A DNA stretch of 34,430 nucleotides from contig JAUVDN010000012.1 of assembly GCA_030595325.1 (NCBI GenBank), positions 1-34,430 of the forward strand, given 5' to 3'. Source of the DNA: Gammaproteobacteria bacterium. GTDB taxonomy: Bacteria > Pseudomonadota > Gammaproteobacteria > SZUA-229. Both the position numbers and the translations under genes were made by a program. Positions 1 to 34,430 of this stretch are shown one piece after another; position 1 is the first letter of the stretch; every line of letters starts with the position of its first letter. A model generated the notes under the pieces. That model was given only the letters and a program-made list of their open reading frames with translations, was not told the origin of the DNA and did not search any database.

Positions 1-137
1 TTAAAACTTATCCAGAATCGCTCTGTATTTTCCCTGCTCGTCGGGTAATACAAAGCTAAATTAATAGACGAAATAAGCATGTAGAGCCGATGGCGGAGTG
101 CTTGCGGACGCGGGTTCGATTCCCGCCATCTCCACCA
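1..137 (+). ncRNA. ssrA: tmRNA (transfer-messenger RNA), 3' part
   Basis: This is the 3' end of tmRNA, which rescues stalled ribosomes by trans-translation. The last stretch reads AAGCATGTAG, then a T-arm CGGGTTCGATTCCCG, and ends in CATCTCCACCA with an encoded CCA at 135-137. The block TTAAAACTTA at the window start and AAGCATGTAG near 76 match conserved parts of the E. coli tmRNA 3' half. The tag-coding region and the 5' acceptor half lie outside the window, so the tag peptide cannot be read. A strong intrinsic terminator follows directly. A complete tRNA is excluded because no D-arm or anticodon arm fits upstream. Confidence 0.93.
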
Positions 138-143
138 ATAACA

Positions 144-175
144 AAGGTCAACCATTTTTCGGTTGGCCTTTTTTA
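144..175 (+). terminator. Rho-independent terminator of tmRNA gene
   Basis: A 10-bp stem pairs 144-153 (AAGGTCAACC) with 161-170 (GGTTGGCCTT), with one G-T wobble and a 7-nt loop, and it runs into a T tract (169-174). It lies 6 nt after the CCA end of the tmRNA. Confidence 0.92.
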
Positions 176-215
176 TTGGTTGATTTGGTGTTGAACTTAA
201 GCCGCCATGGGTTCA

Positions 216-293
216 CTAAAATCGCCAGGGGCGATTTTGAACATCACGTACTTTGTGATGGCCCGTAGGGTGAAATACACGGATGTATTTCAT
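216..293. repeat. Three consecutive hairpins (repeat-like element)
   Basis: Three perfect inverted repeats stand in a row. The first is 218-226 with 230-238 (AAAATCGCC/GGCGATTTT), the second 242-247 with 255-260 (CATCAC/GTGATG), and the third 271-279 with 284-292 (TGAAATACA/TGTATTTCA). The same stretch on the minus strand is open for 25 codons from ATG (291-293) to TAG (216-218). No T tract follows, so this is not a simple terminator. It looks like a small mobile or extragenic palindromic element; no second copy is visible in the window. Confidence 0.55.
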
Positions 294-320
294 AATTTCC
301 GCCACCCAAATACAAACATT

Positions 321-764
321 CTAACGACAGTGTTTAGAAACACCCTTAGACAGTTTTTTCTGCCTAGCCATCCGCTCATTATCTGAGAGATAGGTTCTCT
401 TGCCATCAGGTGACATTGAATAGCTTCGGTTTGACTGCAGCTGAATTTGATATTCAGTTTTATACGTTTTACAAAGCCGCTTACGTTTTTTAGTTTCAGC
501 TTTTTGTTTTTTCTTTTTCTCAGTGTCAGCAACCTTACCTTCATCAATTTTCTTTAAAAGATATTCACGATCAGCATTTCTGCCAGACGAATTTGCCACT
601 CCAGTGTGATTATTGATTCTTATTTTTACCTCAGTCGCTGATTGAATATCGACAGGTCGATCACCAAAATGAACATTACCATCACTATCAGTCCATTTAT
701 AAACACCCGCACTAACAGGTGGTGCAATCATTAACATTAATAAAAATATACTTTTCATATTCAC
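321..764 (-). CDS. DUF4124 domain-containing exported protein
   Basis: A 147-residue protein with a signal peptide (about residues 1-19, cleavage after VSA) followed by the DUF4124 motif GVYKWTDSDGNVHFGDRP (about residues 20-37). The middle is a Lys/Glu-rich charged segment, probably helical. The C-terminus has two cysteines (CKTY and the final HCR) and a TYLSD motif. A paralogue with the same layout is at 31460-31909. The start is probably the GTG at 762-764, because AAGGA lies 11 nt upstream; an ATG two codons later is the alternative. DUF4124 proteins are small periplasmic proteins of unknown function. The gene is separated from comEA by a terminator and by dyads in its promoter region, so it is probably transcribed alone. 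Confidence 0.85.
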   Translation of the reverse strand: MNMKSIFLLMLMIAPPVSAGVYKWTDSDGNVHFGDRPVDIQSATEVKIRINNHTGVANSSGRNADREYLLKKIDEGKVADTEKKKKQKAETKKRKRLCKTYKTEYQIQLQSNRSYSMSPDGKRTYLSDNERMARQKKLSKGVSKHCR

Positions 765-833
765 GATAGTTAACGTCCTTATAACTTCATTTATTCACAT
801 TGATGTATTTTTCAATAAACACATTAGTTGATA

Positions 834-876
834 CTACTCTAGAACCTAGAGTAGGTCCTTCTAATACTGGTTAGAA
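834..876. promoter_or_regulatory. Two dyads upstream of the DUF4124 gene
   Basis: A perfect 9-bp dyad (CTACTCTAG, centre AAC, CTAGAGTAG) at 834-854 is followed by a 6-bp dyad TTCTAA/TTAGAA at 859-876. Both lie 70-110 bp upstream of the DUF4124 start. They could be operator sites or RNA hairpins; no T tract follows on either strand. Confidence 0.35.
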
Positions 877-894
877 TAAGTCCACCAGAAATAA

Positions 895-925
895 CAAAAA
901 AAGCCTGAAAATTCAGGCCTTTTTT
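895..925 (-). terminator. Intrinsic terminator after comEA (bidirectional)
   Basis: The stem GCCTGAA/TTCAGGC (903-909 with 912-918) is flanked by an A run (896-902) and a T run (920-925), so it can act on both strands. On the minus strand it lies about 20 nt after the comEA stop codon. Confidence 0.85.
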
Positions 926-943
926 GTTTGATAGAAGAGAAAA

Positions 944-1213
944 TTACAAAGAAATTTTATCTTTATTCTTCTCGATTGTTTTCTCACCGATACCAGCGAT
1001 GTTTTCTAAATCTTGTATGGATTTAAATTTACCGTGAGTGCTACGGTATTTAACTATCGCTTCCGCCTTACTATCACCTACCCCGGTCATAGCGGTCGCA
1101 ATCTGTTCGGCTGTAGCAGTATTGATATTTATGGTTTCAACGACTGACTGCGCAGATACCGCTGATGAGAATAATAAAACGAGCGTAAATAACAGCGTAT
1201 GAAGTAATTTCAT
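944..1213 (-). CDS. comEA: ComEA family helix-hairpin-helix protein
   Basis: An 89-residue exported protein. A signal peptide (about residues 1-22, ending SAVSA) is followed by the ComEA helix-hairpin-helix domain: ININTATAEQIATAMTGVGDSKAEAIVKY, then a second hairpin ending in LENIAGIGEKTIEKN. Proteins of this family bind double-stranded DNA in the periplasm during competence, although short single-domain versions next to pyrF are widespread and few have been tested. The start at 1213 is chosen because a strong ribosome-binding site (AGGGAGGA at 1221-1228) lies 7 nt upstream; an ATG seven codons further upstream would place this site inside the gene. The gene lies downstream of pyrF, as in Pseudomonas. 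Confidence 0.88.
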   Translation of the reverse strand: MKLLHTLLFTLVLLFSSAVSAQSVVETININTATAEQIATAMTGVGDSKAEAIVKYRSTHGKFKSIQDLENIAGIGEKTIEKNKDKISL

Positions 1214-1350
1214 GAGTACGTCCTCCCTGGACATTTTTTCCTTTATTGGAATATTGAGATTAATAGAACTGAAGCAATTAAACTATAGGTAAATGTTGTG
1301 TTTAGTTGTAGGTATTTTCTTACAAAGGCAGGTGAGGTGCTGTATGAGAA

Positions 1351-1390
1351 TCGAAGAATGCTATATATTTATTCAAGTAATCCGCTCCTT
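1351..1390. repeat. Degenerate REP-like element, copy A
   Basis: The stretch has GAATGCTA, then an AT-rich middle, then CAAGTAATCCGCTCCT, the same order as the units at 2166-2207 and 8947-8987. It lies just after the pyrF stop codon and is the most diverged of the copies. Confidence 0.45.
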
Positions 1391-1402
1391 CCCACAAGCT
1401 AA

Positions 1403-2095
1403 TTAAGCTATAGATTTTACGATTTCTTGTAGAACTTTGTATGGATCTTCTGCCTGTGTTATCGGTCTGCCTATAACCAGATGAGACGCTCCATCTTGTA
1501 TTGCTTTTTGTGGCGTAACGACACGGCATTGATCATCACTTTTTGCATCGCTTAAACGAATACCCGGTGTAACCAGATAAAATTCATCGCCTAAATTTTT
1601 TCTTAACATCGGTGCTTCTTGCGCTGAACAGACAACACCGTCTAATCCTGCATTTTTAGTCATCACGGCCAGTCTTGATACCATCTCTTGTGGTGTTGCC
1701 TTAATGCCTAATGCATCAAGTTCAGCCTGACCACTACTGGTAAGCCATGTTACCGCTATTAGTAATGGAGCATCGTCCGAACTTAAAGCATCTCTGGCCG
1801 CTACCATCATCTTTTCGCCACCTAGTGCATGTACGTTTAGCATCCAAACACCCAGGTCTGCAGCCGCAAGACATGCCTGTGCAACAGTATTAGGAATGTC
1901 GTGATATTTTAAATCCAGGAATACGTCAAAATTTTTGGCAACTAGCTTGTTAACCAGTGTTGGACCAAACCTTGTGAATAGCTCTTTGCCAACTTTTAGG
2001 CGACATAGTTGTGGCTCTAGCTGGTCAACCAGATTTATTGCTTCTTTTTCTGTTGAAAAATCTAGCGCGACAATTATTGGAGATGTTTGTGACAT
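1403..2095 (-). CDS. pyrF: Orotidine 5'-phosphate decarboxylase
   Basis: This enzyme makes UMP from OMP, the last step of pyrimidine synthesis, in the cytoplasm. The 230-residue length is normal for the bacterial short form. The active-site motif [10 protein letters not shown] is at residues 61-70, with the catalytic Asp61, Lys63 and Asp66. The N-terminal strand VALDF (9-13), the TPGIR phosphate loop and the C-terminal VIGRPIT are all present. It follows lapB on the same strand after 115 bp that hold a REP-like element, and lapB-pyrF is a common gammaproteobacterial pairing. No unusual residues were seen. Confidence 0.97.
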
Positions 2096-2165
2096 TATAT
2101 ATTCGTTTGCGCTTAGTGTTTACTCATAAATTTTTAGTTATGGCTAAACCAGTTATATTCTGGTA

Positions 2166-2207
2166 TCGCGGAATGCTACTTGAATACTTAAGCAATCCGC
2201 ACCTACA
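2166..2207. repeat. REP-like element, copy B
   Basis: The unit begins TCGCGGAATGCT and ends AAGCAATCCGCACCTACA, closely matching 8947-8987 (TCACGGAATGCC ... AAGCAATCCACTCCTAC). It ends 4 nt before the lapB stop codon and fills the lapB-pyrF gap. Confidence 0.6.
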
Positions 2208-2210
2208 GGT

Positions 2211-3383
2211 TTATGCGTCAGATTCGATGACGCTTGGTTTTACGCTGCCCCAGTGATTACAACTAGGACATAACCAATAATGCGTATTAGTGCTGAAACC
2301 ACATTTTTGGCAGCGATATTCTACAGAATCTTTCTGCATAACTGAAATAGCAGTGGTCAAGTCTGCGAATACTTCATCAGAATCTATTTCTTTTTCTTTG
2401 TAAGTGACCAGTTTTTGCAGGCCTGCCAGACTAGGCTGATGTTTTATTTTATCAGATAGATAATCTATTGCCGCATGCTTGCTCTGTGATTTTTCTAATA
2501 CAGAGGCAATTACATTTTGTAAAAATAAATTTTCATGCCTATCCTGAAGCGCTACCAGATAATCATACAACTTATCGGATGGCGGCAAGTTTGCATAACA
2601 TTCAAGTAGCGAATCAATAACTAGCATCATCGACTCAGCGTCCTGCTTTTCTATGCCCTCATATAACTTGATGGCTTTTTTATCATCACCGACAGCTTTT
2701 GCCTGATCGGCCAACATGATAGATGCACGCACACAATTAGTATCATAACGTAATGCTTTATTCGCATTATTTTCTAGCTGGGTTACATCGCCTTTTGTTT
2801 TAGAGATATCGGCTAGCTCGCAATAATAGTGTGCAATCATCGGACCAACAACCGAAGGGTTCTCTGCAAACAAGTCGACAGCGATATCGATAGCTTTAAA
2901 CCAGTCTTTTTCCTGCTGATAGATAAGAATCAGATTGTGTCGTGCTTCTTGTGACTTCTTATCCTCAATCAATACTTCTTTGAATAGGCCTTCAGCACGA
3001 TCAAACCAGCCTGCCCCCAAATAATCGTAACCTAATTCCAATAGAATTTTGCTACGGTAACGTTCGGGTAATGATGGCCGTGCTATCAGCCCCTGATGAA
3101 TTTTGATGGCTTTATCCATCTCACCATTTTTACGATATATTTTACCTAAGGCGAAATGGGTATCGATAGTGTCCCAATTTGATTCAACCAGTTTAACGAA
3201 GATATCAAGCGCTTTACCCTGCTCATCATTAAGCAAGTAGTTAAGACCTTTAAAATATTCGGAAGATAAAGTTGATTGTTGTGTTTTATGTGACTGTGAC
3301 GTTCTGAACAACAGCCATAAGAAGACAATGGCAATTGGAACCATTGCTAAGAACCAGACGGGCATTTGGGAAAAATCAAACAC
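2211..3383 (-). CDS. lapB: LapB (YciM), lipopolysaccharide assembly regulator
   Basis: LapB is an inner-membrane protein that guides FtsH to degrade LpxC and so balances LPS with phospholipid synthesis. The 390-residue product has one N-terminal membrane anchor (about residues 8-26, WFLAMVPIAIVFLWLLF), a long array of TPR helices (about residues 40-340) and a C-terminal rubredoxin-like metal site with Cys358, Cys361, Cys372 and Cys375 (CQKCGF ... CPSC). This matches E. coli LapB (389 residues) throughout. The small partner gene lapA, normally just upstream, is absent: the 112 bp to ihfB are too short for it. The position between ihfB and pyrF fits the family. Confidence 0.95.
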   Translation of the reverse strand: MFDFSQMPVWFLAMVPIAIVFLWLLFRTSQSHKTQQSTLSSEYFKGLNYLLNDEQGKALDIFVKLVESNWDTIDTHFALGKIYRKNGEMDKAIKIHQGLIARPSLPERYRSKILLELGYDYLGAGWFDRAEGLFKEVLIEDKKSQEARHNLILIYQQEKDWFKAIDIAVDLFAENPSVVGPMIAHYYCELADISKTKGDVTQLENNANKALRYDTNCVRASIMLADQAKAVGDDKKAIKLYEGIEKQDAESMMLVIDSLLECYANLPPSDKLYDYLVALQDRHENLFLQNVIASVLEKSQSKHAAIDYLSDKIKHQPSLAGLQKLVTYKEKEIDSDEVFADLTTAISVMQKDSVEYRCQKCGFSTNTHYWLCPSCNHWGSVKPSVIESDA

Positions 3384-3495
3384 GAGTTATATCAACTTCA
3401 ACCTGTGGGTATTACTAGATAAAGTGAATTTTGCGGGATTAAATGACGTTTTAATTACAAATGCCATTCTAAATGCTTAACCCTATATGTTGCGA

Positions 3496-3831
3496 TTAAG
3501 TGTTTGAGCCGTTTTCTTTCTTCATAGACTCGTTAACACGTTCACGCAGCTCTTTACCTGGTTTGAAGTGCGGTACGTATTTACCCGGTAGCGCGACTGA
3601 GCCGCCTGTTTTCGGATTACGACCAGAGCGTGGTGGACGGTAGTGCAATGAGAAGCTGCCGAAACCGCGTATCTCAATACGTTCACCACTGGATAATGAA
3701 TTACTCATTTGTTCCATGATACTTTTTACGGCCAGTTCTACATCCTTATAGGCAAGATGACTTTGCTTTCGTGCAATGCGTTCAATCAATTCTGATTTCA
3801 TCATTGCATCTGTTTGCATTTCTTCAGCCAT
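3496..3831 (-). CDS. ihfB: Integration host factor subunit beta
   Basis: IHF bends DNA sharply at specific sites as a heterodimer of IhfA and IhfB. The core from SELIERIA to [12 protein letters not shown] is typical, including the DNA-binding arm [12 protein letters not shown] (about residues 65-76). The product is 111 residues if it starts at 3831, about nine longer at the N-terminus than the usual MTKSELIERL start; the Met-Met pair at residues 10-11 is the conserved position. I keep 3831 because GGAAGG lies about 11 nt upstream, while no ribosome-binding site precedes the internal ATGs. The upstream region has a consensus IHF site, so autoregulation is likely. Confidence 0.95.
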
Positions 3832-3933
3832 ATCTTATGTACCTTCCTCTACTATTATAAATAATGTTGCTTTTATTAATGATTAACACTAACAACTATC
3901 TGACAATAAAACTTGTTTTAAATCATTTATTCA

Positions 3934-3946
3934 AATCAACTATTTA
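3934..3946 (+). promoter_or_regulatory. Consensus IHF-binding site upstream of ihfB
   Basis: AATCAACTATTTA matches the IHF consensus WATCAANNNNTTR at every defined position. It lies about 100 bp upstream of the ihfB start in an AT-rich region. In E. coli the IHF genes are repressed by IHF itself, so an autoregulatory site is a reasonable inference. Confidence 0.5.
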
Positions 3947-3982
3947 AATAATCAATCATCTAAATTAATTATTTAAATAGTT
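3938..3982. repeat. 15-bp AT-rich inverted repeat in the rpsA-ihfB gap
   Basis: AACTATTTAAATAAT at 3938-3952 is perfectly inverted as ATTATTTAAATAGTT at 3968-3982, with a 15-nt spacer. It overlaps the IHF site. It could be an operator, a weak hairpin or an extra IHF-contact region. Confidence 0.6.
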
Positions 3983-3984
3983 AA

Positions 3985-4028
3985 CCTGAGCGATAACAGC
4001 TGTCGATAACAGTGGGCTACCGCTCAGG
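3985..4028 (-). terminator. Stem-loop downstream of rpsA, possible terminator
   Basis: CCTGAGCG (3985-3992) pairs with CGCTCAGG (4021-4028). The loop contains a second small hairpin and two copies of CTGTTATCG on the minus strand. It begins 31 nt after the rpsA stop codon. The following minus-strand sequence is TTAACTATTT, which is T-rich but not a classical T tract, so termination may be partial. Confidence 0.5.
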
Positions 4029-4059
4029 AAAAACTTTGACTTCAGATTAATCTAACGTA

Positions 4060-5742
4060 TTAATCGTTAGACTTCATCTGCTCTTTCATCAGGTCACCTA
4101 ATGTAGGTGCAGCCGTTGCTGTTGAATCTTGATTGTCTGAGAAATCTTTCAATGCTTCAGATTCGTCATCGTAGTCTTTCGCTTTAATCGACAATGCGAT
4201 ACCGCGATTCTTACGATCAATACCCATCAGTTTAGCTTCAACTTCTTCGCCTACTTTAAGTACTGTGCTTGCATCTTCTACACGATCACGTGAAAGCTCA
4301 GAAGCACGTAATGTGCCTTCAACACCTTCAGCTAACACAATGATAGCTGCTTTTGCGTCAACTGACAGTACTGTACCGGTAACGATAGAACCTTTTTTGT
4401 TCTCAGCCATAAAGGTAGAGATAGGATCCTGTTCCATCTGCTTGATACCCAGTGAGATACGCTCTCGTTCTGCATCAATAGAAAGTACAACAGCTTCGAT
4501 TTCGTCGCCTTTCTTGTAGTTGCGAACAACATCTTCACCTGTCTCATCCCAAGAGATATCAGACATGTGAATAAGGCCATCAATCTCGCCGTTAAGGCCA
4601 ACGAAGATACCGAAATCTGTAATAGATTTGATAACACCAGAAACTTTGTCGCCTTTGCTGTGTGTTGCGAAGAACTCATCCCAAGGATTAGCCTGACACT
4701 GTTTCATACCCAGTGAGATACGACGACGTTCTTCGTCGATATCCAGAATCATTACTTCTTTTTCTTCGCCCAATGTAACGACAGACGCAGGGTTAACATT
4801 TTTATTCGTCCAGTCCATTTCAGATACGTGAACAAGACCTTCAACACCGTCTTCGATCTCAACGAAACAACCGTAATCAGTGATGTTACTAACTTTACCG
4901 AACAGACGTGAACCTTCTGGGTAACGACGAGCAATTTCAGCCCATGGATCATCACCTAGTTGCTTCAGACCTAGAGATACACGAGTCTTCTCTTTGTCGA
5001 ACTTAAGAACCATAACGTCGATCTCTTGACCAACTTCAACGATTTCTGAAGGATGACGTACACGTTTCCATGCCATGTCTGTGATGTGTAACAGACCGTC
5101 GATGCCGCCAAGATCAAGGAATGCGCCGTAATCAGTAAGGTTCTTAACAACACCTTTGATTGGCTTGCCTTCTTCGATGCTGTTAAGCAATGCTTCACGC
5201 TCTTCGCTGTACTCGTTTTCAACAACTGCACGACGAGATACCACAACGTTGTTACGCTTCTGGTCTAGCTTGATAACTTTAAATTCAAGTTCTTTGTTTT
5301 CCAAGTAAGCGGTGTCACGTACTGGACGTACATCAACTAATGAACCTGGTAGGAATGCGCGGATATCGCCCAATTCAACAGTAAAGCCGCCTTTGACCTT
5401 GCCTGTGATGATGCCGGTAATAATTTCTTCGGCTTCGAAAGATTTTTCTAATGTAATCCATGCTTTAGCACGTTTCGCTTTTTCGCGAGATAGACGAGTT
5501 TCACCGTAGCCATCTTCAACAGCTTCTAATACCACTTCAACTTCGTCACCGATGCTAACTTCAATTTCACCTTGTAGGTTCATGAACTGAGCAATAGGGA
5601 TAACACCTTCTGATTTCAAACCGGCAGATACGATTACGTATCCGTCTGAGATATCGGCGATAGTACCAAGGACAACGTTGCCGGCACTCATATCGGTTTG
5701 AGCTAGACTTTCTTCAAATAATTCTGCAAAACTTTCTGACAT
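4060..5742 (-). CDS. rpsA: 30S ribosomal protein S1
   Basis: S1 recruits mRNA to the 30S subunit and is essential for most translation initiation in gammaproteobacteria. The 560-residue length fits the six-domain form (E. coli 557). Six S1 (OB-fold) repeats can be followed, roughly at residues 20-85, 105-170, 190-260, 277-347, 364-434 and 451-520; the middle ones carry the repeated YG/FGxFV and GLxHxSxMxW signatures. The C-terminus ends in the acidic tail and the conserved LGDLMKEQ helix. The gene has a 144-bp leader of its own after cmk, poor in Shine-Dalgarno sequence, which suggests the autoregulation known for this gene. Confidence 0.98.
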
Positions 5743-5768
5743 AATAATATTTTCTTGATTGTGTGTTT

Positions 5769-5793
5769 ATTTATCTCTGAAATATAGATAAAT
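5769..5793 (-). promoter_or_regulatory. Stem-loop in the rpsA leader
   Basis: An 8-bp perfect stem (ATTTATCT at 5769-5776, AGATAAAT at 5786-5793) with a 9-nt loop lies about 27 nt upstream of the rpsA start codon. The spacer before the start has no Shine-Dalgarno sequence, only AAGAAAA. Known gammaproteobacterial rpsA leaders combine hairpins with a degenerate ribosome-binding site and are repressed by S1. Confidence 0.5.
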
Positions 5794-5886
5794 AGAGAAC
5801 ACGGTTAGTTTATAAAATGGCCTATCTAGCGACAGACCGCGTTTGTAGCTTAATACTTATTGATCAATTACCTTAGCTATTATTGC

Positions 5887-6579
5887 CTAAGCGACATTCA
5901 CTTTAGAAACCAGACTCATGACTTCATCAGTCACCTGTTTGATACTAAGTTCACTGGTATCGATGATGATGGCATCTGAAGCGGGTTTCAGCGGTGCTGT
6001 CGTCCGATTCATGTCGCGCTCATCACGTATACGCAATTCCTCAACAAGGATGGAGAGATTAGCACCAATTCCCTTGTCTTTCAACTGCTTATAGCGTCTT
6101 TGCGCCCTTTCTTCTGCACTTGCAGTCAAATAAATCTTAACTTTAGCCTGTGGAAACACCACGGTACCCATATCGCGACCATCAGCAATAAGCCCGGGGC
6201 TGACCAAAAACGCCCGCTGACGCTCTAAAAGTGCTTCGCGAACCGCCGGTATAGCCGCAATCTGCGAGGCTTTTGAGCCAATATCTTCGTTACGTATCAA
6301 GTGTGTAATATCTTCTTTTTCAAGGGTAATGACGAGTTCGTCATCTTTTTCTGCATAAGATACAGATAAGTTTTCAGCAATATCAGCCAACTGTGAGACA
6401 TCGATGCTATCGATTGCCTGACCGGGAAAATCTCGTGACACTTTCAGAGCAGTAATCCGGTACAAAGAACCGCTGTCAAGAATGGGCCAGCCCAGTTTTT
6501 TGGCCACCGCCAGGCTGATCGTACCCTTACCAACACCACTGGGACCATCAAGACAGATAACTTGCGTTGTTTCAGTCAT
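5887..6579 (-). CDS. cmk: Cytidylate kinase
   Basis: Cmk phosphorylates CMP and dCMP with ATP in the cytoplasm. The P-loop GPSGVGKGT is at residues 12-20. The CMP-binding LDSGSLYR (about 35-42), DGRDMGTVVFP and the lid YLTASAEERAQRR are all clear. The 230-residue length is typical. It sits between aroA and rpsA as in most gammaproteobacteria. The gap from aroA (104 bp) holds a short inverted repeat of the CACAGAG type, so transcription from aroA into cmk may be modulated. Confidence 0.97.
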   Translation of the reverse strand: MTETTQVICLDGPSGVGKGTISLAVAKKLGWPILDSGSLYRITALKVSRDFPGQAIDSIDVSQLADIAENLSVSYAEKDDELVITLEKEDITHLIRNEDIGSKASQIAAIPAVREALLERQRAFLVSPGLIADGRDMGTVVFPQAKVKIYLTASAEERAQRRYKQLKDKGIGANLSILVEELRIRDERDMNRTTAPLKPASDAIIIDTSELSIKQVTDEVMSLVSKVNVA

Positions 6580-6605
6580 GGTAATTCAACCGTAAAAAAG
6601 ATTGA

Positions 6606-6666
6606 ACCACAGGGGTCACAGAGATTTTTAAATTATTATTTATTCCAACTCTGTGTCCTATGTGGT
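6606..6666. repeat. Imperfect CACAGAG-type inverted repeat
   Basis: ACCACAGGGGTCACAGAG (6606-6623) is inverted as CTCTGTGTCCTATGTGGT (6649-6666), 15 of 18 positions matching. The arms share their sequence with the much longer element at 17411-17530, so both belong to one dispersed family. Confidence 0.7.
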
Positions 6667-6683
6667 GAGAAATGTTTTTATTT

Positions 6684-7997
6684 TTATTCATCAATAACCT
6701 GAATAGCAAGACCACAAGAAGCCGCCAGTTCAGCAAATCCGGGGAAAGAGGTATTTACGTTGTCACAATCTTCGATATGGATATCGCCCGTAGCGCACAA
6801 GGACGCCATGGCAAATGCCATCGCAATACGGTGATCATCGTGACTATGAACTGTTCCCGAGCCAATCTCACCACCCTGAATAATCATGCCATCATCAGTC
6901 GGACGAGCATTTACGCCCAATGCCTGCAGACCATCAGCCATCACTTGAATACGGTCGCTTTCTTTCACCCTTAACTCTTCGGCACCAGTGATAATAGTTT
7001 GCCCTTCTGCACAGGCTGCTGCGACGAAAATTGCAGGAAATTCATCGATGGCTAATGGCACCAGGCCTTCAGGTATTTGAATCCCTTTTAATTTCGCACT
7101 TTTAATCCGGATGTCTGCGACAGGTTCACCGCCAACCTCTATTTGGTTGAATGTGGTGATGTCAGCACCCATCAGCTTTAAGATATTGATTACGCCGGTG
7201 CGTGTAGGGTTGATGCCGACATGCTCTAAAACGATGTCTGAATCATCTGCAATGCTGGCGCCCACCATAAAAAAGGCCGCCGACGAGATATCTGCGGGCA
7301 CATCGATATCAGCGGCAATCAGCTTGGCAGGGCCTGCCACACATGCCGTATCGTCGTTAACTTCTACTTCACAGCCGAAGGCCTTTAGCATGCGCTCGGT
7401 ATGGTCACGCGTAATAGCCGGCTCGGTGACACAGGTTTTGCCCTGAGCATACATTCCCGCCAGTAAACAGCAGGATTTGACCTGGGCACTGGCCATTGGC
7501 ATCTGATAATTAAAACCGTTTAACGTTTGATTACCGGTAATTTTCAGTGGCGGCTTACCACCTTCTGCCGTTTGTACTTTAGCACCCATCTCTGCCAGCG
7601 GATCGGTGACACGTTTCATCGGCCTTTTTGAAAGCGAAGCATCTCCGCTTAGCTCAACATCAAACTTCTGACCCGCCAGCAATCCGGCAAGCAAACGCAT
7701 CGATGTACCCGAGTTACCTACTTCAAGTGCATGTGCAGGTGCAGTTAAGCCATGCATTCCTACGCCTTGTATCGTTACTTTTCCGTCTTTTGGCCCATCA
7801 ATATTGACACCCATTGCCTGAAAGCAACGCAGCGTATTCAAGCTGTCTTCACCATTGAGAAAACCGGTAATATTACTCGTGCCCTCTGCAAGAGAGCCAA
7901 ACATGATAGAGCGATGAGAGATTGACTTATCACCAGGAACACGAATCGTGCCCGTAAGAGCTGTTTTTTCCAGACCGCCTTTTACTATGAATTTCAT
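6684..7997 (-). CDS. aroA: 3-phosphoshikimate 1-carboxyvinyltransferase (EPSP synthase)
   Basis: The enzyme joins shikimate 3-phosphate and PEP to make EPSP in the shikimate pathway. The 437-residue product has the two-domain family pattern. It carries the four short motifs of class II enzymes: GDKSISHR (about residues 22-29), SAQVK, RDHTE and NPTR, rather than the E. coli class I forms. The substrate loop reads NSGTSMRLLAG, which keeps the glycine that class II tolerant enzymes such as CP4 replace with alanine. ESDR and DHRIAMAFAM are near the C-terminus. It is a separate gene 22 bp from tyrA; in Pseudomonas the two are often fused. Confidence 0.97.
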   Translation of the reverse strand: MKFIVKGGLEKTALTGTIRVPGDKSISHRSIMFGSLAEGTSNITGFLNGEDSLNTLRCFQAMGVNIDGPKDGKVTIQGVGMHGLTAPAHALEVGNSGTSMRLLAGLLAGQKFDVELSGDASLSKRPMKRVTDPLAEMGAKVQTAEGGKPPLKITGNQTLNGFNYQMPMASAQVKSCCLLAGMYAQGKTCVTEPAITRDHTERMLKAFGCEVEVNDDTACVAGPAKLIAADIDVPADISSAAFFMVGASIADDSDIVLEHVGINPTRTGVINILKLMGADITTFNQIEVGGEPVADIRIKSAKLKGIQIPEGLVPLAIDEFPAIFVAAACAEGQTIITGAEELRVKESDRIQVMADGLQALGVNARPTDDGMIIQGGEIGSGTVHSHDDHRIAMAFAMASLCATGDIHIEDCDNVNTSFPGFAELAASCGLAIQVIDE

Positions 7998-8019
7998 ATT
8001 GAATGCTTAATGCGTGTGC

Positions 8020-8898
8020 TTAATGTGTAAACTTATCGCGAGTTTGTTTTGCGTGTGTGAAAACTTCCATCAACTTTTCACCATCACCCGCTTCAAGTGC
8101 ATTATATAGCATATCCAGCTCATCCTTATAACGCTTCATCATCTCGAGAATGGGCTGCTGATTGTTCAGGCAGATATCTCGCCACATAGTCGGATCACTC
8201 GAAGCGATACGGGTAACGTCACGAAAACCGCCTGCGGCAAAACGAAATATATTTTCGATGTCATCCATATTTTCAAGACAGTGCACCAGACCAAATGCAA
8301 GCAAATGTGGCAGATGACTGGTTGCCGCCAGTACTTTATCATGATGATCTGCACTCATGGTCTCAACCAGCGCACCTGTTTCTTCCCATAGATTTACAAC
8401 TAACGCTATTGCATCAGCATTGGTATTTTCAGACGGCGTTAAAATTACCCTGCGATCTTTATAGAGATCTGCAAAGGCAGCTTCCGGCCCACTGTTTTCA
8501 GTTCCAGCAATCGGATGACCCGCAACAAAGCGGTCAGCATCTTGACCAAATACTTCATCTGCTATTTTCTGCACTTGTTGTTTGGAACTGCCGGCATCAG
8601 TAATAATGGCATGCTGGTTACCGGATTCTTTCAATCCAGTAGCAATCTGCTCAAAAACTGATTGCATAGCGCCAAGTGGAACAGAAACAAAAATTACATC
8701 GGCATCTTTTACTGCTTCAGCTATATCAGTCTTATACGTATCAATGATATCCAGGCGTTGTGCCGTTTGCAATGTTTCCAGACTGCGGCCTGCGCCGGTG
8801 ATGTCTTCAACAATGCCCGCTGATTTTAAAGCCAGACAAAATGAGCCACCGATTAAACCGGTGCCTACCACGCATAGATTATTTATTAATACTGTCAT
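8020..8898 (-). CDS. tyrA: Prephenate dehydrogenase (TyrA family)
   Basis: The enzyme oxidatively decarboxylates prephenate or arogenate on the way to tyrosine. The 292-residue product has an NAD(P) Rossmann motif GTGLIGGS at residues 12-19, the conserved AGHPIAGTENSG with the catalytic His, and ATSHLPHLLAF in the helical domain. Which substrate and cofactor are preferred cannot be read from sequence alone. There is no fused chorismate mutase, which here is on PheA, and no ACT domain. It lies directly upstream of aroA (22 bp), so the two are very likely co-transcribed. Confidence 0.95.
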   Translation of the reverse strand: MTVLINNLCVVGTGLIGGSFCLALKSAGIVEDITGAGRSLETLQTAQRLDIIDTYKTDIAEAVKDADVIFVSVPLGAMQSVFEQIATGLKESGNQHAIITDAGSSKQQVQKIADEVFGQDADRFVAGHPIAGTENSGPEAAFADLYKDRRVILTPSENTNADAIALVVNLWEETGALVETMSADHHDKVLAATSHLPHLLAFGLVHCLENMDDIENIFRFAAGGFRDVTRIASSDPTMWRDICLNNQQPILEMMKRYKDELDMLYNALEAGDGEKLMEVFTHAKQTRDKFTH

Positions 8899-8946
8899 TA
8901 TGTAAGTATAGTTCTGGCGCCGGGTTAAAATCTATATATTCTGGCA

Positions 8947-9031
8947 TCACGGAATGCCATAAATAAATCCAAGCAATCCACTCCTACGTGCAAGTCGTAA
9001 TCTGTAGGAGCGGAATCTTTTCATTCCGCGA
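8947..9031. repeat. REP-like pair (copies C and D, head to head)
   Basis: Copy C (8947-8987) starts TCACGGAATGCC and ends CCACTCCTAC. Copy D (9003-9031) starts TGTAGGAGCGGAATC and ends TCATTCCGCGA, in opposite orientation. Copy D folds into a GCGGAAT/ATTCCGC hairpin and differs from the complement of 13908-13936 at one position. The pair fills most of the hisC-tyrA gap. Confidence 0.75.
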
Positions 9032-9048
9032 ACCGAAAAGCATCATAT

Positions 9049-10182
9049 TTACAAACACTGTTTAAGCGTTTCGATAAACCTTTCGTTTTGTTCTTGTGTA
9101 CCAATCGTTATTCTTAAATATTCTGGCATAGCGTAATTAGCCACTGGCCTTACAATTACACCTTTTTTTAATAATTTTTGATACAGTGCCAAGCCATCTT
9201 GTTTAACATTTATTGAAATAAAATTACCCATCGTTGGCAGATGAAGCAGGCCCATTTCTGTAAATGCCTTCTGTAAAAACTCTTTGCCCTTATCATTCAT
9301 CTGAACACTTTTAACAACATGCTCATTGTCATCCAACGATGCCAGCGCTGCAGCTTGTGCAAGCATATTAGTGTTAAACGGTTGCCGAACACGATTCAAT
9401 ACATCAGCAATCTCAGCACTTGAAATTGAATAGCCTATCCTTAAACCTGCCAGTGCATACACTTTTGAAAAGGTTTGTGTCACCACAAGGTTAGGGAATT
9501 TTTCTAGCCATTGTTTAATCGGCGGTTTAATGTCTTCAGCCATATACTCTGTATATGCCAAATCAAGAACAATGATTATATCTTTAGCAATATGATCAAA
9601 TAACCCTTCAAGCACAGAAGGTGTTAACCAGGTGCCTGTCGGGTTATTGGGATTCGCAATAAATATTATACGTGTACTGTCATCAATCTGTGAAAGTAAC
9701 GCTTCCGGGTCATGCCCCAGTGGCATCGTTGCATGGTCTTCTGGAAATGCTTTTGCAATATTGGCTTTTGCACCTACCGCTTGTACAACTATCGGGTAAA
9801 CAGCAAACGAATATTCTGAAAACACCGCAGAATGCTCCGGTGTTAAAAATGCGCGGGTCACCAGTTCTAAGATATCATTAGAACCGTTGCCAAGCGTTAT
9901 ACCTGAAATATCGACATCATGTTTATCAGCAAGCTTGTTACTTAAATCAAAACCGCCACCATCCGGGTAGTAGTTAATCACAGACGACAGATTCTTAATT
10001 GCATCCACTGCCAGAGAACTTGGACCCAATGGATTTTCGTTTGATGCCAATTTGATCGAACCGGATATACCAAGCTCACGTTCAAGCTCTTCGACTGGTT
10101 TACCTGGCTGATAAGGTGTTAATTGTTGAACACCTGAGGTAGCTAACTTTAAGTAAGAACCTTCAAGATAAGATGACGGCAT
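9049..10182 (-). CDS. hisC: Histidinol-phosphate aminotransferase, probably also aromatic
   Basis: A 377-residue PLP-dependent class I/II aminotransferase of the HisC family. SNENPLGPS (about 47-55), the ANPNNPTGT loop (177-184), DLAYTEY and the PLP lysine K240 in TFSKVYALAGLRIGY are present. HisC converts imidazole-acetol phosphate to histidinol phosphate. Copies placed between pheA and tyrA, as in Pseudomonas, are thought to work on aromatic keto acids as well; that role is inferred here from position. No other his gene is in the window. It starts 2 nt after the pheA stop codon, so translational coupling is likely. Confidence 0.93.
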   Translation of the reverse strand: MPSSYLEGSYLKLATSGVQQLTPYQPGKPVEELERELGISGSIKLASNENPLGPSSLAVDAIKNLSSVINYYPDGGGFDLSNKLADKHDVDISGITLGNGSNDILELVTRAFLTPEHSAVFSEYSFAVYPIVVQAVGAKANIAKAFPEDHATMPLGHDPEALLSQIDDSTRIIFIANPNNPTGTWLTPSVLEGLFDHIAKDIIIVLDLAYTEYMAEDIKPPIKQWLEKFPNLVVTQTFSKVYALAGLRIGYSISSAEIADVLNRVRQPFNTNMLAQAAALASLDDNEHVVKSVQMNDKGKEFLQKAFTEMGLLHLPTMGNFISINVKQDGLALYQKLLKKGVIVRPVANYAMPEYLRITIGTQEQNERFIETLKQCL

Positions 10183-10184
10183 TG

Positions 10185-11309
10185 TTACAGAACAGCTTTA
10201 GGGTAAGAACCAAGTATTGTGACCATGGCGGAGGCTTTCTCAATTTCAGTGATAGCATCCTTTACAAGGTCATTATCACGGTGACCATCGATATCGATAA
10301 AAAACACGTAATCCCAGACACCACGACGAGACGGTCGCGACTCAATATTGCTCATACTAATGCCACGATCTGCTAACGGTTTAAGCAGGTCAAACAATGA
10401 ACCCGGTTTATTATTTACAAACACCAACAGACTGGTTCTGTCTTCACCGCTGGGTGGTGACATATGCTGACCGATTACAGCAAAACGAGTAGTGTTGTCT
10501 GGTTCGTCCTCTATATCTGACTCTAATATAGGAACATTATATAATTCAGCAGCCATGACACCACCGATTGATGCTGTGCCCATAGAATCAGCCCCTAAAT
10601 CATCATCGGCATTTTCATTCGCTTTTAGTACGGCCTGTGCGTTACTGCTCATTGCGATACGTTCAGCATCAGGTAAATGCTTGTCCAGCCATTGGGTGCA
10701 TTGCGCTAATGATTGCTGATGCGCATAAACACGTTTTATTTTATCCAGCGAATCTACTTTGCTTAATAAGTTATGACGTATACGTAATGCAACTTCGCCG
10801 CTAATGGTTAACGACGACTTCATGAATAAATCCAAAGTGTGATTGATTACACCTGCGCTGGAATTTTCGACAGGTACTACGCCAAAGTTAGCTGCATCTG
10901 CTTCAACTATACGAAAAACCTCTTCAATACTTTCTACCGGCTGGGTTTCTATCTGACTGCCGAAATGTTTTACCGCGGCAGAATGTGTATAGGTTCCTTC
11001 AGGTCCTAGAAAGGCAACTTTTAATGGTTTTTCATGCGCTAGACAAGCAGCCATAATCTCGCGAAATATACCTGCGATACTTTCATCTTTAAGCGGACCC
11101 GTATTACGCTCCATGACTGCACGCAATACTTGTGCTTCGCGTTCCGGACGATAGAAGTGTCCGGTCTCGCCCTGTTGCTGCTTTACCTTGGCGACATTAG
11201 CTGCACACGACGCGCGTTCAGAAACCAAGTCTTGAATAGACTTATCTATTTCATCGATGCGTTTTCGAATCTTTGCTAATGGGTCTACTAACGGGTCTTT
11301 TTCGGCCAT
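10185..11309 (-). CDS. pheA: Bifunctional chorismate mutase / prephenate dehydratase (P-protein)
   Basis: The enzyme turns chorismate into prephenate and then phenylpyruvate, the committed steps to phenylalanine. The 374-residue product has an AroQ chorismate mutase domain (about residues 8-95, IRKRIDEIDKSIQDLVSERA), a prephenate dehydratase domain starting VAFLGPEGTYTH (about residues 99-285, with the catalytic NTTRFAVI) and a C-terminal ACT regulatory domain (about 290-370) with the phenylalanine-binding GSLFDLL and ESRPSR motifs. Feedback inhibition by phenylalanine is expected from these motifs. It follows serA after 116 bp of tandem repeats and precedes hisC by 2 nt. Confidence 0.97.
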   Translation of the reverse strand: MAEKDPLVDPLAKIRKRIDEIDKSIQDLVSERASCAANVAKVKQQQGETGHFYRPEREAQVLRAVMERNTGPLKDESIAGIFREIMAACLAHEKPLKVAFLGPEGTYTHSAAVKHFGSQIETQPVESIEEVFRIVEADAANFGVVPVENSSAGVINHTLDLFMKSSLTISGEVALRIRHNLLSKVDSLDKIKRVYAHQQSLAQCTQWLDKHLPDAERIAMSSNAQAVLKANENADDDLGADSMGTASIGGVMAAELYNVPILESDIEDEPDNTTRFAVIGQHMSPPSGEDRTSLLVFVNNKPGSLFDLLKPLADRGISMSNIESRPSRRGVWDYVFFIDIDGHRDNDLVKDAITEIEKASAMVTILGSYPKAVL

Positions 11310-11331
11310 AGTCTTATATCTTAGATTTATG

Positions 11332-11421
11332 TAACTTATATTTAAATAACTTAAATTTAGATAATTTAATTTTAGATAACTTAATTTTAGATAGCTTAAT
11401 TTTAGATAGCTTAATTTTTTT
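11332..11421. repeat. Six tandem copies of a 15-bp AT-rich unit
   Basis: Units of 15 bp resembling TAACTTAATTTTAGA run without gaps: 11332, 11347, 11362, 11377, 11392 and 11407. Middle copies differ by one or two bases; the first and last are the most diverged. The array ends 4 nt before the serA stop codon and fills the serA-pheA gap. Confidence 0.88.
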
Positions 11422-11425
11422 AATA

Positions 11426-12589
11426 TTAAATCTGGCGCGCTTTTAATACACCTTCTATCGCACTAAATTTTTCGATTAAATCATTACCGATTTCACACTC
11501 AATATCCATCAAAGTGTAAGCAAGATCATTTCTTGATTCGTTACGCATATGGTGAATGTTATAACCTGCATCACCGACAGCTGTAGATATCTTAGCAATC
11601 ATATCCGGCATATTTTTATGTGTTAATGATACACGCGATTTACCACCACGAGGTAATTTAACCGCTGGAAAATTAACCGAATTTTTAATATTACCGTTCT
11701 GCAAAAAATCTTTTATCTGGTCAGCAATCATCATCGCACAATTTTCTTCTGCTTCAGCTGTCGACGCGCCGAGGTGTGGCAATGTTATAACTTGCTCATT
11801 TCTTTTTAGTTTTTCAGCTGGAAAATCACAGACGTATGCATTTAATTTTCCTGACTCCAGCGCAGCAAGTACAGCATCATCATTAACGATGCCATGACGT
11901 GCAAAATTAAGAATGACAGCGCCGTCTTTCATGCTGGCGATTCGATCAGCATTTAACAGATCTTTCGTTGCGTCAACCAAAGGCACATGAAAAGTAACGA
12001 AATCCGCTTCTTGAAGCAACTGATCAACATTCTCCATCTCTTCAACATCAGCAGACATTTTCCATGCACTTTTCACTGTAATAGTAGGGTCAAAGCCAAC
12101 AACGCGCATACCTAAAGCAACAGCAACGTTAGCAATTTCAACACCGATAGCACCAAGACCAACAACACCTAGTGTACGCCCCGGCAATTCATATCCTACA
12201 TATTTTTTCTTGCCTGCTTCTACTGCTTTGTTCTGTTCTTCATCTGTGCCTTGAACATTTTCAGCGTACTGCCATGCCTGACAGATGTTTCTGCACGCTA
12301 ACAACATGCCGGCGATAACTAATTCTTTTACTGCATTGGCATTGGCACCCGGTGCATTAAAAACCACGACACCTTCATCACCTAACTTTTCAACCGGCAC
12401 ATTATTCGTACCCGCACCCGCGCGCCCAACCACTTTTAAATTTGCAGGGATTTCCATATCGTGCAAATTTTGCGAACGCAATATAATTGCATCTGGATCA
12501 TCCAAATCAGGACTTACTGAATAAGTATCAGCAGGTAAACGGCTTAAGCCTTTGTCGGAGATATTATTGATTGTTTTAACGTTGAACAT
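11426..12589 (-). CDS. serA: D-3-phosphoglycerate dehydrogenase
   Basis: The enzyme oxidises 3-phosphoglycerate to phosphohydroxypyruvate, the first step of serine synthesis. The 387-residue product has the 2-hydroxyacid dehydrogenase fold: the NAD motif VGLGAIGVEIANVA, the catalytic Arg in NFARHGIVND, a Glu in DFPAEKL and the catalytic His in LPHLGASTAEA. A C-terminal ACT-like domain (about residues 320-387) suggests serine feedback, but the long intervening domain of the large form is absent. The arginine motif is RHG instead of the common RGG. serC follows upstream on the same strand, supporting the serine role over a general hydroxyacid dehydrogenase. Confidence 0.93.
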   Translation of the reverse strand: MFNVKTINNISDKGLSRLPADTYSVSPDLDDPDAIILRSQNLHDMEIPANLKVVGRAGAGTNNVPVEKLGDEGVVVFNAPGANANAVKELVIAGMLLACRNICQAWQYAENVQGTDEEQNKAVEAGKKKYVGYELPGRTLGVVGLGAIGVEIANVAVALGMRVVGFDPTITVKSAWKMSADVEEMENVDQLLQEADFVTFHVPLVDATKDLLNADRIASMKDGAVILNFARHGIVNDDAVLAALESGKLNAYVCDFPAEKLKRNEQVITLPHLGASTAEAEENCAMMIADQIKDFLQNGNIKNSVNFPAVKLPRGGKSRVSLTHKNMPDMIAKISTAVGDAGYNIHHMRNESRNDLAYTLMDIECEIGNDLIEKFSAIEGVLKARQI

Positions 12590-12716
12590 TGTTGTATCCA
12601 GTTTTAAATAAAGTTTTATGTAGCAAGTTGTAAGTTGTAAGCAAAAAAGTTATTAAGCTTGTCACTTTCAACTTCTAACGGTTTCTTAAGCCAACTCAGT
12701 CAAGAGTTAAGCAATA

Positions 12717-13799
12717 TTACGAATTAGCAGTGGCAAACTCATGCATGAAAGCAATCAACGCTTCAACACCTTCTTCAGGCATAGCATTGTAAATACTTGC
12801 ACGCATACCACCAACGGAACGATGGCCTTTCAATGTCACTAGACCTTTGGCAGCAGCTTGTTCAATAAATGTCGCATCAAGATCAGCATTAGCAAGTATA
12901 AATGGCACATTCATCCACGAACGGTTTTTAACAGCAACCGGGTTACTGTAAAAATCAGAATCATCAATCGCCTGGTAAAGTTTTTCTGCTTTGCGTTTGT
13001 TGATTGATTCTATGGCAGACATACCGCCCTTATTTAGCCCCCAGGCAAATACTAATCCAGCTAGATACCAACTATATGTAGGTGGTGTGTTATACATGGA
13101 TTCGTTATCAGCAAATGTTTTGTAATCGAACATGACGGGCATATTTGCATCTGCATTACCAATAAGGTCTTCACGCACGATAACAATGGTCAACCCTGCC
13201 GGGCCAATGTTCTTTTGTGCGCCGGCATAGATAACACCGAACTTAGACACATCAATCTCACGCGATAATATTGTTGATGACATATCTGCAACTAAAGGCA
13301 CATCACCAGTATCAGGGATATAGTCAAACTCAACACCAACAATGGTTTCATTTGGTGTGTAGTGTACAAATGCCGCATCCGGGTCAAATTTAAGGCTAGC
13401 CTCATCCGGAACCGTAGTAAAGTTACTGTCAGAGGTATCAGCGACCAGATTAACGTTACAGTAACGCTTGGCTTCAGCGACAGCTTTTTTAGACCACTGT
13501 CCTGTCAGTAAATAATCTGCACCCTTCTTGCCGTTAAGCAAGTTAATAGGAACCATCGCAAATTGGCTGCTTGCACCACCTTGCAGGAATAGAACTTTAT
13601 AATTATCAGGGATATTCATCAGCTCACGTAAGTCAGCTTCTGCTTTTGCAGCAATAGACATATAGTCTTTACCGCGGTGACTCATTTCCATGACTGACAT
13701 GCCTGAACCATTCCAGTCCAGCATCTCTGCTTGTGCTTGTTCTAAGACTTCTGTTGGCAGTGCGGCCGGACCGGCACTGAAATTATATACTCTACTCAT
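12717..13799 (-). CDS. serC: Phosphoserine aminotransferase
   Basis: SerC makes phosphoserine from phosphohydroxypyruvate and glutamate, and also serves pyridoxal phosphate synthesis. The 360-residue length is standard. The N-terminal YNFSAGPAALP, the substrate-binding MEMSHRGK (38-44), HYTPNETI (147-153) and the PLP lysine K196 in GAQKNIGPAG are all present. It sits between gyrA and serA, as in the gammaproteobacterial supraoperon. The 127-bp gap to serA has a short direct repeat (AAGTTGTAAGTTGTAAG) but no clear terminator. Confidence 0.97.
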   Translation of the reverse strand: MSRVYNFSAGPAALPTEVLEQAQAEMLDWNGSGMSVMEMSHRGKDYMSIAAKAEADLRELMNIPDNYKVLFLQGGASSQFAMVPINLLNGKKGADYLLTGQWSKKAVAEAKRYCNVNLVADTSDSNFTTVPDEASLKFDPDAAFVHYTPNETIVGVEFDYIPDTGDVPLVADMSSTILSREIDVSKFGVIYAGAQKNIGPAGLTIVIVREDLIGNADANMPVMFDYKTFADNESMYNTPPTYSWYLAGLVFAWGLNKGGMSAIESINKRKAEKLYQAIDDSDFYSNPVAVKNRSWMNVPFILANADLDATFIEQAAAKGLVTLKGHRSVGGMRASIYNAMPEEGVEALIAFMHEFATANS

Positions 13800-13856
13800 A
13801 TGATTTATTCTAGACTTTAGATTATGTTTATTAGTTAACTTATTGTTTTACATGCA

Positions 13857-13936
13857 TGTAGGAGCGGAACCTTCTCATTCTGCGAATAGCAGCACATATG
13901 CATACAATCGCGGAATGAGAAGATTCCGCTCCTACA
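13857..13936. repeat. REP-like inverted pair (copies E and F)
   Basis: Two 29-bp arms face each other: 13857-13885 (starting TGTAGGAGCGGAACC) and 13908-13936 (ending GATTCCGCTCCTACA), 27 of 29 positions complementary, with a 22-nt spacer. Each arm also folds on itself through GCGGAA/TTCCGC-like ends. The element ends 5 nt before the gyrA stop codon. Confidence 0.82.
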
Positions 13937-13941
13937 ATATA

Positions 13942-16557
13942 TTATTCTTCTGGAGATGCTTCATCTGTAGCGGCGCTGTCACCCTCTTCAGATACATCAT
14001 CAGCCATATCTTCACTGCCGGCCAATACCTCGATCTTTTCGATTTCGACCAGCTTTTCACCTTTGGTCAAACGAATCAATCGTACGCCCTGAGTATTACG
14101 ACCCATCTCACTAACATCAGATACAGCAATACGAACCAGGGTACCATTGTCAGTGATCATCATGAAATCATCATCACCCTGAACTTGGACCGCACCGACG
14201 ATCTTGCCATTTCTTTCGTTTGTCTTAATCGATATAACACCCTGACCACCACGGCCTTTTAGTGGGTAATCATCAACATTTGTACGTTTACCATAGCCAT
14301 TTTCTGTTGATGTCAGGATTGAGCCACCTTCTTCAACTTTTATCATGGCGATAACTTCCTGATCATCAGCGATACGAATACCACGTACCCCGCCGGCTGT
14401 ACGTCCCATTGAACGCACGTCAGTTTCTGAGAATCGGACAGATTTGCCTGAATCCGCAAGTAACATAATGTGATCACTACCATTAGTAATGACTACATCA
14501 ACCAACTTGTCTTCATCACGGAATTCAATTGCCTTAATACCAGACGTTCTAGGCCGAGAGAAGTTAGATAACGCTGTTTTCTTCACCGTGCCGGAGCTGG
14601 TAGCCATAAATACAAACTGATTTTCATCATATTCACGAATTGGCAGCACTGCGTTGATACGCTCACCCTCTTCCAATGGCAGAAGGTTAATAATCGGCTT
14701 ACCGCGTGAACCGCGACCCGCCATCGGTAATTGATAAACTTTTAACCAGTACACTTTGCCACGGCTAGAGAAACACAGTAGCGTGTCGTGTGTATTGGCA
14801 ACAAACAACTTATCAATAAAATCTTCAGTTTTCATCGAGGTAGCAGACTTACCACGGCCACCGCGTCGCTGTGTATTGTATACATCCAACTGCTGAGACT
14901 TGGCATAACCTTCATGCGAAAAGGTAACAACCACATCTTCTTCTGTAATCAGGTCTTCCATGTTGAAATCGAGCTCGTCTTCCATAATCTCACTGCGTCT
15001 TGCGTCAGCGTAGTTATCACGGATTTCTTCAAGCTCTTCACGGATGACTTCAAGCAGGCGTTCAGGATTAGAAAGTATCTCTATCAGCTCTTTAATAATA
15101 TCCAGTATCAGCTGGAATTCATTAACAATTTTATCTTGTTCCAAGCCAGTCAAACGATGCAGCTTCAAGTCCAGAATTGCTTGCGCCTGTACTTCTGACA
15201 GGTGATAACCATCATCTTTCAAGCCAAATCTTGGGTCCAGATTATCCGGTCTGGAAGCACTTAAATTAGCACCTTCAGTGGCGCGAGCAACCATCTCATT
15301 AACGGCGCCGGCAGGCCAGACTTTACTTAATAAACCTGTTTTTGCTTCAGCCGGGTTAGCTGATTTTTTAATCAGCTCAATCACTTCATCGATATTAGCC
15401 AGAGCAACAGCAAGGCCTTCTAAAACGTGTGCACGGGCACGCGCTTTGCGCAGCTCATAGATGGTACGACGAGTAACAACTTCACGGCGATGACGCAGGA
15501 AGGCATCTAAAATCTGTTTCAGATTTAGTAATTGCGGCTGGCCTTCAACCAGAGCAACCATATTGATACCAAATGAACACTGCATGGAAGTCTGCGAAAA
15601 CAGATTATTCAGCAGCACGTCAGCAGCATCATTACGTTTTACTTCGATGACGATACGCATGCCATCTTTATCAGATTCATCACGCAACGCCGAAATGCCT
15701 TCAATACGCTTTTCTTTGACCAGTTCAGCGATACGCTCGATCAAACGTGCCTTGTTGACCATATACGGGAGTTCAGAGACGATGATTGTCTGCTTGCCCT
15801 TTTTGTCTTCTACAATCTCAGCACGAGAGCGCATGATCATACGACCACGCCCTGTTTTATATGCCTGGCGAATACCTTTTACACCATTAATAAATGCTGC
15901 TGTCGGCAGATCTGGTGCGGGGATATGCTCCATTAACTCATCGATGGATAGATCAGGGTTAACAATTAACGCCAGACAGGCACTGATAACCTCACCAAGA
16001 TTGTGTGGCGGCATGTTTGTTGCCATACCAACAGCGATACCCGTAGAACCATTGATCAACATATTTGGAATACGGGTTGGCATTACGACTGGTTCTGATT
16101 CAGAACCATCGTAGTTTTCAGCAAAATCAACAGTTTCTTTATCTAGATCGGCAAGCAACTCGTGTGCAATTTTGGACATCCGTACTTCGGTGTAACGCAT
16201 CGCAGCCGGTGCGTCACCATCGACTGAACCAAAGTTACCCTGACCATCGACCAGCATGTATCGCAGCGAAAATGGTTGCGCCATACGGACGATAGTATCG
16301 TACACAGCAGTATCACCATGCGGGTGATATTTACCGATGACATCACCGACCACACGTGCCGATTTTTTATAAGGTTTGTTATAGTCATTACCCAGAACAT
16401 GCATCGCATATAATACGCGTCGATGCACAGGTTTAAGCCCATCGCGAACGTCAGGTAAAGCACGTCCAACAATTACACTCATGGCGTAATCCAGATAGGA
16501 TTGACGCATTTCGTCTTCGAGGTTTACCGGGGATATTTCTTTTGCAAATTCAGTCAT
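13942..16557 (-). CDS. gyrA: DNA gyrase subunit A
   Basis: GyrA cuts and rejoins DNA in gyrase, which introduces negative supercoils. The 871-residue protein aligns with E. coli GyrA from the first residue, with the catalytic tyrosine at 122 in AMRYTE. The quinolone-resistance region reads [10 protein letters not shown], with Thr at position 83 and Asp at 87; Thr83 is the wild type in Pseudomonas aeruginosa, so this is no sign of resistance. The GyrA box is QRRGGRG, and the C-terminal wheel ends in an acidic tail. No Shine-Dalgarno sequence precedes the start. The gene heads the run towards serC. Confidence 0.98.
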
Positions 16558-16645
16558 TTAGAGGTGCACTTAAACGTCAGTCCTGTATCCATTTATCAGC
16601 TATTAAAGCTGCCCTTTAGGTTGCCGTCACAGTTATGTTTCTGGC

Positions 16646-16669
16646 AAAAAAATAGCGCATTAAAATGCG
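16646..16669 (-). terminator. Intrinsic terminator of the DUF1249 gene
   Basis: The stem CGCATT/AATGCG (16656-16661 with 16664-16669) is followed on the minus strand by TA and seven T (A run 16646-16652). It lies between the DUF1249 gene and gyrA. A TATAAG on the minus strand (16671-16676) just before it could be a gyrA -10 element, but no good -35 is seen. Confidence 0.7.
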
Positions 16670-16749
16670 TCTTATAAAGCACCTGATAGTAACACAAGCA
16701 CCGCTTTCCCGCACCTTTAATCAGGATTAATTTGGACAATTCAGAGGGC

Positions 16750-17313
16750 TTATTTATTATTACTACGGGAGATATCGATGAGTTTGTTTTTCTGCTTATT
16801 TTGAGGCATTTTGTTCGATTCATTTGACGATTTAGCAACTACAGCGCTTTGCTTTTCACTGATAGAAAATTGATGACCAAGATACAGACAATAACCCAAC
16901 CATTTATATAAAAACCGATTGAACTTCCACTTGATATGGATCGCCTTTTCGGGAATATGATCATATCTCTTACGACCATGCTGCAAGTGCCCTGTCAGCA
17001 CTTCCACCTGATGCGCATCGTGATACAAACGTACGGTTAAAGCAGGCTCTGCAATGCTTTGCGTACTTTCCTCGAAATAGTAGGTTAGGTACACAGTCGT
17101 GGTGAACTGCGTACGCTCTAACACTGTTAAGTGCAGGCTCAGACAGCCAGGCAAGTGAGATATCGAATTGTTCGGTAATGCAGCCACGTCAGGAATCAGA
17201 CGATGAAGGCGCATGTAATTATTTTCATACAAATCCATCAAACTAACGAAACCGCGTGGATCTACGTCCTCGCAGCCGTAGCCAGAAAATGCTGTTTGTT
17301 TTGAATGAATCAT
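16750..17313 (-). CDS. DUF1249 (YqiB-like) protein
   Basis: A 187-residue soluble protein of the DUF1249 family. Residues about 28-140 follow E. coli YqiB: LYENNYMRLHRLIPD, LTVLERTQFTTTVYL, VRLYHDAHQVEVLTG and the C-terminal FNRFLYKWLGYCLYLGHQF. The function of the family is unknown. In E. coli the gene is near parE, nudF and cpdA, so its place beside gyrA is different, although still near a topoisomerase gene. The last 45 residues are a polar tail rich in Ser, Asn and Lys that YqiB lacks. A TATAAT on the minus strand (17323-17328) lies so close to the start that the transcript might be leaderless; no ribosome-binding site is seen. Confidence 0.88.
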   Translation of the reverse strand: MIHSKQTAFSGYGCEDVDPRGFVSLMDLYENNYMRLHRLIPDVAALPNNSISHLPGCLSLHLTVLERTQFTTTVYLTYYFEESTQSIAEPALTVRLYHDAHQVEVLTGHLQHGRKRYDHIPEKAIHIKWKFNRFLYKWLGYCLYLGHQFSISEKQSAVVAKSSNESNKMPQNKQKNKLIDISRSNNK

Positions 17314-17410
17314 ATTCTAAAGATTATAGCGAATTAAGCAGAAAACTGTTTTTTATCTGAACGACTGATGCTGAGTCATAGCTGACAAAGTCAAAAACTT
17401 TAAAAGCTAC

Positions 17411-17530
17411 TCACCACAGAGGACACGGAGGTCACAGAGGAAAGCCTTAATTATTGTTAAACGCGCCTGCGGCGCGGTTAACAATAAAAAACCTCTGTGA
17501 CCTCTGTGACCTCCGTGTCCTCTGTGGTGA
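17411..17530. repeat. 120-bp nested inverted repeat (CACAGAGG type)
   Basis: The outer arms of 30 bp are perfectly complementary: 17411-17440 (starting TCACCACAGAGGACACGG) and 17501-17530. Inside, TTATTGTTAA (17451-17460) with TTAACAATAA (17478-17487), and CGCGCC (17462-17467) with GGCGCG (17471-17476), form a second stem around TGC. A partial extra copy of CCTCTGTGA lies at 17492-17500. The arms match the family at 6606-6666. The element lies between the divergent DUF1249 and folC genes. Confidence 0.9.
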
Positions 17531-17568
17531 AAATTCTTTTGATTTTATTTTTTTCTGGAGGTCAGCTA

Positions 17569-17589
17569 ATGGCCAAAAACAGCTGTTAA
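17569..17589 (+). other. Seven-codon mini-ORF just upstream of folC
   Basis: ATG at 17569 opens six codons (Met-Ala-Lys-Asn-Ser-Cys) and TAA at 17587. A strong ribosome-binding site, TGGAGG (17556-17561), is 7 nt before it, while the folC ATG, 5 nt after the mini-ORF stop, has none. This looks like a leader whose translation could feed ribosomes to folC. Confidence 0.4.
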
Positions 17590-17594
17590 AAATA

Positions 17595-18974
17595 ATGCGA
17601 TTTAAAAATCTCAATGACTGGCTAACTTGGCAGGAAAGTCTTAACCCCAAAGAAATCGATCTCGGCCTGGATCGTGTATCCAAAGTCCTTAAAAAAGCTG
17701 GCCTATCAAACACCTTTGATTGTCCTCTGATTACAGTGGCTGGCACTAATGGAAAAGGTTCCGTAGTCGCCATACTCGAAGCTATTGCAAAGGCTGCAGG
17801 TTTGAAAGTATGCAGCTATACCTCGCCCCATATTTTTCAATATAACGAACGTGTAAAAATTGATGGCCTGCCGGTATCTGATACCGAGCTATGTGAAGCT
17901 TTTGAGCGCCTCGATCAGGCGCGTGGCGATACTGCGCTGACATACTTTGAGTTCGGTACGCTTGCTGCGATTGATTTGTTTTTTAAGCAGCAGCCTGATT
18001 TGGTCATACTGGAAGTAGGGCTGGGCGGTCGACTTGATGCAGTTAATGTTATGGATGCAGATATCAGCATATTAACCTCAGTGGCGATTGATCATGTTGA
18101 CTGGTTAGGTGATAACAGAGAATCAATTGGTTTTGAAAAAGCAGGTATCTTTCGCCATGGCAATACGGTTGTTTGTGGTGATAAAGAACCGCCGACAAGT
18201 GTTGTGGAAGAAGCGAGAAATAAACAGTGTGAGTTTTTATTAGCAGGACGTGACTATAAAGTCATTACTGATTTAAGCAATGATTCAACTGATGGCTGGA
18301 GTTTTGAAAGCGGTTACGGTGTTATAAGCGATTTACCACAGCCTAATCTGTTAGGTGAGTTTCAAAAACATAATGCAGCGATGGCTTTTATGGCTATACA
18401 GAAGTTGCAGTCAAAGGGATTGGGTGCATTTCAGTTTGACCTATCTGGCGCCCTTAAGTCTGCTTTAACTGAGATTAATCTTTCGGGCCGATTCCAACAA
18501 TTGAGAAGTGATCCTGAGATTTTTGTCGATGTGGCACACAATCCTCAGGCTGCGCTAGCATTAAGTTCGCAACTCTCAGAGCGACAGGTGAAAGGAAAAA
18601 CCTGGGCTATCGTAGCAATGCTAGCGGATAAAGATATCAAAGGCGTACTGGGGAATGTGGCAACTGAAATTGATGTCTGGTGTTTATCGGGTCTGGATGA
18701 GATTTCTCGAGGCCTGTCAGTTTCTGGCCTGTTGGAACAGTTACCGGGGGAGCTTCCGAACCCGGAAGAGCCAATAATGTCGGAACAAAATCGGCACGAT
18801 TTAGCCTTAAATCAGTGTACAATGCTGACAGATACAGTACTGCTGACAAACACCGTGGAAAAGGCCTGCGAATGGGTACTGAGTAAGGTTGATAGTAGTG
18901 ACCGGGTTATCATTTTTGGCTCGTTTTATACTATTGCTGAGGCAATGAAAAAACTTTCTGACATAGATAGTTGA
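17595..18974 (+). CDS. folC: Bifunctional folylpolyglutamate synthase / dihydrofolate synthase
   Basis: FolC makes dihydrofolate from dihydropteroate and glutamate and then adds the polyglutamate tail. The 459-residue product has the Mur-ligase-like P-loop GTNGKGS at residues 50-56, YTSPHIFQYNERV, the conserved LEVGLGGRLDAVN and SIDH-like VAIDHVDWLG, and a C-terminal domain with DVAHNPQAA. The start at 17595 is chosen because the family begins with LNDWLxWQ; the open frame continues upstream, but only through the 17411-17530 repeat, which cannot be real coding sequence. accD, the usual upstream neighbour, is absent. dedD and cvpA-purF follow in the usual order. Confidence 0.95.
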   Translation: MRFKNLNDWLTWQESLNPKEIDLGLDRVSKVLKKAGLSNTFDCPLITVAGTNGKGSVVAILEAIAKAAGLKVCSYTSPHIFQYNERVKIDGLPVSDTELCEAFERLDQARGDTALTYFEFGTLAAIDLFFKQQPDLVILEVGLGGRLDAVNVMDADISILTSVAIDHVDWLGDNRESIGFEKAGIFRHGNTVVCGDKEPPTSVVEEARNKQCEFLLAGRDYKVITDLSNDSTDGWSFESGYGVISDLPQPNLLGEFQKHNAAMAFMAIQKLQSKGLGAFQFDLSGALKSALTEINLSGRFQQLRSDPEIFVDVAHNPQAALALSSQLSERQVKGKTWAIVAMLADKDIKGVLGNVATEIDVWCLSGLDEISRGLSVSGLLEQLPGELPNPEEPIMSEQNRHDLALNQCTMLTDTVLLTNTVEKACEWVLSKVDSSDRVIIFGSFYTIAEAMKKLSDIDS

Positions 18975-19092
18975 AGCAGATAGCTTAAGCAGAGAGTGGC
19001 TAAGCTCATACAGAAAAAATTACAGGCATATTCGATATCACTATGTTCAATACGGCAATATTAGAAAAAAATACAGTAGAGTTTATTAGATA

Positions 19093-19590
19093 ATGGAAGC
19101 ACCGTTACAACAACGCATCGTCGGTGCCATCGTACTGGTTACATTGGGTGTTATTTTTATCCCCGCATTGCTTGACGGTTCCGGTTATAAATCCCGTCAG
19201 GTTCAGGATATTGAGATTAAGGAAAAGCCTGAATTTCCACCACTGATACAGAAAAAAGTTAAGCCGATTCCAACACCGGTAGAACAGATCAAAAAGAATC
19301 AGTTGGCCGCACAGAAAACTGCCCCGAAACAGACTCATAAAAAGCCGATCAAATCGTTTGCATTACAAGTAGGCACCTTTGGCAGTAATGAAAATGCCGA
19401 AAAAATGCGCGATAAGATGAAGAAGCTGGGTTATACCTCTTTTGTTTATAAATCGGTCACTAAGGGTAAAACCAGCTACAAAGTAAGAATCGGCCCTGAG
19501 CTTGAGCGCAGTGTTCTGGACAATATCAAAAAGAATATTAAAAAGTCACAAAAAATTGATGGATACGTCGTTAATCATCCGTCATCCTGA
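19093..19590 (+). CDS. dedD: DedD-like SPOR domain protein
   Basis: A 165-residue inner-membrane protein. It has one N-terminal transmembrane helix (about residues 9-26, IVGAIVLVTLGVIFIPAL), a Lys/Pro/Gln-rich linker (about 35-85) and a C-terminal SPOR domain (about 88-162, FALQVGTFGSNENAEKMRDKMKKLGY). SPOR domains bind denuded septal peptidoglycan, and DedD acts in cell division in E. coli. This version is shorter than E. coli DedD (about 220) because the linker is short. The place between folC and cvpA is the family's usual one, so the call rests on both sequence and context. Confidence 0.92.
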   Translation: MEAPLQQRIVGAIVLVTLGVIFIPALLDGSGYKSRQVQDIEIKEKPEFPPLIQKKVKPIPTPVEQIKKNQLAAQKTAPKQTHKKPIKSFALQVGTFGSNENAEKMRDKMKKLGYTSFVYKSVTKGKTSYKVRIGPELERSVLDNIKKNIKKSQKIDGYVVNHPSS

Positions 19591-19630
19591 CTGAATGGCA
19601 TTCAGTGAATAACTATATACTATTGATAAG

Positions 19631-19659
19631 TTTTCACACCGCCAGCAACAGCGTATAAT
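19631..19659 (+). promoter_or_regulatory. Candidate sigma-70 promoter for cvpA-purF
   Basis: TTTTCA at 19631-19636 (4 of 6 to TTGACA) is 17 bp from TATAAT at 19654-19659, a perfect -10. It lies in the dedD-cvpA gap, 30 bp before the cvpA start. No PurR-like palindrome is visible near it. Confidence 0.5.
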
Positions 19660-19688
19660 ACCCCTTTAGAAAAACACATGTGATCTTC

Positions 19689-20171
19689 ATGACAGTCGTA
19701 GACGTAGTCGTTATATTCGTAATTTTCCTCTCTGCCTTATTTAGCCTGATTCGCGGGTTTGTAAAAGAGGCTGTTTCTTTAGCTACCTGGATTATTGCCA
19801 TCTGGCTGGCGGCTACATTCGCCCCAAAACTTGCTGCTGCTTTACCAAACAGCATCGAATCAGAAGCCGTGCGACAAGCTGTCGGTTTTGGTGTGTTATT
19901 CGTGCTTACCTTAATGGTTGGTGGCATCGTCAATATGCTAGTCAGTCAGGTGGTGAAAAAGACCGGTCTATCGGGTGCAGACAGAATTTTTGGCGTTGCT
20001 TTTGGTGTCCTGCGTGGTGCTTTAATTATTATCGTTTTCGTTGTTATCGGTGGCATGACACCGCTGCCAGATGCAGAATGGTGGCAGTCGTCAACATTAT
20101 TACAATGGTTTGAAAGTGCGGCTATCGTAATTCAGGAATACATTCCGGAAGATTTAAATCTTTCATATTAA
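19689..20171 (+). CDS. cvpA: CvpA family membrane protein
   Basis: An inner-membrane protein of 160 residues with about four transmembrane helices and the family's SLIRGFVKEAVSLATW at residues 20-35. In E. coli cvpA is needed for colicin V export and is the first gene of the purF operon; its general job is unknown. The start at 19689 gives MTVVD, which aligns directly with the E. coli N-terminus MVWID. An in-frame GTG three codons upstream is possible but adds residues that the family lacks. purF follows after 25 bp, so the two are very probably co-transcribed from the promoter at 19631. Confidence 0.93.
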   Translation: MTVVDVVVIFVIFLSALFSLIRGFVKEAVSLATWIIAIWLAATFAPKLAAALPNSIESEAVRQAVGFGVLFVLTLMVGGIVNMLVSQVVKKTGLSGADRIFGVAFGVLRGALIIIVFVVIGGMTPLPDAEWWQSSTLLQWFESAAIVIQEYIPEDLNLSY

Positions 20172-20196
20172 CCAGTGACCCAGGTCGGATATTCAT

Positions 20197-21687
20197 ATGT
20201 GTGGTATTAGCGGTATTGTTGCGCATAGCGCAGTCAACCTTGATTTATACGAATCATTATCTGTTCTGCAGCACCGCGGTCAGGATGCTGCGGGTATGAC
20301 AACGTGTGAGAACGGCCGCTTCTATATGAAAAAGGGTAATGGTCTGGTGCGTGATGTTTTCTTCAAAAAACACATGCAGCGCTTACCCGGAAAAATGGGT
20401 ATTGCTCATGCACGTTACCCTACAGCAGGGAGCTCATCATCCGCCGAATCTCAGCCGCTCTATGTTAATTCGCCCTATGGTATAGCGATGGCGCATAACG
20501 GTAACCTTACAAACGCTGAGCAGTTGAAAGAAGAATTATTTCAGACAGAATTAAGGCATCTGAATACCGATTCAGATTCCGAAGCATTACTTAATATATT
20601 CGCACATGAACTGCAGTTAACAGCAAAACCTGATTTTGACCACGAAGATATCTTTACCGCAGTTGAAGGTATCCATAGACGTTGTCGTGGCGGTTATGCT
20701 GTCGTTGCTATGGTGGTGGGTAAAGGCATATTGGCCATACGTGACCCTAATGGAATACGTCCGCTGTGTTATGGCATACGTGAGATGGAGCAGGGCACTG
20801 ATTATATGGTTGCCTCAGAGAGTGTGGCATTACAGGCACAGGGTTTTGAATTAGTGCGTGATATAGCGCCGGGTGAAGCCATCTTTATCAGTGAAGACTG
20901 TCAATTTTATAGTAAGCAATGTGCGAAGAACCCAGTACTTTCTCCCTGTATTTTTGAATATGTTTATTTTGCACGTCCGGATTCTATTATTGATGGAGTA
21001 TCGGTTTATAAGGCACGATTAAGAATGGGACAGACACTGGTGCAGAAAATTTTGCGCGAGATGCCTGATCACGATATTGACGTGGTTATCCCGATTCCAG
21101 ACACTAGTCGTAGCACTGCGTTGGAAGTGGCTTACCATCTTAATGTTAAGTACCGCGAAGGATTTATTAAAAATCGTTATATTGGCCGAACATTTATTAT
21201 GCCCGGGCAGCAGGAGCGTAAAAAATCTGTTCGTCAAAAGCTTAACCCGATAGATCTGGAGTTTGCGGGTAAAGTTGTTCTGCTGGTTGATGATTCGATT
21301 GTACGCGGTACAACGTCGAAACAGATCGTACAAATGGCTAGAGAAGCGGGTGCTAAAAAAGTGTATATGGCATCAGCTGCACCACCTGTGCGTTACCCAA
21401 ATGTGTATGGCATCGACATGGCATCACACGAAGAGTTTGTTGCGCATAACAGAACTGTTGACGAAATTGCTGAAATCATCGGAGCTGACTGGCTAATCTA
21501 TCAGGATCTTGAAGATTTAATTAAGGCAGTACAAAAAGGTAACGAAGCAATTACACATTTTGATAATTCATGTTTTGATGGTATTTATGTAACAAAGGAC
21601 GTCGACGAAGATTACTTCAAGCGTTTAAATGAGAAACGTAACGATGCAGCAAAACAGAAAAGTAATAATTCGCAGACTCAGTTATAG
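20197..21687 (+). CDS. purF: Amidophosphoribosyltransferase
   Basis: PurF makes 5-phosphoribosylamine from PRPP and glutamine, the first committed step of purine synthesis. The 496-residue product begins MCGISGIV, exposing the catalytic Cys2 after removal of Met, with no propeptide. The glutaminase domain has [11 protein letters not shown] (about 24-34), and the transferase domain has the PRPP motif [15 protein letters not shown] (about 363-377). It follows cvpA as in E. coli and Pseudomonas. The C-terminus has an ordinary polar tail. No terminator is obvious after the gene; the next 98 bp hold nothing I recognise. Confidence 0.98.
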
Positions 21688-21785
21688 GCGACTTATCTTT
21701 ATCTTCTGCCTTCATTGTTCAAGTTTCATTCTTTAGCGCTTCATCGGTAATCAATTTATAGTAGTCAAACACTATATTCAGGATG

Positions 21786-22000
21786 TCAGTCAATATAAGG
21801 TAACAGGCACCTGGCATCGTGCAAGGCCTTACTAATATATTCAATATCAAATTCACTTAGAGTCTTTCCTTTGTCGAGTTCTTGCTTGATCTCGACGAGC
21901 CGCGGTAGACGCTATTTTTCGAAGCGCTGTATAACGAACAGTAAAATCCCAGTATCGTAATTTTTTGTTTTCATCTTCGAAAAGTGTGTGATGAATTAAT
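21786..22000 (-). pseudogene. Possible frameshifted remnant of a small gene
   Basis: This fills most of the 316-bp gap between purF and the next gene. On the minus strand one frame reads HHTLFEDENKK then RYWDFTVRYTALRKIAS (about 21990 to 21910). A +1 frame then continues RLVEIKQELDKGKTLSE and FDIEYISKALHDAR to a TGA at 21786-21788. Neither frame is open throughout, and an amber codon lies between them in the second frame. Both halves look like plausible protein, and joining them needs a single base change. I do not recognise the family. It may be a decayed gene, a sequencing error or chance. Confidence 0.4.
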
Positions 22001-22003
22001 CTG

Positions 22004-22603
22004 CTATTCGAGAACCAGTCCCATTGATTCTGCTGCCAGACCCATGGCTAGTAAAATCCACATAGAAATACCAATAGCCATTAGAGCGTAGTTCCATATA
22101 CTGTATTTATGGTTTAGATACCCAAGCAAATCATCATTGATACGATTAACTGTGGCCTGTACTTTAACCATCGGATAAGTGCTCAGTAAAAAAATTATAA
22201 CGGAGGTAATGACGACAGTATTGCTGCTGATATTAATGAAAGCACCGCTGCTTAAGGACAGACGATCTAAAATATTACTAACTATAATTGCGCCGACAAA
22301 AAGAGTGGCAAGGCTATTAGGGTTAAACTTATGCTGCTTATCCAGGTGTTCAGCACTTTTATCGATAATTCTAAATAATGAGTGGGTGAAAAAAATTGAG
22401 AAAATGCCACGCATTATCGGCATAATGTTTTTATCCATTTTTGGCTGTTGTAACCGCCAATTTTTGTAAAACCAATAAATACCGTACAAACCGAAGCTGA
22501 GTATGTACAGAGAAATCAATTTTCCTTCTGATACAGGAAAAAACTCGGGCTTCTTGATATTATTGATTATATCGGCTTCGGTATTTATTCCTTGTTCACT
22601 CAT
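22004..22603 (-). CDS. Uncharacterised multi-pass membrane protein (DUF4234-like N-terminus)
   Basis: A 199-residue membrane protein of unknown function. The N-terminal motif FFPVSEGKLISLYILSFGLY then GIYWFYKNWR (about residues 21-51) resembles the SxxKLxxLxxxTFGLYxxYWFYKNW pattern of small bacterial membrane proteins such as DUF4234. Further hydrophobic segments are at about 100-120, 127-147 and 168-190, so four helices in all. It starts divergently from the transpeptidase gene at 22774 with 170 bp between them. No operon partner is present, and I cannot name a role. The downstream side is the possible remnant at 21786-22000. Confidence 0.75.
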   Translation of the reverse strand: MSEQGINTEADIINNIKKPEFFPVSEGKLISLYILSFGLYGIYWFYKNWRLQQPKMDKNIMPIMRGIFSIFFTHSLFRIIDKSAEHLDKQHKFNPNSLATLFVGAIIVSNILDRLSLSSGAFINISSNTVVITSVIIFLLSTYPMVKVQATVNRINDDLLGYLNHKYSIWNYALMAIGISMWILLAMGLAAESMGLVLE

Positions 22604-22773
22604 AAAAGAACGCTCACAATAATTCGATTGCCCTGATAATACAACGATTAATAGATGCTAGGAAATTTTTCACCTTTGTTGTTTGCTAGTATTTCATCGA
22701 AACTAACACTCAAGCTATTGATTATGATTTCAACTATGTGATACTTTGACTTCATAGAGATAGCAGACTAGAT

Positions 22774-23256
22774 ATGAATTCAATAAAGATTAATGTAGCG
22801 CAGCAGCAGCTGCAATTGTTTGATGAAGACGGGGCTTTACTTCAGCAATACACTGTGTCGACCTCAAAAAAGGGCACAGGAAACCAGAATGGCAGTGAGC
22901 AAACACCTTTAGGTTTGCACCGAATTAAAGACAAGTTGGGTGGCGCTATGCCAATAAACGAAGTCTATCTCGGTCGGGTACCGCATGGTAATCTGGAAGA
23001 ATGTCAGGAGCGCGGTGTTGAATTGCCAGATGATGTAATCATGAGCCGTATATTGTGGCTTGAAGGAATGGAGCCCGGTCGTAATCAAGGCGGTTACGTG
23101 GATACATATCAGCGTTTTATCTATATACATGGTACCAATCACGAAGACACCATTGGTACCCCTACATCTATTGGTTGCATACGAATGTGCAATCAGGACA
23201 TCATCAATTTGTATCGACTGGTGGATGTGGGCAGCGAAGTTCTGATAGAAGAGTAG
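22774..23256 (+). CDS. L,D-transpeptidase family protein (YkuD domain), no signal peptide
   Basis: A 160-residue protein that is essentially one YkuD catalytic domain. The catalytic motif HGT ... SIGCIRM places His119 and Cys135, with the usual GCIRM arginine at 137. YkuD enzymes cross-link or trim peptidoglycan, or attach proteins to it, using tetrapeptide stems. There is no N-terminal signal peptide or membrane helix; the protein starts MNSIKINVAQQQ, directly at the first strand of the domain. It must therefore be exported in an unusual way, be annotated from a cytoplasmic form, or act on soluble muropeptides. It lies between purF and metZ, which are neighbours in Pseudomonas. Confidence 0.88.
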   Translation: MNSIKINVAQQQLQLFDEDGALLQQYTVSTSKKGTGNQNGSEQTPLGLHRIKDKLGGAMPINEVYLGRVPHGNLEECQERGVELPDDVIMSRILWLEGMEPGRNQGGYVDTYQRFIYIHGTNHEDTIGTPTSIGCIRMCNQDIINLYRLVDVGSEVLIEE

Positions 23257-23321
23257 AAGCTGGAAGAATAGTCCATGCCTAATAATCCATGTCTATAGGT
23301 TAAAGATTTTAAGGGTTTAAG

Positions 23322-24509
23322 ATGACAGATAAAGAGAAAAAATCAGAAGCAAATTTTGCGACTCGAGCAGTACGTGATGGCTACGTGCGCACACATGAAA
23401 ATGAACACAGTGAAGCCATATTTCCAACATCCAGCTTTGTATTTGCATCGGCTGCCGATGCTGCAGCAAGATTTTCTGGAGAGATTCCTGGCAATATATA
23501 TTCACGCTTTACTAACCCAACGGTTAGAACGTTTGAAGAGCGTCTGGCTTCATTAGAAAATGCAGAATGTTGTGTGGCGACGGCTTCAGGAATGTCAGCG
23601 ATTACGGCGACAATATTAGGTCTGTTGAAAACGGGTGACCATATCGTTTCATCTCGTAGTATTTTTGGAACAACAACGGTTCTACTCGAAAATATTGTTG
23701 CTAAATTGGGTATATCAACAACCTTTGTGGACTTGTCTGATTTGACAGCATGGGAAAAAGCGATAACAGCAGAGACAAAACTATTGTTTCTGGAAACACC
23801 GTCTAACCCGCTGCTGGAATTAGTAGACATAGAAGCACTGGCAAATATCGCACACAAACATGGTTGTTTGTTGGCAGTAGATAATTGTTTGTGTACCCCT
23901 GCTTTACAACTACCAATAGATTTAGGCGCCGATATTGTTATTCATTCAGCAACCAAGTATATCGATGGTCAGGGTCGCTGCATGGGAGGCGCAGTTTGTG
24001 GCACAAAAGATGTTGTTGGTGATGGTGTCTATGGTTTCTTGCGTAGTGCTGGGCCAACCATGAGTACGTTTAATGCCTGGGTCTTTCTCAAGGGGCTGGA
24101 GACATTAAAGTTACGTATGCATGCACATTCAGCTGCTGCTAAAGAGCTTGCCGAATGGTTGGTGCAGCAACCTGAAGTAAAAAAAGTGTACTACCCTGGG
24201 TTGGAAAGTCATCCGCAGCATGAGTTGGCTAAAAAGCAGCAAAGTGATTTTGGTGGATTGGTATCATTTGAGCTAAAGGGTGGCAAGGAAGAGGGTTGGC
24301 GCCTGATTGATGCGACCAAGTTACTTTCAATTACAGCGAACTTGGGCGATGCAAAAACGACCATTACTCACCCGGCAACCACTACACATGGCCGTTTGTC
24401 ACCAGAGCAGCGTGCTGATGCAGGAATCTCCGATGGTCTGATACGCATTGCCGTGGGTCTTGAGGATATTGAAGACATCAAAGCTGATCTACTACGTGGA
24501 TTGCGCTAA
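23322..24509 (+). CDS. metZ: O-succinylhomoserine sulfhydrylase
   Basis: MetZ makes homocysteine directly from O-succinylhomoserine and sulfide, so methionine synthesis can bypass cystathionine. The 395-residue product is a PLP enzyme of the Cys/Met metabolism family: YSRFTNPTVRTFEERLA (60-76), the PLP-stacking region ATASGMSAI (86-94), DNCLCTPALQ and the PLP lysine K212 in HSATKYIDGQGR. The DGQGR after the lysine is typical of MetZ rather than cystathionine gamma-synthase. Position downstream of purF is as in Pseudomonas, with a membrane protein and a transpeptidase gene in between here. The exact acyl substrate is inferred from the family. Confidence 0.92.
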   Translation: MTDKEKKSEANFATRAVRDGYVRTHENEHSEAIFPTSSFVFASAADAAARFSGEIPGNIYSRFTNPTVRTFEERLASLENAECCVATASGMSAITATILGLLKTGDHIVSSRSIFGTTTVLLENIVAKLGISTTFVDLSDLTAWEKAITAETKLLFLETPSNPLLELVDIEALANIAHKHGCLLAVDNCLCTPALQLPIDLGADIVIHSATKYIDGQGRCMGGAVCGTKDVVGDGVYGFLRSAGPTMSTFNAWVFLKGLETLKLRMHAHSAAAKELAEWLVQQPEVKKVYYPGLESHPQHELAKKQQSDFGGLVSFELKGGKEEGWRLIDATKLLSITANLGDAKTTITHPATTTHGRLSPEQRADAGISDGLIRIAVGLEDIEDIKADLLRGLR

Positions 24510-24557
24510 CACTATAAATTTTTTGATTTTTTTTCAAAATGTTTTGTCACAGCATTT

Positions 24558-25358
24558 ATGAAAAAATTACTCTTATTTGTCTTGTTAGCTGTTTCTGTAA
24601 ATCTTCAGGCGCAGGAACAAGCCTCGAATTTATCTGAAAGTAGTATTAAAGTTGTGAAAAGTCCGGGAAATCGAGTGGCTATTTTAGAGCTATATACATC
24701 AGAAGGCTGTAGCAGCTGCCCGCCGGCAGATCGCTTTCTCAGTGCACTAAAAGATGCTGGTATCAGTGATGAGCATCTTATCCCAATGGCATTTCATGTC
24801 ACCTATTGGGACTATATCGGCTGGAAAGATCGTTTCGCAAAAAAACAATATGATCAGCGTCAGCGAAACCAGGCGCAAAAACAGAAAAAATCGACGGTAT
24901 ATACACCACAGTTTATGCTGTCCGGTGATGATTATCGTAGCTATGCGTCATTCAATAGAGATGTAAATAAATTGGCTGTACAGCTGGCAATGGTCAATCT
25001 TGAACTCAGTGTTCGTGTTTTACCTGATGATAAGCAACCCGAAAAGCTTCTGCTTAAGCTTAAGTCAGATATTTCAGCCAGCGAAATTAAAGACGTTGGT
25101 TTTTATATTGCGATAACTGAAAGTAACTTATCTAGTAATATTGAAGGTGGTGAGAATGAAGGTGAGAAATTACGTCATGACTTCGTGGTTAGAGAATTGT
25201 TAGGCCCATATTTTCAAAGTAAGCCAAATCTTTTAAACCAGATTGAGCAGACTATAACGTTGTCGTCAGAATGGAAAAAGCAAGATTTAAATATTGTCGC
25301 GTTTGCAGAAAATCTGCATACGGGTGAAGTGTTGCAGGCGGTCAGCCTGAAATACTAG
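24558..25358 (+). CDS. DUF1223 thioredoxin-like exported protein
   Basis: A 266-residue exported protein. A signal peptide (about residues 1-18, ending LQAQ) is followed by the DUF1223 domain, with LYTSEGCSSCPPADRFL (Cys51 and Cys54 as a CxxC) and VTYWDYIGWKDRF, a family hallmark. The fold is thioredoxin-like and the CxxC could be redox active, but no member known to me has an established substrate. It follows metZ after 48 bp on the same strand, so it may share its transcript. The 48-bp gap has long T runs but no GC-rich stem. Confidence 0.88.
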   Translation: MKKLLLFVLLAVSVNLQAQEQASNLSESSIKVVKSPGNRVAILELYTSEGCSSCPPADRFLSALKDAGISDEHLIPMAFHVTYWDYIGWKDRFAKKQYDQRQRNQAQKQKKSTVYTPQFMLSGDDYRSYASFNRDVNKLAVQLAMVNLELSVRVLPDDKQPEKLLLKLKSDISASEIKDVGFYIAITESNLSSNIEGGENEGEKLRHDFVVRELLGPYFQSKPNLLNQIEQTITLSSEWKKQDLNIVAFAENLHTGEVLQAVSLKY

Positions 25359-25380
25359 CCTGAATTATTACTGGGGAATA

Positions 25381-25602
25381 TTAATCAGAATTATTTTTGT
25401 GGCCACGGCCTAACACTGCATATATCGGGCAGAATGCTGCAATACCAGAAAATAGCGGGATTATTCCAATCCAACCTAACTTCCATAGGTGTATTAATTC
25501 AAAATGTAGTAGTGATGTCTGTGGACCGAACCAGGCAAGGGCAATGAGAATGAGCCCGAAGATGACTCTAGCGAGTTGACTAAAAATATTTAAATTACAC
25601 AT
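25381..25602 (-). CDS. DUF2892 small membrane protein 1
   Basis: A 73-residue inner-membrane protein with two hydrophobic helices (about residues 8-26 and 40-62). The family signature is the pair ARVIFGLILIALAW and LGWIGIIPLFSGIAAFCPIYAVLG. DUF2892 is also the membrane part of E. coli YgaP, a rhodanese. A second member lies at 25743-25943, also on the minus strand. The strand order is regulator, then DUF2892 copy 2, then this copy. A weak dyad-like TGACAGCTGAATCA sits in the upstream gap. Function of the stand-alone form is unknown. Confidence 0.88.
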   Translation of the reverse strand: MCNLNIFSQLARVIFGLILIALAWFGPQTSLLHFELIHLWKLGWIGIIPLFSGIAAFCPIYAVLGRGHKNNSD

Positions 25603-25704
25603 CTACAAATACGCACTTATTAGTGACAGCTGAATCATTAAATAAGGTGCCAATTGTAATGCATTTGAATGCAGTCGTCCTTGACTAACATTACTGAATG
25701 CAAA

Positions 25705-25740
25705 AATAATTCTATAAAAATTATAAAATTATTCTTTTTT
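25705..25740 (-). terminator. AT-rich stem-loop after the second DUF2892 gene
   Basis: AATAATT (25705-25711) pairs with AATTATT (25727-25733), and the pairing continues after one mismatch through TATAA/TTATA around an AAA loop. Six T follow at 25735-25740, and an A run precedes it, so it can end transcripts from either side. The low GC makes it weak. Confidence 0.55.
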
Positions 25741-25742
25741 AA

Positions 25743-25943
25743 CTACTTAATCGGACAGGTTTTAATTCCAAACAGGGTGTAAGCAGGACAAAACTTGAAG
25801 ATACCTGTTGCTAGAGGAATAATACCAATCCAACCCCAAACAATATTTTGACCAATTATCTGGTCACCAACAAATACTAAGCTGATTAAGATTAAACCAG
25901 CAAGTATACGAATTACACGATCGATTCCGCCAACGTTAAACAT
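25743..25943 (-). CDS. DUF2892 small membrane protein 2
   Basis: A 66-residue inner-membrane protein. VGGIDRVIRILAGLILISLV and WGWIGIIPLATGIFKFCPAY match the DUF2892 signature, and the C-terminus KTCPIK adds a second cysteine to the FCPAY one. It is the paralogue of the protein at 25381-25602, and its own start is preceded by an upstream palindrome at 26016-26030. It follows the Crp/Fnr gene by 119 bp. The conserved Cys pair could take part in sulfur or redox chemistry, as in YgaP, but this is only inference. Confidence 0.9.
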   Translation of the reverse strand: MFNVGGIDRVIRILAGLILISLVFVGDQIIGQNIVWGWIGIIPLATGIFKFCPAYTLFGIKTCPIK

Positions 25944-26015
25944 ATTTACATCTCCAGTAGGATTAATGAAACAATTAATGATGGCTGTATATTAGAGAAA
26001 TTAAATATAGATGTC

Positions 26016-26030
26016 TGTGACAAAGTCACA
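26016..26030. promoter_or_regulatory. Palindrome upstream of DUF2892 gene 2, possible operator
   Basis: TGTGACAAAGTCACA is a perfect 6-bp dyad around a 3-bp centre. It resembles the CRP half-sites TGTGA and TCACA but with 5 bp between them instead of 6. It lies 73 bp upstream of the DUF2892 start and just after a Crp/Fnr gene, so that regulator may bind here. Confidence 0.5.
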
Positions 26031-26062
26031 TATTGATAACTTCTTGAATATTATATTTTTTA

Positions 26063-26734
26063 TTATGTATTGTTTGCAATCGACTGTAACCCATCGATGT
26101 CATTTATTTTTATATTGCCGCGATTTATCTCGATATAACCCTTGGATTCTAATTCTTTTAATTGGCGACTGATAACTTCGCGGGCACTACCTAGTTCGGT
26201 CGCTATGTTCTGATGGGTAGATTTCAGGCTGTTTTCACTGTTGCATTGCTTAAGTAAATATTTTGCCAGTCTCATATCAATCTTTCCAAAAGCGACCTCT
26301 TCGATCAGTGTGATCAAATCACTGAGGTGAGATGAAAATGCTGAAAAAACCATCTCTCTAAAAGTGATAGATTCTCGCAGTGCATTGCTAAATTGATTAG
26401 AAGGAATGGCTAATGCAGTAACGGCTGTTTCTGTTTTTCCTTCGGCAGGGTAGTTTTTATTACCGAACAAACAAGACGTTGTTAGCACGCATGAGTCTCC
26501 TTTATTTAACCGGTAAAGCAGGATTTCACGGCCGTTCTCAGCACGTGTAAATACTTTTACTTTGCCATCTAATACCAGAAGATAGTTATTACAGGCATCA
26601 CCCTGTGAAAAGACTGTGCTGTTCTCAGGTAATGAAATAATACTGGCAGCGTCGAGTAATGTACATGCAGTTTCATCAGCCGATTCACATAGTTCAGGTA
26701 GAACCTGTCGCCAGCTGATATTGGAGTCACTCAT
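26063..26734 (-). CDS. Crp/Fnr family transcriptional regulator
   Basis: A 223-residue regulator with a cNMP-binding-type sensor domain (about residues 30-140; VFSQGDACNNYLLVLDGKVKVF) and a C-terminal winged helix-turn-helix (about 165-215; THQNIATELGSAREVISRQ). The N-terminal Cys cluster of FNR is absent. Two cysteines, Cys82 and Cys88 in SCVLTTSCL, lie in the sensor domain; they might sense redox or sulfur species, but this is not shown. The start at 26734 overlaps the lytic transglycosylase stop codon as ATGA, giving translational coupling; a TTG start 4 codons upstream is possible but less likely. Two DUF2892 genes follow downstream. Confidence 0.9.
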   Translation of the reverse strand: MSDSNISWRQVLPELCESADETACTLLDAASIISLPENSTVFSQGDACNNYLLVLDGKVKVFTRAENGREILLYRLNKGDSCVLTTSCLFGNKNYPAEGKTETAVTALAIPSNQFSNALRESITFREMVFSAFSSHLSDLITLIEEVAFGKIDMRLAKYLLKQCNSENSLKSTHQNIATELGSAREVISRQLKELESKGYIEINRGNIKINDIDGLQSIANNT

Positions 26735-27309
26735 GATTTGTACCAATGGTTGCTCAAAGCGATAAGCACTTTATTGCTATAAACTTTTGAGCCAGCACTA
26801 CCGTTGTATCTGGCGAGTGCTTTATGCAGGTTGTTTTCTTCCATATCCATATAATACTTTAATATGGTACATCCCATTCGTAGATTAGTTTTCATCTCAA
26901 TAAGGTTGTCATCAGGTCGGCCAATCTCGTCTAGCCAGAAAGGCATTACCTGCATCATACCCTGAGCACCGGATTTTGATATGGCATAAGAATCGAAATG
27001 GCTCTCTACTTCGATAAGAGCAAGTACCAGTTCTGGTTGAAGCTTGGCGCGAGATGCTTCCAGGTGAATCTGCTTAAGCATGGTTAAACGTGTTTTTTCA
27101 TCTTTGATGAAACGTTTCAATCGATTAGACATATCCAGTAACCAGACTTCAGCATGGAATTTATCATCAAAACTTTCTGATGAATTGATGGCGTCAGTTA
27201 GCAACTGGCGTAGTTCTGGGTCAAATTCTTGATTGCCGGCATACGCATGCGTGATTGCTTGTGCATTAAAGACAATTAAAAAGAGTACAGTGATTAAGCG
27301 ATTGATCAT
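26731..27309 (-). CDS. Lytic transglycosylase (SLT domain), exported
   Basis: A 192-residue peptidoglycan-cleaving enzyme. A signal peptide (about residues 1-24, ending HAYA) is followed by a short helical region and the SLT domain from about residue 85. The motif LALIEVESHFDSYAISKSG (97-114) gives the catalytic Glu102, followed by GAQGMMQVMP, and ALARYNGS near the C-terminus. SLT enzymes cut glycan strands to 1,6-anhydromuropeptides in the periplasm. It is 61 bp downstream of proS on the same strand and overlaps the Crp/Fnr gene, so the three may be one unit. No lipobox is seen, so it is probably soluble. Confidence 0.93.
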   Translation of the reverse strand: MINRLITVLFLIVFNAQAITHAYAGNQEFDPELRQLLTDAINSSESFDDKFHAEVWLLDMSNRLKRFIKDEKTRLTMLKQIHLEASRAKLQPELVLALIEVESHFDSYAISKSGAQGMMQVMPFWLDEIGRPDDNLIEMKTNLRMGCTILKYYMDMEENNLHKALARYNGSAGSKVYSNKVLIALSNHWYKS

Positions 27310-27352
27310 GCTTTAAATATACACAAAAAAATGTGGCTTTTCACGGGTACTT

Positions 27353-27378
27353 GCAAATAACAGGGTTACGTTATTTGC
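27353..27378 (-). other. Perfect 9-bp hairpin over the proS stop codon
   Basis: GCAAATAAC (27353-27361) is perfectly inverted as GTTATTTGC (27370-27378) around an 8-nt loop. The proS stop codon (27371-27373) is inside the stem. No T tract follows, so it is not a classical terminator; it may protect the mRNA end or modulate the downstream gene. Confidence 0.5.
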
Positions 27379-29074
27379 TTGTTAATAAGCTAACAATCTC
27401 ATCAACTGAAACATCCTGACTCTCTTCAGCATCACGTTTTTTGTATTCCACTTTGTTTTCTTTTAGGCCGCGATCACCGATTACGACACGGTGAGGAATG
27501 CCAATCAGGTCAAGGTCTGCCAGCATGCCGCCGAGACGTGCTTTTTCGTCATACAGTAATACATCCATACCCGCAGCGGTCAATTCGTCGTGTAGTTTAA
27601 TCGCAGCTGCGCGAACATCGTCAGACTTCTGCATGTTGATTGGTGCGATGGCGACATCAAATGGTGCCAGACTCTGTGGCCAGATAATGCCATTGTCATC
27701 ATGATTCTGTTCGATGGCAGCAGCGACAATACGGGTTATTCCTATACCGTAACAACCCATAGTCATAACCGTCGCTTTACCGTTTTCATCAAGTACCGTG
27801 GCATTCATGGCTTCAGAATATTTTGTTCCGAGCTGGAAGATATGGCCGACTTCGATACCGCGTACGATAGATAGCGTGCCTTTACCATCAGGGCTAGCAT
27901 CACCTTCGACGATATTTCTTAAGTCAGCAGCATCAGGAACAGGGCAGTCACGCTCCCAGTTAACGCCAGTAAGATGCTTGCCATCGACATTAGCGCCACA
28001 AACAAAATCTGCGCATTGCAACGCAACGTGGTCAGCGATTACCTTTATATTTAAACCAACAGGACCCAGCGAGCCGGCAGAACAGCCCGCAACCTGTTTG
28101 ATCTGTTCTTCACTGGCAAAATTAAGTGGCTCGGCAACTTCTTCCAGATGTGATGCTTTAACTTCATTGAGTTCATGGTCGCCACGTAAAATAAGTGCAA
28201 CCACAGAGTTTTCTTCACTGCCTTCAACGAATAGCGTTTTAATGCACTGTGCGACCGGTACAGAAAGAAACTGACTAACTTCATCGATACTGTGTTGATC
28301 AGGTGTATCGACTGTTGCTAATTCTGTAGATGGGGCTGGTCTTGCTTCTGTCGGTACTAAGGTTTCAGCTTTCTCAACGTTAGCGGCATAGTCACTTTCA
28401 TTTGAAAAGGCGATAGCGTCTTCGCCAGAATCAGCAAGTACATGAAATTCGTGCGAGCTGTTGCCACCGATAGTGCCACTGTCAGCCATCACTGCGCGGA
28501 ATTCCAAGCCTAAACGAGTAAAGATATTGGTATACGCTTGATACATTACATCGTAGGTTGCCTGCAGACTTTCCTGATTACTATGAAACGAATAGGCATC
28601 TTTCATGATAAATTCACGTGAACGCATTACGCCGAATCTTGGTCGCACTTCATCACGAAACTTTGTCTGTATCTGATAGTAGGTAACCGGTAACTGCTTA
28701 TAGCTGGAAAGTTCTTTTCTCGCCATGTCCGTAATAATCTCTTCGTGGGTCGGGCCAAAACAAAACTCACGGCCATGGCGATCTTTAAAGCGCAGTAATT
28801 CACCGCCATACTGTTCCCAACGGCCAGATTCTTGCCATAATTCACTGGGCTGAACAGCAGGCATGAGAACTTCCAGGCATCCACAACTGTCCATCTCTTC
28901 ACGAACAATGTTTTCAACCTTACGCATGATACGAAGGCCAAGTGGCAGCCATGTGTACAGTCCGGATGCCAACTTGCGGATTAAACCGGCACGTAACATC
29001 AGTTGATGACTGCTGATCTCCGCATCAGACGGTGTTTCTTTTAATGTTGTTAATTGAAATTGTGATAAATACAT
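27371..29074 (-). CDS. proS: Prolyl-tRNA synthetase (bacterial type, with editing domain)
   Basis: ProS charges tRNA-Pro. The 567-residue length and the insertion between motifs 2 and 3 (about residues 225-400) mark the bacterial type, with the INS domain that deacylates Ala-tRNA-Pro. Class II motifs are present: [14 protein letters not shown] (36-49), [20 protein letters not shown] (about 143-162) and [13 protein letters not shown] near residue 440. The anticodon-binding domain closes the C-terminus. It is transcribed divergently from the DUF4105 gene with only 34 bp between annotated starts. No unusual residues were seen. Confidence 0.97.
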
Positions 29075-29108
29075 ATTACTGTTACTCGGCAGACGCTAAC
29101 TCGATAGA

Positions 29109-31088
29109 ATGTGCGCATTTTACCAACTAATTAACAATATGCGACCGAGATTTAGACATAGATTCAAACAATTGTGGCCAATGGGCATACTTGGTTGCAT
29201 GCTGTGTTTTTTCTTTTCGGTTAAAATTGTCTATGCAACATCATCAAATGATGATGTTTTGCAGTTGTCCATCAGTCAGATTGAACAGTTACAGCTGGCA
29301 GAGGATGAGACCTGGTTAGCCTTGTTGCATTATAAGCGCGAGACTATATTTCGTGGTTTTTTGAGTCAGGCAGATGATGAACGCTTCTTTATAGCTGCAA
29401 CTGGTAAGACAGATCCGCATGCAGAGCTGGTCGCTGATATAGCAGCATTTTTGCAGGTTCCTCAAAGCGGTCATGCGCAATGTCTTTTCCCGGCACGTTG
29501 GTGGTGGTTAAAGCAGCGTCTGTCATTGGCTGATGATTATGATGTAGTTTGCCCGCAGCTGGATGCGTTCTTGCAAAGAGTTTCTCATCAGAAGCTGTTT
29601 TTAGTTTTTCCTTCCATGTATTTGAATAACCCAGGTTCTACCTTTGGCCATACATTTTTACGTTTTGATGCGGAGGAAGAGTCGATACTTTTATCGCAGA
29701 CCTTGAATTATGCAGCAAGAGTAGATCAAGCCGATGATTTTGTTAGTTACATCAGTAAAGGTTTGTTTGGCGGTTACAGCGGTTTTTTTAGAGCCAGACC
29801 TTATTATGAGACAGTGCAGGAATACAATAATATTGAAAACCGAGATATCTGGGAATACCAGCTGGATTTTACTCCGGATGAAATTGAGCAACTGGTGCGC
29901 CATGTTTGGGAAGTGAAGGGTATCGATTTTGACTATTATTTTTTTAGAGAAAACTGTTCTTATCGACTATTGGCGCTACTGGATGCTATACGACCGGGCA
30001 TGCAATTAACGGGTGAAGGCGCTTTCCCCGTCTACGCGATTCCGGTTGATACTGTGCGTGCTTTAGACGACGTAAAGCTTATTCAATCAAGAAAATTTCG
30101 TGCTTCCTTAGCAGCACAGATTGATGATTACTTTTTGCTGGCAGACGATGTTGAATATTTATTAGTACTTGATATAACTTCGGCGGAAACTCCTGCGGAA
30201 GTAAAAGTTATAAGTAATAAGTTAAATGTTTTGCATTCTGTTGACGATAAATTAAATGTGCTTGAACAGAGTTATAACCTTCTGCAATTTAGAGAGCAGG
30301 CATCATCGGAAAAAGCGCATGTGATACTGCAGCTTACAAATAAAATTTCCAGTAAGGATGCTGCTTTAAAAGTTAAAGAAAATTCTTTGCACGAAATTTC
30401 TCCAGAAATGGGTCATGAATCATTAAGGTTAACTGCGGGTTACGGTGAGCAAAATAACCTGCATTATATTGATCTGAGATTTCGAGTTGCTTTTCATGAT
30501 CTGCTGGATGCGCCGCAAGGTTATGTCGATGGCGCTGCCATTAACGTGTTTGATACACGCTTTAAATGGTTTGTTAATAACCAGGAAAATGATCATTTTC
30601 GACTAGAAAGCTTAAGCCTTTTCAATGTTACCTCATTGAGTCCGGTAAGCGGATGGAAAAAACCTGTTTCATGGATGTTTGATTTCAGGTTTGACCGAAC
30701 GCAGTTGAGTGAAACTGATTCGGTCAGAAACTTTATCAGTCAAGGTGGCTTTGGTATTAGTTTTGATTATAGATTGAAGCGGCAGTCAGTCATGCCGTTT
30801 GCTTTGTTAATGGGTGAGTGGAATTTATCTTCAGATTATGACAAAGGCTACAGTTTGTTATTAGGTGTACAGGCAGGTCTGAAGATAAATATCACAAAAA
30901 ATCAACTGATGCTCAGTTATGAGGCTGATGATGCAGTCTCTGGTTTTGAGCTCGACCGTACTATCAGTCAATTTCAGTGGCAATATAACTTACAGGTTAA
31001 TCATGCGCTGCGAGTAAATTACAGAAGAACAGAATATGATTTTTATGATGATGAGGATTGGTCGCTGAATTATAATTATTACTTTTAA
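29109..31088 (+). CDS. DUF4105 (Lnb-type) periplasmic/outer-membrane protein
   Basis: A 659-residue protein with an N-terminal signal or anchor helix (about residues 24-43). The DUF4105 domain (about 160-300) carries NNPGSTFGHTFLRFD with His181 and RENCSYRLLALLD with Cys283, a His/Cys pair like that of permuted papain-fold acyltransferases. The family's Pfam entry is named after Lnb, a lipoprotein N-acyltransferase of some bacteria, but I cannot show that activity here. The C-terminal third (about 430-659) alternates in beta-strand-like patterns and ends in NYNYYF, suggesting a barrel. The start is uncertain: ATGs at 29109 and 29139 both lack ribosome-binding sites. Confidence 0.85.
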   Translation: MCAFYQLINNMRPRFRHRFKQLWPMGILGCMLCFFFSVKIVYATSSNDDVLQLSISQIEQLQLAEDETWLALLHYKRETIFRGFLSQADDERFFIAATGKTDPHAELVADIAAFLQVPQSGHAQCLFPARWWWLKQRLSLADDYDVVCPQLDAFLQRVSHQKLFLVFPSMYLNNPGSTFGHTFLRFDAEEESILLSQTLNYAARVDQADDFVSYISKGLFGGYSGFFRARPYYETVQEYNNIENRDIWEYQLDFTPDEIEQLVRHVWEVKGIDFDYYFFRENCSYRLLALLDAIRPGMQLTGEGAFPVYAIPVDTVRALDDVKLIQSRKFRASLAAQIDDYFLLADDVEYLLVLDITSAETPAEVKVISNKLNVLHSVDDKLNVLEQSYNLLQFREQASSEKAHVILQLTNKISSKDAALKVKENSLHEISPEMGHESLRLTAGYGEQNNLHYIDLRFRVAFHDLLDAPQGYVDGAAINVFDTRFKWFVNNQENDHFRLESLSLFNVTSLSPVSGWKKPVSWMFDFRFDRTQLSETDSVRNFISQGGFGISFDYRLKRQSVMPFALLMGEWNLSSDYDKGYSLLLGVQAGLKINITKNQLMLSYEADDAVSGFELDRTISQFQWQYNLQVNHALRVNYRRTEYDFYDDEDWSLNYNYYF

Positions 31089-31096
31089 CGATGAGC

Positions 31097-31435
31097 TTAA
31101 AATGTCTTGCCATCCCATCCCCACATATGACGCTCAGGGCTGGAAAACTCAATATAAATTCGGTCACTACGAATATTCAGAACGGAGTTAATAAACTCAC
31201 AGATCTTTGCAGAATAATCAGCAGTGTTATCTTCGATTAGGCCCAAACTTTTTAGTTTGATGTGAGCAGCGGGGTCATTATGACCGCCGAAGCTTAATAT
31301 TTGTTTGGGGTGGATTTTAACCATGACATAACTTTCCGGTTTACCCAAAAGTTCCGCGGTTAGTTTGGATGCCTTTAATGCAATCGCCTGAGTATTTTCA
31401 ATGTTTATATTTGTAGTGATTTCTAGCAGTGGCAT
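31097..31435 (-). CDS. MIF-like tautomerase
   Basis: A 112-residue member of the macrophage migration inhibitory factor family. Pro2 (Pro1 after Met removal) is the catalytic base. GKPESYVMVKI matches the MIF GKP..Y..V block and gives the active-site lysine K32. The core SFGGHNDPAAHIKLKSLGLI and YSAKICEFINSVLNIRSDRIYI follow human MIF closely, ending WGWDGKTF. The CxxC of MIF is replaced by AAHI, so oxidoreductase activity is unlikely, but phenylpyruvate or dopachrome tautomerase activity is plausible. It forms a two-gene unit with the upstream DUF4124 gene (24 bp gap), with GGAG 8 nt before the ATG. Confidence 0.9.
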   Translation of the reverse strand: MPLLEITTNINIENTQAIALKASKLTAELLGKPESYVMVKIHPKQILSFGGHNDPAAHIKLKSLGLIEDNTADYSAKICEFINSVLNIRSDRIYIEFSSPERHMWGWDGKTF

Positions 31436-31459
31436 TATATGCTCCGGAAAAATAGTAAA

Positions 31460-31909
31460 TTAGCGGCAATATTTACTCTGTTTTTTCTTGGCCGCAGAAA
31501 GTCGCTGTTGTTTTTGTTTGTCACTTAAGTAGGTGTATTCACCGTTAGTATTAATTTCACGCAGACGGCCACGGCTGTTAATTGCAGCAACGTCAGATTT
31601 TGCTTCATTGCACAATTTGCGCTTTTCTTTTGTAGATATTTCTACTTCTACAGGTTTTTCTGCTTGTTCAGTGCTTTCTCCATCTACGCTTTTATTATCA
31701 GCGTCTTCATCCTTTTTGATGGTCCTTGGTTTGGTGGTGGTGTTTTGTCGGATAGTGACTTTTTCAGCCTCTGTACCGACAGGCTTTTCACCATAATGCA
31801 CCTGACCCTTTTCATCGACCCATTTGTAGATGCCAGCAAGTGATGATGTCTGAAACGATATAAGCAGTGTTGTTGTAATGGTGAGTGATATCAGTGTTTT
31901 TATGTTCAT
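31460..31909 (-). CDS. DUF4124 domain-containing exported protein, second copy
   Basis: A 149-residue exported protein with a signal peptide (about residues 1-25, ending SSLA). The DUF4124 motif GIYKWVDEKGQVHYGEKP (about residues 26-43) leads into an acidic and Lys-rich middle and a C-terminus with Cys in KLCNEAK, TYLSD and the final SKYCR. The layout matches the protein at 321-764 from end to end. It is transcribed divergently from the LysR gene and followed closely by the MIF-like gene, so the two may be co-expressed. The function is unknown, and no clear ribosome-binding site is seen. Confidence 0.88.
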   Translation of the reverse strand: MNIKTLISLTITTTLLISFQTSSLAGIYKWVDEKGQVHYGEKPVGTEAEKVTIRQNTTTKPRTIKKDEDADNKSVDGESTEQAEKPVEVEISTKEKRKLCNEAKSDVAAINSRGRLREINTNGEYTYLSDKQKQQRLSAAKKKQSKYCR

Positions 31910-31955
31910 AATTTGCTTTCGTCAGTAATTAGTCAGTGATTAGACTGTAAGGTAA

Positions 31956-31977
31956 AACCTAATTGTTCTTTTAGGTT
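31956..31977. promoter_or_regulatory. Dyad between divergent DUF4124 and lysR genes
   Basis: AACCTAA (31956-31962) and TTAGGTT (31971-31977) form a perfect inverted repeat with an 8-nt spacer. Its place in the 170-bp divergent gap, next to a LysR gene, makes a LysR operator plausible. The T-N11-A spacing of classical LysR boxes is off by one. Confidence 0.35.
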
Positions 31978-32033
31978 AAAATAGTCGTAATTCTAAATAA
32001 AATCAACAATGCAGCACTTAATCAGTGAAGAGG

Positions 32034-32061
32034 TTACTAATATATATCTTCTTTATATGAT
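32034..32061 (+). promoter_or_regulatory. Possible promoter of the LysR gene
   Basis: TTACTA (32034-32039, 4 of 6) and TATGAT (32056-32061, 5 of 6) are 16 bp apart. Transcription would start about 10 nt before the start codon. No ribosome-binding site is visible. Confidence 0.3.
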
Positions 32062-32079
32062 GTTGTGCATAATTAAATT

Positions 32080-32976
32080 ATGGCCGATCGTCGATTAAAA
32101 ATCTTTCACACAGTAGCTAGGTTGCTGAATTTCACTAAAGCAGGTGAACAGCTACATATGACGCAGCCTGCAGTAACCTTTCAGATACGTCAATTAGAAG
32201 ATCAGTTCAATACTCGTCTGTTTGATCGTACGCATAATAAGGTGACACTGACGGAAGCGGGCAAGCAGGTATATATGTTTGCTGACCGTATCCTTAAGCT
32301 GTATGACGAGATGAACCACAGTATCACTGAAATGACGGGGGATGTGAGTGGAGGTGTATCGCTCGGTGCAAGCACCACCATTGCTGAATACATGCTACCG
32401 CTACTTATCGGTGAATTCAAAGTTAAATATCCAGACGTCAATATTAGTTTGAAAGAGTCTAATTCAGAAGACATTATCGCCATGGTTGAAAATAATGTGG
32501 TTGATCTGGCAATTGTTGAAGGTTCAGTAAACAATAAAAATCTAATTGTAGAGCAGTGCCGTGTTGATCAGCTACTAGTGATTATGCCAAATAACCATAA
32601 ACTGGCAGGATCAAAAACCCTCGAAGTAAAGGATATCCTCGGTCACCCGTTTATCTGTCGTGAGAGTGGCTCGGGTACGCAGGAAGCTATTACCAATTAT
32701 GTTGAGCAGCAGCAACCTGACGGCATGTTAAATGTGTGTTTTGAACTGAGTAGTCCTGAGGCTATCAAAGGTGCAGTCGAGGCGGGCATGGGTATTTCTA
32801 TTGTATCTCGAGCCAGTATAGAAAAAGAACTACGTCTAGGTACATTGACAGCTGTCGAGCTGTTACCAAAGCTGGAGCGTCCGTTTTCCTTCGTGCGCCA
32901 GCGTTATAAGTTTAAATCCCGTGCTGCCGATGAGTTACTAGGTTTCGCTCAGGACTTCTGTAAGAATATGGCTTAA
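32080..32976 (+). CDS. LysR family transcriptional regulator
   Basis: A 298-residue regulator with an N-terminal winged helix-turn-helix (about residues 2-62; FTKAGEQLHMTQPAVTFQI then RQLEDQFNTRLFDR) and a C-terminal periplasmic-binding-like effector domain (about 88-295; MPNNHKLA, GHPFICRESGSGT). The effector is not recognisable. The sequence falls in the broad CysL/YeiE-like group by feel only, so no symbol is given. It lies divergently from DUF4124-MIF, which is a natural target, and upstream of a conserved small protein and an AI-2E permease. A 24-bp perfect palindrome spans the stop codon. Confidence 0.9.
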   Translation: MADRRLKIFHTVARLLNFTKAGEQLHMTQPAVTFQIRQLEDQFNTRLFDRTHNKVTLTEAGKQVYMFADRILKLYDEMNHSITEMTGDVSGGVSLGASTTIAEYMLPLLIGEFKVKYPDVNISLKESNSEDIIAMVENNVVDLAIVEGSVNNKNLIVEQCRVDQLLVIMPNNHKLAGSKTLEVKDILGHPFICRESGSGTQEAITNYVEQQQPDGMLNVCFELSSPEAIKGAVEAGMGISIVSRASIEKELRLGTLTAVELLPKLERPFSFVRQRYKFKSRAADELLGFAQDFCKNMA

Positions 32977-32986
32977 GCCATATTCT
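32963..32986 (+). other. 24-bp perfect palindrome over the lysR stop codon
   Basis: AGAATATGGCTT (32963-32974) is perfectly inverted as AAGCCATATTCT (32975-32986). The TAA stop codon is at its centre. No T tract follows, so it is at most a weak terminator; it could be an mRNA-stabilising hairpin or a protein-binding site. Confidence 0.6.
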
Positions 32987-33020
32987 GCAACCTAAAATAT
33001 TTAGATAAACTCTTATTTTT

Positions 33021-33401
33021 ATGAATGATATTAAAAGCAGTCAGGCGCTTGTTGAGCTCTATGAATCCATGGATGATGAGCGAAAGCGCAGCCTGTGTGA
33101 TTTTGCCGATTATCTGTACGCAAAGGCAGATCCCATCTCGAAAGAAGTCCCAGCTCCTAGCGAAATTCTGCGCCCGGAAAGTGAAACCGTAGTCGGTGCT
33201 GTCAAACGCTTAAAAGCTACTTATCACATGGTCGAAAGTATGTCGGTATTTTCAGCGGCATCAGCGTTGATGATGGACCATATGGTGAAAGGTCGAGACG
33301 TTGTTGAAGTTATCGATGAAATGGAAATTCTATTTGAAGATTCATACAATAAATTAATACAGGATGATGACGAGCAAGAAAATTCGAAGGACTCAGCATG
33401 A
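33021..33401 (+). CDS. Conserved hypothetical protein coupled to a permease gene
   Basis: A 126-residue acidic soluble protein that I do not recognise. The N-terminus ELYESMDDERKRSLCDFADY is helical with a DUF2281-like look (a short antitoxin-like helix), then a proline-rich linker (VPAPSEILRPESE) and a second helical region (about residues 55-110). There is no signal peptide or membrane helix. The stop codon overlaps the start of the AI-2E permease as ATGA, so the two are translationally coupled. It starts 44 bp after the LysR gene. Confidence 0.75.
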   Translation: MNDIKSSQALVELYESMDDERKRSLCDFADYLYAKADPISKEVPAPSEILRPESETVVGAVKRLKATYHMVESMSVFSAASALMMDHMVKGRDVVEVIDEMEILFEDSYNKLIQDDDEQENSKDSA

Positions 33402-34430
33402 TTGGTGTAATTAAGGGCTGGTTTGAAAAGCATTTTTCAGATCCACAGGCAATTATACTGGTTACCATTATTCTACTGGGTACTGTTCTTGTCCTGTACT
33501 GGGGTTCGATTCTTACCCCGGTTTTAGCAGGTATTATTATTGCCTATGTGCTGGAAGGGCTGGTTTGCCGTTTCCAGCACCTAGGCATGCCACGATTATT
33601 TGCATTTTTACTTAGCTATACTTTGTTTATTACTGCCTTGTCATTAATTTTATTTGGTCTGGTGCCGTTAGTTATTAGTCAGGTCTCGCAGTTAGTTGCA
33701 GATTTTCCGAAAATACTGGAAAAGGTGCAGTTATTAATTCTGGAAATTCCAGACAAATACCCAATCTTAGCTGAACAGGAAATTGCTAATATGCTTGGTA
33801 ATTTCTCAACGGAACTTGTTGGCGTCGGCCAAACACTGGTATCCGTATCGCTGTCTTCTGTGGTGGATGTATTTACCGTACTGGTTTATCTGGTTGTCGT
33901 GCCATTACTGGTATTTTTCCTGCTCAAAGACAAAGAAGAAATTCTGCAATGGTTCAGACGTTTTTTGCCTGTTGATCGCGGTCTGGCTTATTCTGTCTGG
34001 AAAGATGTTGATGCCAAAATGGGTAACTATATTCGCGGTAAAATGCTGGAAGTTGCCATTGTCGGCGTAGCAACCTTTATTCCACTGAAATTTATGGGCA
34101 TGAACTATGCCGCAACCATGAGTTTGCTGGTAGGCCTGTCCGTTATCATTCCTTATGTTGGTGCCGTGGCAGTCACTATTCCTGTGGCAATCATTGCCTG
34201 GTTCCAGTGGGGTGCTACCAGTGATTTTATGTACTTGATGATAGCGTACCTGTTCGTACAGTTCCTCGACGGTAATATACTTGTGCCATTACTGTTTTCT
34301 GAAGTCGTCAACATGCATCCGGCTGCGATAATCATATCGGTGCTTTTCTTTGGTGGTTTATGGGGTGTGTGGGGTGTTTTCTTTGCTATTCCTTTGGCCA
34401 CATTGGTGCAAGCTGTAATCAATGCCTGGC
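33398..34430 (+). CDS. AI-2E family transporter (PerM-like), cut at the window end
   Basis: The open frame runs for 344 codons from ATG at 33398 to the window end. It starts MIGVIKGWFEKHFSDPQAI and has about eight transmembrane helices: two at the N-terminus (about residues 19-55), one at about 70-92, a long soluble loop with VPLVISQVSQLVADFPKIL, and the C-terminal group with the family signature SVIIPYVGAVAVTIPVAI. The family (UPF0118/PerM, TqsA) includes exporters of AI-2, but many members have other or unknown substrates. Family length is about 350-360, so only the last residues are missing. It overlaps the conserved small protein by ATGA. Confidence 0.9.
   Translation, partial: MIGVIKGWFEKHFSDPQAIILVTIILLGTVLVLYWGSILTPVLAGIIIAYVLEGLVCRFQHLGMPRLFAFLLSYTLFITALSLILFGLVPLVISQVSQLVADFPKILEKVQLLILEIPDKYPILAEQEIANMLGNFSTELVGVGQTLVSVSLSSVVDVFTVLVYLVVVPLLVFFLLKDKEEILQWFRRFLPVDRGLAYSVWKDVDAKMGNYIRGKMLEVAIVGVATFIPLKFMGMNYAATMSLLVGLSVIIPYVGAVAVTIPVAIIAWFQWGATSDFMYLMIAYLFVQFLDGNILVPLLFSEVVNMHPAAIIISVLFFGGLWGVWGVFFAIPLATLVQAVINAW

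Follow-up and report, generated by a model that had tools for sequence, protein, structure and literature searches.

In a 34,430-nucleotide stretch of gammaproteobacterial DNA, analysed as a whole and called the window hereafter, a regulator of the Crp/Fnr superfamily is followed by a short palindrome and two genes for small membrane proteins of the DUF2892 family. I put a probability of roughly 0.6 on the reading that this regulator would be a thiol-based, sulfane-sulfur-responsive activator with one evident target in its own genome, DUF2892. The operator and its target are well supported by comparison between genomes; the signal and the chemistry of the cysteines I infer.

Results

The locus consists of the following features, in window coordinates:

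26063-26734, minus strand: regulator of the Crp/Fnr superfamily, 223 aa, ATG start at 26734, with Cys82-x5-Cys88 and R-E-x3-R
26016-26030, no strand assigned: predicted operator TGTGAC-AAA-GTCACA (GTGA-N5-TCAC), TGTGACAAAGTCACA, the only exact copy in the genome and conserved
25989-25994, minus strand: predicted -10 hexamer TAATAT, read from the sequence, at a fixed offset in relatives
25743-25943, minus strand: first DUF2892 / YgaP-like TM protein, 66 aa, PF11127 at 79.5 bits, the predicted first and main target
25381-25602, minus strand: second DUF2892 / YgaP-like TM protein, 73 aa, PF11127 at 48.7 bits

On the minus strand the order is a lytic transglycosylase gene (SLT), the regulator, the palindrome, and the genes for the 66-aa and the 73-aa DUF2892 proteins. 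The palindrome reads TGTGACTTTGTCACA on this strand (26030-26016) and begins 33 bp past the end of the regulator, its centre at 26023 lying 80 bp before the first DUF2892 start and 29 bp before the TAATAT hexamer. The stop codon of the SLT gene and the ATG of the regulator overlap as ATGA (26731-26734); an SLT neighbour is found upstream of the regulator in 17 of the 115 loci described below and is, according to neighbour clustering, lineage-specific. The second DUF2892 gene, which stands behind the first in several loci of the same genus as well, possibly shares a transcript with it. Adjoining the pair is a convergent DUF1223 gene with a CSSC motif (24558-25358), a relative of which is present in six of the 115 loci.

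The coordinates of the initial annotation are correct. Both small proteins exceed the cut-off of PF11127 (25.3 bits), and the regulator matches cNMP_binding and HTH_Crp_2 (26063-26746). The Cys82 and Cys88 that it pointed out in the regulator are present in the numbering from the ATG, and because this ATG is at 26734, they equal residues 86 and 92 of the TTG-started open reading frame. The cysteine pairs that it saw in the small proteins are there too, as C52 and C63 in the 66-aa protein and C2 and C58 in the 73-aa protein. PF11127, the DUF2892 of older annotation, is the YgaP-like TM family, whose name refers to the membrane portion of the rhodanese YgaP. Among 90 aligned DUF2892 rows N3 and R12 are invariant, with C52 kept in 84, P53 in 87, Y55 in 88 and C63 in 70, so that a CPxY...C motif is found in most of these relatives; the 73-aa protein lacks its last cysteine.

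The window genome (2.3 Mb, 82.8% complete) holds TGTGACNNNGTCACA at a single exact place, and the two places with one mismatch are both inside open reading frames. Loose matches to the palindrome, with up to three mismatches, occur in the window at chance level (13 found, 12.9 expected), and its significance therefore rests on exactness and conservation. Absence of the palindrome from relatives had been named as the observation that would speak against a regulatory role, and the comparison gave the opposite: a clear orthologue of the regulator (70-81% identity) is present in 10 of 17 other genomes of the genus, and all 10 have TGTGAC-N3-(G/A)TCAC upstream of DUF2892. The site stays with DUF2892 even where a uracil-DNA-glycosylase-like gene (G014) or an EAL-domain-like gene (G007; both named by eye) lies between regulator and operator, and in G016 the operator and the DUF2892 pair are on a different contig from the regulator, beside a divergent gene. 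The distance from the operator centre to the DUF2892 start is 67-69 bp in nine of the 10 genomes and 59 bp in G003, compared with the 80 bp in the window. On this comparison the palindrome is a conserved, well supported putative operator of DUF2892.

In order to survey the wider family, an alignment of 31 regulator rows was used, which matched in 107 of 369 genomes of the class at E <= 1e-45. The resulting set of 115 loci comprises 80 of the listed places, 22 loci from the window's family or Amphritea, and 13 alphaproteobacterial, plasmid and other loci; it takes in paralogues and leaves out the window itself. An exact GTGA-N5-TCAC lies within 400 bp of the regulator in 57 of the 115 loci, as against five for a gap of 6 bp (N6), three for N9, two for N8, and none for N3, N4 and N7. 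In the 114 loci with enough downstream sequence, DUF2892 stands directly behind the regulator in 70 and not in 44. The 70 adjacent loci, from gamma- and alphaproteobacteria, have the exact N5 site in 48 cases, N6 and N9 in one each, and none of the remaining spacings from 0 to 12; upstream of the regulator no exact N5 is found in these 70, and two are found in the other 44. When one mismatch is allowed, N5 is present in 66 of the 70 (7.6 in shuffles) and the other spacings in 3 to 26, the highest being N9 with 26, an excess that is probably due to the conserved GA behind the site. The four loci without such an N5 site are L133, L141, L159 and L191, the first two of which share, by eye, a similar dyad with a 6-bp gap.

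Only eight of the 44 loci without an adjacent DUF2892 have an exact N5 close by. The putative targets among these include a dioxygenase-like gene (L037), YeeE (L048), and TusA with a DsrE-like protein (L201), while at L195 the exact site precedes a gene to which no name can be assigned. In six more of the 44 (L004, L049, L116, L142, L182, L200) an exact site is located further on, just before DUF2892. At L123 and L126, which belong to the eight loci with an exact site close by, the N5 site is followed by DUF2892 (assigned through the PF11127 match of G110) and then by two genes identified by eye, one for a small heavy-metal-associated protein and one for a P-type ATPase of the copper type, an arrangement in which a link between sulfur and copper handling is possible.

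The occurrence of the site follows that of the regulator. Within 345 bp upstream of DUF2892 genes from class genomes without a regulator match at E <= 1e-45, the exact N5 is found in 0 of 29, N5 with up to one mismatch in four of 29 and exact N6 in two of 29; 29 of 30 places were used here, L224 being dropped as the start motif missed its gene. The best-scoring DUF2892 genes of genomes that do have the regulator, adjacent to it or not, show the exact N5 in five of 20 and N5 with up to one mismatch in 13 of 20, so this set, which was not chosen for adjacency, is weaker than the adjacent one (48 of 70). On a tree made with a quick method, N5 sites are scattered across the whole family (33 label changes, 39.8 in shuffles), which therefore shows many apparent losses, with deep branching weakly supported.

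Clustering of the neighbours in the 115 loci recovered DUF2892 in 80 of them, with 84 of its 88 copies downstream of the regulator, and no other recurrent downstream neighbour in the gammaproteobacterial loci. A pattern for a wider regulon, GTGACNNNGTCACNGA, has matches in 48 of 64 chosen genomes, where the backward control pattern matches as well. Among the 30 of its places that were inspected as loci, no recurrent extra gammaproteobacterial target was observed; besides the sites of the regulator and DUF2892, most are inside open reading frames and six are intergenic, before unrelated genes or no recognised ones. At L109 (G017:C329) two tandem N5 sites (2766 and 2799) separate a paralogue with 37% identity from a large divergent open reading frame, which suggests autoregulation of this second regulator. 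At L177 (G135:C1:943600-954800) three related Crp/Fnr regulators follow one another in tandem over about 4 kb, and the middle one has two N5 sites.

For the geometry of the promoter, 47 sites were aligned on the operator centre; as many of the sequences are related, these are not independent trials. The aligned motif is GTGAC-N3-GTCAC, followed by G at +8 (40 of 47) and A at +9 (41 of 47). A TA...T hexamer starts at exactly +29 in 24 of the 47; for each of the remaining offsets in the range 8 to 59 the count does not exceed three. The usual distance from a -10 box to the transcription start is 7 bp, and the start in the window is accordingly expected near 25982; the operator would then be centred near -41, the position of the activator in class II CRP/FNR promoters. 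In several loci the stop codon of the regulator falls inside the operator (offset -3).

The regulator belongs to the Crp/Fnr superfamily by its matches to PF00027 (55.3 bits, cut-off 27.5) and PF13545 (57.4 bits, cut-off 27), next to a marginal match to RepL (23.2 bits, cut-off 20.3). Pfam gave no ArsR-family match, so it is not of the SqrR/BigR type. Its scores do not reach the cut-off of any of the 12 NCBIfam models that it matched, among them those for FtrB (NF006901, the best named match, 62.4 bits, cut-off 211), CRP (NF008732, 57.5 bits, cut-off 266) and FNR (NF008365, 20.7 bits, cut-off 228), and the N-terminal cysteine cluster of FNR is absent. FNR-like, NnrR-like and FtrB membership were ruled out by scores and half-sites. 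Elsewhere in the window genome there is a true CRP (282 bits, cut-off 266) and also an FNR-like protein (177.9 bits, cut-off 228). The cassette of the regulator reads DSCVLTTSCLFGNKNYPAEGKTE, without the GE...R pattern of the cyclic-nucleotide cassette of CRP, which is seen in the genome's own CRP. In the 116 aligned rows R189 and R194 (in the long open reading frame) are kept in all 116 and E190 in 115; these residues presumably correspond to those with which CRP reads DNA.

As for the cysteines, Cys82 (86 in the long open reading frame) is present in 116 of 116 rows, Cys88 (92) in 106 and Cys48 (52) in 98; four of the 10 regulators without Cys88 (L151, L174, L177, L181) still have an exact N5 site in their locus. 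In the AlphaFold model (pLDDT 91.9) Cys82 is located just before, and Cys88 within, a short helix (87-95), in a region that, by alignment, would correspond to the cyclic-nucleotide cassette of CRP. Because both are at the start of or inside this one short helix, a direct Cys82-Cys88 disulfide would, on the model, need local unfolding. Fold comparison pointed to the general CRP fold only, with CRP, FNR and NtcA chains among the matches listed, and gave no indication of the signal.

The sulfur connection comes mainly from plasmids. Relatives of the Palleronia regulator are present in 26 plasmid records, 12 of which were examined and for which the PLSDB gene table is incomplete; one plasmid operon is interrupted by a transposase. 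In nine alphaproteobacterial plasmids genes annotated as sulfur genes lie behind the regulator: DUF2892, SulP and an MBL hydrolase in eight of nine each, YeeE/YedE in six (with a hypothetical protein at that position in a seventh), DUF6691 in six, and TIGR01244 (sulfur transferase)/BLH-phosphatase, by itself or as a fusion with an FAD oxidoreductase, in seven. In the Azospirillum and Thiothrix records (two of the 12) the site is found with DUF2892, and no further sulfur gene is evident. The exact N5 is present behind the regulator or before DUF2892 in nine of the 12 records, namely eight of the nine sulfur operons and Azospirillum; Thiothrix and P. aminophilus have it with one mismatch, and Pontibacter has sites with a 6-bp gap.

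BLH_phosphatase and Sulf_transp domains were found among the sulfur neighbour proteins. The MBL protein of Ruegeria sp. TM1040 scores 374 bits against the dioxygenase part of Blh, below the two-domain cut-off of 625, and it matches solved chains such as 9g8t, 4efz, 4ysk, 4ysb and the BpPRF entries, several of which are presumably persulfide dioxygenases. Against an SQR model the FAD portion of the fusion reaches 189 bits, below the model's cut-off of 525. One alphaproteobacterial cluster adjoins genes for peroxiredoxin, Dps and cytochrome bd. The regulator of Pontibacter (Bacteroidota) is a distant homologue with 27% identity to the query in which C-x5-C is retained, and its plasmid (L053) has four exact GTGA-N6-TCAC (1551, 5730, 6678, 8292) and two one-mismatch sites in a sulfur cluster, located 66-126 bp before genes for rhodanese (exact sites before two), TauE, MBL, trxB and MFS; this may be a similar regulon with CRP-like spacing.

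In the window's own lineage no sulfur enzymes linked to the operator were found, DUF2892 being all that the gammaproteobacterial loci widely share. As these loci have no sulfur-enzyme neighbours, the sulfur signal is carried over from the alphaproteobacteria and a few others. The pair of rhodanese-like (by eye) and persulfide-dioxygenase-like genes in the window genome (L290, G000:C82) has no N5 operator.

Discussion

The initial annotation suggested a small self-contained circuit, for instance for sulfur or redox stress, around a near-CRP palindrome. Conservation gives strong support to a circuit formed by the regulator, its operator and DUF2892 (10 of 10 in the genus, 48 of 70 in the wider family, 0 of 29 without the regulator). 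The sulfur part of the guess gains from the nine alphaproteobacterial plasmids, a few other loci and the invariant cysteine, and is weakened by the lack of an operator-linked sulfur enzyme in the window's lineage. Near-CRP holds for the half-sites and not for the gap, which is 5 bp instead of 6 throughout the family.

Judging from the conservation, a dimer of the regulator would bind GTGAC-N3-GTCAC and, as the fixed -10 box suggests, would activate DUF2892 from a site about 41 bp before the start, in the manner of class II promoters. The signal may be reactive sulfane sulfur (persulfide or polysulfide), sensed by Cys82, usually together with Cys88, at a sensor that probably sits where CRP has its cyclic-nucleotide cassette. 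The DUF2892 proteins, in what is the weakest step, might transport sulfane sulfur at the membrane or get rid of it there. In other genomes a regulator and an operator of this kind, observed in front of a whole sulfide-oxidation operon, would control that operon.

CRP sites have TGTGA half-sites with a gap of 6 bp. The system described here shares with CRP and with class II CRP/FNR promoters the two Pfam domains, the TGTGA/TCACA half-sites and an activator-type position relative to the -10 box, and with CRP, presumably, the R-E-x3-R recognition residues. It differs from CRP in its 5-bp gap and in the C-x5-C that replaces the cyclic-nucleotide cassette. FNR, FixK2 and NnrR likewise belong to the superfamily and have palindromes in front of their target genes, but these have TTG...CAA half-sites and a 6-bp gap (for FixK2, PMC6710368), and the N-terminal cysteine cluster is absent from the window regulator. 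The best PDB sequence match, 3dv8 (153 bits with the profile), is an uncharacterised Crp/Fnr protein of Eubacterium rectale that keeps C-x5-C; its entry title gives no function, and it was compared by sequence alone.

With SqrR, BigR and PigS the system shares a linkage to genes for dioxygenases, sulfurtransferases and short YeeE-type transporters. These regulators are of the ArsR family, SqrR and BigR being repressors, whereas here a Crp/Fnr protein has an activator-like site. From this comparison it would therefore appear that another protein family, with a site of activator type, occupies a niche resembling that of SqrR/BigR/PigS. CstR/YrkD and FisR combine a cysteine-based response to sulfane sulfur with control of SQR and dioxygenase genes, FisR as an activator (PMC9774590 and PMC9918477), but they belong to other protein families than Crp/Fnr. 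A review of reactive-sulfur sensing names, in the portion available, CstR, SqrR/BigR, PigS, FisR, OxyR, LasR and OhrR (PMC9774590); the word Fnr is absent from its text and Crp occurs only in two references. Crp of A. baumannii was found persulfidated (PMC7315123), and PmpA and PmpB are short YeeE-type proteins described in a paper whose accessible text mentions neither Crp nor Fnr (PMC11582611). No Crp/Fnr regulator of persulfide genes was found in the literature searched, in which the slash form "Crp/Fnr" was hardly covered and most subscription journals and preprints were outside the scope. The switch is found in many proteobacteria and in some of these adjoins genes for sulfide detoxification, which points to a sulfur sensor of a family that is not commonly associated with this task.

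Alternatively, the pair of operator and regulator may be real but respond to nitrosative stress or a different thiol oxidant (H2O2, HOCl, NO or disulfide), with the sulfur genes as just one output among several. A cysteine pair can be a generic thiol switch, a DUF2892 gene and trxC are found in the NnrR regulon of Bradyrhizobium (PMC6710368), and the cluster beside peroxiredoxin, Dps and cytochrome bd genes fits as well. However, the recurrent content of the operons in the nine plasmid records is specific for sulfur, and the NnrR boxes are of the TTG...CAA type, not GTGA-N5-TCAC (same source), which makes this alternative, though the best surviving one, unlikely. Repression of DUF2892 in place of activation I consider distinctly improbable: it would agree with the known sulfane-sulfur regulators SqrR/BigR and CstR/YrkD, which are repressors (PMC9774590 and PMC9918477), but a repressor site does not need the fixed phasing to the -10 box. 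The predicted position about 41 bp before the expected start is that of a class II activator. That the palindrome is an ordinary cAMP-CRP site, with the local regulator a bystander, is hardly credible and was ruled out on spacing and co-occurrence, since despite the true CRP in the genome and half-sites that match its TGTGA, 48 of 70 loci show an exact site with a 5-bp gap and one shows an exact site with a 6-bp gap, the site goes together with the local regulator (no exact copy at the 29 DUF2892 genes without it), and alphaproteobacteria have it next to a regulator of this type as well.

For the sulfane-sulfur-responsive activator, I hold it an even question whether it represents an undescribed, widespread class of Crp/Fnr proteins, in which the cassette is swapped for a C-x5-C sulfane-sulfur switch, the proteobacterial palindrome is 1 bp shorter than canonical CRP/FNR sites, and the minimal regulon is a stand-alone YgaP-type protein. 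If this is true, the Crp/Fnr superfamily would join the dedicated reactive-sulfur regulators, and the stand-alone YgaP-type membrane protein would be a core component, so far unrecognised, of the way in which bacteria deal with sulfane sulfur. The exact operator predicts targets in many genomes, and the 5-bp gap offers a direct test case for the fit of Crp-type dimers on DNA. DUF2892, a common small membrane protein without an assigned role, thereby gains a hypothesis for its function.
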